NCBI RefSeq assembly: GCF_029531655.1
Contig: NZ_JANRMI010000005.1
Location: 186,001-250,000, forward strand
Source: Bdellovibrio svalbardensis
Lineage (GTDB): Bacteria > Bdellovibrionota > Bdellovibrionia > Bdellovibrionales > Bdellovibrionaceae
Length of the DNA stretch: 64,000 bases
Reading direction: 5' to 3'
Of this stretch, positions 1-64,000 are shown one piece after another. The stretch's first letter is position 1; the number at the start of each line of letters is the position of its first letter. Under the pieces are notes generated by a model. The model did not search any database, had not been told where the DNA came from, and was given only the letters and a program-made list of their open reading frames with translations. Position numbers and translations under genes: made by a program.

Positions 1-62
1 AAACCGAACATCAGCATCCACGCAAAAACGGGGTTCTTAATCGATAAATCCGAGATCTTCAT
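1..62 (-). CDS. RND-family efflux transporter, N-terminal fragment (runs off the window)
   Basis: The first 20 codons are visible, reading MKISDLSIKNPVFAWMLMFG. This is typical of the start of AcrB/HAE1-type resistance-nodulation-division inner-membrane pumps: a short cytoplasmic segment with the S-I-[KR]-N/R-P-V-F-A motif leading into TM1. A good Shine-Dalgarno (GGAGGA) lies 7 nt before the ATG. The rest of the gene is outside the window. It is transcribed away from the TolC-like gene at 1189, so pump and channel, if partners, are divergently arranged. Family assignment is fairly safe; substrate is unknown. Confidence 0.75.
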   Translation of the reverse strand, partial: MKISDLSIKNPVFAWMLMFG

Positions 63-193
63 GCGCTGTCCTCCTAAACCCGGCCAATGTAAACCACACC
101 TTGTAAATTAGTCATTAGCATTTTTTCAACACATCCGCTCTCAAAGTATTGAAAACAGACATGTTTAGTGACCCTTAGCAACCTAATCGGTTG

Positions 194-222
194 TTGACTC
201 TCCTGCCTGCTCGGACTATTCC
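194..222 (+). promoter_or_regulatory. Candidate sigma-70 promoter
   Basis: TTGACT at 194-199 and TATTCC at 217-222 are separated by 17 nt. It would give a leader of roughly 190 nt before the barrel gene at 416. The -10 box is imperfect, so this is a moderate to weak call. Confidence 0.3.
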
Positions 223-311
223 TGACGCCGCTTTTAATCAACTGGGGTTCCTTGTGAACGCACCATTATACCTTGGCGGGTAAAACCCACGAGTCCAAAT
301 TAGAGATCAGA

Positions 312-327
312 CTTCGAATCTTCGAAG
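312..327. promoter_or_regulatory. Inverted repeat, candidate operator
   Basis: Two perfect 7-nt arms (CTTCGAA and TTCGAAG) are separated by TC. It lies between the divergent RND pump and barrel/TolC genes, a usual place for an efflux repressor site. No regulator gene is adjacent, so the binding protein is unknown. Confidence 0.3.
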
Positions 328-415
328 ATCATCACGAAATTGGGCTAGGTCGATTCACTTGATTGAACGTGATTGAAAGCCAAGCGGATACGCCAATTGA
401 TACGACGGAGTCATT

Positions 416-1195
416 ATGAAGTTGTTTTTCATTGCGAGTTTACTCATCTCATCCACCAGCTTCGCACAATCCACGTCCGTTTCATCCAGCTCAAAATTAA
501 GTTTGCGCGAACAAGCAGCCGCCGAAACCCGCGTTGAAGGCCAAACACAAAAAAATGCCAGTGATGCTCAATTAGACGCAACGACCGCAAGTGGAATGCT
601 CAGTCTTAAAGACCCACGTCCTGAAGTCATCACTCGGACTTGGCAATACTTCGCAGGACTAACAGCTCAAAGCTTCACTCCGCGTGGCATCGTCAGCACC
701 GATTCTGTTGGCAATTTTGACCTGAGCGAGAATGGCTCAACCTTCATGCCTGGACTCGCGGCGGGATTCCTCAGCCCCGAAATGAAAACTAAAGCCCTTC
801 TATGGAGAGTCGGTTTGCGCGGCAATGCTGCGTTCTCATCTCAAGAGGCTGCCGTAAGGTTTCCGACTGGCTATACCGTCAGTGACGCTCGCTTGAACTC
901 CACTTTGTTCGCTTTCGGACCGACAGTAAGTCTTCAATGGGATCGCTTGCAATGGCTCGCCCTCACATTCACACCACAGTATGGAACGGTTAACTATACG
1001 CAAACCTCAGCCAATGAGTTTGCCCATTTCTCGAAACAAACCGGTTATATGAGCTTGAACTTTGGCTTGGATTTTCAATTTTCAAAACAATGGTCCATAT
1101 TCACAGAGTATTCACAACGCAGCTTGCGCGACTCTTACCAAGAGCTGGCGCTTCAACGAGACAACTTCGGGTTAGGAACTAAAGTCACATGGTAA
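416..1195 (+). CDS. Exported beta-barrel-like outer membrane protein, unknown function
   Basis: The 259-residue product starts with a clear Sec signal peptide (MKLFFIASLLISSTSFA, cut before Q18). A polar stretch follows, then from about residue 75 an alternating hydrophobic/polar pattern typical of beta strands. It ends in ...GTKVTW, an aromatic C-terminus as used by BamA substrates. GGAG sits a few bases before the ATG. The gene overlaps the TolC-like gene by 7 nt and is probably co-transcribed with it and the lipoprotein downstream, suggesting an envelope role. No specific family is recognised. Confidence 0.7.
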   Translation: MKLFFIASLLISSTSFAQSTSVSSSSKLSLREQAAAETRVEGQTQKNASDAQLDATTASGMLSLKDPRPEVITRTWQYFAGLTAQSFTPRGIVSTDSVGNFDLSENGSTFMPGLAAGFLSPEMKTKALLWRVGLRGNAAFSSQEAAVRFPTGYTVSDARLNSTLFAFGPTVSLQWDRLQWLALTFTPQYGTVNYTQTSANEFAHFSKQTGYMSLNFGLDFQFSKQWSIFTEYSQRSLRDSYQELALQRDNFGLGTKVTW

Positions 1196-2694
1196 AAAGT
1201 TTTCTTTTCCTACTTAGCACAACTGTTTTGAATTTCAGCTGGGCCGCAACAGAGCCGAGCCCACAACCAGCTCCCTTGGCGACGGCCACGGGTAAAGATA
1301 TTACCTTGACCCAAAAACTGGTGGCAGAGCTTGCTTTGAGCCAAGGTTACAGAACAAAAGAAGTAAATCTTCAGTATCAAACTTTCCGTTTGAATGTTGC
1401 GCAAACTATGTCCGCTTATGATTGGATTGTGACAGCAGAGACTGGCTATCAGTACGAAAAACCGGCGGGCTTGCTCAGCAGCGGAACCTCTCAGTTGGAC
1501 AATAAATACCAACAGTACAAAACGTCCATTGCCCTCAATAAGCCATTTACAACGGGAACTTTGTTGGGAGTACAGATAAACCGTTTGTCGCAACAGGCGG
1601 ATCTTGATCCTGTTATCACAAATCCTCCACCGACAAATCAAACCACTGACAGTGTCGGTATTATTCTTGAGCAGTCCCTTTGGCAGAACTTTTTTGGAAC
1701 TGCCGATCGTGCCACTGTGAACTCCGCAAACTACACTTACACTGCTCAGGAAATTCTTCGCGCCAATGATCTTGAAGACGTTGTCCTTGAGGCCATCCGC
1801 CAATATTGGACCACGTTCGCGGCCCAAGAGAACTTTAAAGAGGCGATCGTTTCCAGAGACCGCTACAAGAAACTTGTTGACGCTGTTAAACGTAAAACCT
1901 CATTGGGCTACTCTAATCCTGGTGACTTGCCTCAGGCTCAGGCTGAATTTGAGACTCGTGAACAAGCTGTAAAAACGGCTTCGACTTCATACCTCAATAA
2001 CCTCACAACTTTAATTACCTTGCTGAACTTGGATCCGGCAGCCAACATCAAGTTTGAGGCCACGACTTTGCTTCCCAATGTTCCAAAACTTCCGGCAAAA
2101 AATATTGAGGACCTTCGCACGATCCGCTCTCAGAAATTGAAAGTGGCGGCGGCAAACGAAAACTTGGATGCTTCAAAATCAAAAAGTCATCCAACCTTGA
2201 ATTTAGTTGGCCAGGCGGTCTCTGAAGGCTGGGGCGAAGGCTCACAGGATTCCTATTCTCAAGTGGTCTCTAGCAATCGCCCGAAATACTATATCGGTTT
2301 GAAGTTCAAATATAATTTTGGATCCGACGTTCAAAACGAAGATATCATCAACAAAAAGATCAACAAAGATCTTGAGGAAACACGCTTGAGCTTGAGTACT
2401 TTGAATGCTCAAGACCTTCAAAATCAGGCTGAGCGCCGTGTTCAGGAAACCTATGCCTTGGCATTGAGCGCAGAAAAGCAAAAAACCTTCCGCGAGAAAG
2501 CAGCGCAAGAACTCAACCGGTCCTACTCTCAAGGAAGAACTGATATTTCAATTTTGATCACTGCAATGAACAATTTCGTAACAGCCGAAGTTCAATTTAT
2601 CCAAGCCGTGGGCAACTACCACATCGCTTTGAATGAATGGGCAGCAACTCGCGACGAACTGATTCCTGACGCTCCAAAGTCAGAAGCTCAATAG
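1189..2694 (+). CDS. TolC-family outer membrane efflux channel
   Basis: The 501-residue product has a signal peptide (about residues 1-19) followed by a duplicated helix-rich architecture with the long amphipathic helices of outer-membrane efflux proteins (OEP/TolC). Such proteins form trimeric barrel-and-tunnel channels connecting inner-membrane pumps to the outside. Recognisable elements include EAIRQYWTTFAAQEN and the TSLGYSNPGDLPQAQAEFE region in repeat one and EAQ-like heptads near the end. It overlaps the barrel gene upstream and is followed 12-24 nt later by a lipoprotein gene. The RND pump starting at 62 on the other strand is a plausible partner. No membrane-fusion protein gene is visible in the window. 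Confidence 0.85.
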   Translation: MVKSFLFLLSTTVLNFSWAATEPSPQPAPLATATGKDITLTQKLVAELALSQGYRTKEVNLQYQTFRLNVAQTMSAYDWIVTAETGYQYEKPAGLLSSGTSQLDNKYQQYKTSIALNKPFTTGTLLGVQINRLSQQADLDPVITNPPPTNQTTDSVGIILEQSLWQNFFGTADRATVNSANYTYTAQEILRANDLEDVVLEAIRQYWTTFAAQENFKEAIVSRDRYKKLVDAVKRKTSLGYSNPGDLPQAQAEFETREQAVKTASTSYLNNLTTLITLLNLDPAANIKFEATTLLPNVPKLPAKNIEDLRTIRSQKLKVAAANENLDASKSKSHPTLNLVGQAVSEGWGEGSQDSYSQVVSSNRPKYYIGLKFKYNFGSDVQNEDIINKKINKDLEETRLSLSTLNAQDLQNQAERRVQETYALALSAEKQKTFREKAAQELNRSYSQGRTDISILITAMNNFVTAEVQFIQAVGNYHIALNEWAATRDELIPDAPKSEAQ

Positions 2695-2718
2695 TCGGAA
2701 GAATAAATGAGGACAGTA

Positions 2719-3675
2719 ATGAAGAAACTAATACTTGCGATCACAATTCTGGGACTTGCTTCTTGTGCCTACGACAAAGATAAATCTGGGTCGTCACCAC
2801 AAACCAAAAAAGTGAACGAACAAAACGCTCAGATTCAAGACGATTTCAGACCCGTTGCTGGCTACTACAGTGGAACTTTGCACAGAGCCAACGGTGACGA
2901 AAAAGTGGATCTCAACCTGGATATCCTTGGCTACAAAGATGGCACCAATCCAGACGGCACAGATCGCATTCGCTTTAAACAAAGTGCGGCCTACATGAAG
3001 GTCAACCCCGTGGGAAAGCCCTTGGTGAATTTCTCTGTGACTTATGTCCCTGAAACAGGCGATCTGACTTTGCTAAATCTGGATGCCGCTTCAAACATCG
3101 ACGATGTTCACACCATCAAAGCAAAAATCCTAAATGGTCGCATCACGGGCCTCGTCAAGTCTTCAACTCGTGATATCGGCACCCTGGATTTACGTCTTTC
3201 TGCCAATGAGAACGCCAATCCCGGCAATGGCGCGCAAGAAGAGTACAATGAACGCCTTCGTCGTCAATATGCCGAGCTTGTGGGCTCTTACATTGGTTGC
3301 GTAACTCCGGCAGAAGGAGGCAGTGTCACTGCGGCTTATACGGTGCAAATGAATCTTTCATTGTACGAAGATGGCAGCGATGCCAACACAACTCATCCAC
3401 GCTTGGCTGGCAATTTCCATCGTGACTACGACAAATTAGGCGGACTGGATGCGGCCCTCAGCGCCACTTATCGACCTGACTTGGCTCCAGCAACCTTAAA
3501 CATCGTGGGAAAACCAAATATTGCCAACAATGGTTATGTTTCAACTTTCACAGGCACCTATGTTGAAGGTCAATTCTCTGGCAACTTCACATCCACCAAA
3601 AAAGGACTCGAAGGATACATCTTCCTCAAAAAAGGAAAGACCTATCCAGCCCAATGTGCCTCAGTAACAAAGTAA
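2719..3675 (+). CDS. Lipoprotein with internal duplication, unknown function
   Basis: From the ATG at 2719 the product is 318 residues, with a lipoprotein signal (KKLILAITILGLASC, lipobox L-A-S-C). An ATG at 2707 is also possible; GAGGA spaced 5-6 nt from 2719 favours the shorter form. The mature part appears to contain two related halves. Each begins with a G-Y/S-Y-x-G segment (PVAGYYSGTL and VGSYIGCV), has an N/M-L-x-L strand and a V/A-T-Y-x-P strand, and ends in a G-x-I/F-x-G strand pair. This looks like a duplicated beta domain. It is last in the barrel/TolC gene set and is followed by a strong terminator. Confidence 0.65.
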   Translation: MKKLILAITILGLASCAYDKDKSGSSPQTKKVNEQNAQIQDDFRPVAGYYSGTLHRANGDEKVDLNLDILGYKDGTNPDGTDRIRFKQSAAYMKVNPVGKPLVNFSVTYVPETGDLTLLNLDAASNIDDVHTIKAKILNGRITGLVKSSTRDIGTLDLRLSANENANPGNGAQEEYNERLRRQYAELVGSYIGCVTPAEGGSVTAAYTVQMNLSLYEDGSDANTTHPRLAGNFHRDYDKLGGLDAALSATYRPDLAPATLNIVGKPNIANNGYVSTFTGTYVEGQFSGNFTSTKKGLEGYIFLKKGKTYPAQCASVTK

Positions 3676-3696
3676 TTAAAAAGACTCATTTGAAAT

Positions 3697-3732
3697 AAAA
3701 AAAGAGCTAGGAAAACCTAGCTCTTTTTTTTT
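3697..3732 (+). terminator. Rho-independent terminator
   Basis: AAAGAGCTAGG (3701-3711), loop AAAA, then CCTAGCTCTTT, followed by a run of T to 3732. It ends the plus-strand operon. The A-run on its left side means it could also work on the minus strand for the ABC-F gene. Confidence 0.9.
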
Positions 3733-3774
3733 GAGGTACGCCGTACCTATTTGAGGCTCAGTGCATTAGCTAAC

Positions 3775-5574
3775 TTAACCTTTGCCTTCGAGTTCGGCCC
3801 ATCTTGCATACAAACGTTCAATTTCAGCTTGAAGCTTTGCGATCTCAGAATACAGTTCTTGAACTTTTGAAGCTTTGCTTACAACTTCCGGAAGAACTGA
3901 TTCCGCCTGTGCGGCTTCGAGCTTGGCTTCCAAGCCTTGAATAGTTGCTTCCATATTCTCAAGTTCAAACTTCTCTTTAAAGCTAAGCTTTTTGGTCTTA
4001 CCCGCTGCCACTTTGGCCTCTTGCTTAACTTCTTCTTTTTTCTGATTCTCTAACTCTTTTTGCTCATCGAACCATTCTTCCCATTGCAAGTAACCCGCGA
4101 ATCGCTCCATCGTGGTATTGCCATCTGGGTTCTTATGAAGGGCGATGATTTCCTTGGCAACCTGGTCCATGAAATAACGGTCATGGGTTACCAGAATGAC
4201 TGCGCCATTAAACTCACGCAGTGACTCTTCGAGCACACCCAAGGTTGCCACATCCAAGTCGTTCGTAGGCTCATCCAGAACAAGAACTTGCGCTTCATTC
4301 AACATCAACTGTGCAATTCTCAAACGGGCCTGCTCGCCTCCAGAAAGCTTTTCTACAGGCAAATCCACTTGCTGACGATTGAATTGGAATCTCTCCAAAT
4401 AACTGCGCGCAAAAACGTAGGAGCCTTGATAGTGAACATAGTCTCCATCCGGGCAGATGTTTTTCAGAACAGATTGTTTCGGATTCAAGGTCTCACGATT
4501 TTGTTCAAAATACGCGACTTTCAATTTTTCGGCTTGCTTCACTTCACCCGTGTCTGGCTGCTCTTGGCCCAGCAAAATACGAATCAAAGTGGATTTACCA
4601 GAACCATTGTCACCCAAAAGGGCCATGCGTGTTTTTGGTGAAACCAAGTATGAGAAGTCTTTAAATAGCACACGTCCATCGTAGGCTTTGGTGACGTTGT
4701 TCAATTCCATCAATTTCTGAGGATTGCGATCTGCATCTTTAAATTCGATCTTCACCAAACGTGACGCATTCTTTGCGGTCAGATCAGAAACATCATCTTT
4801 CAAAGTATAAGCTCTGTCGATACGGGCCTTTTGTTTCGTCAAACGTGCCTTAGCGCCACGACGAAGCCATTCCGTTTCACGACGAAGTGTGTTCTTCATC
4901 GTTTGCTCTTTGGCTTCCTGACCGGCCATCATCAATTCTTTGGCTTCAGTATAATCAGAATACTCACCCTCAATCGAGAATAAGTAATTTGGATTTTTTG
5001 GATCCAAATCGAAAATCTTGTTGGTCACTCGCTGCAAGAACAAGCGATCATGCGTGATGATCAGGGTGGCAAATTGCGCTTTAGCCAAGAATTCTTCCAA
5101 CCACAAGATGCTGCTGACATCGAGATGATTCGTTGGCTCATCCAGAAGAAGAAGCTCCGGTCCGCGCACCAATTCACGGGCCAAGGCCACACGTTTTTTC
5201 CAACCACCAGACAGATCTTCCACTAAGAAGGTGTCACCGAATTGAGAAAGCTCTAAGCGCGCCATCCATTCATAAGCAGGACCAATATGTTCGTTGTAAT
5301 CCGCATCACTCATGATCGCATCGAGAATGCTCACACCCGGCTCAAATACCGGAGTTTGATCGAGGAAGCCAATACGCAAACCTTTTTTACCGGTGACCTC
5401 ACCGCTATCAGGCTTCATACGACCAGCAAGAATTTTTAAAAGTGTGGATTTACCAGCGCCATTGGGCCCGACCAGGCCCACGCGATCACCCTCTTCGATT
5501 CCGAGGCTGACATTTTTGAATAGAACTTTTCCGGCGAACGCTTTTTCAAGCTTGTGGGTATTAATTAAAAGCAT
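3775..5574 (-). CDS. uup: ABC-F family ATPase, Uup-like
   Basis: This 599-residue cytosolic protein has two fused ABC ATPase domains and no membrane segments. Domain 1 has Walker A at 36-43 (GPNGAGKS), signature LSGGW and Walker B LLLLDEPTNHLD. Domain 2 has GDNGSGKS, LSGGEQ and VLVLDEPTNDLD. A charged interdomain linker (about 236-290) and a C-terminal coiled coil (about 535-599, rich in E, K and A) match Uup-type ABC-F proteins, which act on ribosomes and in E. coli are linked to precise transposon excision and DNA branch handling. No Shine-Dalgarno precedes the ATG, which lies in the 3' arm of a perfect 16-bp hairpin (5564-5603). ABC-F membership is certain; the Uup subgroup is likely. Confidence 0.9.
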   Translation of the reverse strand: MLLINTHKLEKAFAGKVLFKNVSLGIEEGDRVGLVGPNGAGKSTLLKILAGRMKPDSGEVTGKKGLRIGFLDQTPVFEPGVSILDAIMSDADYNEHIGPAYEWMARLELSQFGDTFLVEDLSGGWKKRVALARELVRGPELLLLDEPTNHLDVSSILWLEEFLAKAQFATLIITHDRLFLQRVTNKIFDLDPKNPNYLFSIEGEYSDYTEAKELMMAGQEAKEQTMKNTLRRETEWLRRGAKARLTKQKARIDRAYTLKDDVSDLTAKNASRLVKIEFKDADRNPQKLMELNNVTKAYDGRVLFKDFSYLVSPKTRMALLGDNGSGKSTLIRILLGQEQPDTGEVKQAEKLKVAYFEQNRETLNPKQSVLKNICPDGDYVHYQGSYVFARSYLERFQFNRQQVDLPVEKLSGGEQARLRIAQLMLNEAQVLVLDEPTNDLDVATLGVLEESLREFNGAVILVTHDRYFMDQVAKEIIALHKNPDGNTTMERFAGYLQWEEWFDEQKELENQKKEEVKQEAKVAAGKTKKLSFKEKFELENMEATIQGLEAKLEAAQAESVLPEVVSKASKVQELYSEIAKLQAEIERLYARWAELEGKG

Positions 5575-5603
5575 GATGCAGTGTAAAGCATCATGCTTTT
5601 AAT
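5564..5603 (-). promoter_or_regulatory. Perfect 16-bp hairpin enclosing the ABC-F start codon
   Basis: ATTAAAAGCATGATGC and its exact reverse complement flank an 8-nt loop (5580-5587). On the minus strand the ATG of the ABC-F gene (5574-5572) is inside the 3' arm. Two tandem ATGs in the 5' arm open a 9-codon frame (MMLYTASCF, 5594-5565) whose stop lies past that start codon. The hairpin could be a translational switch. It could equally be the terminator of the deacetylase gene 20 nt upstream, since it is A-flanked and ends in TTTTAATT. Confidence 0.55.
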
Positions 5604-5622
5604 ATCAATCAAACTCAGAGTC

Positions 5623-6954
5623 CTATCTATATTCACAATCCGCTGCAGCTGGATTAATTGCGTGCTGCTGGTATGTGAGCTGAGGGAACATATGGAAGAA
5701 GTCTACAGGACTTTTGTAGCCCTCAGGTGAAACCGGATCACCGTCAGCATTTGTCGCAGGACGAACCTGGCTCAACTTCATTCCACGACTATTGATGTAG
5801 TCGTAAGCTTGCGTAACTAGTGGGAACTCTTGATTTGGCGTCACTTGGCGGTGAGCGGGCTTCAACAGAACCACCTTGAAACCGTTGTCAGACAAGTAGT
5901 TCAAGATCAAAGGCAAAGCTTCGCCAGACTGCTTAAAGATATCATGCATCAACACGATCCCTTTGTTGTTAGAAGCTCTCAACTGCGTCACGAAAGATTT
6001 CAAAATATCCTGGCGGCGTTTTTCATAGTCAGGATTTTTGCTGACTTGGAACTGCCAGTCGAAGCTGTCGACGCTCCAACGGAAGTTTTTCAAACCCAAC
6101 TCGGCAACGTTTCTTGCCATGTTCTGATTTGAACAACCATTTGGAAAGCGGAAGAAAGGATCAATAAATTTCGCCGCAGAGTAAACCGCCATATGGCCAC
6201 CGACGAATTCCGACATGAAATAATCATAAGACATTTTGCCGCGATTCACCTGACGACCCATCATCAAAGTATGGAAGTAGGAGTGTGAACCCAGAATATG
6301 GCCCTCTGCCACAATACGCTTCGCCATCTCACTGTTCGCAAGAGCCATGCGTCCCGTACTGAAGAAGGCACCTTTCACTCCTGCCTTTTTAAGAGCGTTC
6401 AAAATATTCGTCGTCACGTTTTTTGTCGGGCCATCATCGAAGGTCAACATGACTTCTTTGTCTTTAAAACCCTGATTGCTCAAAACGTTCAGTTTTTCAT
6501 CGACCACACGCTCTTCAAAAGCGATAGGACGAATTCGCGCAATGTCAGAATCCAAATCGAAGGAAGCTTTTCTGAATCTAGAGGCATAACTAATACGTGT
6601 CAGAAGCTCAGCACGGCAAGACTTCAAAGAAATCGCCGTAATCTCTGAATCAATGATATTTTCAACGTATTCCAATTGATGATGATCCAATGATTTCAAA
6701 TGCGCACAAAGTGCAACGCCTGAGTTTCTATCCAGGCCCGGATTGCTCATAAAGCCTTGAAGCTTATGGAACTTCTCATCCCACTCGTCTCCGTTTTTTG
6801 CATTCTCGATACTCTTCATGATATCGCTATACGCTCCAGAAACTCGTTTATACTCAGCCACATAATTCGCAGTGGCGTCGTTCTCACCCCAAGCCAGGGA
6901 TGCGCAGACACTAGTAACAACGTACAACGACGCTAAGACCTTTTTTGTAATCAT
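5623..6954 (-). CDS. Exported polysaccharide (peptidoglycan/chitin) deacetylase, NodB family
   Basis: Counting from the ATG at 6954, which has a GAGGTG Shine-Dalgarno at good spacing, the product is 443 residues with a signal peptide ending near SLAWG. An all-helical region of unknown role (about 25-150) precedes the NodB domain. Visible carbohydrate-esterase family 4 motifs are TFDDGP (D173, D174), HSxxH (H224, H228), RFPNG (R269) and the late LMHD (H337). These form the metal site and catalytic base/acid pair that remove N-acetyl groups from GlcNAc polymers. Bdellovibrio is known to secrete peptidoglycan deacetylases that mark prey wall, so this is a candidate for that role; substrate is inferred. 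Confidence 0.85.
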   Translation of the reverse strand: MITKKVLASLYVVTSVCASLAWGENDATANYVAEYKRVSGAYSDIMKSIENAKNGDEWDEKFHKLQGFMSNPGLDRNSGVALCAHLKSLDHHQLEYVENIIDSEITAISLKSCRAELLTRISYASRFRKASFDLDSDIARIRPIAFEERVVDEKLNVLSNQGFKDKEVMLTFDDGPTKNVTTNILNALKKAGVKGAFFSTGRMALANSEMAKRIVAEGHILGSHSYFHTLMMGRQVNRGKMSYDYFMSEFVGGHMAVYSAAKFIDPFFRFPNGCSNQNMARNVAELGLKNFRWSVDSFDWQFQVSKNPDYEKRRQDILKSFVTQLRASNNKGIVLMHDIFKQSGEALPLILNYLSDNGFKVVLLKPAHRQVTPNQEFPLVTQAYDYINSRGMKLSQVRPATNADGDPVSPEGYKSPVDFFHMFPQLTYQQHAINPAAADCEYR

Positions 6955-7188
6955 AAGAGCACCTCGCGTGAGCTTCTTTGCGAGAGCCATACCTACTCAA
7001 ACCCCTCTATATTCGATATGCCGGGACAAAATCTCGAAAAGAAACACAATATGCGCCCCCCTGTTTACGAATTCGACAGTTGAGTAAATAGTTACCAGGC
7101 CTCAGTATCTCGCCGAAATTGCCCCAAGACCAAGGCCGCTAAATGCATCCCCTCTATGTATCTTATGTCCAGATCACCAGGCCTTGTC

Positions 7189-7215
7189 TAAACCTCGCCT
7201 GCTTTAAACCGATAA
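7189..7215 (+). promoter_or_regulatory. Candidate sigma-28 (FliA-type) promoter
   Basis: TAAA at 7189-7192, a 15-nt spacer and ACCGATAA at 7208-7215 match the flagellar sigma-28 consensus (TAAA, N15, GCCGATAA) at 11 of 12 positions. It lies 23 nt before the ATG of the secreted hydrolase at 7239, leaving room for a short leader with the GAGGT Shine-Dalgarno. In Bdellovibrio, FliA-type promoters are associated with attack-phase expression. Confidence 0.6.
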
Positions 7216-7238
7216 ATTGGGCTCAGCACGTGAGGTAA

Positions 7239-8930
7239 ATGATGACTTCTTTGATTTACAGCCTTGTATTAAGTGTTTTACTTTTCTCTGTGACGGCCCC
7301 GGCTCAAACCGAGCAACAGTTTGTTCGCGAAATCATCCGTCAATCTGGCGGCGAACTTCCTAAAGCGGATGCTGCTAGCGATATTCCTGACGGTCTCAGC
7401 ACCAAAGATATGAGCCCCGCCTGCGATCCCAAACTCTTTGAAGACAGCCTGTTGGCAAAGAAGGTCTCTTCAGCAGAGTACTATTCACAGATCAAAAGCT
7501 ACTTCGATAAGTGTGGCAAGGAGCTGTCGTTGAAGTCCGCGGTGGGCGGCCTCGCCAGTTTGGCTAAAGCCTCCTCTTATGAATACCCGTTCTTCCAACA
7601 CTCTCAGATCAAATCCATCACGATCAAGCTTCCGAATGGCACTCAGGTGCCAGCTATCGCAGCCTTGAAACAAGATCCACGTCCTCGTCCCTTAGTGGTC
7701 GTTAAATGTGGAGTCTTCTGTTCTGCGACGGAGTCCCCTTCGATGATAGAAAACTTAATGAGCCTCTTTGACCAAAGCCCCTTCAACGTTGTGCTTTTGG
7801 CAAATCAAACCGGCCTGGATCACATCGCGCTTAATCACATTGTTTCCATCGGTGGATGGACTGAAGGAGCTGAAGTGATCGAAGTCGGTCGATGGCTTAA
7901 AGACCAATGGGCTTTTAAGGATCGCATTTCCAGCATTCATCTTATGGGTTTAAGCCTTGGTGGCAACGCTGCCGTTTTTGGAGCCGCCTATAATGATATG
8001 CAAGCACAACTGGAGGCCCCGAAGGTCTACAGCTCAGTGATGGCCGTATGCCCGGTCGTGGCACTCAAACCAACTTTGCAAAGCCTCTATGGCAGCACCT
8101 TGGTGGGAAGCGTGTTTGCGAAACTAACGAAAGATCAATTCTTAGCAGCCCGCAAAGATGTCACGGACGTACCAGATCTTTTGACGACAGAAAATATTCC
8201 TTCTAATAAAAAAGATATGACTGATTATCTTGGCCTGATCAATGCGGTCTCTCTTCAGCGCCGCGGGACAGCGGTCTCCGCAAATCAATATTTCAAAAAT
8301 AACAACTTCTGGAGTCTCCCACAAAAGGTCACAACACCGATGCTCGTCTGGGCCTCGAAGGACGATATTGTTGTCGACAACAAGATCAATGCTCAATCTG
8401 TTGAAAACGACCCTTACTACAAGAACTCTTCCACGGTGGGCGTTGTGAATCTTCCTTACGGAAGCCACTGCAGTTTTTCAGCGGCCTATGGAGTGTTGGC
8501 TTCGACGATAGTTATGAAAACTTTTGTCCTTGCCCACAGTCCGGAATTTACCGCTTACGATTCACAAAACCAGATGCCTTGGAAGTTTGAATCCAAGAAA
8601 CTATCTCCAAAGGAAATTCACATCGGTCAAGTTTGGAAGTTCTCGGCCAATTCAGATCAGGTCAAAATCTCTTTTAGAACTTTCACCACAAGCGCGCTGT
8701 GCAACGACCCTTGGGCCGGTTCCGACCAATGCATCTCCAGCAAAGAGATTGCAGTCCCGGTGGTCGCATTGGCAAACATGGGAGCTCGCATCCCTGCCAA
8801 CGCCGCAGAGGCGGCCGCCTTCTCTCGTGAGTTCAATGCCAAAGTGCAATTTAAAACAAAGGATCTCAAGCCTTTGAACGGAACAAACACTTCAGAATTT
8901 AATGTGGTTTGGCGCGAAGCTCTGAACTGA
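7239..8930 (+). CDS. Exported alpha/beta-hydrolase, probable serine esterase/peptidase-like enzyme
   Basis: The 563-residue product has an N-terminal signal peptide (cut near TAPAQT). A helical region is followed by an alpha/beta-hydrolase core: nucleophile elbow GLSLG within LMGLSLGGNAA, acid-bearing strand WASKDDIVV, and a late His in YGSHCSFS. Together these make a plausible Ser-Asp-His triad. Two cysteines around VVKCGVFC and others late in the chain suggest disulfides. TGA-overlapping tandem ATGs follow GAGGT. The substrate cannot be told. The sigma-28-like promoter at 7189 suggests expression in the motile phase, fitting a secreted or periplasmic enzyme of a predator. Confidence 0.7.
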   Translation: MMTSLIYSLVLSVLLFSVTAPAQTEQQFVREIIRQSGGELPKADAASDIPDGLSTKDMSPACDPKLFEDSLLAKKVSSAEYYSQIKSYFDKCGKELSLKSAVGGLASLAKASSYEYPFFQHSQIKSITIKLPNGTQVPAIAALKQDPRPRPLVVVKCGVFCSATESPSMIENLMSLFDQSPFNVVLLANQTGLDHIALNHIVSIGGWTEGAEVIEVGRWLKDQWAFKDRISSIHLMGLSLGGNAAVFGAAYNDMQAQLEAPKVYSSVMAVCPVVALKPTLQSLYGSTLVGSVFAKLTKDQFLAARKDVTDVPDLLTTENIPSNKKDMTDYLGLINAVSLQRRGTAVSANQYFKNNNFWSLPQKVTTPMLVWASKDDIVVDNKINAQSVENDPYYKNSSTVGVVNLPYGSHCSFSAAYGVLASTIVMKTFVLAHSPEFTAYDSQNQMPWKFESKKLSPKEIHIGQVWKFSANSDQVKISFRTFTTSALCNDPWAGSDQCISSKEIAVPVVALANMGARIPANAAEAAAFSREFNAKVQFKTKDLKPLNGTNTSEFNVVWREALN

Positions 8931-8956
8931 GGCACAGACATTTATGTTTGAGGTTC

Positions 8957-8978
8957 GCTAGTTCGCGCCCGAACTAAC
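8957..8978. terminator. Hairpin between convergent genes
   Basis: TAGTTCG, loop CGCC, then CGAACTA (8959-8976) lies between the hydrolase (plus) and aat (minus) and includes the aat stop codon. There is no T-run on either side, so it is a weak terminator candidate. Confidence 0.35.
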
Positions 8979-9636
8979 GTTCCAGTTCGTATTGACGATG
9001 GCGCTCTTCCAACATCTCCAAGAAGTCCTCACGATCGATATACTTCCCACCCATCGCTCCGACGACGGGTGTGACCATTTGCACGTCGATCCAATCATGG
9101 CCCTTATTCGATAAATACTCCACGAGAGCCCACAACGCGAGTTTTGAAGCATTGGGCTTTTTGTAAAACATGCTCTCCCCGCTAAAGACACCCTCAACCA
9201 GTACGCCGTAGATCCCACCGATCAGAATATTGTTTTCACGAACTTCGACGGATAGACAAAAGCCGGCTTTGAAAAACTCCAAATAAGCTCTTTTCATCAA
9301 GGGCAAAATCCAAGTTCCATCCTGACCTGGGCGAGGCTGCTTGGAACACTCTTCGATCACATGATGAAAATCTCTGTTAAAGGTGATTTCAATTTGTGGA
9401 TTTTTCTTGCGAAAACGGCGCAGACTTTCCGGGACGTGAAAATCATTGAAATCTAAAATGCCACGCTTTTCCGGGGAAAACCACAGCATGGGAAACCCTG
9501 CTTGAGGCCAAGGAAAAATCCCCTTCGAATAAGCCGCATACAAAGTGCCCACATCAAGCTTTCCGCCAACGGCCAAAACTCCTTCGGCCATGGTGTCGCG
9601 GGGATCTGGAAAATCAACAGATGAATGCAACTTCAC
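8974..9636 (-). CDS. aat: Leucyl/phenylalanyl-tRNA--protein transferase
   Basis: The 220 residues match Aat over the full length: FPDP start, GVLAVGGKLDVGTLYAAYSKGIFPW, PMLWFSPEKRG, the W-x-x-P-x-M segment and the Q-L/V-E-Y-L end region are family hallmarks. The enzyme moves Leu or Phe from tRNA to N-terminal Lys/Arg of proteins in the cytosol, marking them for ClpS/ClpAP (N-degron pathway). It begins 6 nt after the sugar dehydrogenase stop and is last in a recQ-dehydrogenase-aat set. Length is slightly below the E. coli protein (234). Confidence 0.92.
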   Translation of the reverse strand: MKLHSSVDFPDPRDTMAEGVLAVGGKLDVGTLYAAYSKGIFPWPQAGFPMLWFSPEKRGILDFNDFHVPESLRRFRKKNPQIEITFNRDFHHVIEECSKQPRPGQDGTWILPLMKRAYLEFFKAGFCLSVEVRENNILIGGIYGVLVEGVFSGESMFYKKPNASKLALWALVEYLSNKGHDWIDVQMVTPVVGAMGGKYIDREDFLEMLEERHRQYELER

Positions 9637-9642
9637 GAAGCT

Positions 9643-10719
9643 TCACTTTCCTTGAGGATTGTAAGTAATGCGATAGATAACTCCAGCCTTGTCGTCAGAA
9701 ACCAGTAGCGAGCCATCTCTAAGAACCTCAACATCGACGGGACGCCCCCAGGCCTCATCATTCTGCAACCACCCTTCAACAAAACCTTCGACCTTTATTG
9801 GTTGACCATTTTGAAGTTGCACGAAGGTCAAACGATATCCTTGAGGTATGCTGCGATTCCAGGAACCGTGTTCAGCAAGAATCACGCTGTTCTGATATTC
9901 TTTGGGAAACATTGCTCCTGTATAAAAGCGCATACCTAATGAGGCGACATGGGCACGCAACTCAACTACAGGTGGGGTGTATTTCGCACAATCTTTGTTT
10001 TTTCCAAATTCAGGATCTTTGATGTCTTTACCGTGACAATATGGGAAGCCAAAGTGTTGGCCCACCTTCGTAAGATGATTGAGTTCGTCAGGAGGCATAT
10101 CATCGCCCAACATGTCGCGACCGTTATCCGTAAACCAAAAGTCTTTCGTTAAAGGATCCCAGTCAAACCCAACGGTATTGCGTACGCCCTCTGCAATCAC
10201 CTCTTTGGAAGTGCCATTCACATCTATACGATAAATTCGTCCATACTCAGTTCCGGTCTCGCAGACATTACAGTTAGCACCGACTGGAACATACAATTTT
10301 CCATCGGGACCAAAACGGATAAACTTCCAACCATGATGGCCATCTGAAGGAAATGTCTGCGCCAAAATTCGCGCAGGCTTCAAAGGCCGAGTGACCTTTG
10401 CGGGAACATTGAATTCATAAATCCGAGGAATTTCTGCGACATAAAGTTTTCCATCTTTGAAGGCAACACCATTCGGAACGGAAAGTCCTTCTGCGAAAAC
10501 TTGAACTTTGCCATCTTGAATCACATAAACTTTGTCACTTTCACGCGTTCCCACAAAAATACGTCCATCTTCGGATTGAGCCATAGAGCGCGCATGAGGA
10601 ACTTCTGCAAAAATAGAAATGGAAAAACCTTTAGGCAACTTCAGCTTTTCCAACGGCAGCTTTACTGCCGCGAAGGCGATATTTGGAATTACCAACAAAC
10701 TGAGAATAAATGTTTTCAT
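9643..10719 (-). CDS. Exported PQQ-dependent glucose/sorbosone dehydrogenase-like protein
   Basis: From the ATG at 10719 (GGGGA 9 nt upstream) this is a 358-residue protein with a signal peptide (MKTFILSLLVIPNIAFA). The body is a six-bladed beta-propeller of the GSDH/sorbosone dehydrogenase family: FSISIFAEVPHARSMA at blade one, H-G-W-K near DGHHGWKFIRFGPDG, VGANCNVC, FTDNGRDMLGDD and LAEHGSWNRS. Related soluble aldose dehydrogenases use PQQ and Ca to oxidise sugars in the periplasm; many homologues have no tested substrate. A longer reading from 10791 would overlap recQ and lose the signal peptide position, so it is not favoured. Confidence 0.8.
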   Translation of the reverse strand: MKTFILSLLVIPNIAFAAVKLPLEKLKLPKGFSISIFAEVPHARSMAQSEDGRIFVGTRESDKVYVIQDGKVQVFAEGLSVPNGVAFKDGKLYVAEIPRIYEFNVPAKVTRPLKPARILAQTFPSDGHHGWKFIRFGPDGKLYVPVGANCNVCETGTEYGRIYRIDVNGTSKEVIAEGVRNTVGFDWDPLTKDFWFTDNGRDMLGDDMPPDELNHLTKVGQHFGFPYCHGKDIKDPEFGKNKDCAKYTPPVVELRAHVASLGMRFYTGAMFPKEYQNSVILAEHGSWNRSIPQGYRLTFVQLQNGQPIKVEGFVEGWLQNDEAWGRPVDVEVLRDGSLLVSDDKAGVIYRITYNPQGK

Positions 10720-10760
10720 CAAATGCATCCCCGCATGAAAAACACCAATATCACACAAAT

Positions 10761-12230
10761 CTACTCGAGCTTGCCTGCTGTACCTTGGCATACGTCACAC
10801 TTCCCACAAGGAGTCTCATGCTTATGTCCAAAGTAATGATAAATATAATTCATTCTGCACTCTTTATCCTGCGTGGCCCAACGAACCATTTCAAGAAGTT
10901 TAGAGTTTTGCGCGCGTAATACCTGAGGACCATTTTCAGCGGCAAATTGCTCCGCAGTCGGTTCATGAACGCATTGAAACGGAAATGGATCATCTGACTT
11001 TTCCAAGCAACCCCAGCGCTCCAAAATACTGACCGCAGCCTCAACCCGGAAGTCACGACGGTTTTTAAAGTTCATCTGTTCGCGCAAGAAATCAAACTTC
11101 TCCTGATTCACACGCAGGCGATTGCCTTCAATCAACTGATAGACTTTACGAATGAACTCCGGCTCTGGATGGGACCATTTCAAAAATTCCATTTGAATGC
11201 TGACGTCATCTTGATCGTAAAGCAAATGACAAGAAGCCTCTTTGCCGTCACGCCCAGCTCGCCCGACCTCTTGAAAATAGGACTCTAACGCGCTTGGAAT
11301 TTCCGAATGAATCAGAAGGCGCACGTTATTTTTGTCAATGCCCAAACCAAAAGCGGGCGTCGCCAGCATCAAAGGATTTTCACCAGAGATAAACATTTTC
11401 TGATTGCGTTTGCGATCTTGGGGAGGCAGGTCACCATGGTAAACCAAATGTGGAACACCCAATCGATTCAGTGACGAAGAAATCTTTTTTAAAGTTCCGA
11501 TTAATGAACAATAAATTATCGCCGTCCCGTCATGTTGATGACGAAGAGCCACCATTGCGCGGATTTTTTCATCGATACCGTAAACATCGTGAACTCGCAA
11601 CGCCAGATTACTGCGCTCAATCCCCGCAGAGATTGTCGGCGCCTCCGGAATGTTCAACTTTGCCAAAATGTCTTTTTGCACTTCGGGAGTGGCCGTTGCC
11701 GTCAAAGCCAAAGTCGGAGGGTTCCCCAACAGGGCGCGAAACTCCCCCACCCGAGAATAGTCTGGGCGGAAATCATGCCCCCACTGCGAAATACAGTGAG
11801 CCTCATCAATCGCCAGCAACTGAATCTTGCGACCTTCGATGGCTTTCAGGAACTCCGGTTTCCGAAAACGCTCAGGGGTCACATAAAGAAGTTTATAATC
11901 GCCTTTGGCCAGGCGCTCTTGGCGCTGCTCCCGCTCGTCCCTGGTTAAGGTCGAATTGAGGCAGGTTGCCGGTATGTTGAGATCACGAGCCTTCAAAACC
12001 TGATCCTGCATCAAGGCAATGAGCGGTGAAATGACAATAACAAGTCCGTCTCTAATCTTGGCAGGGAATTGAAAACACAGGCTTTTTCCCATACCGGTCG
12101 GCATTAATGCGAGGAGATCTTCATTTGCCCATACTTTACGCAAAATCGCTTCTTGCTCGCCTCGAAAGGCGCTAAACTCAAAATTCTGTTTTAGAAGTTC
12201 ACTAAGTTGTGAATGGAGGTCTTTCGTCAT
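10761..12230 (-). CDS. recQ: RecQ-family ATP-dependent DNA helicase (short form)
   Basis: The 489-residue product has the RecQ helicase core: Q-like FRGEQEAI, Walker A MPTGMGKS (43-50), DEAH (142-145), aromatic-rich loop CISQWGHDFRPDY, motif V/VI region including QEVGRAGRDG. It also has the zinc-binding cysteines of the RQC region, C458-x16-C475-x2-C478-x2-C481. It stops just after the zinc site, so the winged helix and HRDC domain of the 600-residue E. coli protein are missing. This short arrangement is seen in several RecQ paralogues. Role: unwinding in recombination and repair. First gene of a minus-strand set, divergent from fusA. Confidence 0.92.
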   Translation of the reverse strand: MTKDLHSQLSELLKQNFEFSAFRGEQEAILRKVWANEDLLALMPTGMGKSLCFQFPAKIRDGLVIVISPLIALMQDQVLKARDLNIPATCLNSTLTRDEREQRQERLAKGDYKLLYVTPERFRKPEFLKAIEGRKIQLLAIDEAHCISQWGHDFRPDYSRVGEFRALLGNPPTLALTATATPEVQKDILAKLNIPEAPTISAGIERSNLALRVHDVYGIDEKIRAMVALRHQHDGTAIIYCSLIGTLKKISSSLNRLGVPHLVYHGDLPPQDRKRNQKMFISGENPLMLATPAFGLGIDKNNVRLLIHSEIPSALESYFQEVGRAGRDGKEASCHLLYDQDDVSIQMEFLKWSHPEPEFIRKVYQLIEGNRLRVNQEKFDFLREQMNFKNRRDFRVEAAVSILERWGCLEKSDDPFPFQCVHEPTAEQFAAENGPQVLRAQNSKLLEMVRWATQDKECRMNYIYHYFGHKHETPCGKCDVCQGTAGKLE

Positions 12231-12497
12231 GCCACCAAGCTTACGTTAATCAGCCCGCCCGAGGCACGCCGTTTCGTCTCAAAAACAGGCTCAATCAGGA
12301 CGCTCACAGATTTGCATTGCCATGCGTCGTCGGGCTGAGCTAGATTCTTTTTTTGCATCTATATGTAATTGATGGTACTTCGAGTACTTTCATAAAAGTA
12401 ACCAATAAAAACCAGTGGCTAAACTACTTTGGGCCAGAAATATTTCAGCCCCGAAGTGCAGATAAATCACGGCAAACAGATAACGAAGGGTATGAAT

Positions 12498-14606
12498 ATG
12501 TCCAAAAAGTGGAATATTGATATGGTCAGAAACATTGGTATCTCGGCTCACATTGACTCGGGAAAAACGACGACTTCTGAACGTATTTTGTTCTATGGAG
12601 GAAGAATCCACGCCATCCACGAAGTACGTGGAAAAGACGGCGTTGGGGCGACAATGGACTCCATGGATCTAGAGAGAGAAAAAGGTATCACCATCCAGTC
12701 TGCGGCAACTCAGGTTCACTGGAAGGATTATACAATCAACCTAATCGATACTCCGGGGCACGTGGACTTCACAGTTGAAGTTGAACGCTCACTTCGCGTT
12801 CTTGACGGAGCTGTATTGCTTCTTTGCGGTGTTGCTGGTGTTCAATCTCAATCAATCACAGTTGACCGTCAGATGAAACGTTACGGCGTTCCTCGTTTGG
12901 CATTCGTGAATAAATTGGACCGTCAAGGTGCCAACCCTTATCGCGTTGCTGATGCTTTGGTTGAAAAATTGAGACTTAATGCCGTCATGATCCAAATCCC
13001 TGTTGGCTTGGAAGATCAGCACAGAGGAAACGTAGACCTTGTCGACATGAAAGCTTACATCAATGAAGGTGAATCTGGAGAAACTGTTAAGGTAACAGAT
13101 ATTCCACCAGACCTAGTTGAAACAGCTCAAAAGTACCGTCAAATTATGATCGGAAAATTGGCTGATATCGACCCTACCATCGAAGAGAAATTCTTGATGG
13201 AAGAAGAGCCAACTAACGATGAGATTCGTGCTGCTATCCGTAAAGGAACTATCAGCTTGAAACTTGTTCCAGTTCTTTGCGGTTCTGCTTACAAAAATAA
13301 AGGCGTTCAACGTCTTATGGATGCGGTAACTTACTACCTTCCATCACCTGCTGAGAAAAAAGAGCACGCTCTTGATCTTAACAAAGGCGAAGAGAAGTTT
13401 GAGTTGTTCCCAGATCCAAAAAAACCGACAGTTGCTTTGGCATTTAAACTTGCTGAAACTCCATTCGGTCAGTTGACTTACATGCGTGTTTACCAAGGTC
13501 AGCTAGCAAAAGGTGCTTTCATCACGAATCAAACGAACAAGAAAGCCGTTAAGATTCCTCGTCTAGTGCGTATGCACTCTGACAAAATGGAAGATATCGA
13601 CACAGCTTACGCTGGTGACATCGTTGCATTGTTCGGTATCGACTGTGCTTCTGGTGATACTTTCTGTTCTGAAGACATCAACGCTTCTATGCAATCTATG
13701 CACGTTCCAGACGCGGTTATCTCTCTTGCAGTTGCTCCTAAAGACAAAACTGCAGCGAATAACTTCTCTAAAGCGTTGCAAAAATTCCGTAAGGAAGACC
13801 CTACTTTCCGCGTTCACCGTGACGAGGAATCAAATGAGACTATCATCTCTGGTATGGGTGAGTTGCACTTGGAAATCTACGTTGAACGTATGAAACGTGA
13901 ATTCAACTGTGAAGTTATCGTTGGTCAACCTCAGGTTGCTTACCGCGAGACGATTTCTCAAGCTGCTGACTACGATTACACTCATAAAAAACAAACGGGT
14001 GGTTCGGGTCAATACGCGAAGATCGTTGGTAAAATCCAACCTCTTGCTCCACAAGAAGATGGCTCAGTATTCAAATTCTCTAACGAAGTTGTTGGTGGTC
14101 GTATTCCTAAAGAATTCATCCCAGCAGTTGAAGAGGGCTTCAAAGAGCAGACTGTTAAAGGTCCACTCATTGGCTTCCCGATCGTTGGTGTTGAAGTTGT
14201 TCTTGAAGACGGCGCATACCATGACGTCGACTCATCATACATGGCGTTCAAAATCGCTGGTATGGCGGCACTTCGTGAAGTTTATGCTGCAGCAAAACCT
14301 ACAGTTCTTGAGCCTATCATGAAGCTTGAAACTGTCGTTCCAGATGAATATCAAGGTTCAGCGGTTGGTCAAATCAATCAACGCCGTGGTACAATCGTTG
14401 GAACAACTGCTTTTGATGGCAACTGCGTGATCGAAGCTGAAGTACCGTTGACAGAAATGTTCGGTTACTCAACTGATCTACGTTCTGCTACTAAAGGTAA
14501 AGGTGAGTTCTCTATGGAATTCGCGAAGTACTTGCCAGTACCTCGTAACATTCAAGAAGAACTTGCGAAGAAATACCAAGCGAAGCGCGCAGCTGAGCAG
14601 AAGTAA
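12498..14606 (+). CDS. fusA: Elongation factor G, mitochondrial/SPD-type (EF-G1-like)
   Basis: I start at 12498 (MSKKWN), where GAAGGG is 7 nt upstream; this gives 702 residues, normal for EF-G. The GTPase domain has AHIDSGKT (17-24), the RGITIQS-type switch ([10 protein letters not shown]), DTPGH and NKLD. Domains II-V follow in order to the end. Details such as HIDSGKTT and [14 protein letters not shown] closely resemble mitochondrial EF-G1 and the SPD (spirochaete/planctomycete/delta) EF-G1 group rather than the E. coli type (AHIDAGKT). In that group EF-G1 does translocation and a second paralogue recycles ribosomes. Its codon use (many C-T-T, G-T-T and A-A-A codons) differs from neighbours, as expected of a highly expressed gene. 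Confidence 0.93.
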
Positions 14607-14623
14607 TTCTAAGTCCAGACTTC

Positions 14624-14655
14624 AAAAGCCCGATGGAAACATCGGGCTTTTTTTT
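14624..14655 (+). terminator. Rho-independent terminator of fusA
   Basis: AAAGCCCGAT, loop GGAAAC, ATCGGGCTTT and a T-run. It begins 18 nt after the fusA stop codon. Confidence 0.92.
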
Positions 14656-14686
14656 GCCCTTTTCTCGCCTCCAGCGTGGGACTGAT

Positions 14687-14731
14687 AAAATAAAAAAGGC
14701 TGATCACACTTGATCAGCCTTTTTTATTTTA
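14687..14731. terminator. Bidirectional terminator
   Basis: A near-perfect 20-bp stem (AAAATAAAAAAGGCTGATCA and its complement) with loop CACT. Long A and T flanks on both sides suit both strands. On the minus strand it ends the glycine-rich protein gene. Confidence 0.9.
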
Positions 14732-14756
14732 AATACGTAAAGCTTTTATCAGGGAA

Positions 14757-15239
14757 CTACAAAGGCCACTGATTGCAGTACTCAACCTTATCCGTCGCCA
14801 ATGTTTTACCGGTCGCCTTATCCACTGTCACACGAGTGATCGTCGTACAGGTTTCTGAAGCGCTGATATCCTCATGTGAAGTCTCAGTATAAACCAGCAC
14901 GGATCCACGATCTTCAACCTTCACATTGGCACCCAAAGTTTTGCCGGAGTTCTTCACATAGAAAAGCTCTCCTGCCATTCCGCCGCCACCGTCTCCACCG
15001 CTATAGCCGCCACCATCGAAAGAGCCACCACCATTGCGGTCATTGCCTTCATAGGTCCCTTCACGTGGATCATGACCTTCACCACCACCGTCTCTATCAT
15101 CCTGATCTTTTGGAGCTGGTTCAGATTTGCCCTTGCTCTTCGCCTGCACTTCCTCAGAAGTGTTTGCAAAAGAAACTGAAGGGGTTGAGCTCATCGCGAA
15201 CGAGAGTGCGATCAAGACTGTAAGAGAAAGTGTTTTCAT
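14757..15239 (-). CDS. Exported glycine/aspartate-rich protein, unknown function
   Basis: The 160-residue product starts with a signal peptide (about 1-25, ending VSFA) and has a clean AAGGAG 8 nt before the ATG. A charged segment (KSKGKSEPAPKDQDDRD) leads to a low-complexity region of G, D, N and S (about 48-85) that is probably unstructured. A compact C-terminal domain (about 90-160) with two cysteines follows (ETCTTIT and EYCNQWPL), possibly disulfide-linked. No family recognised. It stands alone between terminators. Confidence 0.6.
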   Translation of the reverse strand: MKTLSLTVLIALSFAMSSTPSVSFANTSEEVQAKSKGKSEPAPKDQDDRDGGGEGHDPREGTYEGNDRNGGGSFDGGGYSGGDGGGGMAGELFYVKNSGKTLGANVKVEDRGSVLVYTETSHEDISASETCTTITRVTVDKATGKTLATDKVEYCNQWPL

Positions 15240-15389
15240 TTTAAGACTCCTTATGAAAACACCCTAGATATCACAACGGCTTCGAGGTTTCCATCCGGCC
15301 CCCTCTGCCATTGCCAACATTTCATCACTGTCTAAAATTCTCGCAAATCTTAACCAAAGTTAAGAAGCCCAGAGATGAACTATTCACTC

Positions 15390-16190
15390 CTACTTAATCG
15401 GGGCCACTTCTTTTAAGAACTCCATGAAAGTCGCCCAAGATCTGCGATCAGCTCGTTCATTATAAGCGACACCGGCGCTTGGATTATTGCCTGCCATCTT
15501 TTGCGTGAAGGCATGAACCGCATTCGAGTAAGAGATGAACTCATAGTCCACCTTGGCGTCATTCATCTCTTTCACGAAAGCGTCCACTTCATCTTTTTTA
15601 ACGTAAGGGTCCAAAGCTCCATGCATCACGAGCACTGGGCTTTTGATGTTCTTCGCGTCTAGAGGGTTGGGATTGGACAAAGCTCCATGAAAGCTGGCAA
15701 TCCCCGCCAGTGCGGCGCCAAAACGACCGAGCTCCAAGGCACCCAATCCACCGAAGCAATAACCGATAACCACAATATGCTTGGGATCCACTCGTTTGTC
15801 TTTTTTCACAAGATTGTAAGCAGCCATCTCACGACTGCGCAGAAGCTTGCGATCTTCTTTATATTTGCCGGAAAGGGTTCCTGCCTCATTAACATTGGTA
15901 GGACGGAAACCTTTGCCATACACATCCAATGCGAAGGCTACATATCCCTGAGCGGCCAATATCCTGGCATGATCCTTCTCGTGATCTGTGATACCCATCC
16001 ATTGATGAACAATAAGGACCGCGGGCCGAGGCGTTTTTGCACTGTCGTCGTAGGCCATGAAGCCTTCCAGCTCCGCCTTCCCGTCTTTGTATTCGACAGT
16101 CTCCGATTTCACGGCTGCGAAGGCATTAAAACTCAATAAAGCTGTTGCAAAGGTCATGGCAAACACCCGAAACCCCAATGATCTGATCAT
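15390..16190 (-). CDS. Exported dienelactone hydrolase-family protein
   Basis: From the ATG at 16190 (AAGGAG 6 nt upstream) the product has 266 residues and a signal peptide (MIRSLGFRVF...NAFA). The rest is a DLH alpha/beta-hydrolase: VLIVHQWMGI, nucleophile motif GYCFGG with cysteine in place of serine, GALDPYV (acid) and NAVHAFT (His). Classical DLH opens dienelactones in aromatic degradation, but exported homologues are common and their substrates unknown; no aromatic pathway genes are nearby. A longer start at 16214 exists but would spoil the signal peptide. Confidence 0.85.
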   Translation of the reverse strand: MIRSLGFRVFAMTFATALLSFNAFAAVKSETVEYKDGKAELEGFMAYDDSAKTPRPAVLIVHQWMGITDHEKDHARILAAQGYVAFALDVYGKGFRPTNVNEAGTLSGKYKEDRKLLRSREMAAYNLVKKDKRVDPKHIVVIGYCFGGLGALELGRFGAALAGIASFHGALSNPNPLDAKNIKSPVLVMHGALDPYVKKDEVDAFVKEMNDAKVDYEFISYSNAVHAFTQKMAGNNPSAGVAYNERADRRSWATFMEFLKEVAPIK

Positions 16191-16428
16191 AAACTGCTCC
16201 TTGTTATGGACCAAAGTCTATGGCCCTGGGATTTCAAGGTCAAAGCCACCTGATAAATATCAACAACCTCGAATGGAGACGAGCTGAGGAATGCTCCTAG
16301 ACTGTGATGAGGTGCGCTATAGACAGCCTAGTTAACAGCTGTGATAGACTTATGGCATCTATGGATTACCACAGGCCTTGGCCATTCATTAACTACTTCC
16401 CAACTTTGAGATTGATCCAACCACATCT

Positions 16429-17469
16429 ATGACGATGCTTATATTCTTGTTCATTTCGACATTAACGATTTCCTTTATTTGCTCCATGCTGGAAGCGGTT
16501 TTGCTGACCTCAACGTCTGCTTATATTGCGGTCCTCGTTCGCGACAACCATCGCAGCGCCAAACTTCTTGAACATCTCAAAGAAAATCTCGATCGTCCTA
16601 TTTCCGCGATTTTGACTTTGAACACACTTTCACACACTTTGGGTTCGGCAGCGATTGCCTACCAGGTGCAAGTGCAGTTTGGTGAACATGCGGTGACGGT
16701 CGCCTCTTTCATTCTGACTTTTGCGATTTTGTTCATTGCTGAGATCATTCCTAAATCAATCGGCGCAGCTCATTGGAAAGCATTGATCCCCATCTCTGCG
16801 TACACCATTCAGTTCATGATCATTATTTTATATCCATTGGTTGTCAGTGCTGAATGGCTCGGTCGCTTCTTCTCAAAATCAGAAGAAGATCCTGAGGTCA
16901 GCCGCGAAGAAATTTTGATGACAGCAGAAATCGGCGCCGAAGAAGGCACTCTGAAGAATAAAGAATCCAACATCATCAAAAATCTTCTGATGTTAGATAA
17001 GATCTATGTCTCTGATATTATGACTCCCCGTTCAGTCTTCTTTGCTTTGGATAAAGAGCTGACAGTGGAAGAGGTCTTCAACAAATATCGTCCGTTGCGT
17101 TTCTCGCGCATACCTGTTTATTCAGGCAGCTTGGACAATATCATAGGCATGACCTATCGCTATAAGATTCATGAAGCGCTATCAAACGATCAACATGAAA
17201 AATTGATTGGCGATATCGTGACTCCCATCTCAAGCATCCCCGAGCGCATGACGGTTTCCCAAGTTCTGGATTTCTTCATCAAAGAGAAGGAACATATCGC
17301 TTTGGCAGTGGACGAATACGGCATCGTAGCCGGCCTGGTCAGCCTTGAAGATGCAGTGGAAACGCTTTTGGGTGTAGAGATCGTCGACGAACTTGATAGC
17401 GTGGAAGACATGCGTAAGTTCGCTCTTGAACAATGGCAAGTGCGCAAACAAAAGATGCGCAAGAGCTAG
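16429..17469 (+). CDS. CNNM/DUF21-CBS membrane protein (CorC/HlyC-like), short form
   Basis: The 346-residue protein has a DUF21 (CNNM) membrane domain with three to four hydrophobic segments (about 3-22, 62-82, 88-108, 122-142), including the conserved A-E-I-I-P-K-S turn. Two CBS motifs follow (about 190-310): MTPRSVFFAL, RIPVYSG, ALAVDEYGIVAGLVSLED. Family members export Mg or Co, or sense ions. The usual C-terminal CorC_HlyC (transporter-associated) domain is absent: the protein ends about 35 residues after the CBS pair in a basic tail. The next gene, cutA, begins 3 nt later, hinting at a metal-related operon. Confidence 0.85.
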   Translation: MTMLIFLFISTLTISFICSMLEAVLLTSTSAYIAVLVRDNHRSAKLLEHLKENLDRPISAILTLNTLSHTLGSAAIAYQVQVQFGEHAVTVASFILTFAILFIAEIIPKSIGAAHWKALIPISAYTIQFMIIILYPLVVSAEWLGRFFSKSEEDPEVSREEILMTAEIGAEEGTLKNKESNIIKNLLMLDKIYVSDIMTPRSVFFALDKELTVEEVFNKYRPLRFSRIPVYSGSLDNIIGMTYRYKIHEALSNDQHEKLIGDIVTPISSIPERMTVSQVLDFFIKEKEHIALAVDEYGIVAGLVSLEDAVETLLGVEIVDELDSVEDMRKFALEQWQVRKQKMRKS

Positions 17470-17472
17470 TCT

Positions 17473-17799
17473 GTGTCCCAAAATATCTCACTGTTTTACA
17501 TTCCCTGCCCAGATCAAGCCACCGCCGAAAAGATTTCCCGCACATTGCTGGAAGAAAAGCTTATTGGCTGCGCGAACATTATTCCGGGTATGACTTCGAT
17601 GTACTGGTGGGAAGGAAAAATAGCGACAAGCTCTGAGTCTATCCTGATCCTGAAGACTTCTGAAAGTTCTGACGCGCTAAAAAATTTAGAAAAACGCGTT
17701 CTTGAGCTTCACCCTTACGACATTCCCTGCCTGATGCAACTGCCGGTCGCGGCAATTAATAGCGCCTATCAAAAGTGGCTTGAAGAAAGCCAGAAGTAA
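17473..17799 (+). CDS. cutA: Divalent-cation tolerance protein CutA
   Basis: The 108-residue product matches CutA1 along its length: P-C-P-D near the N-terminus, A-N-I-I-P-G, the WWEGKI motif, and ELHPYDIPCLMQLP. CutA proteins are small, stable trimers in the cytosol, linked to Cu and other divalent metals, though their biochemical role is unsettled. The start is GTG, 3 nt after the stop of the CNNM gene; translational coupling is likely. Confidence 0.92.
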   Translation: MSQNISLFYIPCPDQATAEKISRTLLEEKLIGCANIIPGMTSMYWWEGKIATSSESILILKTSESSDALKNLEKRVLELHPYDIPCLMQLPVAAINSAYQKWLEESQK

Positions 17800-17865
17800 C
17801 TCCTAAGATGATCTGAAGGCATGCTGAAGACTTGTATGCCATCTCACTCATTTGAAGGAGCCCCT

Positions 17866-18381
17866 ATGAATCGCCAGGAACTCGCTAAAAAAATTTACGA
17901 CATCGCCCATCTTACGGGAGAGTTCAAACTGCGTTCAGGTCAGATTTCGGATGAGTATTTCGATAAGTATCGTTTTGAGGCACAGCCCACTTTGCTTCGC
18001 GAGATCGCCAAACAAATGGCCCCTCTCATCCCTGCTGGAACTGAAGTCCTCGCCGGACTTGAAATGGGCGGCATTCCAATCGCCACAGCTTTGTCGTTGG
18101 AAACAGGCCTGCCTTGTGTCTTCGTTCGTAAAGAAGCCAAAGAGTACGGCACTTGCAAATTTGCTGAAGGCCTTGAGATTGCCGGCAAGAAAGTTTGCAT
18201 CATCGAAGACGTCGTCACTACTGGCGGCCAAGTGGTTCTATCTACAGCAGATTTACGCTCTATTGGAGCCAAGGTAGACCATGTCCTTTGCGTGATCCAC
18301 CGGGGTCCAGCTTTCCCCGAGCCCAAACTGACAGAGGTCGGGCTCACTTTATCGCCTCTATTTAAGAAATCTGATTTTTAG
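17866..18381 (+). CDS. pyrE: Orotate phosphoribosyltransferase
   Basis: Starting at the ATG at 17866, preceded by GAAGGAG, the protein has 171 residues. It shows the PRPP-binding signature VCIIEDVVTTGGQ, the catalytic lysine-rich loop RKEAKEYGT, and AGLEMGGIPIA. It makes OMP from orotate and PRPP in pyrimidine synthesis in the cytosol. It may be co-transcribed with cutA (66 nt gap). An upstream ATG at 17821 in frame has no ribosome site and is disfavoured. The next gene starts 14 nt later. Confidence 0.93.
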   Translation: MNRQELAKKIYDIAHLTGEFKLRSGQISDEYFDKYRFEAQPTLLREIAKQMAPLIPAGTEVLAGLEMGGIPIATALSLETGLPCVFVRKEAKEYGTCKFAEGLEIAGKKVCIIEDVVTTGGQVVLSTADLRSIGAKVDHVLCVIHRGPAFPEPKLTEVGLTLSPLFKKSDF

Positions 18382-18395
18382 CCGATACGGAGAGC

Positions 18396-19319
18396 ATGAC
18401 ACGTTTAAAATACGCGCTCAGCGCCCTCTTATTTGTTTTCTCTGCAACAGCCTTTGGTGAAGAAGGTTACGACGAATGGACATGCCGCGAAGGCGAAATG
18501 CTTAAAGGCGTTGGTCTTCAGTGCATTTCTTGCGGAGTTCAACAGTATTACTCCGATAAGGGCCAATCCGATGTTGTACCTTCTTCGAAATGGCTAACAT
18601 TGCTTGCCGTAAGTGCCCGACAATTTCGCGAACTACCAAAAATTTCAACTTCCAATGGATATGGAAGCCAAGAAACTGATGCCATGAAGAAAGTGATTAT
18701 TGCACAAATTCAAGCATATGGTTTCTGCACAAAATATATTAGTAAAGACACACTCCAACTGACTGGTGGAAAAAATTATCGTGACCTGTCTGATCCCGAC
18801 TGGAAAATCATCACTCCTTTTATTAAATTTGACCATGAGAAATCTGCAGTTAACGACATCGCAAAAAGATTTGGTTTTAAGGACTCCACCATCTTGGGTT
18901 TTGGAACTGATGCCCTCACAAATATGCGTGATTTCATAGATGACTCTCACCTGAATAACTTCACTGTTACCAGCAAAAGAACCAACTTTAAAAACAAATT
19001 AAATGCCGCCCTATCAAATGGCTATAATATTTCAGGCGAAAAAATTGACAAGAAGGAAATCATTGGCAGCGGCGACAAAGATCAAGGTCTCACTAGATGT
19101 CTAGAAGAAGTTCGACAGCGGCTGAACTCACGAGATTTTTCTAATGATAATGTTGAGCTCTGTGGGGCTATGGCAAAATCTTGTAAAATGGATTCTAGCT
19201 TTTGCGGTGGGTCCACAAATAGTTCAAGATCAAATAATCAAGAATATCGCCCATCTTCAACATCAAAACAACTGGGTCCTCCACCCGGCACAAGTAATAG
19301 ATCTGGTGGGGTAAAGTAA
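18396..19319 (+). CDS. Exported cysteine-containing protein, unknown function
   Basis: A 307-residue protein with signal peptide (MTRLKYALSALLFVFSATAFG). The mature start has a tight cysteine cluster (TCREGEMLK and CISCGVQQ), with more cysteines at CTKY, RCLEE, LCGAMAKSCK and FCGG, suggesting disulfides in the envelope. The C-terminal about 45 residues are S/N/P/G-rich and probably disordered. No domain is recognised. It follows pyrE by 14 nt and is closed by a strong terminator; its gene is visibly more A+T-rich than pyrE. Confidence 0.6.
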   Translation: MTRLKYALSALLFVFSATAFGEEGYDEWTCREGEMLKGVGLQCISCGVQQYYSDKGQSDVVPSSKWLTLLAVSARQFRELPKISTSNGYGSQETDAMKKVIIAQIQAYGFCTKYISKDTLQLTGGKNYRDLSDPDWKIITPFIKFDHEKSAVNDIAKRFGFKDSTILGFGTDALTNMRDFIDDSHLNNFTVTSKRTNFKNKLNAALSNGYNISGEKIDKKEIIGSGDKDQGLTRCLEEVRQRLNSRDFSNDNVELCGAMAKSCKMDSSFCGGSTNSSRSNNQEYRPSSTSKQLGPPPGTSNRSGGVK

Positions 19320-19350
19320 AAAAAAGGAGGGGGCCCCTCCTTTTTTTTAA
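19318..19350. terminator. Bidirectional terminator
   Basis: AAAAAAAGGAGGGG and CCCCTCCTTTTTTTT face each other between convergent genes; both strands end in a T-run. Confidence 0.88.
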
Positions 19351-19355
19351 TTTGA

Positions 19356-20498
19356 TTAGAACGAACAAAGACTAGGCATCTTCTCGTTTCTTAGTAGCAT
19401 TTCCCAAACATCGGAATAAGGTACATATTTCCCTCCAGGCAAAGCATTTGAATCTGGAATATGCTGTGGTTTCAAATTCTTTCCGACTTTTTCAAAAATC
19501 TTCGTATAAATATCCATGAAACCTTCTCTATTCAGATAGTCCTGGACACTTTTCAGATACAAATCTTCAACAAGTTCCTTTTGCCCTCTTTTATTGATGT
19601 TTTGCAAAAATAATTCACGAACTTCTGGAGTTGGTTTATCTTCGATTTCCAATATTTCTAGTGCATAAAAAATCCACTCCAATCGAGTCGTATTGGTGAG
19701 CTTGAGCAGTTCAAACTTTTCACTCGTAGGCAGGTCAGGCAGTCTTTCTATTGCTTTCAGCAATAGCCTTGGACTTTCCGTACTTATTGCCAATTTCGCG
19801 ATGTCTCTCCAATTGATCTTATCAGCCCCCTCAATTTTAGAAACCAAGTTAATCAAATTAACCATTTCCGTATCACACTGGGGAACTCCGTTAATGTCCG
19901 ATGGGAACTGATGAACATTTTCCATAAATTCTTTTAATATTGTTTTATTGCCCTCAAAAGCTCTGGTTAGAGGAAAACCAGTTTCCAAATAGAATCTCCA
20001 AAGCCCACCGGGAGACCCTTGAAGTGAGCCCTCGAGAAATTCTTTCTTATCAAATTCAGCAATAGCATTTTTAATACTTAACTTTTGCTCTGATAAACTT
20101 TCAAATAATGTCAGCGGAGTGGTTAATGTTCCCCTATGTCGCTTGTAGGGCGAGGCACCCTTACTTAGTAGCATCACCGTAAAAAGATCCATTTCAGGTG
20201 ACTTGATAAAATATTCAAGAATCGTAGCTCCATCCTGACTATATGAATTGATTGAGTCTTTATCAACTTCACTCATTAAGGTGCTGAACATTGCTTCATC
20301 ATCTTTCTGGATCGCATAGCGGACTTTGTCAGCAAAGGAAACTGCAGTCGTCTTAACGATTTCATCTTCTAACTCTTGCTTAGTCATACCCACTTTAACG
20401 GGTTCTGGGACAGTCTTATTGGGATCCTTTTGAAAGGAACAACCAACAACGACCATCATGCAAAAAAATGAAATGGGAGCTATTTTTTTGAATTCCAT
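19356..20498 (-). CDS. Lipoprotein with ankyrin-like helical repeats, unknown function
   Basis: The 380-residue product has a lipoprotein signal (hydrophobic run ending VVVGC at Cys20). A segment at about 85-120 (DGATILEYFIKSPEMDLFTVMLLSKGASPY) reads like one ankyrin repeat pair (D-G-x-T-x-L, L-L-x-x-G-A). The remainder is helical with L-x-x-L spacing. This suggests an ankyrin-like solenoid anchored to a membrane. The function is unknown. A minus-strand promoter (TTGTCA...TATATA) can be drawn roughly 50-80 nt upstream. Confidence 0.6.
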   Translation of the reverse strand: MEFKKIAPISFFCMMVVVGCSFQKDPNKTVPEPVKVGMTKQELEDEIVKTTAVSFADKVRYAIQKDDEAMFSTLMSEVDKDSINSYSQDGATILEYFIKSPEMDLFTVMLLSKGASPYKRHRGTLTTPLTLFESLSEQKLSIKNAIAEFDKKEFLEGSLQGSPGGLWRFYLETGFPLTRAFEGNKTILKEFMENVHQFPSDINGVPQCDTEMVNLINLVSKIEGADKINWRDIAKLAISTESPRLLLKAIERLPDLPTSEKFELLKLTNTTRLEWIFYALEILEIEDKPTPEVRELFLQNINKRGQKELVEDLYLKSVQDYLNREGFMDIYTKIFEKVGKNLKPQHIPDSNALPGGKYVPYSDVWEMLLRNEKMPSLCSF

Positions 20499-20605
20499 AT
20501 GGACTTTGATTGCAACCGGTGTGCCTGTCTATATAGAAACTATCACCTTACCGTGACAAATTGTCTGATTAGGTAACGCGATAAAGGTCACCATTCTCTG
20601 TATCT

Positions 20606-20618
20606 TCTCAATTTGAGA
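20606..20618. promoter_or_regulatory. Inverted repeat TCTCAA-T-TTGAGA followed by CACACAAA
   Basis: A perfect 6-nt palindrome in the region upstream of the ankyrin-like lipoprotein gene. A closely similar site (GTCTCA-AA-TGAGAC then ACAAA) occurs at 33745-33758. The two may be binding sites for one regulator; this is inference from two examples only. Confidence 0.25.
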
Positions 20619-20676
20619 CACACAAAACGAAGAAGCATTGCGACACCGGCGCCGGAAGTATGAAGATGCGCATTTC

Positions 20677-20717
20677 AAAAAACAAAACCCACTCGAATAG
20701 AGTGGGTTTTGTTTTTT
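20677..20717. terminator. Bidirectional terminator
   Basis: An 18-bp stem (AAAAAACAAAACCCACTC and its complement) around loop GAATA. It ends the E1 alpha/E1 beta/methyltransferase operon on the minus strand. Confidence 0.9.
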
Positions 20718-20743
20718 CTAATGATCGGAAAAAAATCTAAGAA

Positions 20744-21586
20744 CTACTTTTCGCCGACGATATAAGCAATCCAGCTTTGGCAAGATTCCCCGTGATCGAC
20801 ACGAGTGAAGTTCCCATCACCCGATCCGTCTTTTGCGGTTCCTTCCCAGAAGACATGCACTTTTTTAAAGCCCACTTCTGTCATGATTTCGCGAAGCTCT
20901 GGAATTGTCCAAAGTCTCCAGTCATAAGTGAAGACCTGTTCGATCTTCTTGCCGCCGACTTTGAAATGAATATGGAATAGCGCCTCATTGGTCACAGGAT
21001 CGAAGTTGGTTTGATCCCAATAGTAGGTGAACCCTTCGTGCTTGATCTCGTCTTCAATGGCGTCAAAACACTGGCTACCGCCAAAGATATCGACCAGGAA
21101 GATCCCGTCTTTGTTCAAAGTCTTGTAGACGTTGGCAAAGTAACGTTTGATCAAATCTCTTTGCTTGAAGCAGAAGTAAGAAAAGTTCATCGCCGCAACG
21201 ATATCGGCTTTTGGCAAATTTGGATCCAGAACATTGCCCTCGATCAAACGCATACGGCGTTGTTGATCGGGCTTAAGCTTGGTCAAATAGTTCTGCTTGC
21301 CGTAAGCCATTGGCTCCGGATCTAAATCGATACCAATCGCCTCATGGCGCGGGTTCAATTTAATCCACTCTGTCGACAAAGCAAAAGTTCCACAGAAATC
21401 TTCACGGAAAGACTTCGCATTCTTTCCCTTCAACTCTTTGAAAGTATTTTGAATGAACTGCACGTCGTTTTCCGCTGACTGAACGGCCTTGCGATAAAGT
21501 TCGTATTTATCGAAAAGTGTTTTGTTGGATTTTTTGCCAACACGACGACGTACTTTTTTTCTATGAGCGATTTCTGTTTTAGCCAT
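20744..21586 (-). CDS. Class I SAM-dependent methyltransferase, substrate unknown
   Basis: A 280-residue protein with a basic N-terminus (HRKKVRRRVGKKS) and a Rossmann methyltransferase core: motif I REDFCGTFALS (C-G-T in place of the more usual G-x-G), motif II AIGIDLDPEPM, motif IV VAAMNFSYFCF and post-motif ILVDIFGG-like DGIFLVDIFGG. It closely resembles uncharacterised C-G-T-type methyltransferases. Its ATG shares one base with the stop of the E1 beta gene (TAATG), so translation is coupled to the 2-oxoacid dehydrogenase genes. The link is curious, and the substrate cannot be deduced. Confidence 0.8.
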   Translation of the reverse strand: MAKTEIAHRKKVRRRVGKKSNKTLFDKYELYRKAVQSAENDVQFIQNTFKELKGKNAKSFREDFCGTFALSTEWIKLNPRHEAIGIDLDPEPMAYGKQNYLTKLKPDQQRRMRLIEGNVLDPNLPKADIVAAMNFSYFCFKQRDLIKRYFANVYKTLNKDGIFLVDIFGGSQCFDAIEDEIKHEGFTYYWDQTNFDPVTNEALFHIHFKVGGKKIEQVFTYDWRLWTIPELREIMTEVGFKKVHVFWEGTAKDGSGDGNFTRVDHGESCQSWIAYIVGEK

Positions 21587-22641
21587 TAAGGTACTTCCGC
21601 CACTACTTCACGAATTGCCACTTCAATATCATGGTGCTGAGGCACTGAATTCTTCTCAAGATTTGGCGACAAACCAATTCCCGGAAGATTTTTACCAGCC
21701 AACACTCTTGGACGGGCCATCAATTGATAGAAGCACTCTTGAGTTGTTCTGTAAGCCAAATGCTCCCCGAAGTTTGTCACTTCAGTGTCTTCATTCACAA
21801 ACAAAACGCGCCCCGTTTTTGCGATAGATTCTTTAATCATCTGCCAGTCATACGGATAGATCGAACGAAGATCGATCACTTCCACAGAAATACCTTCATG
21901 AGAAAGTTTCTCTGCAACTTCGTTACAGAGGTGCACCATGCGGCTGTAAGTTACGACAGTGATGTGCTCCCCTGCGTGAGTGATCTTACCTTTACCGATT
22001 GGCACGATGTACTCTTCAAGATCCGGCCAGCGAGCTTTCCAGCCCACTGAGTTCTGAACCGGCTTGTCGATCATAGCTTTCAGCTCTTTTTCATCCGCTG
22101 GCTCCCCAGGGATCAACTCATCACCTTTATGGCGCATCAAAGCTTTTGATTTAAGATACAAAACTGGATTTGGATCTTTGATCGCAGCCAACATCAAACC
22201 GTAAGCGTCCAAAGGATTTGAAGGCATCACGATCTTCCACCCCGGAAGACGAGAAGCCCAAGCATCGAATGAATGAGAGTGATAAACAGATCCGAAGATC
22301 CCTGCTCCTACTGGAGTCATCACAACCATTGGCAACTCAACTTGACCGTTCGTGCACCACAAAGTGTTGCCCGCGATTTTAAGCAAATCGATTGTATTGA
22401 AAATATAATCGCCGAATTGAATCTCTGCCACGCAACGGTCACCGGTCATTGCGATACCCATCGCCATACTGATGATACCGCGTTCGTCCAGCGGAGTATT
22501 CCAAGCCGTTTTAAGACCTTGCGTCGCCGTGAATACGCCACCAAGTGGAGCGCCCACGTCTTGACCGAAGACATCTTTAACACCTAAGTGTTTTTCACCG
22601 TAATGAAGAGCCATTCTGATGGCTTGAGCTACACTTGCCAT
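21586..22641 (-). CDS. 2-oxoacid dehydrogenase E1 component, beta subunit
   Basis: From the TAATG-coupled ATG at 22641 (MASVAQAIRM) the subunit has 351 residues. Transketolase-like pyrimidine domain features: FGQDVGAPLGGVFTATQGL, the DERGIISMAMGIAMTG segment with the catalytic-site E, FGDYIFNTIDLL and the C-terminal domain IDLRSIYPYD. Together with E1 alpha it forms the alpha2beta2 thiamine-diphosphate enzyme that decarboxylates pyruvate or branched-chain 2-oxoacids. It looks closer to branched-chain type (BkdA2-like) than to PdhB, but I cannot decide the substrate. E2 and E3 genes are not in this window. Confidence 0.88.
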   Translation of the reverse strand: MASVAQAIRMALHYGEKHLGVKDVFGQDVGAPLGGVFTATQGLKTAWNTPLDERGIISMAMGIAMTGDRCVAEIQFGDYIFNTIDLLKIAGNTLWCTNGQVELPMVVMTPVGAGIFGSVYHSHSFDAWASRLPGWKIVMPSNPLDAYGLMLAAIKDPNPVLYLKSKALMRHKGDELIPGEPADEKELKAMIDKPVQNSVGWKARWPDLEEYIVPIGKGKITHAGEHITVVTYSRMVHLCNEVAEKLSHEGISVEVIDLRSIYPYDWQMIKESIAKTGRVLFVNEDTEVTNFGEHLAYRTTQECFYQLMARPRVLAGKNLPGIGLSPNLEKNSVPQHHDIEVAIREVVAEVP

Positions 22642-23786
22642 TAGAACTTTCTCCAATCAGCATTTTCGTTATTAACAAAGACATGATCCCAAACAGACTC
22701 AGCTGCCGGGCTAGGTTCGCCGCGCGCTTGTTCCTGCGCTTTGATGCCTTCTTCTTCATAAATTTCCCAGATCTTCTTCACTTCAGTTTCATTCAAGATA
22801 CCTGCAGCGAGAAGCTTCTTTTCAAATTCCATTACGGGGTCGAACAAATCTGTCTTACGGTTTGCGCCGTCTGCAGATGAGTGACCGTAAAGGCGCGTTG
22901 TCTTCACTTCGAGGAATGAAGGCTTGCCGGTTTTACGGATGTAATCCATCTCTTCCTGTAGGGCGATGTAAGTCTCTACAGGATTTGTTCCATCAATAAC
23001 ACGGGAGCGAATGTTGAAAGCTTTCGCACGGTCCGCGATCTGGGTTTCACCATGCTGTCCTTCATACGGAGTCGAAATGCCGTAGCCATTATTCTGCACA
23101 GTGATCAAAACCGGAAGTTCTTGGCCTTTACGAGAAGCCCAGACCAAGCAAGTGGCAAAATCGCCCTCTGCCGTCCCCGCATCGCCACCTGTTACGATGG
23201 AGATTGATTTATGTCCCGCACGCTTTTGCGCATGAGCGGTTCCACAAGCAAGGGGGTACTGAACTTCGATAGGAGAAGTCACAGGCGCCACATTCCATTG
23301 AGGGAAGCAATAGTGACCAGCAAAGTTTCTGCCGCCAGTTGAAGGATCTGTCGCACGATTCATCATCAAACGAACCGCTTCGATCATTGGCATTCCCAGC
23401 GCAATCATCGTTGGCGTACAACGGTAATGCAAATGCATCCAATCGTACTCAAGGCCTTGGCCTTTACGAGCCAGCATACCGAGTGGAACGCCAAAAGCTT
23501 CCTCTCCAGGTCCGCCGATCCAGAAGAAACCTTCACCTGCTTTGTAGATTTTAATTACGCGCTCTTCAAGCACGCGAGATTTGACCATCAGGTCATGCAT
23601 GCGAAGCAAGAGATCTTCAGAAAGACCACCGAAATCAGATTTGTTGCCTGCTTTCTTAGTTGTGACTTTCTTGGCAGACTTAACAACAGCTTTGGCTTTC
23701 ACAGCAGACTTAGCTTTAGACGCTGCTTTTTGCGCAGCTTTCGAGGCTGCCTTAGCCGCTGGTTTTACCGTCGTCTTTTTGGACAT
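22641..23786 (-). CDS. 2-oxoacid dehydrogenase E1 component, alpha subunit, with Lys/Ala-rich N-terminal tail
   Basis: Starting at the ATG at 23786 (GGAG 8-9 nt upstream), 381 residues. Residues about 5-50 are a histone-H1-like tail of K, A, S and V repeats (KAASKAAQKAASKAKSA). The E1 alpha fold follows: GFFWIGGPGEEA, YRCTPTMIALG, and the ThDP motif GGDAGTAEGDF...VQNNGYG. The tail has no counterpart in ordinary E1 alpha subunits, where this region is short; it might bind nucleic acid or act as a flexible linker to E2. The stop overlaps the E1 beta start. Confidence 0.88.
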   Translation of the reverse strand: MSKKTTVKPAAKAASKAAQKAASKAKSAVKAKAVVKSAKKVTTKKAGNKSDFGGLSEDLLLRMHDLMVKSRVLEERVIKIYKAGEGFFWIGGPGEEAFGVPLGMLARKGQGLEYDWMHLHYRCTPTMIALGMPMIEAVRLMMNRATDPSTGGRNFAGHYCFPQWNVAPVTSPIEVQYPLACGTAHAQKRAGHKSISIVTGGDAGTAEGDFATCLVWASRKGQELPVLITVQNNGYGISTPYEGQHGETQIADRAKAFNIRSRVIDGTNPVETYIALQEEMDYIRKTGKPSFLEVKTTRLYGHSSADGANRKTDLFDPVMEFEKKLLAAGILNETEVKKIWEIYEEEGIKAQEQARGEPSPAAESVWDHVFVNNENADWRKF

Positions 23787-24011
23787 TTTTGGGTTCTCCA
23801 AATAGTAATTTTGAACGTCAGATTAACGTCCCTATGTAAGCGATAACAGCTAAAATTGTCGCTATATTTCCCTTCTTTTAGGCTCTGCGTCAAGACAGAC
23901 TTGGCCAGTCAGACCCGGCTATTCTTTCACAGCCCTCCCAATTGCTACCCAAGGCCAATTTTTCATGGCTATATTAAACAAAATACTTTTACGAATTTTA
24001 CTTGGAACGAT

Positions 24012-24764
24012 ATGAAAACTATCTTCGCCATCTTCTTCCTACTTGGATTAAGTTTCAGTTCCCCGTGCCTGGCTAAGCCTCGTGCTCGCACCAAAATTTA
24101 CGTCGGAGCCTATGGCTTCGCCCCCTACTATGATATCGACAAAGGCAGGGGGTTAATTAATGACGTCCTAGAGATCTTAAATCAAATACAGGCAGACTAT
24201 GATTTTAGGGTGGTAGAGATACCCTCAAAAAGACGCTATCAAAGCTTTGCCGAAAGAAGGATCGACATGATCTTTTTTGAAGATCCACGCTGGGGCTGGA
24301 GCAGTATTAAACATCAACAGTACCCGACAGGACTCGATGATGCAGAAGTTTATATCACTCGCAAGACTCCACAGCGCAACCAAACCTTCTTTGAAGATCT
24401 TCAGAATAAAAGCATTGCGGGAATTCTGGGTTACCACTATGGATTTGCCAATCTCAACGCTGATGAAAATTATTTGCGTTCCAAATTTGATATCCATTTA
24501 GTCAGTCACAACTTTGCATCTGTTCGATTGGTTCTTAAAGATCGAGTGCAGATTGCAGTCGTGCCCCGTTCTTATATTCAATCATATCTGAAAGAGCACA
24601 AAGCAGATCGAAAACAAATATTGATTTCGGATAAAATAGATCAAAAGTATGACCTAAAAATACTCGTACATCCGCAGGTCAACATCCCAAAAGAAACTTT
24701 AGAAAGTCTTTTCACTCAGCTCACTGCAAATCCGCAATATCAAAAACTCTTCTCTCCAGAATAA
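24012..24764 (+). CDS. Exported solute-binding-protein-like (SBP_bac_3) protein
   Basis: From the ATG at 24012 the product has 250 residues with signal peptide MKTIFAIFFLLGLSFSSPCLA. The fold looks like family 3 periplasmic binding proteins: YVGAYGFAPYYDIDKGRGL at strand 1, NDVLEILNQ helix, the R-x-Y-x-S-F...R-I-D-M-I hinge pattern, and the second lobe (SIAGILGYHYG). No ABC permease or ATPase genes are near, so it may be an orphan binding protein or act in signalling. A similar orphan is at 47235. The longer frame from 23856 lacks a ribosome site. Confidence 0.7.
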   Translation: MKTIFAIFFLLGLSFSSPCLAKPRARTKIYVGAYGFAPYYDIDKGRGLINDVLEILNQIQADYDFRVVEIPSKRRYQSFAERRIDMIFFEDPRWGWSSIKHQQYPTGLDDAEVYITRKTPQRNQTFFEDLQNKSIAGILGYHYGFANLNADENYLRSKFDIHLVSHNFASVRLVLKDRVQIAVVPRSYIQSYLKEHKADRKQILISDKIDQKYDLKILVHPQVNIPKETLESLFTQLTANPQYQKLFSPE

Positions 24765-24790
24765 AAAAAGCCCAGGGTCTCCCCTGGGCT
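24762..24790 (-). terminator. Rho-independent terminator for the ctp gene
   Basis: On the minus strand AGCCCAGGG and CCCTGGGCT pair around a short loop and run into TTTTTTT. The A-run on the plus side coincides with the stop of the solute-binding-like gene. Confidence 0.85.
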
Positions 24791-24816
24791 CCAACAACAA
24801 CTAACGGGCAAAGAAA

Positions 24817-26835
24817 TTATTTAGCATTCGCCTGCTTAGGAGTGGGAAGAGTCTTCCCGTCTTCCAGCTGAATCAGATCGAGAAGAACGCTTTCAGCTTC
24901 CTGAATGTCAGGACGCTTCAAGTACTCTTCGTTTTTCTTAGCTTTGCTAGCTACTTTCTTAGCTTTCTCTTTTTTCTCTTTTTCGTTTTTATCTTTCAAA
25001 ACTTCGCTCACACGGATCACTTTACCGCGTGCTTTCGCTTTATTTAGCTCATCAACGATCTTTTTAAACTCGTCGCTTTTGGCAACGCGCTCTGAAGATC
25101 TTTCGTTCAAAGCTTTCAACCATTCCGGTTTGATTTCTTTCCAAGCGCCAGGGCCTTCTTTAACAAAAGCTTCGGGAGAAACAAAGGCTTCAATCGTTTT
25201 TGGTGGAAGAGAGTAGTCCATGTACTTCTCTCCGATATCGTCTGTACTGAATGGACCAGGCAATACGATGTCTGCGTCAACGCCTCTGTGTTGTGTCGAC
25301 TTCCCAGATGGTACGAAGAACATACCCACAGTCACTTTGATTGCGCCTAAATTATTAGGAATTGGAAGAACCGATTGAACGCTGCCTTTACCATAAGTAT
25401 GATCACCGCCCACGATGACGCCACGTTTGTAATCCTGCAAAGTTCCAGACACGATTTCTGAAGCTGAGGCAGAGATACGGCTCGTCAATACAACCAGCGG
25501 TCCCGCCCAATCAACTGTGGAATCTGTATCACGAAGAGCGGCTTCCGCACGACCTTCATTTTTAGAAGATTGTTTTACTACGTTGCCGGTTGCGAAGAAA
25601 AGACCCGCAATTTTCACTGCGTCTTCCAAAGAACCGCCACCATTGTTCGACAAATCCAATACCAGACCGTCAACTTTTTTCTCATTGGCTTCTTTGATCA
25701 GCTTCTTCATGTCAGCCGCGGAAGATCTGCCACCACGACGAGAATCAGCGTAGAAAGATGGGAAGTTAAGGATTCCCAACTTCACTTTTTTGCCATTCAC
25801 TTCTTTGTCAACATAGCTGATTGAAGCGGCTTCATCTTCAAGATTTACTTTTTCACGAGTCAAAGTAACGTCAAAACGTTTTTTGCCTTCGCCAGATTTG
25901 CGCAGGATCGTCAAACGAACTTTCGTTCCTTTGTTACCGCGAATCTTCTTAACAACATCTTTCAAATCCATATCGATAACATTTTCCATCGCACCCTTTT
26001 CCTGGCCGACAGCTATGATTTTATCTTGTGGATCAATAAGACCTGATTTTGCTGCGGCCCCACCTGGTACAAGCTGCTCCACCACAGTGAAACCATCTTG
26101 AGAAGAAAGAGTTGCCCCGATACCTTCCAAAGACAAACGCATTTGAATTTCGAAGTCTTCAAGGACATCTCTAGAGAAGAAGCTTGAATGTGGATCCAAA
26201 GCTCTTGCGAAAGAGTCAAGATAGCCAGAAAACAAATCGTCTTGCGAAGTTTCCTGGGTACGTTTTACCGCACGGTCGTAATTCTTAATTACATTTTTCT
26301 TCGCTTCATCCAATTTCATATCAGTAGCAAGATAGTTACCGATTTGGAACTGAATGTATTTTTTCAAATATTCATTCGCTTCGTCACTGTTCTTAGGCCA
26401 TGCCTTTTTATCAGGATCGAATGAAAACTCAGTTGTGGAATCAAATTTAAAATCTTTGCCTAGATACTTTTTCGCAAAAGCATCACGGTCCTTCACTCTT
26501 TCAAGAACCAGCTTTTGTGCGTCATCCAGGAATGCGCAATCTCTGTTCTTTGTTTTTTCAAAAACATTGGTCATGGATTTTTTAATCGCATCCACATCCA
26601 CTTGTGTGAGGTAAATCTTAGATGGATCAAGGCGTTTCAAATATTGCTCTGTCACGCGCGTTGCAAGCTCTGCATCACGATTAGAATACTTAACGTGATT
26701 GGCAAGGAAGCCCTGCTCGATCACAGTCATATAACGACATTCTAAACCGTCTTTTAATTGTGCAACTGCAACCGAAGAAATTGCGAGTGATCCCGCAACA
26801 ACCAAACCCTTAATACTCTTTGTGAGTGAACTCAT
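24817..26835 (-). CDS. prc: Exported carboxy-terminal processing protease (Prc/Tsp type, peptidase S41)
   Basis: From the ATG at 26835 (AAGGACC upstream) this is 672 residues, the length of the E. coli Prc. A signal peptide (cut after AVAVA-Q region) leads to an N-terminal helical domain, a PDZ domain (about 225-310: LEGIGATLSSQDGFTVVEQLVPGGAAAKSG) and the S41 core. The catalytic serine is in ISASASEI (about residue 457) and the lysine in TYGKGS (about 483). A Lys/Glu-rich C-terminal region follows. It trims or degrades proteins with nonpolar C-termini in the periplasm, including peptidoglycan hydrolases in E. coli. Monocistronic, closed by a terminator. Confidence 0.93.
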   Translation of the reverse strand: MSSLTKSIKGLVVAGSLAISSVAVAQLKDGLECRYMTVIEQGFLANHVKYSNRDAELATRVTEQYLKRLDPSKIYLTQVDVDAIKKSMTNVFEKTKNRDCAFLDDAQKLVLERVKDRDAFAKKYLGKDFKFDSTTEFSFDPDKKAWPKNSDEANEYLKKYIQFQIGNYLATDMKLDEAKKNVIKNYDRAVKRTQETSQDDLFSGYLDSFARALDPHSSFFSRDVLEDFEIQMRLSLEGIGATLSSQDGFTVVEQLVPGGAAAKSGLIDPQDKIIAVGQEKGAMENVIDMDLKDVVKKIRGNKGTKVRLTILRKSGEGKKRFDVTLTREKVNLEDEAASISYVDKEVNGKKVKLGILNFPSFYADSRRGGRSSAADMKKLIKEANEKKVDGLVLDLSNNGGGSLEDAVKIAGLFFATGNVVKQSSKNEGRAEAALRDTDSTVDWAGPLVVLTSRISASASEIVSGTLQDYKRGVIVGGDHTYGKGSVQSVLPIPNNLGAIKVTVGMFFVPSGKSTQHRGVDADIVLPGPFSTDDIGEKYMDYSLPPKTIEAFVSPEAFVKEGPGAWKEIKPEWLKALNERSSERVAKSDEFKKIVDELNKAKARGKVIRVSEVLKDKNEKEKKEKAKKVASKAKKNEEYLKRPDIQEAESVLLDLIQLEDGKTLPTPKQANAK

Positions 26836-26953
26836 GATGGTCCTTCCATATTGGCCGCGACCGGGCCCTACCAATTTCAATAGATTAGTAGGTATTTTCG
26901 GTCGTAGCATTCAATTTGTGAAGGTGATAATAAATTAGGACGTGTGGGGACAG

Positions 26954-27853
26954 TTATGACTTTCGTCGATCTTCCTCAAAGAAAGAAAGTTGGGATAGAT
27001 TTTCGAATTTCTCGCCGCTCAATCCACCCTTTTTTACTTCGTGTTTGATGAAGTTTCCATGCTGAGTCTCGATCATAAAGAAGGACATCTCCGGGAACCT
27101 AGCCTTAAGTCGGGTCATTTCCTCTGCGATGAGTTGAATATTCTTTGGATCGTCATCTGACATACCAAAACGATGATGCGGGTTGTAGCCATAAAGTTCG
27201 ATGGCTTTTTCCACACTGGCGCGAATCGCCCGCTGTTTTAACTCTGCCGTTCCCTCAGCAAGAGCCAAATCCCCTAACGCAACCCGAGTGGCCTTATGGC
27301 TGACCGGATATACGCTCAGATAGTTTGGTTCCAAAGGAAGGACTTTGTTCTTAACGAAGACCTTGATCCCCTCTTTAAGTGTTTCAGGGTGATGACCACG
27401 AGCTGTGATAACTGACAGAGGTCTTTGGTTGAAAGTGGCATGATAGAAGCATTCCCAAGAAGGCCCCTTCCACTGGAAATCTGGATATCCCAAAGCTTCG
27501 GCCACATCCTGAACGAAGATTTGTTTTTTGCCATTTAGTTTTTCAACTTCAGATATATCCAAGTCACGGAAGTTTCTAAACGTCCCGGTGACATCGCAAA
27601 AGTCCATTTCGTAGTCAGCAAAGATTCCTGATTTACCTATGGCCTGATGATGTTGGGCGAAGTCGCCACTGGAAAGTAAAACTTCCGAACGATTTTCTTT
27701 ATGAAAGAGAATCAGCGGAGTGGTAAGAAAGGCAATATTATCGTCGAAGTCGAAGAAATAGAAACTGCGACCGCCGAGATGGAAATTACGATCCTTCTCG
27801 GGCGTCCGATTGATTCCTAAATCTAATTGTCCCTTACGAGACTCTTCGCTCAT
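26954..27853 (-). CDS. HAD-like hydrolase-fold protein, unknown substrate
   Basis: The 299-residue cytosolic protein carries haloacid-dehalogenase motifs: FFDFDDNIA (motif I, D-x-D), LSVITARGHH (motif II T) and RFGMSDDDPKN (motif IV acidic residues). The insert between motifs I and II is long (about 110 residues), so it is not a standard small phosphatase. GAGGT precedes the ATG at good spacing. It sits between topA and the ctp protease with no close operon link. Phosphatase activity is inferred from motif I only. Confidence 0.65.
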   Translation of the reverse strand: MSEESRKGQLDLGINRTPEKDRNFHLGGRSFYFFDFDDNIAFLTTPLILFHKENRSEVLLSSGDFAQHHQAIGKSGIFADYEMDFCDVTGTFRNFRDLDISEVEKLNGKKQIFVQDVAEALGYPDFQWKGPSWECFYHATFNQRPLSVITARGHHPETLKEGIKVFVKNKVLPLEPNYLSVYPVSHKATRVALGDLALAEGTAELKQRAIRASVEKAIELYGYNPHHRFGMSDDDPKNIQLIAEEMTRLKARFPEMSFFMIETQHGNFIKHEVKKGGLSGEKFENLSQLSFFEEDRRKS

Positions 27854-27923
27854 GTGATTTACCTCGATTGACGAGGACAGAATTTAGCAGAACAGCCCCC
27901 TTATGAAAAGAGGGCTGAACAAA

Positions 27924-30647
27924 TTACTTCTTAGCCTTGCGAGTGACTACTTTTTTGACACCCAAGGCTGCGGCTTTCTCTTTTGCCGTCTCCGCCTTTT
28001 TCAAAGTCTTCTTCGGAGCCGCCTTTGCTTCAGCTTTAGCAGCTTTTGGCGCCGCCTTCGCTTTGGCTTTTCCCTTAGCCTTGCCTTTTCCTTTGGCAGG
28101 TCCCTTCTCATTGATCAAGGCCACAGCCTGCTCAAGAGTGACAGTATCTGGCGTCGTACCTTCCGGCAAAGACGCATTCACCTTGCCGCTCTTAATGTAC
28201 GGACCGTAAGGACCGTTAAAGACTTGAATCATATCGCCAGAATCAGGATGTGCTCCTAAATCTTTCAAAGCAGCCGCTTTGCCGCGACCTTTTTTAGGTT
28301 GCGCAAGCATTTCGAGGGCGCGCTCATAAGTCATTGTGAAAATGCTTTCGCCCTTTGGAATCGAACGATAGTCGCCATCATGAACGATGAATGGACCGAA
28401 TCTGCCAAGACCTGCTTTGATCTCTTTGCCGGTACCAGGATGAGTCCCCAAAGTTTTTGGCAAAGCCAACAACTCCAAGGCCATTGGCAAATCCACTTGC
28501 TCTGGTTGAATCCCGGGAGGAAGTGACGCACGTTTTGGTTTGTCATTTTCCGGAGACACATCGCCCATTTGGACGTAAGGGCCATAACGACCACTCAAGA
28601 CATAAATAGGCTGATCCGTTGCAGGATCTTTCCCCAAGGCATCCGCTCCGTTGATCTTTTGATCGATCAACTTTTCCGCGATCTCAGGAGTGATATCCGC
28701 CGGAGATTCATTGTCAGGAACTGAAGCACTGAAGTCTTCACCATCACGAGTTGTCGTGAGGTATGCTCCATAGCGACCGACATGGAATTTGTATTTATCC
28801 ATGCCTTCCAGAGTCATCGTACGTGCTTCATCAGGATTGATTTTTTCTTCCTGAGAATCAACGCGAGCACGCAGACCTTTAGGGCCTTTGTAGACTGAAG
28901 CCAAGTAGCTCTCCCAGTCCAACTCCCCGTCTGCGATATTATCCAGGCTTTGCTCCATCTCTGAAGTGAAACCCAGATCGACGAACTCTGTCAGATAACT
29001 GCTTAATAATTTAGAAACGATCATCGCCGTAAACGTTGGAACAAGTGCTGTTCCATTTTTACGAACATAGCCGCGATCGATGATAGTACCGATAACAGAC
29101 GCGTAGGTGGACGGACGACCGATACCTTCTTTTTCCATCGTTTGCACGAGGCTGGCCTCTGTATAACGAGCAGGCGGCTTCGTTTCGTGCGATGTTGGAT
29201 CCAGCTTCGCGCATTTGATAGCATCTTTAACTTTAAGAGCTGGCAAACGCACTTCGCGTTCTGCCAAGTCTGCTTCCGGATCATCACTGCCTTCGACGTA
29301 AGCGCGCAAGAAACCCGGGAATTCGATCGTCATGCCCGAAGCAGAGAAGATCGCATCGCCAACTGAGATTTTTGCACTGACTTGTTTCTGACGAGCATCC
29401 ACCATTTGCGAAGCAATGGTGCGCTTCCAGATCAAATCATAAAGGCGGAACTGCGTTCCGGTAAGACCCGTCTCATCCGGATCCATAAAGTTATTACCCG
29501 CAGGACGGATCGCTTCATGGGCCTCTTGAGCACCTTTAACTTTTTTCGCGGCATAATTGCGCGGCTGAGGAGTCAGATACTCTTTGCCATATTTCGATTC
29601 AATACATTCGCGAGATGCCGTGATGGCTTCTGTTGAAAGGAAAGTTGAGTCCGTACGCATGTAGGTGATGAAACCTTGCTCGTACAATTTTTGTGCAACT
29701 TGCATCGTTTCACGAGCACTCAAGCCCAATTTACGATTCGATTCCTGTTGCAAACTTGAAGTGATGAAAGGTGCTGCTGGTTTTCTGAATGTCGGTTTTT
29801 CTTCCACATCCGAAACAACCCAAGTTCCTGTTTTCAAATCCTTGGAAAGATTCGCTGCATTCTTTTCGTCAAGAACAAGAACGTCTTTACCCGCAGTCAG
29901 CTGACCCGTTAGACCATCAAAGTCTTTACCGGTTGCTACTCTTTGATTTTTGTATTGCTGCAAACGAGATTCAAAGTTCACGCCGTCTTTTTGAAGTTCA
30001 GCAAGAACTCCCCAGTAAGCGGACTTTTTGAAACGCAGACGCTCTAATTCTCTGTCCACGATCAAACGAACGGCCACCGATTGGACACGACCGGCAGAAA
30101 GACCGTAAGCCACTTTCTTCCAAAGAAGTGGCGAGATCGTATAACCCACAAGTCTGTCCAACACTCGACGCGCCTCTTGAGCACGCACCAGATTATAATC
30201 AATCTCGCGAGTGTCTTTCAGAGCTTTTTGAATCGCGTCTTTGGTGATCTCATGGAACACCATTCGTTTCGTTGGAACTTTTGGTTTCAAAACTTCAAGC
30301 AAATGCCAGCTGATAGATTCCCCTTCGCGGTCTTCATCGGTTGCGAGATAGAGCTCTGAGGCATCGGCTAGTTTGTCTTTTAGATTTTTTACGACTTTGA
30401 GTTTGTCTTTGGGAATGCAGTAAAGAGGTTCGAAGTTGTGATCAACATTCACCCCCAACTGAGCCCACTTTTCTTTTTTTACCTTCTCAGGGATATCTTT
30501 TGCGGACTGTGGTAGGTCACGAATATGACCCATGCAGGATTCTACCACATAATCTCTTCCCAAGAATTTACGGATTGTCTTAGCCTTCGTAGGAGACTCC
30601 ACGATGACTAACTTGATTCCATCCGAGCTTTCAGTCTTTTTTGCCAT
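27924..30647 (-). CDS. topA: DNA topoisomerase I with glycine/aromatic C-terminal repeats and Lys/Ala tail
   Basis: A 907-residue type IA topoisomerase. The Toprim domain is at about 11-125 (VESPTKAKTI, DEDREGE at about 104-110), the active-site tyrosine is Y329 (GFITYMRTDS), and EAHEAIRPA follows. Instead of Cys4 zinc fingers, the C-terminal part has repeated G-[RP]-[YF]-G-P-[YF] modules (GRYGPYVQ, GRFGPFIV, GPYGPYIK), each with L-P-x-[GE] units, as in zinc-less TopA proteins. The last about 60 residues are Lys/Ala-rich (KGKGKAKGKAKAKAAPKAAK). It relaxes negative supercoils. The gene is preceded by the inverted-repeat element at 30787. Confidence 0.96.
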   Translation of the reverse strand: MAKKTESSDGIKLVIVESPTKAKTIRKFLGRDYVVESCMGHIRDLPQSAKDIPEKVKKEKWAQLGVNVDHNFEPLYCIPKDKLKVVKNLKDKLADASELYLATDEDREGESISWHLLEVLKPKVPTKRMVFHEITKDAIQKALKDTREIDYNLVRAQEARRVLDRLVGYTISPLLWKKVAYGLSAGRVQSVAVRLIVDRELERLRFKKSAYWGVLAELQKDGVNFESRLQQYKNQRVATGKDFDGLTGQLTAGKDVLVLDEKNAANLSKDLKTGTWVVSDVEEKPTFRKPAAPFITSSLQQESNRKLGLSARETMQVAQKLYEQGFITYMRTDSTFLSTEAITASRECIESKYGKEYLTPQPRNYAAKKVKGAQEAHEAIRPAGNNFMDPDETGLTGTQFRLYDLIWKRTIASQMVDARQKQVSAKISVGDAIFSASGMTIEFPGFLRAYVEGSDDPEADLAEREVRLPALKVKDAIKCAKLDPTSHETKPPARYTEASLVQTMEKEGIGRPSTYASVIGTIIDRGYVRKNGTALVPTFTAMIVSKLLSSYLTEFVDLGFTSEMEQSLDNIADGELDWESYLASVYKGPKGLRARVDSQEEKINPDEARTMTLEGMDKYKFHVGRYGAYLTTTRDGEDFSASVPDNESPADITPEIAEKLIDQKINGADALGKDPATDQPIYVLSGRYGPYVQMGDVSPENDKPKRASLPPGIQPEQVDLPMALELLALPKTLGTHPGTGKEIKAGLGRFGPFIVHDGDYRSIPKGESIFTMTYERALEMLAQPKKGRGKAAALKDLGAHPDSGDMIQVFNGPYGPYIKSGKVNASLPEGTTPDTVTLEQAVALINEKGPAKGKGKAKGKAKAKAAPKAAKAEAKAAPKKTLKKAETAKEKAAALGVKKVVTRKAKK

Positions 30648-30786
30648 GCTTGGTCCTTAGTCCAGGTTCAACCTGAACAAATCTGAGCGACTGCTGATGA
30701 TGTAGCAGGCCCATATATATAGACAAACCATGTCTTCGTTCGATTTAAGATGCAAGCCTCAATTTTGACAACTCGTATAAAGTCTT

Positions 30787-30900
30787 AAGGGTACCTGCTT
30801 CCCTTTGTGCGATTTTAGGTAAAAACTTTTGATGTAAGCACGCACTTTGTCTACTCCGACGAAGTCGGAATCCAAGTCAAACTGGGAAGCAGGTACCCTT
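30787..30900. repeat. 114-bp structured element with perfect 17-bp terminal inverted repeats
   Basis: The left arm (AAGGGTACCTGCTTCCC, 30787-30803) is exactly complementary to the right arm (30884-30900). An internal hairpin TCCGAC-GAA-GTCGGA lies at 30855-30869. The element lies between topA (minus) and the HAD phosphatase (plus), and its last two bases are the first two of the TTG start codon of the latter. It resembles a REP/MITE-like unit or a long-stem RNA leader; no second copy was seen in this window. Confidence 0.7.
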
Positions 30901-31675
30901 GAAGAACGTCTCTGAATTTTCGAACTCGCTTCGTTTTCTTTTAACAGATATCGATGACACTTTGACAGACGAAGGTCAGTTGGGGCCTGAAGCCTATGAG
31001 GCCCTGTGGAAACTTCATCAAGCTGGAGTTCACGTCATTCCCATCACCGGTCGCCCCGCGGGCTGGTGCGAGATGATCGCTCGTATGTGGCCAGTCAGTG
31101 GGGTTGTCGGCGAGAACGGCGGATTCTACTTCCGCTATCACAATAAAAAAATGCATCGCCATTTTTTCTTCGACGAAACAACTCAGCAGGAAAATCGTTC
31201 GAAACTGAAAGCCCTTGAAAGTGAAATTCTCACCAAAGTTCCCGGATGTGATTTGGCCAGCGATCAATTCTGCCGCCTTATGGATCTCGCCATCGACTTC
31301 TGCGAAGATGTCCCGGCATTGCCGCGCTCTGAAGTGCAGAAAATAGTCGACATCTTCAACTCCCATGGAGCGCAAGCAAAGGTCAGCTCTATTCACGTCA
31401 ATGGATGGTTCGGCAGCTACGACAAGCTCACTATGTCTTTGCGTTTCCTTGAAAGAGAATTCGACGTCAGCGCGGCCCAAGCGAAGGATGTCTGCGGTTT
31501 CAGCGGAGACTCTCCCAACGATGAACCCATGTTTGCGTACTTTCCCCACAGCTTTGCTGTCGCGAATATTATAAACTTTATTGATCAAATCAAAAACAAA
31601 CCCACTTATGTCACCACACATCGCGGCGGCTTAGGCTTCACAGAAATTGCCCAAGTTATACTCAAAGAAAAATAA
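30899..31675 (+). CDS. HAD-superfamily phosphatase (Cof/mannosyl-3-phosphoglycerate or sucrose phosphatase-like)
   Basis: The 258-residue protein starts with the HAD IIB pattern: LLTDIDDTLTDEG (motif I), VIPITGRPAGWC (motif II), lysine in DKLTMSLRFL (motif III) and FSGDSPNDEPMF (motif IV). The C2-type cap domain lies between motifs II and III. The start can only be TTG at 30899: there is no ATG or GTG before motif I. Its weak ribosome site (GGGAAG, 9-10 nt away) and the TTG are both in the right arm of the inverted repeat, so a folded transcript would hide them. The substrate is probably a sugar phosphate. A peroxiredoxin gene follows by 12 nt. Confidence 0.82.
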   Translation: MKNVSEFSNSLRFLLTDIDDTLTDEGQLGPEAYEALWKLHQAGVHVIPITGRPAGWCEMIARMWPVSGVVGENGGFYFRYHNKKMHRHFFFDETTQQENRSKLKALESEILTKVPGCDLASDQFCRLMDLAIDFCEDVPALPRSEVQKIVDIFNSHGAQAKVSSIHVNGWFGSYDKLTMSLRFLEREFDVSAAQAKDVCGFSGDSPNDEPMFAYFPHSFAVANIINFIDQIKNKPTYVTTHRGGLGFTEIAQVILKEK

Positions 31676-31687
31676 AGGAGTCCTGTT

Positions 31688-32215
31688 ATGACGTTTCAAT
31701 TTATCCTCAGCCTGGCGCTGCTTTTCTCACCTCTTGTACGGGCTGCTGATCTAAAGATCGGTGATTCCGCTCCCGTCTTCAGTGCGAAGACCCAAGAGGG
31801 AAAGGATTTTAACTTGGCCGACCGCAAGGGCCAATGGACAGTGCTTTACTTCTATCCAAAAGCTGGAACTCCTGGCTGCACCAAGCAAGCTTGCGCCTTC
31901 CGTGACAATATTGAAAAAATCAGATCTCAAGGGGCTGACGTCTTCGGAATCAGTGCCGACTCGGTCGAAGCCCAAGCCGCATTTCATAAAGAGCACCGTC
32001 TGACTTTCACTTTGCTAGCGGATCCGGAAGATAAAGTCGTTAACCTTTATGGCAGTAAAATGCCTTTCTTAAAAATGTCAAAGCGCTGGACTTTCCTGAT
32101 TGATCCTTCTTTGAAAATCAGAAGTATCGCCAAGGATGTTGATCCTGTGATGGACTCTGAACGAGTCGCCAAGGAAATCAGCGAGTTCCAAACCCAAGAC
32201 AAAGCAAAAAAATAA
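31688..32215 (+). CDS. Exported peroxiredoxin, Bcp/PrxQ type
   Basis: A 175-residue protein with a signal peptide (MTFQFILSLALLFSPLVRA) and a complete PrxQ domain: FYPKAGTPGCTKQACAFRD gives the peroxidatic cysteine and a resolving cysteine five residues later. It reduces peroxides using a thiol donor. Bcp is usually cytosolic, so an exported version suggests defence against oxidants in the periplasm. AAAGGAG precedes the ATG. It follows the HAD phosphatase by 12 nt. Confidence 0.88.
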   Translation: MTFQFILSLALLFSPLVRAADLKIGDSAPVFSAKTQEGKDFNLADRKGQWTVLYFYPKAGTPGCTKQACAFRDNIEKIRSQGADVFGISADSVEAQAAFHKEHRLTFTLLADPEDKVVNLYGSKMPFLKMSKRWTFLIDPSLKIRSIAKDVDPVMDSERVAKEISEFQTQDKAKK

Positions 32216-32240
32216 TCGATTCAGTATCACGCGCGTCTTC

Positions 32241-33080
32241 TCAAAGAGGCGCGCTTTGCACAGCTTCAATGAATGCCTTACCTATTGCCGAACGCCGCAA
32301 AGAAGGCCGATACACCAGGTACAGATGATCCTGAAATGAGGGCAAAGAAGCATGGGCTTCTTCCAACGGAAACGGATTCTGCAATGCCACTCGTTTAGGA
32401 AGAATGGCATGTCCTGCACCGGCCTGGAGCAGACCCGCGATCACTTCCAAATTTGAAGATTCCAGCTTTCGTTTATAGCGAAGTCCTTTCTTCTGCAGCT
32501 TCTCTAAAATCCACTGAGTTTGAAATAAACTGGGATCATAGATCAATACATCCTGAAGACTCGAACCCTTCTTTTTCCAAACAGAAACCTCGTCCCGGCA
32601 AATTTCCTTTAAAATCAAATCTGGATGCTTTTCGGGATTCATGACCAGTCCTGCATCCAGTGCATGATCCAGGACCCGTTGCAAAACATTACGAGACAGA
32701 TCATGACTCAACTGCACCGACAAGTCGGGATGTTCTTTCATTAATGAAGGCAAAAAAGTTGGCAGAGCATAGCGGGCCACGGAGGGATGAAGCCCCAGAC
32801 GGATTGTACCCCGTACGGCATCATTGACGGTCCCCGCCTCCCGCAGCATCTCCTCCCACAACTCTACCATCTGATCAGAGTACTGATAGATTTGCAGACC
32901 AGCCGCAGTCAGAGTGACTCCCTTTTTTGATCTTTCAAACAGACGCACACCCAGTTGGTCTTCAAGCTTGCGCATAGCCACCGTCAAAGTCGGTTGACTG
33001 ACATGCAACTCCTGAGCGGCACGGCTCATATTCCCTAGGTTGGCGATCGTTTTAAAGAACTTTAAGACATTTATATCCAT
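32241..33080 (-). CDS. LysR-family transcriptional regulator
   Basis: A 279-residue regulator with the N-terminal winged helix-turn-helix of LysR proteins (MDINVLKFFKTIANLGNMSRAAQELHVS...), and an effector domain from about residue 90. It is divergent from a small exported protein gene (33180), the common arrangement in which a LysR regulator controls its neighbour and itself. The 99-bp gap between them is strongly A+T-rich. Effector unknown. Confidence 0.92.
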   Translation of the reverse strand: MDINVLKFFKTIANLGNMSRAAQELHVSQPTLTVAMRKLEDQLGVRLFERSKKGVTLTAAGLQIYQYSDQMVELWEEMLREAGTVNDAVRGTIRLGLHPSVARYALPTFLPSLMKEHPDLSVQLSHDLSRNVLQRVLDHALDAGLVMNPEKHPDLILKEICRDEVSVWKKKGSSLQDVLIYDPSLFQTQWILEKLQKKGLRYKRKLESSNLEVIAGLLQAGAGHAILPKRVALQNPFPLEEAHASLPSFQDHLYLVYRPSLRRSAIGKAFIEAVQSAPL

Positions 33081-33179
33081 AGAAAATATTAATCATAAAT
33101 ATTATTTATTATCAATTTTATTAATTACCAAAAACACGTACAAAGATCTCACCAACCATACCTAATAAAGGAGATTGTT
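33081..33179. promoter_or_regulatory. A+T-rich divergent promoter region of the LysR regulator
   Basis: The half next to lysR is nearly all A and T, with AATATT units (AATATT-aatcata-AATATT near 33085) that could be part of a LysR-binding site. AAAGGAG precedes the ATG at 33180. No experimental-type signal can be proven by eye. Confidence 0.35.
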
Positions 33180-33650
33180 ATGGAGACAGTAGTTAAAGGA
33201 TTTTTGATTTGCTTATCTTTTGCTTCAGCCATGTCAGCAGCTCAAGCTCAAACGGTCTTAATGTCCAAGAAGACCGTGACCCTGCCTGTTGATCTTTCCT
33301 CAGCTGGAGTTCGATCCTCCAATGCTGGATATGGAACAACATATCTCGTAAAGATTCTTGTCCCTGGTTTGGCCGCCGAGACCCTCCTTAATCATCGCAA
33401 CGAAGGGGAAGCAGCACCATGTTTAGCAACTTACGACACCGACAAGGTGGAAGACATCACCCAAAACAATCCCACAGTTGAAAATATCAAATTCACGATC
33501 ACTGAAGAGAAAATACTCTGGCCAAATACCACTGATAAGATCTGCAATGTCACTCTGGCAGAAACCATCAACGCCGTAGTGCGTGGGCATAAGTTCACAC
33601 ACCTGCGAAGAGCTGACCTGCCTGCAAGACATATCGACGACTGCAAATAA
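33180..33650 (+). CDS. Small exported protein, unknown function
   Basis: 156 residues with a signal peptide (METVVKGFLICLSFASAMSAAQA). The mature chain has three cysteines (APCLA, DKICNV, DDCK) and a beta-rich look with no recognised domain. It has a strong ribosome site and its own terminator, and is divergent from a LysR regulator, so it is probably controlled by it. Confidence 0.65.
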   Translation: METVVKGFLICLSFASAMSAAQAQTVLMSKKTVTLPVDLSSAGVRSSNAGYGTTYLVKILVPGLAAETLLNHRNEGEAAPCLATYDTDKVEDITQNNPTVENIKFTITEEKILWPNTTDKICNVTLAETINAVVRGHKFTHLRRADLPARHIDDCK

Positions 33651-33659
33651 TATGAATAT

Positions 33660-33689
33660 TAAGCCTGGCTCGCGACCAGGCTTTTTTTT
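33660..33689 (+). terminator. Rho-independent terminator
   Basis: AAGCCTGG, loop CTCGCGA, CCAGGCTT, then TTTTTT. Starts 10 nt after the small exported protein gene. Confidence 0.92.
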
Positions 33690-33744
33690 GTTACTCCAGT
33701 TTGAGAAAAGCCTTTTCAATAAGCCGAGTAAACTCACATAAACG

Positions 33745-33758
33745 GTCTCAAATGAGAC
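33745..33758. promoter_or_regulatory. Inverted repeat GTCTCA-AA-TGAGAC upstream of the chemoreceptor
   Basis: A perfect 6-nt arm palindrome about 160 nt before the GTG start, followed by ACAAA. It resembles the site at 20606-20618. A weak sigma-28-like pattern (TAAG, N15, TCCGAATA) lies closer to the start (about 33866-33892) but misses several consensus bases. Confidence 0.25.
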
Positions 33759-33920
33759 ACAAATCCCTCTGTCACGTTAAACTTAAATTTTCTCAGTAAA
33801 GTGTCGCAAAATCATTCACTGAGCAGATCTAGAGATGAAGATCAATCGCATTGCATTATTTTACTAAGATCGCCTCATTAAAATCCGAATAGATCAAAGA
33901 CTTTAACTGCCGGAGGCAAC

Positions 33921-35918
33921 GTGGCTGGTTCTAAAATGTCTTTGCTTAAAAGATTACTACTGCCAATCATTGGCTTAAGTATTTTTATTTTAGGGACAAT
34001 GACAATTCTTTCCACTTGGAAAGCGCGAGATATGGTGATCGAAGATGCGAAAGATCGCCTGAACAAAGCCGGCAAATATCACGCGGCCATGATCCGCCGT
34101 GAGATTGAAAAATCAATGGTCATCTCAAGGATGATCGCCCTTCAGGCGCAGTCAGACATTAAAAGCAAACATCAGAATCGTGATGGCTTCATCTTGTCGT
34201 TAAAAGAATACGCTGAAGCCAACCCCAATTTGCTCGGAGCGTGGATTGGTTTTGAGCCGAATGCTTTCGATGGCCGGGACAGCGAATATGCAAATCAAAA
34301 GCTTCACGAAAAGACAGGTCGATTTATACCTTGGTGGGCTCGAGCTGCCTCCGGAGTCAAATACAGCCCGATGACAATCGAGGGCGAAGGCCCTCTTGAC
34401 AAAGCCGCCTATTACCGCATCCCGATGGATACGAAAAAAGAAGCTTTGATGGAACCATATATAGACACAGTTGATGGCCAAAAAGCGATGATGACCTCCA
34501 GCGTGGTTCCCGTCATGATAGATGGAAAAGCCGTCGGCGTAGCAGGATCAGATATTGGTCTAACTAAGGCCGCAGAATTTTTAAAGGAAGTGAAGCCCTA
34601 CCCAGGCAGCCAAGCGATTCTGCTCTCCTTCCGCGGGAACAATGTCGCGGGAACTGCTGAAGACAAGCTAACGAAAAAAGCTGAATTTGATTTCGACTCT
34701 GCAGCCATCTTTGAGGCGATCTCTAAGGGCCAGGAATATAATGTCGTCGCTAAAGATTCCAGCGGGCAGTCTTTCATGTATCTCGTGTCGCCAATCGAAG
34801 TCGGCAACACCGGGGAACCATGGGCGCTCATTATCAAAACTCCTGAAAGCGAAGTTCTGGCCGGCGTCGCAAGCCTGACCAATTTCCAAATTTTCGTAGC
34901 CATTGTCGGCATCATGGCTTTAGCAGGAACCGTCTTCTTCATTTCACGCGGCATCAGCAAAAATGTTTCAGCATTAAGCGGCGATCTTGAGAAGTCTGCT
35001 TCAAACGTCAACGACTCCATTGAACAGCTTTCAATTGCGGGAATGGGTCTTTCTCAGTCCTCCAGTGAATCGGCGGCCTCCCTGGAGGAAACTGTCGCGG
35101 CTCTTGAAGAACTGACCTCGATGGTAAAAATGAACTCTGATAACGCCAAACAGGCAGCTGCTCTTTCTTCGCGCAGCTCTGAGTCTGCGGTACAGGGCGA
35201 AGCCGAGATGAGTGCTTTGCTCGATTCAATGAAAGACATTTCTCAATCGTCCAAGAAAATCGAAGAGATCATCAACGTCATTGATGATATCGCTTTCCAA
35301 ACCAACTTACTGGCCCTCAATGCCTCCGTAGAGGCAGCCCGCGCCGGAGAACACGGAAAAGGTTTCGCCGTTGTCGCTGAGGCCGTCAGAACTTTGTCGC
35401 AAAGAGCTGCTGTAGCGGCAAAAGACATCACCACTTTGATCAAAGACTCTGTGGAGAAAATTGAGCGTGGAACAGACAAAGCTGACAAGTCTGGTGAAGT
35501 TTTAAAAGCCATCGTCACTTCCGTCAAAAAAGTGTCAGACCTCAATACCGAAATTTCAGCAGCCAGCGAAGAGCAGGCCACCGGAATTGCGCAGATTTCA
35601 AAAGCTATGAATCAATTGGACCAATCGGTTCAATCGAACGCGGCTTCGTCTGAGGAAATTGCCAGCACAGCGGAAGAAATTCGCTCTCAGTCCCGCATCA
35701 TGAGAAAAGTCACTGACGATCTCAAAGTTGTGGTTGAGGGAGGAAAAGGGGCTGAACTTGAAGCCCCACCAACACCTGCTCAAACGTCTTCAAAAAAGTT
35801 CGGAAAGCCTCAGGCGCAAAAGACTTTTGATCGCAAGCCGGCGGCAACTGCATCTACTTCCGTTAAAGACAATAAGTTCGAAGATCTATTGCCATTAAAT
35901 GACGATGAGGCAGCTTAA
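33921..35918 (+). CDS. Methyl-accepting chemotaxis protein with periplasmic Cache-type sensor
   Basis: A 665-residue chemoreceptor, starting with GTG after a strong GGAGG. TM1 is at about 14-34, a periplasmic sensor resembling dCache is at about 40-310 ([37 protein letters not shown]), and TM2 is at about 318-338. No HAMP domain is obvious. The signalling domain has the hairpin-tip sequence [24 protein letters not shown] and the methylation helices. It ends in a Pro/Ala/Lys-rich tail without a CheR-binding NWETF pentapeptide. It signals to CheA/CheW to steer the flagellum. The beta-barrel gene at 35970 follows in the same direction with no terminator between. Confidence 0.93.
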
Positions 35919-35969
35919 AACCGAAAGTTATCCCAAAGGATCCATACTTAAAAACCGCAGGAGAAACCC

Positions 35970-37055
35970 TTGAAACTAACAACCATCACCCTAAACATAG
36001 CAACTCTTCTGTCGAGCGTTTCAGTTCATGCTGCAGATTTCGGAGGCGTCAAAGTAACCGGCGAAGCCTCCTTTGACTACAACTACCTCTCCTCTGGCGA
36101 CAATCGCTACCCCGCTGCGGGTGGTGCGTCGCCAGATACATATCGCTTTAACCAAGCACAGATTCTTATCAGCAAAGAGACAGACGAACTGTCGCTTCTA
36201 GCTCGACTTAACTACACTCCTGTCGACTATATGCAATCGAGCACCGCCTCAGGGAAAGCAAGTTTTGGATCTTTAGATCAACTTGAAGTCTATTACAAAG
36301 TCAGACCAGACTTTTCAATTGGCTTCGGACGTCTGAGCACAACCTTGGGCTTTGAATCCTGCTTGAAGACGGACAATATCTTTTACTCAAACACGGTGGC
36401 CTACCAGGGCATTGTGCCTGGATACGGTGAAGGGCTCAGAGCCAAATACACACCTGGTGAATGGCTGGCCTTAACACTGACCACCTACAACCGCAGCCCT
36501 TACGGTTCTTTTGGTGATGACAACACTCCAACAAAATCAACTGAGCTTTCGGCAACTGGAATACTGGGAACCTTTACTTGGTTTGCCGGCAGTGTCATGG
36601 GCACTGATGGAGACTCCTCCCCTACCACCCGAAAAGTTGAACGCCAAACTTCCAGCATCTGGTTCACAAATAAATTTTCAGATTCAATTGCTTTAAGTGG
36701 AACTTACGATTCAAGATCGCAAAAGCCCCAAGACGGTTCTTACACTTATGCACAGTCAGTTTCAGGTCAGCTCGCATACACCTCAGGAAAAAACACTCTG
36801 GCTGTACGCTATGAATCGGTATTGGGTGCTGGCGAACTGGACACTCTCAATGGCACAGCGTCTTCCAATTTCTATCCAGGGGCTGACAAAGTCCAAATTT
36901 GGTCTGCGAGTGAAAACTATCACCTAACAGAAAATCTCAAAGTTTTCTTGGAGTATCGTCACGACGATATTGATCAACCGGTTTTGAAAAACAGTGCTGG
37001 TGATGCAACGAAAGACCTTTACATGGTCACGCTCGGAGCTTTAGCTCACTTCTAG
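35970..37055 (+). CDS. Outer-membrane beta-barrel (porin-like) protein
   Basis: A 361-residue protein starting with TTG after AGGAG; signal peptide MKLTTITLNIATLLSSVSVHA. The mature chain begins with GVKVTGEASFDYNYL and shows many alternating amphipathic strands with Y/F girdles (GFGRLSTTLGFE, YRHDDIDQ). It ends in LGALAHF, with the C-terminal Phe of BamA substrates. It looks like the beta-barrel porin-2 (BBP2/OmpL-like) group. It probably forms a transcription unit with the chemoreceptor, an unusual pairing that may couple nutrient sensing and entry. Confidence 0.78.
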   Translation: MKLTTITLNIATLLSSVSVHAADFGGVKVTGEASFDYNYLSSGDNRYPAAGGASPDTYRFNQAQILISKETDELSLLARLNYTPVDYMQSSTASGKASFGSLDQLEVYYKVRPDFSIGFGRLSTTLGFESCLKTDNIFYSNTVAYQGIVPGYGEGLRAKYTPGEWLALTLTTYNRSPYGSFGDDNTPTKSTELSATGILGTFTWFAGSVMGTDGDSSPTTRKVERQTSSIWFTNKFSDSIALSGTYDSRSQKPQDGSYTYAQSVSGQLAYTSGKNTLAVRYESVLGAGELDTLNGTASSNFYPGADKVQIWSASENYHLTENLKVFLEYRHDDIDQPVLKNSAGDATKDLYMVTLGALAHF

Positions 37056-37078
37056 ATTTCTTATCGCAATTTTTCCAG

Positions 37079-37115
37079 AAGAAAAGCCGCAGCTTGAAAC
37101 TGCGGCTTTTCTTAT
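37079..37115. terminator. Terminator between convergent porin and pilin genes
   Basis: AAAAGCCGCAG, 7-nt loop, CTGCGGCTTTT. A- and T-rich flanks on both sides allow action on either strand. Confidence 0.88.
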
Positions 37116-37133
37116 TAAAAAGGTTCATTGCCT

Positions 37134-38033
37134 TTACGGATTGACCTGCACCTGAAAGCTAGAAATATCCGAAAGATTATTAGCCTCACCAGTATCATTG
37201 ACTTGAAGATCAATTTTGGCAGTTCCTATTTTAATTGCTTCTAAAATTGCCATCGCAGTGCCATTAATAAATCCATAACAAGTCACCTTCACAACGGATG
37301 GATCAGAAGACAGGCAAGAGTTGAATAGCAAATCCTGATTTTCCTGTGCATGCCCCGAATTTGCATAGACAGGCACCCTCAACTTCTGTCCCACATTTAA
37401 AGTTTGGGCAGCGGTGGGATTGACGAGGGGTTTCGCGTTACTGACTGGAGCATAGTGAATCCGTAAATTGCGATCTTTTAGAGGAACCGTCGCGCCATTC
37501 GACTTGATCTGAAGATCCAAGATAAATAACTCAGCTTTATCGCAACTTTCCAAACTGCCAGGACATACCGATGAAAAAGAACCGGTAATTTCGTAAATAC
37601 AATTCTGACCGGCAGTCACGCACAACTCCCCTTGCGCCGTGTACAGAGCTGGTTTGCTTGATGTTCCCACCAGACGCCGACGTAGAGATAAATTTGGGTT
37701 CGTATCCGTGCTGTCTAAAATAACGAATTCGTTAGATTCCAAAGTCGAACAACAATCTCCCGCACAAGCCCCTAGCGATCCCCCATAGGTGCAAACTCTC
37801 AACTTGTCGTTTTCTGGAGTCAGGGCCAGGCTGCTGATGAAATCAGAATTGCCGTTAATGCGATCAGTGAGTTGATACCAACTAAGCGCTCGACTGGATG
37901 AATCTTGAAATTTATGTATGTAATCTTGGAGATTGGCTAAAAGAGTTCCGCAAGCCAGCGTCAGTACGCTGACGATCAACAAGGCCACCAAGACCTCAAC
38001 AAGAGTAAAGCCTTGGACTTTGGAAGGCCTCAT
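37134..38033 (-). CDS. Minor pilin, PilV-like, with C-terminal cysteine-rich module
   Basis: A 299-residue type IV prepilin: leader MRPSKVQG, cut before FTLVEVLVALLIVS, with Glu5 present. After the helix, the ectodomain has LGACAGDCC, CPGSLESCDKAELF and a C-terminal beta domain (about 215-299) similar to a bacterial Ig-like fold. The same elements occur in the protein encoded at 40084. It is the third gene of an overlapping three-gene operon (4-nt ATGA overlap with the vWA pilin). Minor pilins of this kind prime pilus assembly and sit at the tip. Confidence 0.8.
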   Translation of the reverse strand: MRPSKVQGFTLVEVLVALLIVSVLTLACGTLLANLQDYIHKFQDSSSRALSWYQLTDRINGNSDFISSLALTPENDKLRVCTYGGSLGACAGDCCSTLESNEFVILDSTDTNPNLSLRRRLVGTSSKPALYTAQGELCVTAGQNCIYEITGSFSSVCPGSLESCDKAELFILDLQIKSNGATVPLKDRNLRIHYAPVSNAKPLVNPTAAQTLNVGQKLRVPVYANSGHAQENQDLLFNSCLSSDPSVVKVTCYGFINGTAMAILEAIKIGTAKIDLQVNDTGEANNLSDISSFQVQVNP

Positions 38034-40087
38034 TGAGTGAAAACCTTCACGACATCGGTCGATTGTAGATAGCCAGAATTAAAAATGAGCGTGTTATTAA
38101 AAAGTCGATAGTCCAAATCCTTCACCGGATTCAAGGTCGCGCCTCCTCGCACAACCTCAACAGACTTCAAAGATCCCGCGACAGAGGCTGGCAGAGTAAT
38201 ATCATCTTTTCCCAAATTATTTAAAAACGCCTGAGTCAATGAGGAGATTTTAGAACTGTAGTCATTGCTACAAATCGATACCACTTCGCCCTGCACCCCA
38301 GATAGATTGACCAGCTTTTCATATTTAGTTCCGTAAGCGGCCCCGGTAGTTAAAGGACACGTGCTACTTTGATCAGAGGGATGAATTACCGGAACAAAAT
38401 AAACATTTTTAGAAGAGTTCTTTTCTGCAACGCTCTCAATGATGGCCAGCGCCGCATCCTGAGCCATGTAGGCCTGCGATGTCCAGCTTACCATTGGCAC
38501 AACCCCTTCCCACTTCAGAAAACTACTGCCTACAGAACCACTCTGCCGATAGCATGTAGCTGGAACGTAATGGGGAAATGCCACAAGCAGGGACGCTTCC
38601 TCATTAAGGCAAACATCTGGATTTGAGGACTGCTTCAGGACAAATGGAGACTGAGTGACCGCACACTTCGAGACGGTATAGGTGCCTGAATAAACTAAAT
38701 TCGTACTGTTCCAAGATATAAGAACTGATTTAATTTTATCGGCAAATAGTGGTGCCTTGCTCATACAATCATCGCCTACTTTTGCAAAGGAATCATATAC
38801 AGAAAAAGGAATCGACACAGATCTTTGCAAGGTCGCTGGCGCACCATCCACTGTGGCATCCGCCATAACCGTAAAGCTGTTCCACTGACGATCACCCCAA
38901 TAGGTATAGGGAGTGACATGAACTTCGTTCTTAGATGTCACCGAAGAGAAGCAATCATTGAATATGTCCACGGCACCAGGCGCTACAGCCCCAGCAATAT
39001 TACCAACAAAATGAGTTTCATCATCTTCATTGGTAAGCAGCATAACGACCGTTGGCGTTTGAGCATCCACAGGAATTATTTGATCATTGGATTTAATAAT
39101 ATGAAGGATCTGGCAAAAAGCATTATCAGTTGTCGTTGCTGCTGGCGATGAAAACAACTTATCAACGCGAGCATTTAAAGCCGTCAACTTCGTGGATTTC
39201 AAATCCGAAGTATCCGACGATGAAAAATCCACCATCCCATAGTAGCTACTTCCCGAGGTCCAGAGTGGCATAAAATTAAAGCTCCGAACCTGCTCATCAA
39301 AAAAAGTCGTACCATCTGCAAGGGTTAAGAATTCAGCGAAGGATAAATCCTTCCTCACTCCACCTGGCATTATATAGCGATTTGACTTGAGAAACGTATT
39401 CGTAGAAAGTCCCAATGTATAAATCCCCACCCTGGCATTAAGACCACTCAACGCCGTGGTCAATCCACTCAATGCGGTTTTAACCCGATCCTTGGCATAA
39501 AGAAGGCTGTTGGAGTTATCCAAGAACAACAAGACATTTACATTTCGACCGGGAGAAATACTGGCATCAGGAATGAAGGTTGATACGTTGTTGATCTCTG
39601 GAACAACCATTGCGGTTTTTTCCAGAACATAGCTGGTCCCGCCCGGGCTCAGAACCTCCGTCTTAACTTTCACTACAAAATACTCGGCTTGGTCACAGCT
39701 AGTCTGATTCAGAGGGCAGTGCACGCGAAATGACAGGGTGTTATTGACGGCATCAGACAAAGATCCGCTAATACTGCGAAGAGGCTTTTCAGTTTCCAAA
39801 TCCATGGCTGTTAATGGGTAGTCCCGATTGGTATCGCATTCTACCTGATCTGCCTCTATACACTCTTTGAGATATTTATTTTGAGTGAATTTCGCGAGAT
39901 GACCGAAATACACGGGACGAGTCATATGCACGATCATCTGCTCATTCTCAATATTCCTTCCAATTTCCGACATGAGATGATCATGACCTTTTTCGACAAC
40001 ACCAAATAGCCTCAAACTCCCAAAAGATAGAATCCCAAAAATGGCCATGCCCATTAAAACTTCAATAATAGTAAAACCCCGGTTCAT
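38030..40087 (-). CDS. PilW-like minor pilin carrying a von Willebrand factor A domain
   Basis: 685 residues. The prepilin leader is very short (MNRG), followed by FTIIEVLMGMAIFGILS with Glu5. Residues about 120-150 share the SCDQAEYF motif with the two flanking pilins. From about 183 a vWA domain begins: NVLLFLDNSNS gives the metal-site D190-x-S192-x-S194, a later TTTDN (about 318-322) could supply the threonine, and MLLTNEDDE (about 349-357) the acidic residue. The domain seems enlarged by inserts. vWA modules bind ligands through a metal ion. In many species this job at the pilus tip belongs to PilY1; here it is fused to a pilin. Confidence 0.8.
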   Translation of the reverse strand: MNRGFTIIEVLMGMAIFGILSFGSLRLFGVVEKGHDHLMSEIGRNIENEQMIVHMTRPVYFGHLAKFTQNKYLKECIEADQVECDTNRDYPLTAMDLETEKPLRSISGSLSDAVNNTLSFRVHCPLNQTSCDQAEYFVVKVKTEVLSPGGTSYVLEKTAMVVPEINNVSTFIPDASISPGRNVNVLLFLDNSNSLLYAKDRVKTALSGLTTALSGLNARVGIYTLGLSTNTFLKSNRYIMPGGVRKDLSFAEFLTLADGTTFFDEQVRSFNFMPLWTSGSSYYGMVDFSSSDTSDLKSTKLTALNARVDKLFSSPAATTTDNAFCQILHIIKSNDQIIPVDAQTPTVVMLLTNEDDETHFVGNIAGAVAPGAVDIFNDCFSSVTSKNEVHVTPYTYWGDRQWNSFTVMADATVDGAPATLQRSVSIPFSVYDSFAKVGDDCMSKAPLFADKIKSVLISWNSTNLVYSGTYTVSKCAVTQSPFVLKQSSNPDVCLNEEASLLVAFPHYVPATCYRQSGSVGSSFLKWEGVVPMVSWTSQAYMAQDAALAIIESVAEKNSSKNVYFVPVIHPSDQSSTCPLTTGAAYGTKYEKLVNLSGVQGEVVSICSNDYSSKISSLTQAFLNNLGKDDITLPASVAGSLKSVEVVRGGATLNPVKDLDYRLFNNTLIFNSGYLQSTDVVKVFTQ

Positions 40088-41028
40088 GGATTCACCACCA
40101 CGTTAAATGTTTGAATCTTGGACAAGAAGTTTGTAAGACCGCCATCATTTATTTGCAGCTGGATCGTCGCGGTGCCAACGGCCACAGGAGTCAACACCAA
40201 CTGTCCAACACCCCCCACAAAGGCTTGGCACTGAATCTTCACCACAGAGTCATTGCTGCTGGAACATTGCTCGAACTTGAAATTCTGAACTTCCGACGGA
40301 TGACCAGGATCTCCAGAAACGGGAATTGTTAAAGGCAGCGCCACCTGAAGAGTTTGATCCGGCACCACGGGCAGAGAAGGACGATAGTTCACCTTGGGGA
40401 AATAAAAGGACACAAAATCCCTCGCCTTCAATTGAGAATAGGCAGGAGTCGGCACCATCTGAATTGTCACCGATAAGTACTCTGCATGATCACAACTGCC
40501 TGCACCACCAGGACAGTGAGCCGTAAAAGTAGATGTTAATCCATACACACAACTTGAAGAATCGGGTAACAGACAAAGATTTCCGGCAGAATCATAGTAA
40601 ACTGAATTGCCGGGTGCGCCGCTCAAGGTTCGTTTTGCCGCGACATCCGGATTCGTATCTAAGGGGTCTTTGAAAAAGAAGCCTTGAGAGATATTCCCCT
40701 GACAACAATTTTCAGAGCATGCGCCAAGAGCCCCTCCCTCCAGGCAGACATGCAAAGCTGTATTTTTAGCAAGAAAGAGAGAGCTTTCTGACAGCGATTT
40801 CGTTGTTGAAAGCATTTCGTGAATCGCATTTAACGAAAAAGTTCGACCGCCCCGTTTCTTAATAGACTGCATATCATCAACATAAGCCTTGGAAGTACCC
40901 ATCATACTTAAAGCCAAGGCGCCAATGAAGACGGCCATTGCCAGCATATACCCCATGATAGAGCCTCTTTGCCCCAGCCGAAGAGGACGGAACCTTGGGG
41001 GCTTCTGTCTAATTTTATGCAATTTCAT
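40084..41028 (-). CDS. PilX/GspK-like minor pilin without Glu5
   Basis: 314 residues, with GGGAGG before the ATG. A 22-residue basic leader ends in QRG, followed by SIMGYMLAMAVFIGALALSMM, a pilin helix without the usual Glu5, as in PilX or GspK tip subunits. The ectodomain is paralogous to that of the 37134 protein: LGACSENCC, DTNPDVAAKRTLSG, CPGGAGSCDHAEYL, and an Ig-like C-terminal domain ending VVVNP (the other ends VQVNP). It is the first gene of the operon and overlaps the vWA pilin by 4 nt. Gene order X-W-V is the reverse of the Pseudomonas pilV-W-X order. Confidence 0.75.
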   Translation of the reverse strand: MKLHKIRQKPPRFRPLRLGQRGSIMGYMLAMAVFIGALALSMMGTSKAYVDDMQSIKKRGGRTFSLNAIHEMLSTTKSLSESSLFLAKNTALHVCLEGGALGACSENCCQGNISQGFFFKDPLDTNPDVAAKRTLSGAPGNSVYYDSAGNLCLLPDSSSCVYGLTSTFTAHCPGGAGSCDHAEYLSVTIQMVPTPAYSQLKARDFVSFYFPKVNYRPSLPVVPDQTLQVALPLTIPVSGDPGHPSEVQNFKFEQCSSSNDSVVKIQCQAFVGGVGQLVLTPVAVGTATIQLQINDGGLTNFLSKIQTFNVVVNP

Positions 41029-41222
41029 AGAGCCCTCCCTTCCGATTTTTAAACGAGATACTCCAGAGAATTCTTCGGCATTTTTATATCAGATGAAAAC
41101 TCGGAATCAGATCTTTCCGATGCATGTCACTAAATGAGATGCAACAACACTCCAAACAACTCATTAATTGCACTGAGGCAAAAGTTGACGGCCTTAAGAT
41201 CCATATTTATAAAATTTCTGTC

Positions 41223-41831
41223 ATGACAGAACAAAAGAACGCAAATTTTGAAATATATTGTGGAGTGGTGATTGCAGTTTTTGCCGCAATCATGGCGGTG
41301 AGTGATCTCTTGGCTGGGAAATATGGTGATGATGAAATCATCGGTACCAATGAAAAAGCCGCGGCCTATATGTGGTATCAAACCAAAAGCATTAAAGAGA
41401 CACTGGTAGAGGGTGAAAAGTCCCTTCTAGAAAGCTTAAAAGATGCAGGAGCCCTAAAGTCCGGCACAGAGAAAGCCATCGACAGTCACTTGGCTTCTTT
41501 GGAAAAGAAAATTCAAAGATACAAAAAAGAAAAGACCGAAATTCTCAAGGGTTCGCAAACAGTCGGTCCGGAAAACTGGGTGCAAGACATCAATGGCCAG
41601 CTGGGAAAAATCATCGGCGCTCAAGAGACTGAAGCTCACCTGGCATCACTTTCTATTGCCGGAGACCGCTTCGACATGTCGAGTTTGTTCTTTCAACTGT
41701 GCCTCGTCCTTGGAGCCATGAGCTTGATTCTTAAGAGTTCAAAGCTGCAGCTCGTATTCTTTTCGGGGATGTGCGTGCTCGGGCTCTTGGGAGCGGGCAT
41801 TTCTCTTTGGGCCTATCTAGGCGTTGCTTAA
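41223..41831 (+). CDS. DUF4337-like membrane protein
   Basis: Taking the ATG at 41223 gives 202 residues: a short N-terminus (MTEQKNANFEIY) then TM1 (about 13-30). A Y-x-W/Y-Y-Q-x-K-S-I-K signature follows (AAAYMWYQTKSIKE), then a soluble charged stretch and two further TM segments at the C-terminus. This matches the DUF4337 layout. An in-frame ATG at 41124 would add 33 residues without a ribosome site; start uncertain. It is divergent from the minor-pilin operon. Function of the family is unknown. Confidence 0.7.
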   Translation: MTEQKNANFEIYCGVVIAVFAAIMAVSDLLAGKYGDDEIIGTNEKAAAYMWYQTKSIKETLVEGEKSLLESLKDAGALKSGTEKAIDSHLASLEKKIQRYKKEKTEILKGSQTVGPENWVQDINGQLGKIIGAQETEAHLASLSIAGDRFDMSSLFFQLCLVLGAMSLILKSSKLQLVFFSGMCVLGLLGAGISLWAYLGVA

Positions 41832-41868
41832 ATAAAAAGCCCTTGCTGAATAAATCCGGCAAGGGCTC
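41831..41868 (-). terminator. Rho-independent terminator for pmbA/tldD
   Basis: On the minus strand AGCCCTTGC pairs with GCAAGGGCT and runs into TTTTTATTT. It sits between convergent genes. Confidence 0.85.
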
Positions 41869-41890
41869 TCTAGCAATTTCATCTTAAACT

Positions 41891-43231
41891 CTAAGCACCA
41901 GCAAAGCTTAAAGACTTCACAAGAACATCCGGGGCAATCAAAGAATTCCCTTCTTTGTTGTACTCATTGCCAAGCTCATCAATATCGCGAAGCAAATCCA
42001 AAACATTTCCTGACATCACAAATTGATCGACGGGCCCCATGCACTTGCCATTCTCATATAGAAAGCCTTCCGCCGGCATAGAGAAATCCCCTGTGGACTC
42101 TTTGAAGCCTGAATGCAGGGCACCTGAGAACTCCATTAAATGAACGACTTTGTCGTACTTTGAAAGCAGCTCTGGCAATGTCTTGTCACCTTTCGCAACA
42201 ATCATATTTGTGGGTCCGATATCCATTGCCGAAGCCGGACTGCGAGCCGCATGCGCTGTATGCGGCAAGTTCATTTTTTTCGCGTACTCCAAATTGGTTA
42301 GATAATTTTTCAGAACCCCATTTTCAAAAAGCACCGTTGTCTGTGAAGGCGCCCCCTCTGAATCAAAAGGTCGCACAGAAGTACCGCGCACATTAAGAGC
42401 ATCATCGATCAGTTGAAATTTTTCACTGGCAATCTTTTGCCCCAGCTTGCCCTTAAGCAAAGACTTGTTCTCATGGACTTCTTTTGCCGACAAATAACCA
42501 GAGATCATGGTCAAAATCGTTGTGAACTGCTCACGATCAATCACCACGGCATAGTTCCCCGTCTTCAACTTCTGTGCACCTAAACGCGAGATCGATTTAC
42601 GAACGCCTTCTTCAGCCACTTCTTTAGCATCAATGTCTTTAAAAGATCGAGCAAAGAATCCCTCACCGTCCATTTTCGAAGACTCACCCTCTTTAGCCAA
42701 AGGGTAAGCATATCCTGTATAATAATTTTGCTTAAATTCCTGATCCAGTCCTTCAGAATTTAAAACACGTCTAAAGCTGATACTTTCATTAAACCCGCAA
42801 TAGGGAACTGACTGAATACGAGCATCCGCATTTAAGCAGCATTCCTCCAGGGATCTCGCCACTTCCATTTTTTTATCCATCGGAATCTCTTCCGGATTAA
42901 AAAGATTCAAAGATGGAATCACTTGCGGCTTCACCAATGGCACTTCAACAGCGTCTTCAGACTGAACCGTCTTTGCATTGTTCAAGGCATCGTTATAGGT
43001 GCGCAACAAAGCTTCTAAGGAAAGATTTTCTGTATAAGCATACCCTTGATTCGCCCCCAGAATCACACGCAAGCCTGCCATTTGGGATTGCGTCGATTCA
43101 AACTTCTCCAGCTTCTTTTGCTGGAAACCCAACTTGAGCGATTCCCCACCAGAAATTAGCATTTCCACTTTTGCGCCATCGCGCTGAGCTTCACTGACAA
43201 TCTTTTGGAAATTTTCTTTGATTGCATCCAT
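41891..43231 (-). CDS. pmbA: TldE/PmbA-family metalloprotease partner subunit
   Basis: From the ATG at 43231, overlapping the tldD stop as TAATG, the protein has 446 residues (E. coli PmbA 450). It shows the family layout, with RVILGANQGYAYTENLS and the late PAEGFLYENGK, but lacks HExxxH. TldD and TldE/PmbA form a heterodimer in which TldD carries zinc; it degrades unfolded peptides and matures some modified peptides such as microcins. No peptide precursor gene is obvious nearby. An upstream start at 43321 is possible but lies inside tldD. Confidence 0.92.
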   Translation of the reverse strand: MDAIKENFQKIVSEAQRDGAKVEMLISGGESLKLGFQQKKLEKFESTQSQMAGLRVILGANQGYAYTENLSLEALLRTYNDALNNAKTVQSEDAVEVPLVKPQVIPSLNLFNPEEIPMDKKMEVARSLEECCLNADARIQSVPYCGFNESISFRRVLNSEGLDQEFKQNYYTGYAYPLAKEGESSKMDGEGFFARSFKDIDAKEVAEEGVRKSISRLGAQKLKTGNYAVVIDREQFTTILTMISGYLSAKEVHENKSLLKGKLGQKIASEKFQLIDDALNVRGTSVRPFDSEGAPSQTTVLFENGVLKNYLTNLEYAKKMNLPHTAHAARSPASAMDIGPTNMIVAKGDKTLPELLSKYDKVVHLMEFSGALHSGFKESTGDFSMPAEGFLYENGKCMGPVDQFVMSGNVLDLLRDIDELGNEYNKEGNSLIAPDVLVKSLSFAGA

Positions 43232-44619
43232 TATTTCGCTCTCCCACCGACCATCAAGCTTGATACCAGGATTTGCGGCTGCCCGACGGCTGCTGGAATA
43301 CTTCCACTCACGGAGCCACACATTCCCGTTGCAAGTTTTAGGTCTTTAGAAACTTTTGTGATCTTGCCCAGAGTATCAATACCACGACCGATCAAACACG
43401 CACCCTTCACAACTTCTTCAACCCGACCATTGCGAATGATATAACCCTCTTGAACTTGGAAATTATAGTCGCCAGTTCCTGGGTTGACCGAGCCACCGCC
43501 CATCTTTTTCGCATACAAGCCATAGTCCACATCGCGAATCATGTCTTCAAAGGAATCCTTACCGGCGCCAATGAAGGTGTTTCTCATGCGCGAAGCCGGA
43601 GCGTATTTGTATGATTGGCGACGACCACTTCCGGTTTTCTCATATCCGGTTTGTATCGCTCCCATCTCGTCGACGATATAAGATTTCAAAACGCCATTTT
43701 CAATCAGGGTCGTGCGTTTTGTCTTATTGCCTTCATCATCCATATTCAAAGATCCCCAACCATTTTCAATGGTGCCATCATCAATGGCATTGACGCATTC
43801 ATTGGCGATCTTTTGACCCAGTTTACCAGCAAATACAGAGGCCCCCTTGGCAACACTGGTCGTTTCAAGTCCATGACCACAAGCCTCATGGAAGATCACT
43901 CCGCCAAATGAATTATCAATCACAACGGGCATCTCGCCCGCTGGAGCATATTGCGCAGTCGTGAGTCTCATCGCGCGATCGACGTTTTCATGAGTGAACT
44001 TTTGCAAATCAACGCGATCAAAAAGATCCGAAGTTCCCATGTGCCCTTCATTATCCGCAGAGCTTTCTTTCACGCCCATGTGTTCAACAAAGGTTTCCAG
44101 ACGAATGCGCGAATAAGCACGCTCATCATAGGCAATCAGTCCGCGAGAGTTGGCAATTTGAACGCGCTGGAACTTTTCATTCAATCCCGCTTCCACTTGC
44201 GTGACCGCAGAATTTCGATTGCGTGCATGTTGATCAATGGAGTTCAACCATTGAAACTTTTTGTCGCGATTCATCTCCCAAGGTTTTTCCCCGAAAGTAT
44301 GAATCGAGTCGAAAGGTACTTGCATCAGCGGCATTGATTTTTTTGCTTCACCCGAGCCCCGGCTTTGTGCCGCATTCAAAGCAGCCTTCACCAAACCTGT
44401 CTCGGATAAATCATTTGTCGTGACATAGACGATCTCATGACCAAAGAACAAGCGAATGCCCGCACCATAAAGCTGCCCAACAATGGCTTGATCTGCTTTA
44501 GAGTTAAGAACAGTTAGATTTGAAGAGTATGTATCTTCCACGAAGATATCGGCGAAATCTGCCCCCGTAGACAAAGCTGCGTCCAGGGCTTTCGTGAGAA
44601 TTTGAGGTTGAATAATCAT
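43231..44619 (-). CDS. tldD: TldD metalloprotease catalytic subunit
   Basis: 462 residues. The zinc motif HEACGH (HExxxH) lies in FGGVIFHEACGHGLE near residue 235, with the later cysteine region (LATGMCGS). GGAGG precedes the ATG. It forms the TldD/E protease with the next gene product, to which it is translationally coupled. Cytosolic. Confidence 0.95.
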   Translation of the reverse strand: MIIQPQILTKALDAALSTGADFADIFVEDTYSSNLTVLNSKADQAIVGQLYGAGIRLFFGHEIVYVTTNDLSETGLVKAALNAAQSRGSGEAKKSMPLMQVPFDSIHTFGEKPWEMNRDKKFQWLNSIDQHARNRNSAVTQVEAGLNEKFQRVQIANSRGLIAYDERAYSRIRLETFVEHMGVKESSADNEGHMGTSDLFDRVDLQKFTHENVDRAMRLTTAQYAPAGEMPVVIDNSFGGVIFHEACGHGLETTSVAKGASVFAGKLGQKIANECVNAIDDGTIENGWGSLNMDDEGNKTKRTTLIENGVLKSYIVDEMGAIQTGYEKTGSGRRQSYKYAPASRMRNTFIGAGKDSFEDMIRDVDYGLYAKKMGGGSVNPGTGDYNFQVQEGYIIRNGRVEEVVKGACLIGRGIDTLGKITKVSKDLKLATGMCGSVSGSIPAAVGQPQILVSSLMVGGRAK

Positions 44620-44705
44620 GAGGCCTCCCTATCCGAAAAGGATAGCCCAGCCCTCTGAGCCGCCCAATAAAAATCGGCACAAGTCCTAAGTTTAATCCCA
44701 AGGTA

Positions 44706-45734
44706 TCATTTCCTGATCCCTAGACCAGGTCCACAGTATCCCCATTTCCGGCACTCAAAGTAAAAGGGATCACGAAGTTCTTTTTCACTTAAGAGCTGAT
44801 TGAGCTTTTGCAAGCGGTGCTCTTGGTTCTGCCGAGTTTGACTACGCGACATGCGAAAAAATGAACTCTCCGGCACCACCCGACTGCGAACATCCCAGAC
44901 CACTTTATGTCGCGCTCCCACCCAGTTGTACATCAGTTCAGGATCATAAAATTGCAACTCAATATGAGGCTCTGTTTCACTGGCCCATGCCGCATCCTCT
45001 CCTCGCAGGTAAGCCCAGAAGCTGAGGTCGCTTTTGCGCGCCTGAAAGGAAAGAAGTCTTAAGGGAACCAGAAGATGACGGCGCCAGTATTTCTCTAAAG
45101 TTTCCGGAAACAAATTGAGAACTTTCAAAAAACTTACAGCAAATGCCGCACAACCCGCACCCTGCCCCCACTGTGGATCTGCACGCAAACTTCCATATAT
45201 TTTTTGAAGATATAAACTTTCGTATTCTCGCAAATACTTTTGCACCCGCTGGCACTGCTCCTCATTCAACTTCAACTGGAATCGTCGCACATAGCCCTGG
45301 GACTCCAAAACAGAAAGCCACTTTAGCACTTCGTCATTTTTATAAAACCGCCCTTTAACATCGATTAAAAATGTTTCCAACGATCTACCTCGAGCCATCA
45401 AATCCCAAGCGTAAGAGGCCGTTGAACGATCCGAAGTCATTCCTCGATAAATTGCGGGAGCTGTTCCGCATTGTAACTTCACATTCACATGGGAAATCGC
45501 ATGAGGATAAAGATCATACCGATAGTTCTCACCATCTTTCATTCCAATTTGAGCGAAAGAGTTTCGAACCGTGCTGCGCACTAAACTTCCCGGAGTGCTC
45601 CAGTCTAAAGGTTTTGGAGCACGGTAAAATATGAATTCTAAATCGTGGGCCACACCAGGAATCGCGTATAGAATGAATCCTAGCAAAAGTAAAAACCTCA
45701 CGGCACGGTCCTTTCCTCTAAGCCACAGCTTCAT
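44706..45734 (-). CDS. Exported protein of unknown function with possible Cys/His site
   Basis: A 342-residue product with a basic N-region, a hydrophobic segment (about 13-28) and an A-H-D junction, so it is exported or anchored. Notable residues are YPHAISHVNVKLQCG (two His, one Cys) near 75 and GAGCAAFAVSFL near 190, where a Cys leads a helix as in papain-like folds. Two late cysteines (FECRKWGYCGPG) may be disulfide-bonded. No family is recognised and the enzyme idea is only a suggestion. Confidence 0.6.
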   Translation of the reverse strand: MKLWLRGKDRAVRFLLLLGFILYAIPGVAHDLEFIFYRAPKPLDWSTPGSLVRSTVRNSFAQIGMKDGENYRYDLYPHAISHVNVKLQCGTAPAIYRGMTSDRSTASYAWDLMARGRSLETFLIDVKGRFYKNDEVLKWLSVLESQGYVRRFQLKLNEEQCQRVQKYLREYESLYLQKIYGSLRADPQWGQGAGCAAFAVSFLKVLNLFPETLEKYWRRHLLVPLRLLSFQARKSDLSFWAYLRGEDAAWASETEPHIELQFYDPELMYNWVGARHKVVWDVRSRVVPESSFFRMSRSQTRQNQEHRLQKLNQLLSEKELRDPFYFECRKWGYCGPGLGIRK

Positions 45735-45894
45735 CAGATTTCGATTCTGCCTGCGAGTACAATTAATTCTCTGAAAGATTATTCGCGAAATCCTTGGGTG
45801 CCGGCCTTGCGCGCACAGTCCAGAAGGGCAATTCCCTTTCCTCCCCTTAGAATATGTGCTCTAGTTTATTTGGCAAAAAACGAGGAGCCTTCAA

Positions 45895-47205
45895 ATGACA
45901 AAGAAAAAAAGTTCGTCGCAATCAAAAACTTCCCCAAAAACATATGCGAGATCTTTAAGAACAAAAGCCATCCACGGTGAGGCCTTGTCTAAATCCTGGG
46001 AATTTTCGCATCATTTGATTCCACCTATGACCGCATCTACGACATTCCGCTTGGATTCTCTGCAAAGAGGCGCGGAAGGCTTCAGTACCTTTGGAGCTCA
46101 AAAAGGAGCTACCGACAAACCTATCTGGATCTATGATCGTCTGGAAGAGCCCACTACCAAAATGTTGGAAGACCAGTTGGCGGTGCTTGAAAAAGGCGAA
46201 TGCGCTATCACTTTTGGCAGCGGTATGGGAGCTATCGCCTCCACGCTGATGTCACTTCTTAAGAGCAATCAAAAAATTGTTGCCCATAGAACCCTTTACG
46301 GATGCACCTACAGCCTGATTACAAACTGGCTGCCTCGGTTTAATATTCAGCACTCTTTGATTGATGTGAACGATCTTGTCGCTTTGGAAAAAGAGCTTCA
46401 AGATCCTGCAACCCGCATTGTCTACTTCGAATCGGTTTCCAATCCTATTTTGGAAATTGCTGACCTGGAGAAAATTGCACAACTCGTAAAAAATGCGAAT
46501 AAAAAACGTACTAAAGACAATAGAATCTACACCGTTGTCGACAACACATTCGCCACACCTTGGGCTCTTCGCCCTATCGAATGGAATATTGATTTCGTGA
46601 TCCAAAGCTTAACCAAAAACATTTCCGGCTTTGGAACAGAAATGGGAGGCGCGGTGATCGCTCCCAAAGAACACGAGAGCATCCTAAGAGTCGCCCGTAA
46701 AGATTTCGGCGCAATCATTCATCCTTACTCTGCTTGGCATATTCTGGTTTATGGAATTTCCACACAAGCAATCCGCTTCGAGCAGCAGCAAGAATCTGCT
46801 TTGAAAATCGCTCAATTCCTAGAAAAGCATCCAAAAGTGGAACGAGTGATTTACCCGGGATTGAAAAGCCATCCTCAATTTAAAGAAGCAAAAAAATATT
46901 TGAAATCTCCAGAAGGAAAATTTGCTCCGGGCACGATGATTTCATTTCAACTTAAAGGCAATATGAAGAAGTGCGAAAAATTCGTCGATGATATCGCGAA
47001 AAATTCATATGCGATCACTCTGGCTGTCAGCTTAGGTTTGACCAAAACTTTGATTGAAGTTCCGGGCTATATGACTCATTCCGCGATCCCGAATGACAAG
47101 CGCGAAGAATCCGGCATTGATCCCCGTGCGATCCGTCTAAGCCTGGGACTGGAAAACGTTAAGGACATTATTCAAGATCTGCAAACAGCTCTCGCAAAGG
47201 TTTAA
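45895..47205 (+). CDS. Cys/Met-metabolism PLP enzyme (methionine gamma-lyase / cystathionine gamma-synthase type)
   Basis: 436 residues, with a basic N-terminus and then the PLP fold type I of the trans-sulfuration family. Motifs: FGSGMGAI phosphate-binding loop, ESVSNP, VDNTFATP (PLP-binding Asp) and the Schiff-base lysine in QSLTKNISGFG. The C-terminus has the RLSLGLEN signature. Members do gamma-elimination or gamma-replacement on methionine, homocysteine or O-acyl-homoserine. The active-site residues that separate these reactions are not conclusive by eye. GGAG precedes the ATG. Confidence 0.88.
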   Translation: MTKKKSSSQSKTSPKTYARSLRTKAIHGEALSKSWEFSHHLIPPMTASTTFRLDSLQRGAEGFSTFGAQKGATDKPIWIYDRLEEPTTKMLEDQLAVLEKGECAITFGSGMGAIASTLMSLLKSNQKIVAHRTLYGCTYSLITNWLPRFNIQHSLIDVNDLVALEKELQDPATRIVYFESVSNPILEIADLEKIAQLVKNANKKRTKDNRIYTVVDNTFATPWALRPIEWNIDFVIQSLTKNISGFGTEMGGAVIAPKEHESILRVARKDFGAIIHPYSAWHILVYGISTQAIRFEQQQESALKIAQFLEKHPKVERVIYPGLKSHPQFKEAKKYLKSPEGKFAPGTMISFQLKGNMKKCEKFVDDIAKNSYAITLAVSLGLTKTLIEVPGYMTHSAIPNDKREESGIDPRAIRLSLGLENVKDIIQDLQTALAKV

Positions 47206-47234
47206 AAATTGAAGCACGAGGCCGGAAAACAAGT

Positions 47235-47978
47235 ATGCAAAATAGACTGACATTGTGCACTTTAATCCTATCCCTATTGCTAGCTTGCTCATCCGAAGCG
47301 CGAGATGACTCCATCACTGTCGGCTATTTCGATTTGCCTCCGCATGGAACTCTAAAAAATGGGAAGGAAGTGGGGGCCGCACTGGAGTATTTTGACATCA
47401 TCGCCAAACAAATGGGCGTCAGATTTCACTATATTCAAGAACCGCTTTCACGCCTTCTGGTAGATAAAAAAATTGATTTGATTCTTTATTTAGGTAAAAC
47501 ACCAGCGCGTGAGAAAACTCATGTTTTCTTTCCAAATCCTCTGTTTAAAATGCAAGGCTCAATCACCGTTCGAAATGACAACCCGATTCTTGTTATCAAC
47601 CATATTGAGGATCTGAAGCATATGAAAATCTCAATATGGCAAGAGGGCTACCTATCACCTCTTTTGACTGCAGATCATCTGACGTTGGAAAAGATGACGG
47701 GCGATAACGTTACCGAAAGAAGCCTGCGCAAAGTTCTCTCGGGACGTTCTCAGGGATTTTATAGCCCCGAACTTCTTTCAGTGACCTACGCAATCAAAAA
47801 ACTTGGGCTGACAGAAAAACTTCGCATTATGAATCTTCCCGAAAAGCCCGTTGAGCTAAGCCCTGCATTCAGCAAAGCCAGCGCAACAAAGTACCAGGTT
47901 CGTTTCGAAAAAGAGTTTTTGAAGCTGCAAAGTAGACTTCCTTACAGCAAATTTCTCGAGACCTATCAGGTTCCATAA
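47235..47978 (+). CDS. Solute-binding-like (SBP_bac_3) lipoprotein
   Basis: A 247-residue product with a lipoprotein-type signal (LTLCTLILSLLLAC, Cys18). The mature part shows family 3 binding-protein features: ITVGYFDLPPHG, ALEYFDIIAKQMGV, and K-K-I-D-L-I-L-Y-L at the hinge. No transporter genes are adjacent, like the protein at 24012. The gene follows the PLP enzyme by 29 nt and is probably co-transcribed, hinting at an amino-acid ligand. Confidence 0.7.
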   Translation: MQNRLTLCTLILSLLLACSSEARDDSITVGYFDLPPHGTLKNGKEVGAALEYFDIIAKQMGVRFHYIQEPLSRLLVDKKIDLILYLGKTPAREKTHVFFPNPLFKMQGSITVRNDNPILVINHIEDLKHMKISIWQEGYLSPLLTADHLTLEKMTGDNVTERSLRKVLSGRSQGFYSPELLSVTYAIKKLGLTEKLRIMNLPEKPVELSPAFSKASATKYQVRFEKEFLKLQSRLPYSKFLETYQVP

Positions 47979-48006
47979 AAAAAGCCCCGATCTCTCGGGG
48001 CTTTTT
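47978..48006. terminator. Bidirectional terminator
   Basis: AAAGCCCCGA, loop TCTC, TCGGGGCTTT with A-run on the left and T-run on the right. It separates the solute-binding-like gene and the small basic protein gene. Confidence 0.9.
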
Positions 48007-48014
48007 AGTTCGAA

Positions 48015-48110
48015 CTACTTGCGAACTTTCGCTCTGTACATACGCTTTTTCTTAGCGATTCTTTTCATTCTGTGACGGATACCTTTTTTAGATTTACCTT
48101 TTGCAGCCAT
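48015..48110 (-). CDS. 31-residue very basic protein, possibly ribosome-associated
   Basis: The short frame reads MAAKGKSKKGIRHRMKRIAK followed by KKRMYRAKVRK and a TAG stop. It has a strong ribosome site (AAGGGGA, 7 nt before the ATG) and a terminator directly after. More than half the residues are K or R. Size, charge and codon use (AAA, CGT, GCT) match those of tiny ribosomal proteins, and tex and infA follow upstream on the same strand. It does not match bL36, bL34 or bTHX in detail, so the identity is open. Confidence 0.7.
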   Translation of the reverse strand: MAAKGKSKKGIRHRMKRIAKKKRMYRAKVRK

Positions 48111-48167
48111 TTTAATTCCCCTTAGCTTATTCCGCTCCGAAATTGTCAGAGCGGTATTTAATAAAAA

Positions 48168-50522
48168 CTATTTTTTTGTCGGAGTGTTCATCAAAGCCGC
48201 GAACGGATTGTTGAACGGATTTGCTGGTTTCGCCGGAGGTCCCGCTTGAGGTCTCGGCGCACCACCACCAGGAGGCATTCTTGGACCACCAGGTCTGTAA
48301 CCACCCTTTTGTTCCTGCGGAGGACGTCTTTCACCACGTGGTGCCGATGCCTCAGGAGCATCGTCCATTTTCATCGTTAATGAAATTTGATTCTTAACAG
48401 GATCTACCTTCAAAACCTTCACTGTTACATGATCACCAGGGTTTACAACCTTACGAGGGTCATCAACGAATTTGTGTGATAATGCAGAGATATGCACAAG
48501 ACCATCTTGGTGAACACCGATATCCACGAATGCACCAAAATTAGTAACGTTGGTCACGATACCTGGGCAGATCATACCTTCATTCAAGTCTTTCACTTCC
48601 ATGATGTCATCGCGGAATTGGAAAACCTTAAACGGATCACGTGGATCACGGCCTGGCTTTTCTAACTCTTTCACGATGTCGTCGAAAGTAAATTCACCGA
48701 CAAGCTTTGCCCATTTAGTTCTTTGTGCAACCAGCTTCTTAGCGCCTTCGCCGATAACTTCAGACAAAGAAACACCAAGATCCTTAGCCATATCAGCAAC
48801 TGCTTGATAACGCTCAGGATGAATTCCTGTAGAATCCAAAACCTGCTTGCTGGCAGGAATTCTTAAGAAACCCGCCGCTTGTTCGAAAACTTTCGCAGAG
48901 AACTTCGGAACTTTCAAAAGTTCCGAACGATCTGTGAACAAAGATTTCTTACGAGCCTCAACGATACCTTTCGCAAGTGCCGGCCCAATACCCGCAACAT
49001 GAGAAAGCAAAGCTGCAGAAGCAGTATTCACGTCAACGCCCACGTTATTCACGCAAGACTCAACAACCGCTTCCAATGATTTTTTCAATTGAGATTGATT
49101 CACGTCATGTTGGTATTGACCCACGCCGATAGACTTAGGATCTACCTTCACAAGCTCCGCCAAAGGATCTTGCAAACGACGCGCGATAGAGATCGCGCCT
49201 TTTACCGTCAAATCAAGATCCGGGAACTCTTCACGAGCGATATCAGACGCAGAGTACACAGAGGCACCTGATTCAGAAACCATCACAACCGGAATATTTT
49301 TACCAAGATCTTTCAAAACTTTACGCAAGAAAGTCTCAGTCTCACGACCTGCAGTACCGTTTCCGACAGCGATCGCTTCAATTTGGATTTGTTTTAGAAC
49401 TTCGTTGAACAATACTTTCGCCTTACGGTCAGCATCGTCACCCAATGTATAAAGAACCGTGTGAGAAATGAAAGCACCTGATTTATCAATCAAAGCCACT
49501 TTACAACCCGTTCTCAAACCAGGATCCACGCCCAATACGCATTTTGAACCGTATGGTGAACCCAACAACAGTTTACGAACGTTTTCTGCAAACACCGTGA
49601 TCGCATCCATGTCCGCTTTTTCTTTAAGAACGCGGTGAACTTCATTCACGATAGATGGCAGAACATAAACGTTCAAAGCCAAGCGAGCAGATTGCTTCAA
49701 GTACTCACCGATAGCATTATCAGGAGTTGTTGTTGCGAACTTCTCGTAAGACTTCAAATTGTCTTCATCATCAGCTTTAACGTCGATAGCCAATTCTTCT
49801 TCAGTCCAACCACGTCTCATCGCCAAATAGCGGTGATTGTTTTTTGAATCAAGAAGGTTCTTAACCGGCTCTTCAAACTCTTTGTACATTTCGAACTTGG
49901 AGTTTGGTTTGTAACCTTTAGCAGCTTTAGAAACTACGCGACCTTTTTCGTTGTAGTTCTTAGCCACCATTGCACGAAGCTCAACATCATTGGCAATTTT
50001 CTCAACCAAAATATCTTGTGCGCCTTTAAGCGCTTCTTCGTAAGTTACGATTTTGGCAGTTGGGTTTAAGAAGTTTTTCGCCTTCATTTCCATTGTCTGA
50101 TCGTCTTTGATCAAACCGTGGCCCATCTCCCAAATCCAAGAAGCCAAAGGTTCCAAGCCCGCTTCGCGAGCGATGGTAGCTTTGGTTTTCTTTTTCTTTT
50201 TGAAAGGTTTGTAGATTTCTTCCAACTCACCCAAGTCCCAAGAAAGCTCGATACGCTTCTGAACTTCGGCCGTAAGATTGTTCTGCTCCCCGATCTCTCT
50301 GATCAAGAAAGCTTTACGCTTTACGATTTCGTTGAAAGTCTCGTGACCCTCGATAACATTGCGAATTTGAACTTCGTCCAAATTGCCTGTTTTCTCTTTA
50401 CGGTAACGAGCGATGAAAGGGACTGTCGCGCCCTCAGCAGCAAGTTCGATCACTGCTTGTGCAGAACTTGCAGAAACTGTAGGGACAATACGAGCCAAAT
50501 AACTCTGAAGAGCCTGATCCAT
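48168..50522 (-). CDS. tex: Tex-family transcription accessory / RNA-binding protein
   Basis: 784 residues. N-terminal helical region with FIARYRKEKTGNLDE; YqgF-like RNase H fold (VLGVDPGLRTGCKVALID); helix-hairpin-helix region (GIGPALAKGIVEARK); and S1 domain at about 650-720 (GMICPGIVTNVTNFGAFVDIG). The last about 60 residues are a Pro/Gly/Arg-rich tail (GGYRPGGPRMPPGGG) not found in most Tex proteins and likely to add RNA binding. Tex is a cytosolic nucleic-acid-binding factor involved in transcription. Followed by the small basic protein gene. Confidence 0.94.
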   Translation of the reverse strand: MDQALQSYLARIVPTVSASSAQAVIELAAEGATVPFIARYRKEKTGNLDEVQIRNVIEGHETFNEIVKRKAFLIREIGEQNNLTAEVQKRIELSWDLGELEEIYKPFKKKKKTKATIAREAGLEPLASWIWEMGHGLIKDDQTMEMKAKNFLNPTAKIVTYEEALKGAQDILVEKIANDVELRAMVAKNYNEKGRVVSKAAKGYKPNSKFEMYKEFEEPVKNLLDSKNNHRYLAMRRGWTEEELAIDVKADDEDNLKSYEKFATTTPDNAIGEYLKQSARLALNVYVLPSIVNEVHRVLKEKADMDAITVFAENVRKLLLGSPYGSKCVLGVDPGLRTGCKVALIDKSGAFISHTVLYTLGDDADRKAKVLFNEVLKQIQIEAIAVGNGTAGRETETFLRKVLKDLGKNIPVVMVSESGASVYSASDIAREEFPDLDLTVKGAISIARRLQDPLAELVKVDPKSIGVGQYQHDVNQSQLKKSLEAVVESCVNNVGVDVNTASAALLSHVAGIGPALAKGIVEARKKSLFTDRSELLKVPKFSAKVFEQAAGFLRIPASKQVLDSTGIHPERYQAVADMAKDLGVSLSEVIGEGAKKLVAQRTKWAKLVGEFTFDDIVKELEKPGRDPRDPFKVFQFRDDIMEVKDLNEGMICPGIVTNVTNFGAFVDIGVHQDGLVHISALSHKFVDDPRKVVNPGDHVTVKVLKVDPVKNQISLTMKMDDAPEASAPRGERRPPQEQKGGYRPGGPRMPPGGGAPRPQAGPPAKPANPFNNPFAALMNTPTKK

Positions 50523-50563
50523 AGAACCTCTAGATTTATTGGAATAATTGGAGTTTTAAATCT

Positions 50564-50782
50564 TTATTTGTGACGGAACATGATCAGACCATGTGTTGGG
50601 TCGTAAGGTGATACCCCTACGCTCACACGGTCGCCCACAACCACACGAATATTAAAGCGTCTCATTTTTCCGCAAAGCTTTGCGTTGATGATCGCTTTAT
50701 TTTCGAGTTCGATCTTATAAAGACCCCCTGCAAGGGCGTCGATCACTTTTCCGTCAATTTGTACTAAATCGTCTTTTGCCAT
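50564..50782 (-). CDS. infA: Translation initiation factor IF-1
   Basis: 72 residues, full length for IF-1: an S1-like OB fold with GKVIDALAGGLYKIELENKAIINAKL and a C-terminal VGDRVSVGVSPYDPTHGLIMFRH. It binds the ribosomal A site during initiation. Upstream of tex on the same strand with a 41-nt gap, so possibly one transcript. Confidence 0.95.
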   Translation of the reverse strand: MAKDDLVQIDGKVIDALAGGLYKIELENKAIINAKLCGKMRRFNIRVVVGDRVSVGVSPYDPTHGLIMFRHK

Positions 50783-50832
50783 GTAGGTAAATTTCTAGGT
50801 CAGTTTAAGGGACCTTGCAATAGAATTCTGCC

Positions 50833-51486
50833 CTATGACATCTTCCTATTGCTGATCAGCATGCGTTTTCCGTCCTCAAAAAGGACTTCAAGTCGATCAT
50901 ATTCGTTTGAGAGAATGAATCCCCATCCAAAGATCTTGTGATCAATCGCAGTCTTGGCTTCATATTGAGCACCGATGCTATAAGGCTGAGCTTTCATCGA
51001 TTTATACTTATCATAAAGATCTGACCATTTGGCCTGCTCTTCATTTAAAGCTTTCTCAGCTTTGGTCGCCTTTTTTTCTTTTTTCTCTTTCTTGCCTGAG
51101 GTTGCTTTCTTTTCAGAAACTTCCTCAACCACCGCTTCCTCTTCCACTTCTGGCGCAGGTTTCACGGCTTTAGCTTCTTTAGCAGGCTTCACTTCTTTTG
51201 GGGCCTTTACAGGAGCTGCTTTCACCACTGGCTTAGCCGCGGGCTTTTCCGCAGCAGCTTTCGCGACTGGTTTAGCAGTCACTTTAGGAGCTGGTTTTGC
51301 CGAAGGTTTTGCAGTTTTAGCAACAGGCTTTGCCGCTGCTTTTGGAGCAGGCTTCGCCGCCGCTTTAGGGGCCGCTTTTGGAGCTGCTTTGGCAGCCGGT
51401 TTCGCAACAGCTTTCGCAGCAGGCTTTGCTGCTACTTTTTTAGCTTTTGCCGCAGGTGCTTCCTTTTTAGGAGCTTTCTTAGCCAT
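50833..51486 (-). CDS. Histone H1-like Lys/Ala/Pro-rich protein with conserved C-terminal domain
   Basis: 217 residues. About 1-115 is a repeat of K-P-A-A-K-A type units similar to histone H1 tails and bacterial nucleoid proteins (HctA, AlgP, H1-like). An acidic stretch follows (EVEEEAVVEEVSE), then a Lys/Glu helix, and a folded C-terminal part (about 160-217). This includes KIFGWGFILSNEYDRLEVLFEDGKR, resembling the F-G-x-G-x-V...I-x-V-x-F-x-x-G-x-[KR] type of small beta domain. DNA or RNA binding is likely through the tail. Adjacent to infA. Confidence 0.75.
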   Translation of the reverse strand: MAKKAPKKEAPAAKAKKVAAKPAAKAVAKPAAKAAPKAAPKAAAKPAPKAAAKPVAKTAKPSAKPAPKVTAKPVAKAAAEKPAAKPVVKAAPVKAPKEVKPAKEAKAVKPAPEVEEEAVVEEVSEKKATSGKKEKKEKKATKAEKALNEEQAKWSDLYDKYKSMKAQPYSIGAQYEAKTAIDHKIFGWGFILSNEYDRLEVLFEDGKRMLISNRKMS

Positions 51487-51611
51487 CTCAATTCCTCTCT
51501 TCCTAATAAGGTGAGAAATGATCGAAAAGTGTTTATAAACCAGATCTAACCTATTACACAGTGTCTTGACAGCAAAAAAATTATGAGAAAGTGTTAGCGC
51601 GAGGCATCACT

Positions 51612-52688
51612 ATGATAACAGCAGAAGTAATTAAAGATCTTCATTCTTCGGATCTCACTTATATATCCGGTTCTCTTCAATCAGTAGCAACGAAAGTTCT
51701 TCCTCCCGAACTCGCTGACAAAGACGTTTTGGTTTTTGTATCAAAGGCGGACCAACTTGAAGCTGCGCTCAAGGCACAGGCGCCCATCGTGGTCGCTCAT
51801 AAATCATTGAGCCTTCCAGCTCATGGTTCACAGAGTCTTCCGAATGACACAGGAACAACTTTCTTCCAAACCGGCAGCGTGCAGTTGGCAATGGCCGCAA
51901 TCCTTCCTCTGTTCGATGGAAAGATGAATCGCTTCAACCAAGAAGAGAAAATCCACCCCTCTGCTTGCATCCATCCGACCGCTCACCTGGGTAAAAACGT
52001 TTATGTAGGACCTTTTGCTGTCATTGGCGAACATGTCCGCATCGGCGACTATGCAACCATTGGGGCACACACCGTGATTGAGTGCTATGCCACCATCGGC
52101 GACCACACCCTGATTCACCCACAAGTTTTCGTAGGCGCTTACTGCGAACTTGGAGCTCATTGCGAAATCCACCCCCACACGACCATCGGTGCCGATGGCT
52201 TTTCGTTTGCGCCAACTCGCGAAGGTGTACACAAAAAAATCCCACAAATCGGCAAAGTCGTGATCGGTGATTGGGTTGAACTTGGTGCCAACTGCGCCAT
52301 CGACCGTGCCGCTCTTACAGAGACTCGCATCGGCAACGGCACTAAAATGGATAACTTCTGCCACATTGCTCACAACGTTATTATCGGCGAACACAACGTC
52401 ATGGCCGCAGGCTTTAAGATTGCTGGCTCCAGCACAGTTGGCAGCCATTGCATGTTCGGCGGCGACACTGTCGTCTCTGATCACGTCACGATCGTTGATA
52501 AAGTCATCGTCGGCGGCAAAAGTGGCGTCTCGAACGACATCCTCAAGCCGGGAGCCTATGCGGGCTACCCTGTGGAGCCACTTCGTGACAACATGAAGAC
52601 CCTTGCAACATTTGGAAACGGCAACTTGCCACGCATGAGAAAAGATATCGCCCGAATCATCAAACATTTGGGCCTTAAAGAAGAGTAG
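51612..52688 (+). CDS. lpxD: UDP-3-O-acylglucosamine N-acyltransferase
   Basis: From the ATG at 51612 (GAGG 7 nt upstream) the protein has 358 residues. The N-terminal uridine-binding domain is at about 1-105, followed by many left-handed beta-helix hexapeptide repeats ([14 protein letters not shown]...). The catalytic His is in [15 protein letters not shown], and GADGFSFA is a family marker. It adds the second 3-hydroxy-acyl chain in lipid A synthesis. lpxD usually lies with fabZ and lpxA; here it is alone with a small membrane protein gene, so it may be an additional copy. Confidence 0.92.
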
Positions 52689-52697
52689 GAGCTCACT

Positions 52698-53063
52698 ATG
52701 ACATTAGAATTTTACAAAATCCTTCACCTCGCAGGCCTGATCTGTTTGTTCTTCGGATTCGGAGGCCTTTTGGTTGCCTCTTACTCTGGGGTGACTCTCA
52801 GACCACCTGCTCGCATCATGAGCTTCGCCACTCACGGCATCGGTCTTTTGTTCCTGCTTGTCGGCGGCTTCGGCATGCTTGCTAAAATGGGCATCATGGC
52901 CAATATGCCTGGCTGGGTTGTCGCTAAAATCATCATCTGGATGTTGATGGGCGTTGGGATCTCTCTTGTAAAAAGAAAAGGTCACATCGGTTGGCCTGTT
53001 GCAATTCTTTTGCTTGTTCTTGGTACGACAGCTGCAGTTCTTGGGATCAACAAACCGTTCTAG
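52698..53063 (+). CDS. Small integral membrane protein, four TM segments
   Basis: 121 residues with hydrophobic segments at about 9-29, 42-62, 72-90 and 96-114, separated by short basic loops (RPPAR, KRKGH). The layout resembles SirB-type and other small four-helix proteins, but no motif settles it. GGAG precedes the ATG and the gene begins 9 nt after lpxD. Terminator after it. Confidence 0.6.
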   Translation: MTLEFYKILHLAGLICLFFGFGGLLVASYSGVTLRPPARIMSFATHGIGLLFLLVGGFGMLAKMGIMANMPGWVVAKIIIWMLMGVGISLVKRKGHIGWPVAILLLVLGTTAAVLGINKPF

Positions 53064-53087
53064 TTCAAGAAACTTGCACTAACGGCA

Positions 53088-53125
53088 AATAAAAAACCCG
53101 CCTTTAAAAGCGGGTTTTTTATTTT
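53088..53125. terminator. Bidirectional terminator
   Basis: AAAAAACCCGC, loop CTTTAAAA, GCGGGTTTTTT with extended A/T-rich flanks. It lies between convergent genes. Confidence 0.92.
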
Positions 53126-53137
53126 AACGGCTCACTT

Positions 53138-54085
53138 TTAAATGCTGCCTTTGCAGTATCGATACTCTTGCATCAAGGCCCGGGTCTTTTTCGCGCCCTT
53201 GATATCGCCGCCTCTTTTTTTATTATAATCATCGTTTCTGAGCGGCCCCCAATAAGTCCCTTTTTCTCCCTTGGACGTTGGCGTCATCAAAGTGTCACGG
53301 CTGTCCAACTCACTCGCTAACAGGTCCACCGCACAAGTAATATTCTGATAGGGATTATGCAGATCTGTGGCCTTAGAGCAAACACGGGATTCCAACTGAA
53401 ACAACCCTACGGCCGTTCCATTAGGAGCATTGGGATTATCATTGGTAGGCCTACAGCTGGATTCAGAAGAGGCCATGGACATCATCGCCCAAACCCAGAA
53501 GAGATCTCTTTGCCCTTTGTTCATCTTGGGATAATTGGGACACCACTTTGTAATGTCATCAGGGACGTTTTTACCAAATGATTTGGATTTATCCTTAATG
53601 AGTTGCAAAGCCCAAGACCCCCATGAACCCATCTTTCCTTCGGCATTCATAAAGTGATCACAGCCCTCAGCAAATTTTGCCATTGCATCTTTACCAACAG
53701 TTTTTGAAAGCTCCTGATCTAAATCCTTTTCATAGATATAACCCTCAGCCTCACGGGCCTTCCATGCGACATCCATAACGGATTCTGCCGCTTTCTTTGC
53801 GGGTTTTTCAGCCCCAGCCATAGGCTCAGAAGTTTGAAATTGAAAAAGGGGACAAGATTGAATCAGCTTGCTCAGCAACTTGGATTTAGAAGCTTCCTCT
53901 TTCGCCGACTGCTTTGCCGCATTGGCCGCAGCCGCTTGAGCCTTCGCAAAATTAGCCGAGGTCGCCCGAATCTGATTAACAAAGGCATCGTATGCCGTTG
54001 TATCGATGGTTGTACTTACCTGAGCTCCCGCCAAACTGGGTCCCAAGAAAGAGCAAATAAGAGCGAGTAAACAACAAAACTTCAT
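53138..54085 (-). CDS. Exported lysozyme/transglycosylase-like (SLT fold) protein
   Basis: From the ATG at 54085 the product has 315 residues with signal MKFCCLLALICSFLGPSLAGA. A helical Ala-rich region precedes the C-terminal catalytic-like segment. There MMSMASSESSCRPT holds a candidate catalytic Glu, AVGLFQLES matches the G-L-x-Q motif of soluble lytic transglycosylases, and NPYQNITCAVDLLASEL matches the N-P-x-x-N-I-x-x-G helix. Cysteines in these motifs likely form disulfides. The predicted role is peptidoglycan cleavage or remodelling in the periplasm, of self or prey. A start at 54151 is possible. Confidence 0.7.
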   Translation of the reverse strand: MKFCCLLALICSFLGPSLAGAQVSTTIDTTAYDAFVNQIRATSANFAKAQAAAANAAKQSAKEEASKSKLLSKLIQSCPLFQFQTSEPMAGAEKPAKKAAESVMDVAWKAREAEGYIYEKDLDQELSKTVGKDAMAKFAEGCDHFMNAEGKMGSWGSWALQLIKDKSKSFGKNVPDDITKWCPNYPKMNKGQRDLFWVWAMMSMASSESSCRPTNDNPNAPNGTAVGLFQLESRVCSKATDLHNPYQNITCAVDLLASELDSRDTLMTPTSKGEKGTYWGPLRNDDYNKKRGGDIKGAKKTRALMQEYRYCKGSI

Positions 54086-54316
54086 ATAGAAGCTTATCGG
54101 GCACCCCTGTAAATTCTGTAAGGCCTTCCCTCTCAAAACAGGCTCATTCATTGCTTAGGCATGCGAACTGGACCCGACCAATGAACAGCCTAAAATCCTT
54201 TGCCAGTCCAGCTCTTATGGAACATACAAAGCCAGCACATGGAACAATCTTACTCATATTCACTGCGACTAACTGGTGACACGGAACATGTATTCAATGA
54301 TTGTTCACAATTAGAT

Positions 54317-55168
54317 ATGGAACACAGACCAAACTATCGTAACTTTATTATCAGCGAACTCGAACGTCGGCAGAAAAAAAATCCTGCCTACTCACTGCGC
54401 GCTTTCGCCCGTGATTTGGGAATCCCCTGCTCAAGATTGAGTGAGATCATCAATCGCAAAATGGGACTTTCTCAAGCCCGCGCGGCTAATCTCGCCGAGA
54501 AGCTCAGTCTTTCACCTACGGAAAAAGAGTACTTCCTCGATCTCGCCTTGAGTGAGCACGCCCGCAGTCCAGTCGTCAAAGAGATGGCAACAAATCGAAT
54601 TAAGGCCCGTGAGTCCATCACCACGCAAATGGGTGAAGATGAATTCTCTATCGTGTCTGACTGGTACCATCTGGCTATTATTGAATACTTCCAGCTTCCA
54701 AGTTCTGTTCATACGATTGAAGCCGTTGCCAAACATTTTGGCTTAAAAACGGATGAAGTTGAAAAAGCAATCGAGCGGCTCGAAAAGGTTCAAATGCTTC
54801 TCAAGAAAGAGGATCGCTGGGAAATTCCCTCTGAAAATCGTGCAGCGACATTCCGTTCAGATTATAAGGCGGTCCATAATTTCTATGACCAACTTGCCAG
54901 CAAAGGTCGCAACAAGGTCGGAGCCGCGGGAAAACATCAATGGGATCTGTCCGCCAGCTTTATTCCGATCAAAAAAGAAAATAGCAAAAAAATGCTCGAA
55001 AAAATTCGCCAGTTCCGCCGGGAGCTTTTGGCCGAGGCCAGCTCGGATGCAGACCGTGACACAATTTACTGCCTCACTCTGCAATTCTTTAATTTGACTG
55101 AGCTGGAGGCGAATAGTTTATCTGAGCTGGCAGAAAATAGCTTACCCCAACTGGAAAAGAACACTTAA
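54317..55168 (+). CDS. TIGR02147-family putative regulator
   Basis: From the ATG at 54317 (MEHRPNYRNFIISELERRQK) the protein has 283 residues. The N-terminal helix-turn-helix is typical of the family (YSLRAFARDLGIPCSRLSEIINRKMGLS). The middle and C-terminal helical region (DUF4423) includes the SDWYHLAIIEYFQLP motif, and the ending is S/T and E-rich. This family is greatly expanded in Bdellovibrio and Fibrobacter; targets are unknown. In-frame upstream starts at 54200 (TTG) and 54239 (ATG) would add sequence not seen in the family. Confidence 0.85.
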   Translation: MEHRPNYRNFIISELERRQKKNPAYSLRAFARDLGIPCSRLSEIINRKMGLSQARAANLAEKLSLSPTEKEYFLDLALSEHARSPVVKEMATNRIKARESITTQMGEDEFSIVSDWYHLAIIEYFQLPSSVHTIEAVAKHFGLKTDEVEKAIERLEKVQMLLKKEDRWEIPSENRAATFRSDYKAVHNFYDQLASKGRNKVGAAGKHQWDLSASFIPIKKENSKKMLEKIRQFRRELLAEASSDADRDTIYCLTLQFFNLTELEANSLSELAENSLPQLEKNT

Positions 55169-55182
55169 CCAGAACTGAAATG

Positions 55183-55213
55183 AAAAAGCCCTCTATCAAG
55201 AGGGCTTTTTTTT
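55183..55213 (+). terminator. Rho-independent terminator
   Basis: AAAAAGCCCTCT, loop ATCA, AGAGGGCTTTTTTTT. The T-run runs up to and touches the stop codon of the convergent gene. Confidence 0.9.
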
Positions 55214-55604
55214 ATTCGTGAGGTAAAGCGCAGGACACTTTGTAAGTGCCGTCTGAAATGCTGACGGAATTGACGTCTTTCGCGGCGAACTCAGAGGAGA
55301 TCTCTTTCTCTCCCACTTTTAAGTTCTGCAAAACCAGAAAAGCATCCAAAGTCTTAGAGGACTCATCATCCTCAATTAAAAATTGATATTGAATCAACGT
55401 CTCGCCATCATTCCATACAACTTGAGTAAAACGACCCAAATGATCTTCAATAGATAGGGTCATCAACTTGATGTCGTTCTCTTGCTGAAGAACTTGCTCC
55501 CCTTTAGACAGAGTGCAGGAAGCAGTCGAATAAGAAGTCACCTGCTTTGCATAACCAAAGCTCACACAAGGTAACATCGCCAAAACTAAAATTATTTTCT
55601 TCAC
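55212..55604 (-). CDS. Small exported protein, unknown function
   Basis: I use the GTG at 55604, which follows a G-rich ribosome site (GGGGGAG) closely and gives a signal peptide KKIILVLAMLPCVSFGYA; 130 residues. The mature chain is beta-rich with two cysteines (ASCTLSKG and VSCALPHE), likely a disulfide. No family recognised. A longer frame starting at 55670 would bury the signal peptide. Confidence 0.6.
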   Translation of the reverse strand: MKKIILVLAMLPCVSFGYAKQVTSYSTASCTLSKGEQVLQQENDIKLMTLSIEDHLGRFTQVVWNDGETLIQYQFLIEDDESSKTLDAFLVLQNLKVGEKEISSEFAAKDVNSVSISDGTYKVSCALPHE

Positions 55605-55673
55605 AACTCCCCCTCTGCTTAAAAAGCCAAGGCTACGCTCAAACCCTGGCTTTAATTTCTTTGCCTGCAATAT

Positions 55674-56798
55674 TTAGAACATTGAGTATTTCAAGAAACG
55701 GCACTCGATATTGCCATTGAATACGAAATGCTTACGAGTAGATTTTAATTTTAAGTCTGCAATCAATTCTTTGTTTCCAGAAAGAATCCAAGCATCCCAG
55801 CCTTTGAATCTGTGTTTCAATGTGAAGCCCAAATCGCGGTAAACGTCGCGAAGATTGTCTTCATCACCGATACGCGCGCCGTAAGGAGGATTGATCACAA
55901 TCAAACCCTTCTCAACAGGTGGCTCCACAGTCGCAACAGATTCCTTCTTGAACTCGATCACTTGGTCTACACCCGCGCGCTTGGCATTGTCTTTAGCGCT
56001 TTTCAAAACGCGGTTGTCGATATCGTAACCATAGAACATGAACGGAAGTTCTTCTTTTTCAGCGTCCATCGCTTCTTGAACCAGATTGTCCCAAGTTTCT
56101 TGTTCGTAGCTGAGCCAGCTCATAAAGCCAAATCTCTTACGGTGAATACCAGGCGCCACGTTCATCGCCATCATTGCCGCTTCAATCAAGAATGTTCCGG
56201 AACCGCACATAAAGTCGATGATAGGAGATTGTCCATCCCACTCAGAAAGCTTGATCAAACCTGCTGCCAGGTTTTCCTTCAAAGGAGCTTCGCCGGTTTC
56301 TCTGCGGTAACCACGCATGAACAAAGAATCACCTGTTGTGTCCACAGCCACGTTGAATTGATTCTTCACCGCACGAACGTGAATACGCAATGCTGGTTGT
56401 TCATTGTCCACGTCAGGACGAACGCCAAATTTATCGCGGAACTGATCCACGATAGCGTCTTTGATCTTCATCGCCACGAAACGTTGATCGCGCATTTTTG
56501 AATCGCGAATCGTTACGTCGATAGAGATCGTTTGAGTTGGTTTGATATATTTTGTGAAATCATGACGAAGAATTTGTGTGTACAATTCTTCTGGCTGATA
56601 AGCGGTGAAATCCAAAATGGGTTTCAAGATACGGCTTGCCAAGCGGGAGTGAAGATTCGCTTTATAGCAACCTTCCCAGTTGGACTCGAAATAGACTCCA
56701 CCTTGGGTTTTTTCAAGGATCTTTAGTCCGAGGTCTTTGAGTTCTGTTTCGAGGGGATCTACGAGGCCTTTAGCAGTAGAGGCGAAAAATTCAGGCAT
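55674..56798 (-). CDS. THUMP-domain rRNA guanine-N2 methyltransferase (RlmL/RlmKL N-part-like)
   Basis: From the ATG at 56798 this is 374 residues. The N-terminal THUMP domain (about 1-160) begins MPEFFASTAKGLVDPLETEL. The UPF0020 methyltransferase domain has FMCGSGTFLIEAA (motif I) and INPPYGAR (motif IV, NPPY). E. coli RlmKL methylates G2445 and G2069 of 23S rRNA; this protein corresponds to the L part alone. Cytosolic. It follows the ETF-QO gene by 51 nt on the same strand. Confidence 0.88.
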   Translation of the reverse strand: MPEFFASTAKGLVDPLETELKDLGLKILEKTQGGVYFESNWEGCYKANLHSRLASRILKPILDFTAYQPEELYTQILRHDFTKYIKPTQTISIDVTIRDSKMRDQRFVAMKIKDAIVDQFRDKFGVRPDVDNEQPALRIHVRAVKNQFNVAVDTTGDSLFMRGYRRETGEAPLKENLAAGLIKLSEWDGQSPIIDFMCGSGTFLIEAAMMAMNVAPGIHRKRFGFMSWLSYEQETWDNLVQEAMDAEKEELPFMFYGYDIDNRVLKSAKDNAKRAGVDQVIEFKKESVATVEPPVEKGLIVINPPYGARIGDEDNLRDVYRDLGFTLKHRFKGWDAWILSGNKELIADLKLKSTRKHFVFNGNIECRFLKYSMF

Positions 56799-56849
56799 GG
56801 GGGCTTTCCTTTCTTGTTGAAGAAAGCCCCATCCCAAGCGCAGGGCTTC

Positions 56850-58583
56850 CTATACTTCGCGATATTGAGGACCACCGCCCCCTTCAGGGACTGTCCATTC
56901 AATATTTTCGAATGGGCACTTAATATCACAAGTCTTACAGTGAATACAGTTCGTATAGTTGATTTGTAGGTCTTTCTTACCTGGCTCTTTTGTAGACGGT
57001 ACCATTTCGTATACAGAGGCCGGGCAGAAGTGATTACACGGTGATTTGTAATTAGGCTCACATACGCTACGGCAGATATCCCCATCCTTCAGGATCAAAT
57101 GGTTCGGAGAATCCTCGTCATGCATAGTGCCTGTCAAATAGACGCTGGAAAGCTTATCAAAGAAGAGCTGCCCGTCCGGCTTAGGAAGCGAGCTCAATTG
57201 CTCGTCAAAGCCATTAGGCCCCCATACGTCGACAACCTTCTCCGTCGTCTCAGCGTCCCCGTGAGCGATTGGCATTGGATCTTGAAGGCCACGCCCCCCA
57301 GTCATCTCTTGAAGAGCCAACATAGGCATAGAAGCAACGATACCCTTGCTCAACGCCTGATGGAAGTTACGAACCTTGTAAAGTTCGTTCTTCACATAGC
57401 TGCCATGGATACGGGTTTCGTAGCCCTTCGTGATTTCTTCAGTGAACTCCGCCCCTTTGGTCAAACCTTCCATGACAGTGTCAGCCGCCTGCATACCGGA
57501 CTTCATCGCTAGATGAATACCTTTAAGCTTTTGCACGTCCACCATGCTGGCAGAGTCACCACAGACCATGAAACCATCGCCGTAAAGTTTCGGCATAGAA
57601 TACCAGCCACCTGCAGGCAAAGTCTTACCGCCATAAGCGATCACTTTACCGCCTTTGAGCATATTCTTAAGGAACGGATGAGTTTTCAATTTTTGCAATT
57701 CACGGTGTGGATCCAAAAGAGGATCCTCTGTATCGAGGTAAGCCACAAGGCCCAAGATGATTTTATCGCCCGGGATTGTGTAAATGAAAGTACCACCGAT
57801 AGATTTAGAAAGCGGGAAACCCATTGTATGGATCACTTGACCAGCTTCCACCGTACCATGAGGCATCTGAATGATCTCTTTCACGCCTTCTTCAAAAACC
57901 TCTTTGTTTTTGCCAGCGCGAAGATTCAATTTCTCAGAAACTTTCTTGAACAAAGAACCACGAGTTCCTTCAGCAAAAATAGTAACTTTTGATTTTAGGA
58001 TCAAACCAGGCTCAAAGTTTGCTTTTGGGTTGCCGTTCTTATCACGACCTTTATCGCCCGTGCGAACACCGACAATTTTATTTCCTTCATACAAGGCTTC
58101 AACAGCAGCAAAACCAGGGAAGATGTTAATCCCCTTCTCTTCACATTTAGTCGCCAACCAGCGATTCAATTTGCTGATAGAAGTAATGTAGTTTCCTTCG
58201 TTATGAAACGGAGGAGGCGTCACCGGAAGCTTGAAAGAGAAATCAGATCCCAAATAGTAAACTGCATCTTTTTTCACTTCAGTATCAAGAGGAGCCCCTT
58301 CTTCTTTGAAGTTAGGAATCAACTCACGCAATGCTGTCGGATTAAGAACCGCACCGGACAAACTGTGTGCACCCACTTCAGAAGCTTTTTCAAGCACCAC
58401 AATCATTTGCTCAGGAATCTGTTCACCTTGTTTTTTACCAGAAGCGACATCTTCGTTATGTTTTGAAATTTGATTTTGCAAATGCAGGGCACAAGACAGA
58501 CCAGCGGACCCACCGCCCACGATAAGGACATCGACGTCCATCGTTTCACGAGTCACACCTTCAGGAAGTTGATCATAAGACAT
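56850..58583 (-). CDS. Electron transfer flavoprotein-ubiquinone oxidoreductase
   Basis: 577 residues. FAD-binding VDVLIVGGGSAGLSCALHL at about 28-46, ETF-QO core (GAVLNPTAL, AEGTRGSL, CGDSASMVD), and a C-terminal 4Fe-4S segment with CIHCKTCDIKCP. It passes electrons from reduced ETF, from acyl-CoA and other dehydrogenases, to the membrane quinone pool. Length and motifs match the full family. ETF alpha and beta genes are not in the window. Confidence 0.95.
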   Translation of the reverse strand: MSYDQLPEGVTRETMDVDVLIVGGGSAGLSCALHLQNQISKHNEDVASGKKQGEQIPEQMIVVLEKASEVGAHSLSGAVLNPTALRELIPNFKEEGAPLDTEVKKDAVYYLGSDFSFKLPVTPPPFHNEGNYITSISKLNRWLATKCEEKGINIFPGFAAVEALYEGNKIVGVRTGDKGRDKNGNPKANFEPGLILKSKVTIFAEGTRGSLFKKVSEKLNLRAGKNKEVFEEGVKEIIQMPHGTVEAGQVIHTMGFPLSKSIGGTFIYTIPGDKIILGLVAYLDTEDPLLDPHRELQKLKTHPFLKNMLKGGKVIAYGGKTLPAGGWYSMPKLYGDGFMVCGDSASMVDVQKLKGIHLAMKSGMQAADTVMEGLTKGAEFTEEITKGYETRIHGSYVKNELYKVRNFHQALSKGIVASMPMLALQEMTGGRGLQDPMPIAHGDAETTEKVVDVWGPNGFDEQLSSLPKPDGQLFFDKLSSVYLTGTMHDEDSPNHLILKDGDICRSVCEPNYKSPCNHFCPASVYEMVPSTKEPGKKDLQINYTNCIHCKTCDIKCPFENIEWTVPEGGGGPQYREV

Positions 58584-58633
58584 TGAGTGGTTCTCCTACT
58601 AACTAACTTTTTCTATTAAACTTTTTAAACTAA

Positions 58634-58885
58634 TTACTCTTCAGCAGGCTCTTCGTTTTTAACTTCAGCCTGTGGGGCGAGCTTTCTTGCCGGGGTTGAG
58701 ATTTGACTTTGAACTTTCAAATCGCCCTCGTCACGTCCACCCGGGTATTCACGCTTCTTGGCCGCCTTGGCAATTTCCGCTTCCTTCGCTTCGTCGTATT
58801 GACTCCCCGCTAGAACCTCGTCTGCTGCAATGGCCGCAAATCCTGTAAAAGATAGCACAAGCATAACTAAGAAAATTCGAATCAT
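58634..58885 (-). CDS. Small exported charged protein, unknown function
   Basis: 83 residues: signal peptide (MIRIFLVMLVLSFTGFAAIA), then a highly charged chain with EAKEAEIAKAAKKREYPGGRDEGD and an acidic end. It looks largely helical or disordered. The promoter side contains three CCCGCT-[AG]-GG repeats spaced 24-25 nt (58899-58956), hinting at specific regulation. No family recognised. Confidence 0.55.
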   Translation of the reverse strand: MIRIFLVMLVLSFTGFAAIAADEVLAGSQYDEAKEAEIAKAAKKREYPGGRDEGDLKVQSQISTPARKLAPQAEVKNEEPAEE

Positions 58886-58898
58886 AAATTCTCCAAAA

Positions 58899-58956
58899 CC
58901 CGCTAGGAACTATTCAGATAATTCCCGCTGGGCTTATCCCAATAATTCCCGCTGGG
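58899..58956. repeat. Three direct repeats (CCCGCTRGG) in the promoter region of the small exported protein
   Basis: CCCGCTAGG at 58899-58907, CCCGCTGGG at 58924-58932 and at 58948-58956. The last two are embedded in identical 15-mers ATAATTCCCGCTGGG. Spacing of 24-25 nt is close to 2.3-2.4 helical turns. The repeats end about 14-70 nt before the ATG at 58885 (minus strand), a typical position for regulator sites. Confidence 0.55.
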
Positions 58957-59010
58957 AATATAAAAACCAAATGAGAATGTGTCATTGAAATAGTGCAGAA
59001 ATTTTAGCTT

Positions 59011-59853
59011 TTAAGCAACTGGAAGACGGCGATGAAACTTCATCGGAATCTGGCGACGAACGCTGTCAATACGCTCCCGCGAAAGCTTAGCTACAGTGAA
59101 GCCAACCGCTCTTTTTGCGACCTGCCCGACAATAGTCCCCCAAGGATCCACAATAAGAGAGTGACCGTGAGTTTCCCGCACCCCACTCTTAACACTTTGA
59201 TGAATCCCACCCTGAGCGCTAGCCAGCAAATAAGACTGACTCTCAATAGCGCGAGCACGCAATAAGACCTCCCAGTGAGCCTCCCCCGTTTTAACAAGGA
59301 ACGCTGCTGGCACTAAAATCAAGTCCACTTCTTTGCGAGCATATTGCGAAAACAACTCTGCGAAACGAATGTCATAGCAAATCGCTTCACCAATTCGCCA
59401 GCCATCCACCTCGATAATATTTGGCTTCTGCCCATGACGAAATACATCAGACTCACGGATCGGCTTTTGCCCTTCCAGTTGAATATCGAACAAATGCATC
59501 TTCTGATAGGTCGGAGTCACCTCACCTTGTGGCGAGATCAATACCGAAGAGTTGTAAAGATGCCCTTCGACATACATAGGCACAGAGCCCAAGTGAATAT
59601 AGGTGTCGTATTTTTTGGCCTGCTCAGACAGACGAGCAAATGCGTAGTGAGACAGAGTGAATCCTTGGATGCTCTCTCCCTCAACAACTCTCATGTACAA
59701 ACAATTTTCGGGGAACCCTACAAGTCTGACTTTGTCTTCGGGTTTTTGAGATTTAAAGATATCTTCCAACAAGGCTTCAATCTGCATCAGGTTGGCATCG
59801 ACATCATCGATTGAAGTCATTTGCGCTGCCGCAACCACCAACTCTGAACTCAT
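59011..59853 (-). CDS. Carbon-nitrogen hydrolase (nitrilase superfamily, Nit/omega-amidase-like)
   Basis: 280 residues. Catalytic triad visible: E49 in GFPEN, K118 in TYQKMHLFD, C159 in EAICYDIRF. These hydrolases cleave non-peptide C-N bonds; the KMHLFDI and CYDIRF motifs are those of Nit-type enzymes (deaminated glutathione amidase or omega-amidase). Cytosolic. Monocistronic. Confidence 0.9.
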   Translation of the reverse strand: MSSELVVAAAQMTSIDDVDANLMQIEALLEDIFKSQKPEDKVRLVGFPENCLYMRVVEGESIQGFTLSHYAFARLSEQAKKYDTYIHLGSVPMYVEGHLYNSSVLISPQGEVTPTYQKMHLFDIQLEGQKPIRESDVFRHGQKPNIIEVDGWRIGEAICYDIRFAELFSQYARKEVDLILVPAAFLVKTGEAHWEVLLRARAIESQSYLLASAQGGIHQSVKSGVRETHGHSLIVDPWGTIVGQVAKRAVGFTVAKLSRERIDSVRRQIPMKFHRRLPVA

Positions 59854-59881
59854 AAAAACTCCTGTTAAATCAGAGTGCAGA

Positions 59882-60229
59882 TTACTCCGCTTCAGGAGCT
59901 ATCATGGACGTGCGAGCTTCTTTAACTTCGCGACAATTCCATTTTGCATCCTCAAGAGTTTTTCTGACACCCGCAACAAACTCTTCACACGAATTATGAT
60001 TCTGACTAGAACCAATCGTTTGATCAACACCACTTTTAGTATAGACCGCCTTGCAGCGCTGGTCTGACAAGGTTTCGATACGCAGAGTTCTTACAGATTT
60101 ATTGTGTTTACAGAGGACGAGTGCCTCACCGATTTCAGCGGATGCTAAGGACGAAAAAAAAAGCACTGACAACGCTGCTGCGCTCAGTGCTTTTATACTT
60201 TTATCTACAGAGATTTGGTCTCTTTTCAA
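59882..60229 (-). CDS. Small exported protein, unknown function
   Basis: The best start is the TTG at 60229, with AAGGAG 5 nt upstream, giving 115 residues with a long signal peptide (basic start, then ALSAAALSVLFFSSLASA). The mature part has cysteines at VLCKH, QRCKA, SCEEF and NCREV, four in total, likely two disulfides. Unknown family. A GTG at 60250 would add seven residues and has no better ribosome site. Confidence 0.6.
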   Translation of the reverse strand: MKRDQISVDKSIKALSAAALSVLFFSSLASAEIGEALVLCKHNKSVRTLRIETLSDQRCKAVYTKSGVDQTIGSSQNHNSCEEFVAGVRKTLEDAKWNCREVKEARTSMIAPEAE

Positions 60230-60393
60230 AGCTGCTCCTTTGAGTCTCACGCTAACTATTTAGTTAGACTCGTCAAGTTGGGGTCTATGCAAGTGCATAA
60301 ACCTCACTTTGATTTTAAACAGCAATATTTGAGACTAAAACGAAGAGATCAAACTCGAGACCAAATTTAGACTTTATCTTAGGAAGATATTGC

Positions 60394-60657
60394 CTACGCG
60401 GACTTTTGTTTGGTTGCTTTTTTAGAAGTCTTTTTGTCTTTAGATGCAGCAGCTTCAACCAATTTCACATTTGAATAGTCGATGAAGCCTTCTTTTTTCA
60501 AAAGACCGTCTTTTTTATCGTAGTGTGTTTGAACTTTCACACCTTGAACCAAGACTTTCATGTTTGCAGCATCTACAGCCAAAACAGTGCCTTTTTTGCC
60601 TTTATCAGAGCCAGTAATAACTTGGACTGTTGCGCCCTTTTTGATTTTCAATTTCAT
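60394..60657 (-). CDS. rplX: Ribosomal protein uL24 (L24)
   Basis: 87 residues: KOW motif at the start (KKGATVQVITGSDKGKKGTVLAVD), followed by the L24 pattern (VLVQGVKVQTHYD, GFIDYSNVKLVE) and a Lys-rich tail. It is shorter than the E. coli L24 (104). It is an early assembly protein of the 50S subunit. rplX normally lies in the spc ribosomal operon; here it follows rpmB by 11 nt. Confidence 0.8.
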   Translation of the reverse strand: MKLKIKKGATVQVITGSDKGKKGTVLAVDAANMKVLVQGVKVQTHYDKKDGLLKKEGFIDYSNVKLVEAAASKDKKTSKKATKQKSA

Positions 60658-60668
60658 GTGAAAGCCTC

Positions 60669-60956
60669 TTACTTCTTAGTGCTGATTTTCTTTTTGATTC
60701 TAGTTTTAACAGCCAAAGCTCTTTTAGAAAGCTTTGAATCATCCGCATTAAGGATGAAAGCGTCAAAACCACCAATATGCTCCATATCGCGAAGTGCGCT
60801 AGTTGCAATTGACAATCTAACCATAGAGTTCAAAGCACGGCTAAATATGCGTTTCTTTTGAACATTTGGTTGAGCTGTTGATTTAGTTTTAATGTTGGAG
60901 TGAGACACCAAGTTTTTAACAACAGGGCCTTTTCCAGTAATTTCACATTTGCTCAT
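60669..60956 (-). CDS. rpmB: Ribosomal protein bL28
   Basis: 95 residues with the bL28 hallmarks: SKCEITGKGPVVKNLVSHSNIKTK at the N-terminus, and SALRDMEHIGGFDAFI toward the end. Component of the large ribosomal subunit. First gene of the rpmB-rplX pair, divergent from rpsR. Confidence 0.92.
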   Translation of the reverse strand: MSKCEITGKGPVVKNLVSHSNIKTKSTAQPNVQKKRIFSRALNSMVRLSIATSALRDMEHIGGFDAFILNADDSKLSKRALAVKTRIKKKISTKK

Positions 60957-61194
60957 TCTAAGCTCCTCTGGCTTCTTCGTCTTATATGTCTATATCTACG
61001 GCGAACCTTCCGGTTCTGGACACAAGTCTGGGTGACCCGTCTTTAAAGCCTTAGGCATTACCTAAGCCTCAAAATCAATATGGACGCCGCAAACAAGAAA
61101 CAACCATATAAAGTAAAAAGACACTTGATGGCAACCTTTTTTTCTTGTACACACAATAACTCGCTAACCATTAGGAAATCAAAAAGAGGATAGA
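60957..61194. promoter_or_regulatory. Divergent region between rpmB and rpsR with a possible leader hairpin
   Basis: 238 bases without genes. CTTAGG and CCTAAG near 61051-61070 can pair around CATTA-type sequence, forming a small hairpin. Promoters for both ribosomal genes must lie here, but no -10/-35 pair stands out strongly. Confidence 0.3.
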
Positions 61195-61464
61195 ATGAAA
61201 AAAACTACTCGTAGCAAATACAGACAAGAATTCTCAGGCGACCACGTATTCGATTACAAAGATCCAGCATCTTTGACTCGTTTTATCGGCGATGGTGGCA
61301 AAATCACTCCTTCTAGAATCTCTAAGCTATCAGTTGCTCAACAAAAACGTGTTGCAGCTGCAGTTAAGAAAGCTCGTAACCTAGCTTTGCTACCTTCTGG
61401 TACTGACGCTTACGACACTTTCAGCAGAGCAGAAGCTATTTCTCCAGTTCCTTTCGAGATCTAA
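61195..61464 (+). CDS. rpsR: Ribosomal protein bS18
   Basis: 89 residues. Matches bS18: FDYKDPASLTRFIGDGGKITPSRIS and VAAAVKKARNLALLP. Small-subunit protein near S6. It is alone here, apart from rpsF and rplI with which it often clusters. Highly biased codon use; good ribosome site (AAGAGGA). Confidence 0.94.
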   Translation: MKKTTRSKYRQEFSGDHVFDYKDPASLTRFIGDGGKITPSRISKLSVAQQKRVAAAVKKARNLALLPSGTDAYDTFSRAEAISPVPFEI

Positions 61465-61503
61465 GAAGATCTGAACTGAATAGGATTTCCTGGGGAAAGC
61501 TAA

Positions 61504-61534
61504 AGAAAAAGCCGGTCATTGACCGGCTTTTTTT
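61504..61534 (+). terminator. Rho-independent terminator of rpsR
   Basis: AAAAAGCCGGTC, loop ATT, GACCGGC then TTTTTTT. Confidence 0.93.
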
Positions 61535-61565
61535 CGTTTAACGCCCTTAATTTCTCAAAAACTAC

Positions 61566-61958
61566 CTAGACCTTTTTTCTGGAAAGCTTCCACCACGTCC
61601 AGGCGGTCAAAACCATCATCACCATGTAGCTTTTACTAGACCATTGATGCAGAACGGGCCCTGGAATCCCCAAGAAGGCCAACTGATCAAAGGGCACTCC
61701 CCAATTAAAGACTCTCAGCCCCAATATCGGCAGTGCAAACAGCGTCCAAAACTGCATAACCCCTACATACCAAACAACCTCTTCTGTATCCGCTCTGCGG
61801 TATTCAAAGGCCATTAAAAGCATGGGAAGGCCCACAAAGAGGACTCCAGCAATCGTCGCAGCCACTTGACGGTCTGCGATGAATTTAAACAAAAACATCA
61901 CCGCGAAGATCACGATAAGTTGAGCCACTAAATATCCAAGAAAAGCATTTCGTCTCAT
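61566..61958 (-). CDS. Small integral membrane protein, unknown function
   Basis: From the ATG at 61958 it has 130 residues with four hydrophobic segments (about 6-24, 30-48, 62-82, 100-120) and a basic end (KLSRKKV). A longer frame from 61994 adds an odd Cys-containing start without ribosome site. No family recognised. Confidence 0.5.
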   Translation of the reverse strand: MRRNAFLGYLVAQLIVIFAVMFLFKFIADRQVAATIAGVLFVGLPMLLMAFEYRRADTEEVVWYVGVMQFWTLFALPILGLRVFNWGVPFDQLAFLGIPGPVLHQWSSKSYMVMMVLTAWTWWKLSRKKV

Positions 61959-62123
61959 GTCTAAGAAATTAGACCAGCATTGGGGACAACTCAAGACAAG
62001 GAGCGCATCAGCTCCCCTTCTATAAGATCTGACGAGATTTCAATCCGGCTCCTGCCTTGCACAGTGGGTCATGGGACAACCAACACAATCTCTGGATCTG
62101 CCAGAGCGCAAACAGGAAAAATT

Positions 62124-62351
62124 ATGAAACACGAAATGCTGCAAATTCAACTTTACGCTGAACTTCAAAAATTTGGCTTGAACCCCTGCGAATGGTCACT
62201 TCAACCGATCAATGATCAAGCTTCCCTCAACAAATCATCACTGAGCTACTTGATTCAAAATAAAATCGACAAAAATTTTGCGCTCTCCGGAAGGCTCAAA
62301 AGAAAGAAGCAAGGCTTCACTTGGAAATCCCTGGAGCTCGCTTCTTTGTAG
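62124..62351 (+). CDS. Small basic protein, unknown function
   Basis: 75 residues from the ATG at 62124, which has AGGAAA upstream. Short helical start (HEMLQIQLYAELQKFGL), a conserved-looking NPCEWSL, and a basic end (SGRLKRKKQGFTWKSLEL). It may be a nucleic-acid or regulatory protein; nothing decisive. Confidence 0.45.
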   Translation: MKHEMLQIQLYAELQKFGLNPCEWSLQPINDQASLNKSSLSYLIQNKIDKNFALSGRLKRKKQGFTWKSLELASL

Positions 62352-62368
62352 ATCAACAATCAGTATAA

Positions 62369-63031
62369 CTAATAGGTTTCACAACGAACTGAGAAAATGC
62401 TGCGATTAAAAATATCCAGCTCCGACATAACTGCCGTGGCCTTCTTGGGTTCAACAACCGCCACGGCAGGATCCGTTGGCGGAGGCAGCTCCTCACCTGG
62501 AAGTTTGCTGAAAATCTTCAAACGAAGAGCATTCCAAGCTTCCTCACCATTCGCACGAATATAGGTGCTCTTCAGACGACAGAAAACCGCAATTTCAGCC
62601 TCCTGCATCCAGCCGAAACGTTCAAACCCCGGCTCAGGAGGCTTCACTCCCCAGGCCAAACGGGCCATCAATTCAATTCCATCATTTAAGGCTGATGAAA
62701 CTTCCTTCACTCCATAGAGCTGTGCCGTGCACTCGCTCGAACCTTTGCCTACTTCGTTAGCAATTTCCTTCAAAGAAGAAAAATATTCGTAACAAGAGCC
62801 TGCGCTGTTGCCAATTTGACAAGCTTCTTTAGCTCTTCCGATAGTGGGTGGGATCTTATTCTTCTTAACTTCCGTCGGAAACAAATTGCCCTTCTGGGCT
62901 TCACGCATTGCTTCCTCTTGCGTATCACAAACTGTATGCGGAGGATTGATCATCATAAAAACGCCAATGCCTATCAAAATGGCAAGTAAGGCGAGGATTG
63001 GCTTCGGAAGTGATTCGATCAGTTTTTCCAT
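62369..63031 (-). CDS. Membrane-anchored protein, unknown function
   Basis: 220 residues with one N-terminal TM (about 10-28, PILALLAILIGIGVFMMI), after which the chain is extracytoplasmic. Seven cysteines (VCDTQ, ACQIG, SCYEY, ECTAQ, FCRL, RCETY) suggest disulfides. Pro-rich segment ELPPPTDP. No domain recognised. Upstream of the tRNA on the opposite strand. Confidence 0.6.
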   Translation of the reverse strand: MEKLIESLPKPILALLAILIGIGVFMMINPPHTVCDTQEEAMREAQKGNLFPTEVKKNKIPPTIGRAKEACQIGNSAGSCYEYFSSLKEIANEVGKGSSECTAQLYGVKEVSSALNDGIELMARLAWGVKPPEPGFERFGWMQEAEIAVFCRLKSTYIRANGEEAWNALRLKIFSKLPGEELPPPTDPAVAVVEPKKATAVMSELDIFNRSIFSVRCETY

Positions 63032-63089
63032 GATGTAAAAAAGGATACTTATGTTCTGCGTTAGAATCTAGTAGTTTGACAAAAGCCGC

Positions 63090-63095
63090 TATAAT
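63090..63095 (+). promoter_or_regulatory. -10 box of the tRNA-Pro promoter
   Basis: A perfect TATAAT lies 20 nt before the tRNA 5' end, giving a short leader. The -35 region is not obvious at the usual distance; TTGACA at 63076 is too close. Confidence 0.55.
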
Positions 63096-63115
63096 TATTA
63101 ACTTCCTGCTCTCGT

Positions 63116-63192
<77 letters not shown>

Positions 63193-63204
63193 TTTTAATG
63201 AATT

Positions 63205-63243
63205 TAATAAAAGCCTTTTGAAGTTCTTCAAAAGGCTTTTTTC
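63205..63243 (+). terminator. Terminator after tRNA-Pro
   Basis: AAAAGCCTTTTGAA, loop GTTC, TTCAAAAGGCTTTT then T-run: 14-bp stem. Confidence 0.9.
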
Positions 63244-63258
63244 GTTTCAGGAGTAATT

Positions 63259-63453
63259 ATGTCTCACTCACAAGATCCGAAAAATGAATCTCTGACAACA
63301 GACACTCCTGAACAACTGACAGCTGAGGCCGAGATGCTTGAAGAATCTTTTGAGTCAGCTGACACCCTTGAGGATTTCACGAAGGTTCTGATGGAGAGCC
63401 TGACTTCGAAACTTCATGCGAATATTGATGAGATCTTTAAGCAGAATAAATAG
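63259..63453 (+). CDS. Small acidic protein, unknown function
   Basis: 64 residues, highly acidic (EAEMLEESFESADTLEDF) and predicted helical, after a clear CAGGAG ribosome site. It begins 15 nt after the tRNA terminator stem and has its own terminator. No family recognised. Confidence 0.6.
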   Translation: MSHSQDPKNESLTTDTPEQLTAEAEMLEESFESADTLEDFTKVLMESLTSKLHANIDEIFKQNK

Positions 63454-63480
63454 GTCGTTTTCTCTTGGAATAAGTTCAAT

Positions 63481-63512
63481 AAAAAAACGCACTGAAGTCA
63501 GTGCGTTTTGAT
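63481..63512 (+). terminator. Terminator
   Basis: AAAACGCACTG, loop AAGT, CAGTGCGTTTT. It ends the small acidic gene. Confidence 0.75.
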
Positions 63513-63616
63513 AAAAACTTTGTATCGATCACTAGTGGGTTATCTATACAGGCTTTAACTGCATCAGATAGCGAGTTGCCATCTCGCCATATATTCGAAA
63601 TCTAACCGCTTCAAAG

Positions 63617-63997
63617 CTATCGGCAAGTGGTAACCCATACAGTAAAACTTCTGGTGTCGTAGTTTTCAATGTTAACTGATCCAGGCCCCTTGCATAGCTC
63701 AAATTTAAACTTATAGCGACTTTTTGCGGCGGGCGTTTTGTCATAAGCCCACTTTAAGAGGGAGTCCACCTCATGTTGCGGAAGACTTTTTAACTTGGCT
63801 TCAATGTTACCATTAAAATCACGATCCACTTCCTTTAAGCGTTCTATCAACGCACTCCGAAAAATTGCTGCATTTGTCTCCGTAAGTCCCGTAGCTATTT
63901 TTTTAACCGTTGGATTTTTGGAGAGAAAATATGCGAACATCGCGTCTTGTGCTCCACGTTCCCGAAATTTCGACTCAACCTCAATGTATCCAATCAT
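63617..63997 (-). CDS. Hypothetical protein, possibly truncated at the window edge
   Basis: A frame of 126 residues reads to a stop at 63617. The ATG at 63997 is only three bases from the window end and has no visible ribosome site, so the true start may lie outside. The chain is helical at first (RERGAQDAMFAYFL, EVDRDFNGNIEAKL) and beta-like later, with two cysteines (ELCKG and TTCR end). No family recognised. Confidence 0.5.
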   Translation of the reverse strand: MIGYIEVESKFRERGAQDAMFAYFLSKNPTVKKIATGLTETNAAIFRSALIERLKEVDRDFNGNIEAKLKSLPQHEVDSLLKWAYDKTPAAKSRYKFKFELCKGPGSVNIENYDTRSFTVWVTTCR

Positions 63998-64000
63998 AAC

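Follow-up and report, generated by a model that had tools for sequence, protein, structure and literature searches.

REPs are palindromes with a GTAG or GTGG foot that are served by a family-specific RAYT and often occur as inverted doublets, termed REPINs or BIMEs (PMC3116915, PMC8266576, PMC6006769). In the related TIRYTs, or TIRtrons, the RAYT gene is bracketed by untagged inverted repeats, which are also found as moderately abundant dispersed copies (PMC3733652); most of the published TIRYTs belong to subclass 2.1 and possess a C-terminal HTH (PMC6006769). In the literature searched, outside which most subscription papers lie, we found no earlier description of RAYT-linked repeats in Bdellovibrio. 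Here we describe such a family in this predatory genus, with lineage-specific pairs of transposases and repeat arms, starting from an unusual copy that lies over the start codon of a gene.

This copy is an element of 114 bp in a stretch of 64,000 nucleotides from Bdellovibrio svalbardensis (hereafter the window, to which simple positions refer). It lies between the divergently oriented topA and a gene for a HAD-IIB family hydrolase, the latter being succeeded by a gene for a PrxQ-like peroxiredoxin. The features of the region are:

27924..30647, minus strand: topA, the divergently oriented neighbour
30765..30782, plus strand: end of the block that the orthologues share, TTGACAACTCGTATAAAG, close upstream of the element
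30783..30905, plus strand: predicted RNA stem of 21 bp (outer pairs added to the 17-bp arms, one bulge; from the RNA fold)
30787..30803, plus strand: left arm, an A-type repeat, AAGGGTACCTGCTTCCC (family core AGGTACCTGCTTCC)
30851..30879, plus strand: inner hairpin, a diverged copy of the B-type dispersed repeat (CTACTCCGACGAAGTCGGAGTG...)
30884..30900, minus strand: right arm, an inverted A-type repeat, GGGAAGCAGGTACCCTT, covering the first two bases (TT) of the TTG start and the sequence directly ahead of it
30899..31675, plus strand: HAD-IIB family hydrolase gene, with a TTG start

The preliminary description of this DNA had proposed perfect 17-bp terminal inverted repeats, and the two arms (30787-30803 and 30884-30900) are indeed complementary at 17 of 17 positions and 80 nt apart. 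Its inner 6-bp hairpin is likewise present, as TCCGAC-GAA-GTCGGA at 30855-30869, and both T's of the TTG start (30899-30901) fall inside the right arm as it had stated, the arm ending on the second base of that codon. Its further statement that the right arm holds the only possible ribosome site is a fair one, the nearest purine run being AAGCAGG, inside the arm. According to our own estimate, chance alone would produce a perfect inverted repeat of 17 bp, with both arms inside about 200 bp, roughly 1e-3 times per 64-kb window. Folded as RNA, the element has an MFE of -52.9 kcal/mol (z -6.1), and none of 200 shuffles proved equally stable. On the left, the similarity to the repeat runs on to about 30809 (CTTTGTG). 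Both arms carry the same departure from the common form, namely GGGTACC for AGGTACC, which would fit the spread of the doublet as one unit.

A search of the genome and its relatives for copies of the arms, which the preliminary description had called for, revealed a dispersed family. Allowing at most one mismatch, the core AGGTACCTGCTTCC has 17 matches in the B. svalbardensis genome (G000) as against 2 for a reversed-pattern control, and is present in 18 of the 24 genomes of the genus, with up to 27 matches per genome and 0-2 for the control reversed in either direction. The arms of B. svalbardensis form six inverted sets, the focal one included (contig:position):

C1:575946/576107: inverted arm pair
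C3:348289/348397: inverted arm pair
C3:472805 and 472875 (plus strand) with 473885 (minus strand): arm set bracketing a gene
C5:106481/106550: inverted arm pair
C5:216789/216885: focal inverted arm pair
C7:2989/3060: inverted arm pair

Three further single arms in this genome have a TTCT end, and the match at C2:842676 looks like chance. A longer pattern, AAGGTACCTGCTTMC, has matches in 26 of the 66 genomes of the family (genus included); outside the genus, more than a few matches were found only in two genomes, G030 (18) and G038 (14). The preliminary description had named a single, non-conserved copy as a refuting result; the arm family is multicopy instead, although the 114-bp whole occurs in the genome as just one exact copy.

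The gene bracketed by the third of these sets (G000:C3:473023-473661; locus L115) is intact and codes for a Y1 transposase of 213 aa, the Y1 match itself (C3:473119-473388) lying between the two plus-strand arms and the minus-strand arm. The protein matches Pfam Y1_Tnp above the cut-off and E. coli TnpArep 4er8 with E 5e-5, while its match to the NCBIfam model NF047646, 'REP-associated tyrosine transposase', has an E of 1.2e-17 and lies below the curated cut-off of that model. An HFH motif is retained, as is a Y..NP motif whose tyrosine is the putative catalytic residue. A Pfam scan at E 0.1 of three A-type RAYTs showed Y1_Tnp alone, with no HTH. Going by its gene context, L115 is the probable source of the transposase that would mobilise the A-type repeats in this genome.

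Across the genus, PF01797 gave 79 matches in 21 of 24 genomes, and 40 of these 79 RAYT loci were taken with their flanks for examination of the arms. Five of the 40 have an A-type arm on both sides in inverted orientation (L115 in B. svalbardensis, L119 in G003, L122 in G010, L124 in G020 and L127 in G022), two have a TTAC variant of the arm (L130 and L134), and another variant, GGTGCCTGCTTCT, stands on both sides of L120, L121, L126, L129 and L152 and on one side of L148. A blind scan for inverted repeats across each RAYT gene, run without a random control, found them in 31 of the 40. A tree of the RAYT proteins groups the arm types by lineage, with a single clade for four of the five A-type RAYTs and L127 placed next to it. 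A genus in which several RAYT lineages occur together with arms that match them offers a good setting for studying the co-evolution of transposases and their repeats. Beyond the genus, the RAYT of G030 is 57% identical to L115 and has arms on both sides, and the two RAYT loci examined in G038 have no arms. No RAYT with an A-type arm was found in the arm-rich G006 and G019, which we read as transposase loss or gaps in the draft assemblies. Other RAYT lineages have arm families of their own (GGTGCC..., GGTACGGAC..., GGTACGCCGTACC...; L113, L117, L118, L128, L137, L142-L146 and others), and a distant second Y1 clade of the genus is linked with GGGACCCTCGCCC repeats.

Set against the described systems, the A-type family comes close to the TIRYTs in that the RAYT on C3 is bracketed by inverted arms that are not of the GTAG type, and in that these flanking repeats are dispersed singly or as dimers (17 arms in this genome; 26 of 65 clusters from six genomes paired). 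It differs from them in that the A arms lack the GGGGWSAS motif, and in that the arm variants can be traced across several RAYT lineages of a single genus. With REPs, REPINs and BIMEs it shares short, mostly extragenic inverted doublets that form a hairpin, and a cognate RAYT with HUH and Y motifs that has the same repeat beside its gene and matches TnpArep 4er8. However, neither strand of the arm AAGGGTACCTGCTTCCCTTTG shows GT[AG]G beside the stem, the A-arm hairpins (that of the focal right arm among them) are weak with a 9-nt loop, and the copy number is low. The usual partner of a MITE is a DDE transposase, whereas the partner here is an HUH single-strand transposase, and no target-site duplication was seen at the one site that we compared. 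The likeness to RUP, NEMIS, ERIC and other MITEs (PMC3733652) lies in the length of 70-300 bp, the terminal inverted repeats, the lack of coding capacity, the location next to genes and the potential to form a hairpin when transcribed; an empty site, too, is available, though for the sister copy on C7 and not for the focal copy. On the strength of its sequence, the family would fit the description of TIRtrons and the architecture of REPINs, but not the GTAG foot of REPs. We regard the A-type repeats as a new family of RAYT/TIRYT-linked repeat doublets that is of an already known general type.

We posit, with a probability of about 0.87, that the element is a non-autonomous A-type doublet whose family is associated with an HUH single-strand transposase of the RAYT/TIRYT type and very probably owes its mobility to this enzyme. 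The REP/MITE-like mobile unit, which was one of two readings offered in the preliminary description, is thereby strongly supported, given the dispersed paired arms, the transposase bracketed by the same arms, the arm variants that track its lineages and the empty site of a sister copy. The points that count against it are a focal site without a clean empty counterpart, the NF047646 match below cut-off, the missing GTAG foot, the weak hairpin of the right arm and the situation in G006 and G019. As described for TnpAREP, the transposase would recognise the arm hairpins in single-stranded DNA, cut there and re-insert the doublet, which would have settled in the topA/HAD divergent region and come to form the HAD leader as far as the TTG, with the B-type hairpin as a second repeat nested in it; as a by-product, a read-through transcript would fold into the 21-bp stem, bury the start and lower translation.

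The copy on C7 gives the clearest view of presence and absence. It sits between two convergent genes, and the alignable flanks of this gene pair are separated by 28 bp in G013, as against 121 in B. svalbardensis, with the element absent; a comparison of the two genomes at this one site made no target-site duplication evident. The copy on C1 gives a less clean picture: its flanks have matches in the other genomes, which frequently lie away from one another, and the match in G003 spans the whole query. The focal site has no clean empty counterpart among the relatives compared, and the date and exact edges of the insertion are therefore unsure. The HAD leader of G013 matches 43 bp of the left part of the element at 72%, a score that 0 of 1000 shuffles reached; it has neither the right arm nor the B hairpin, and the left arm is missing its outer part. 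Since G013 has no arm with at most one mismatch anywhere in its genome, we read this match as a probable old and decayed insertion, the alternative being ancestral leader sequence. Arms are also found in the same HAD leader of G020, G022, G003, G006 and G010. A tree from HAD and the TopA N-terminus does not resolve the backbone of the genus, which keeps one origin for all of these compatible with the data; the insertions in the HAD leaders of B. svalbardensis and of these five genomes may go back to a single event or to more than one.

The inner hairpin belongs to a different family. At up to two mismatches the B repeat CTACTCCGACGAAGTCGGAGTG is found 59 times in B. svalbardensis, 30 times in G013, 18 in G009, 12 in G017 and a few times elsewhere (0 for the reversed control). 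A compensatory change of one stem pair is seen in 29 of the 72 listed variants with two changes, which argues that the B hairpin is itself maintained. None of the flanks of the 40 RAYT loci examined contains it, and it may be a REP-like family with a partner other than these RAYTs. Judged by these similarities, the focal element is an A-family doublet in which a diverged B-family copy is nested.

The usual location of the A-type repeats was surveyed in 65 arm clusters from six genomes (G000, G003, G006, G010, G020 and G022), with the RAYT loci left out; orthologous sites in G003, G006 and G010 were counted separately and are not independent, and the ORFs were called mechanically, which makes the distances to stops reliable and those to starts not. 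Sixty clusters lie outside the called ORFs (24 in co-directional, 22 in convergent and 14 in divergent regions), four lie inside and one was undetermined. As many as 33 of the 65 are within 10 bp of a neighbouring stop codon, 17 of them overlapping it, versus 1.5% for random positions and 9.3% for random extragenic ones at the same loci. This placement at stop codons amounts to a testable target rule, and the focal copy, which overlies a start in a divergent region, represents a minority placement. At L011, L013, L019, L032, L074, L092, L244 and other loci, the repeats are flush on the stop codon and often form a TAG stop. Pairs in B. svalbardensis enclose terminator-like hairpins between convergent genes. 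In G003 and G006 (L253 and L095), a 42-bp doublet is found inside an ORF of 354 codons, with the reading frame unbroken as called.

That the doublet was never one mobile unit, and that two independent singlet repeats or a repeat-mediated recombination came to stand inverted around a host leader, could be argued from the ordinary-looking terminator hairpins enclosed by other pairs of this genome directly between the stop codons of convergent genes, from the 39 of 65 clusters without an inverted pair and from the part of the interior that matches the G013 leader. We consider it quite unlikely, as the pairs point one way (26 clusters hold a plus followed by a minus arm, and none has only a minus followed by a plus), nine of the simple pairs, which span 42 to 175 bp, have the same span of exactly 42 bp, and G013 lacks the C7 doublet in its entirety. 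The one exact copy of the 114-bp whole might also bring to mind a chance inverted repeat, or a plain terminator or attenuator with no family behind it, but the probability of this is vanishingly small: the arm copy counts refute chance, the arms recurring as pairs, a terminator scan found none at the HAD leader and the inner hairpin itself is a 59-copy repeat.

The position over the start codon raises the matter of what the doublet does to the HAD gene. No in-frame ATG, GTG or TTG occurs between 30899 and the conserved DIDDT motif of the gene, and the MKN... starts of its orthologues align with the TTG, which supports 30899 as the start. Among the 23 HAD orthologues of the genus that were compared (that of G004, where the gene appears to be in two pieces, being left out), the start is TTG in B. 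svalbardensis, G013 and G023 and ATG in the other 20. Because the genes of G013 and G023 start with TTG without having intact arms, the codon was not brought in by the element and we reject its creation by the latter; the earlier proposal that the element supplied the start region holds for the bases just upstream, including any ribosome-binding site, which are now element sequence. We took the mean unpaired probability over positions -15 to +3, computed in windows from -120 to +40, as the predicted accessibility of the start; it amounts to 0.01 in B. svalbardensis and to 0.23-0.60 in the 22 orthologues. It is plausible from this model that the element over the start hampers translation of the HAD gene, with poor initiation being predicted if transcription begins upstream of the element. 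The focal copy provides a natural test of how expression responds when a mobile hairpin lies over a start codon.

The second reading of the preliminary description, a long-stem RNA leader that controls translation, is tenable as a possible side effect and falls short as a dedicated switch. For the latter, the stem would hide the ribosome site and the TTG until a temperature, RNase or ligand signal opens it and turns the phosphatase on, a scheme to which the very stable fold, the low accessibility in B. svalbardensis relative to its orthologues and the arms in the same leader of G020, G022, G003, G006 and G010 lend some appeal. Yet this structure lacks conservation among the 23 orthologous leaders compared within the genus: B. 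svalbardensis has an intact long stem, whereas the stem is mismatched in G022, half present or degenerate in G003, G006, G010 and G020 and absent elsewhere, which leaves a dedicated switch unsupported. Rfam gave only matches below threshold, arguing against a known RNA family, and the same arms are mostly located at the 3' ends of genes, so that their pairing needs no regulatory purpose. Hence, a dedicated cis-regulatory leader appears improbable. A crude consensus scan of the HAD leader found neither an intrinsic terminator nor a sigma-70 promoter, and both were rejected as candidates. A regulatory role is possible but secondary to the mobile-repeat reading. A combined scenario, in which the RAYT system homes to gene ends, a minority lands on starts and has been kept there, in front of the HAD gene, by more than one lineage of Bdellovibrio, and the doublet has become a brake on translation of the phosphatase, is tentative and on the whole rather unlikely.

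The topA/HAD divergent region also contains, from about 30700 to 30782, a block conserved throughout the genus (TATATATAGACAAA ... GCAAGTCT...TTGACAA), a possible shared promoter or operator. In G004 the two apparent pieces of the HAD gene (G004:C1:2875989-2876766) are in different frames, and the gene may be broken or affected by a sequencing error. Finally, many Achromobacter genomes encode relatives of the HAD protein at 55-57% identity, which are closer to it than those of some Bdellovibrionales, and this hints at a horizontal transfer.

Follow-up and report, generated by a model that had tools for sequence, protein, structure and literature searches.

A minor-pilin operon of Bdellovibrio svalbardensis with a von Willebrand A-type domain built into one of its prepilins

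What might the pilus of a predatory bacterium present to its prey? In pili-based prey recognition by predators of the Bdellovibrio type, the minor pilins and the tips of type IVa pili (T4aP) have hardly been described, and the question is raised here by a locus of Bdellovibrio svalbardensis, an organism whose predatory life is taken from its place in the family Bdellovibrionaceae. The locus lies at positions 37134-41028 of the window (the whole stretch of 64,000 nucleotides that was analysed, which sits on contig 5 of the 3.9-Mb genome) and is a translationally coupled operon of three paralogous prepilins, here called X, W and V; all window coordinates given below refer to features on the minus strand. 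The original prediction saw in it a compact minor-pilin set with a MIDAS/vWA (von Willebrand A) adhesion module inside a pilin, a view that profile comparison and modelled structure support.

The three predicted minus-strand reading frames were found in place (41028-40084 for X, 40087-38030 for W and 38033-37134 for V), and both junctions are true ATGA stop/start overlaps (X-W at 40084-40087; W-V at 38030-38033). A GGAGGG ribosome site stands upstream of the start codon of X (the first ATG), and no sigma-70-like promoter stood out when one was sought for the operon. The prepilin N-termini foreseen for W and V are recognised by the N_methyl profile (PF07963, cut-off 21.2 bits): W (685 aa; supported also by its full-length paralogues), in which the leader MNRG precedes FTIIE, scores 24.0 bits, and V (299 aa; supported also by alignment), in which MRPSKVQG precedes FTLVE to give a normal GFTLVE start, scores 32.2 bits (6.8e-8). 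The 314-aa X, drawn from its reading frame and an alignment of paralogues, gave no N_methyl match; it has a Gly-ended leader (...GQRG) but Tyr at position 5 of the mature start SIMGY, as in PilX/GspK-type pilins without Glu5, and its paralogues likewise lack Glu5, as had been claimed for X. The names PilV, PilW and PilX hold only approximately. All three are generic prepilins by NCBIfam, but none of X, W or V reached a curated PilV/PilW/PilX equivalog cut-off (V scored 30.6 against the 52.2 of PilV TIGR02523, and the remaining scores were lower still), and they are paralogues of one another.

This mutual relationship rests on one Cys-rich pilin scaffold, common to X, W and V and closing with a shared CP...CDxAxY motif: W aligns with X/V by hhalign at E 3.3e-19 with the N-terminal helix included, and its globular pilin part alone, with the helix removed, at E 6e-11. 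Beyond the scaffold the proteins part company. X and V each end in an Ig-like module whose limits, set by alignment, are approximate (40087-40395 in X, ...INDGGLTNFLSKIQTFNVVVNP, for whose module one family member gave a Big_1 match at E 0.0027; 37137-37436 in V), whereas W carries a different module of about 525 residues. W thus joins a pilin module and a separate functional domain in one chain, the arrangement that defines a modular pilin.

Recognising that second domain required indirect routes. The Pfam VWA profile did not match W (the best VWA_2 value, E 0.059, was in paralogues), and neither NCBIfam nor phmmer against the PDB, taken by themselves, revealed a vWA domain in W. Direct profile comparison of W with the genome's canonical BatA/B-type vWA proteins yielded no more than short alignments without significance (prob 2-5), and an A3 profile run against the PDB fared no better. 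The link of W to vWA runs through lipoproteins and through the fold. In profile-profile alignment (hhalign) the W module matches 13 MIDAS lipoproteins of the Bdellovibrionota (prob 99.1, E 1.3e-18), aligning with these FQNC-lipobox proteins of its own phylum along its entire length, with the insertion and the cysteines covered by the alignment; a lipoprotein profile in turn matches solved vWA domains at E ~1e-3, among them a cell wall surface anchor protein and integrin alpha-L. An AlphaFold (AF2) model of the module, built from an alignment of five rows (the window module and four relatives), has a core pLDDT of 60-78 and a pTM of 0.46, with an insertion below 50; a run on the single 685-aa sequence gave pLDDT 35 and no fold, and was not used. 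The best Foldseek matches in the PDB were two pilus adhesins, PitA and SpaC, together with integrin beta headpieces. A second structural aligner (VIA) returned an I-domain at Z 16.2 (181 residues, 2.8 A) and integrin beta chains at Z ~15 (220-235 residues, about 4-5 A, spanning model positions 8-525), the latter covering also the domain into which the integrin vWA is inserted. Profile alignment, model and structural matches thus agree, and on these sequence and model grounds a Rossmann-type vWA fold in W is confirmed, despite the silence of the Pfam profile.

The layout of W, for which residue ranges were drawn from the AlphaFold model and are approximate, differs in part from the enlarged vWA domain at about 183-480 that had been proposed. 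The domain is present, but its core is split in two around an insertion, and the last ~60 residues belong to a small beta domain that also uses residues 160-179. Behind the pilin module (residues 1-159, 39611-40087, backed by hhalign to the X/V scaffold) comes the N-terminal part of this beta domain (160-179, 39551-39610, from the model and the integrin-beta headpiece matches), followed by the first part of the vWA core (180-358, 39014-39550), to which the core pLDDT and the I-domain match quoted above apply. A cap-like insertion of ~185 aa with conserved Cys (359-541, 38465-39013, seen also in the lipoprotein alignment) separates it from the second part (542-625, 38213-38464, from the model and structural matches), and the chain closes with the C-terminal part of the beta domain (626-685, 38033-38212, from the model and a match to an integrin-beta hybrid-type domain), for which a weak CBM_X2 match was also seen (E 0.042; best 0.0054, in a paralogue). 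The predicted DNSNS (190-194, 39506-39520) and late NEDD (353-356, 39020-39031) motifs are present and invariant in the pilin copies. D190 and S192 are invariant across 12 aligned pilin and lipoprotein modules, as are an E and a D of the acidic loop. The putative metal site thus conserves DxSxS and the acidic loop, while the canonical MIDAS Thr is not clearly conserved. In the lipoproteins an insertion of similar size stands at the same place, after the acidic loop, and six Cys are invariant over the whole module.

Such MIDAS lipoproteins are common in the Bdellovibrionota genomes studied, and Bd0875 of B. bacteriovorus, one of them by its description, requires its MIDAS for normal prey invasion (PMC11003981). 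W has the same plan as the Bd0875/Bd1483-type proteins, a vWA domain set in a small beta domain to which both the N- and the C-terminal parts of the chain contribute (PMC11003981), with a pilin module in place of the lipobox anchor (FQNC in its lipoprotein relatives) that it lacks. The acidic loop residue and extra cap region of Bd0875 also recur in W, a likeness drawn by description, and NEDD is likely the counterpart of the acidic residue tested there as E213A (PMC11003981). The differences are that Bd0875 and Bd1483 are lipid-anchored and that the cap described for Bd0875 is short (aa 143-176) and occupies another place in its chain (PMC11003981). This kinship does not support the proposal that the module is that of PilY1, and W is not a fused PilY1, as the vWA resembles local lipoproteins and the PilY1 beta-propeller (PF05567) found no match in X, W or V. 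Nor did PF05567 match anywhere in the genome, but control genomes gave none either.

The search for other minor-pilin sets suggested with the original prediction uncovered two further, diverged X/W/V cassettes in the genome, whose full-length W copies share 34% identity with the 685-aa W; one (C4:122-126k) has the order X-W-V and the other (C1:880-885k), among mur and fts genes, the order W-X-V. The complete three-gene set thus recurs twice in the genome and once in a congener, which excludes chance. In trees the C4 and C1 copies are sisters for W, X and V alike, so cassettes duplicate and evolve as units. The window copy lies nearer those of two other genomes, G349 and G350, with moderate support (85/81); on this sequence evidence the window cassette is older or separately acquired.

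Full-length W occurs in 5/369 Bdellovibrionota genomes: three copies in B. svalbardensis, one each in the congener G020 and in G350, two together with one cut by a contig end in G095, and one full and one cut in G349. These five genomes, and no others, also contain full-length X/V partners, a co-occurrence whose naive P of 1.8e-11 is overstated, as the genomes form about three lineages. Linkage varies. W adjoins V in G350, is unlinked to V in G349, and in G095 the W genes stand alone with an X-V pair on another contig; since W stands alone in two genomes with its partners elsewhere, a tight operon is not obligatory. In G350 and G349 W is itself without Glu5, and no X-type partner was detected in either. 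The idea that every Bdellovibrio has the cassette was rejected, as 2/24 genomes of the genus searched carry it, and the cassette is therefore not needed for predation in general. Likewise, partial W matches elsewhere are not pilins: those that were read are lipoproteins, except in G029, a genome of another genus, where a vWA prepilin of more distant relationship, which the tree places outside the others on a long branch, adjoins a prepilin with a fibrinogen-C-like domain. GTDB contigs scanned with the pilin alignment yielded nothing, and with the W module lipoproteins only.

To which machine would these prepilins belong? The genome encodes one prepilin peptidase, PilB/PilT-type ATPases and 22 N_methyl-type prepilin matches at about ten places. 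That X, W and V are type II secretion pseudopilins, with W as a substrate-binding tip, is highly improbable. An X without Glu5 beside V and W does resemble GspK-I-J, and NCBIfam GspJ matches W weakly (19 bits against 64.85), but a separate Gsp-like prepilin set stands beside a GspE-type ATPase at C4:150-155k, the cassette copies are accessory, and the W module matches surface adhesins. It also seems quite unlikely that the complex sits at the end of a killing pilus of the Tad/Kil type, as the KilLMN tips of Myxococcus xanthus do, rather than on a type IVa pilus. In favour of that reading, M. xanthus, itself a predator, has four paralogous three-pilin clusters scattered in its genome (KilLMN, Tip1-4), which form four tip complexes for prey killing; like the cassettes, they are Cys-rich and have one enlarged subunit each, and a Kil-like tip has been predicted in Bdellovibrio (PMC12075869). 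At C1:762-773k the genome does encode a small Flp-like pilin, together with another ATPase of secretion type; the cassettes, however, are not near tad genes, and W and V begin with the class III GFTxxE of T4aP/T2SS pilins, whereas KilLMN are TadE/F/G homologues and the distal domain of KilN4 has no known fold (PMC12075869).

With moderate confidence we read the operon as specifying the tip of a type IVa pilus: X, W and V would form a heterotrimeric complex of minor pilins, and the three cassettes of the genome would supply as many paralogous, interchangeable tips. After cleavage by the genome's only PilD-type prepilin peptidase, X (which lacks Glu5), W and V would pack their N-terminal helices into a bundle, prime the pilus and remain at its tip. 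There X and V would present Ig-like heads and W a vWA/MIDAS head inside its small beta domain, an arrangement shared with integrin-beta headpieces and with the predation adhesin Bd0875. The ligand of the W metal site would lie on a surface, most likely that of prey, and this site may change shape under the pulling force of pilus retraction. Tip location, metal binding, ligand and role in predation are suggested by analogy with PilB, CpaL, the Kil tips and Bd0875, while the trimer and the force response are likewise proposals; the adhesion domain probably enables the pilus to hold on to particular targets, whether prey or other surfaces. Integrin beta headpieces respond to force, and the likeness of the W model to them could also be taken to mean that the head works chiefly in sensing surfaces or force and signalling contact, rather than as an adhesin selective for prey. 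Such a role has been proposed for CpaL and PilY1, and in Caulobacter the vWA minor pilin CpaL has been connected with surface sensing (PMC12607857). We regard a mainly sensory head as unlikely: no gene for a signalling partner accompanies all of the cassettes, the divergence of the three copies and their patchy distribution fit ligand diversification better, and adhesion and sensing are in any case compatible with each other. A wider reading of the tip complex is offered only tentatively, in which exchangeable tip heterotrimers with integrin-beta-like heads, each a vWA within a hybrid-type beta domain, would serve one type IV pilus, the same adhesin module would be deployed either as a surface lipoprotein or on the tip, copy number and divergence would set prey range, and retraction force would open the head.

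It is worth noting that modular pilins with a vWA domain have already been described from both monoderms and diderms. PilB of Streptococcus sanguinis, an adhesin modelled at the tip of a Gram-positive pilus, is a bimodular pilin that, like W, has a vWA/MIDAS module grafted onto a type IV pilin; its partner is a second modular pilin with a lectin domain, and more than 1,200 modular pilins are listed in the same paper (PMC8179133). W differs from PilB in a vWA that is invisible to Pfam, carries the ~185-aa insertion, sits inside a beta domain and resembles Bdellovibrionota lipoproteins, and B. svalbardensis in having three such operons, paralogous to one another, in which the partners are Ig-tipped. 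The Tad minor pilin CpaL of Caulobacter crescentus, for which a tip position beside two smaller minor pilins has been proposed, shares with W a pilin-like module and a split vWA, but its insertion (residues 204-383) comes early in the vWA, whereas that of W follows the acidic loop (PMC12607857). In the PilY1 systems of Pseudomonas and Myxococcus a minor-pilin set (PilV/W/X/FimU) presents a vWA adhesin, as in the cassettes, and Myxococcus also has three PilY1/minor-pilin sets; there a separate protein, not itself a pilin, carries the vWA and ends in a beta-propeller, which the cassettes lack.

What appears new is the placing of a Bdellovibrionota MIDAS-lipoprotein module on a pilin, with Ig-tipped paralogous partners, in three cassettes within one genome and missed by domain libraries; a literature search, with subscription papers outside its scope, turned up no account of pilins of this kind in Bdellovibrio. 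Because domain databases overlook this vWA modular-pilin family, surveys of modular pilins would undercount it. For prey recognition, W offers a concrete tip-adhesin candidate in three diverged versions, with a MIDAS head like the lipoprotein module important for prey invasion.

On one flank the operon is bordered by chemoreceptor-like and porin-like genes and on the other by a small membrane protein and tldD/tldE-like genes, all named from reading their sequences, which look unrelated to pili.

The C1 cassette, one of three X/W/V prepilin cassettes in the genome of the window, is followed immediately downstream on the same strand by a gene for a secreted reprolysin/M6-like metalloprotease (L024:3971-5497); no such gene accompanies the other two cassettes, in the window and at C4. 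In other genomes, at L129, L130 and L131 (G350, G349), position 5 of the vWA-bearing pilin is Gly, not Glu, so that W rather than X lacks Glu5 there. The vWA pilin genes L117, L118 and L119 of G095 are orphans without neighbouring minor pilins, their partners being found on another contig. A second kind of three-prepilin cluster occurs in G029, from another genus (L056:4178-8299), and combines a vWA prepilin of 771 aa, one of 423 aa that bears a fibrinogen-C-like domain (PF00147 slightly under the cut-off, at E 0.0005) and a prepilin of 188 aa; it may represent both an independent vWA fusion and a lectin-type tip.

The window's genome also holds a paralogous pair of minor-pilin loci (L081:1874-6125 and L083:2635-7141), in each of which the first protein is very large (933 or 990 aa), with a pilin-like N-terminus and a coiled-coil or proline-rich middle, a layout recalling KilN-type tips. 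An additional three-prepilin cassette (L082:5090-7408) encodes Cys-rich C-terminal modules with CDFC motifs, and a prepilin pair (L085:5798-7393), the larger member of which weakly matches DUF4214 at its C-terminus (E 0.01), adjoins a gametolysin-like metalloprotease gene (PF05548).
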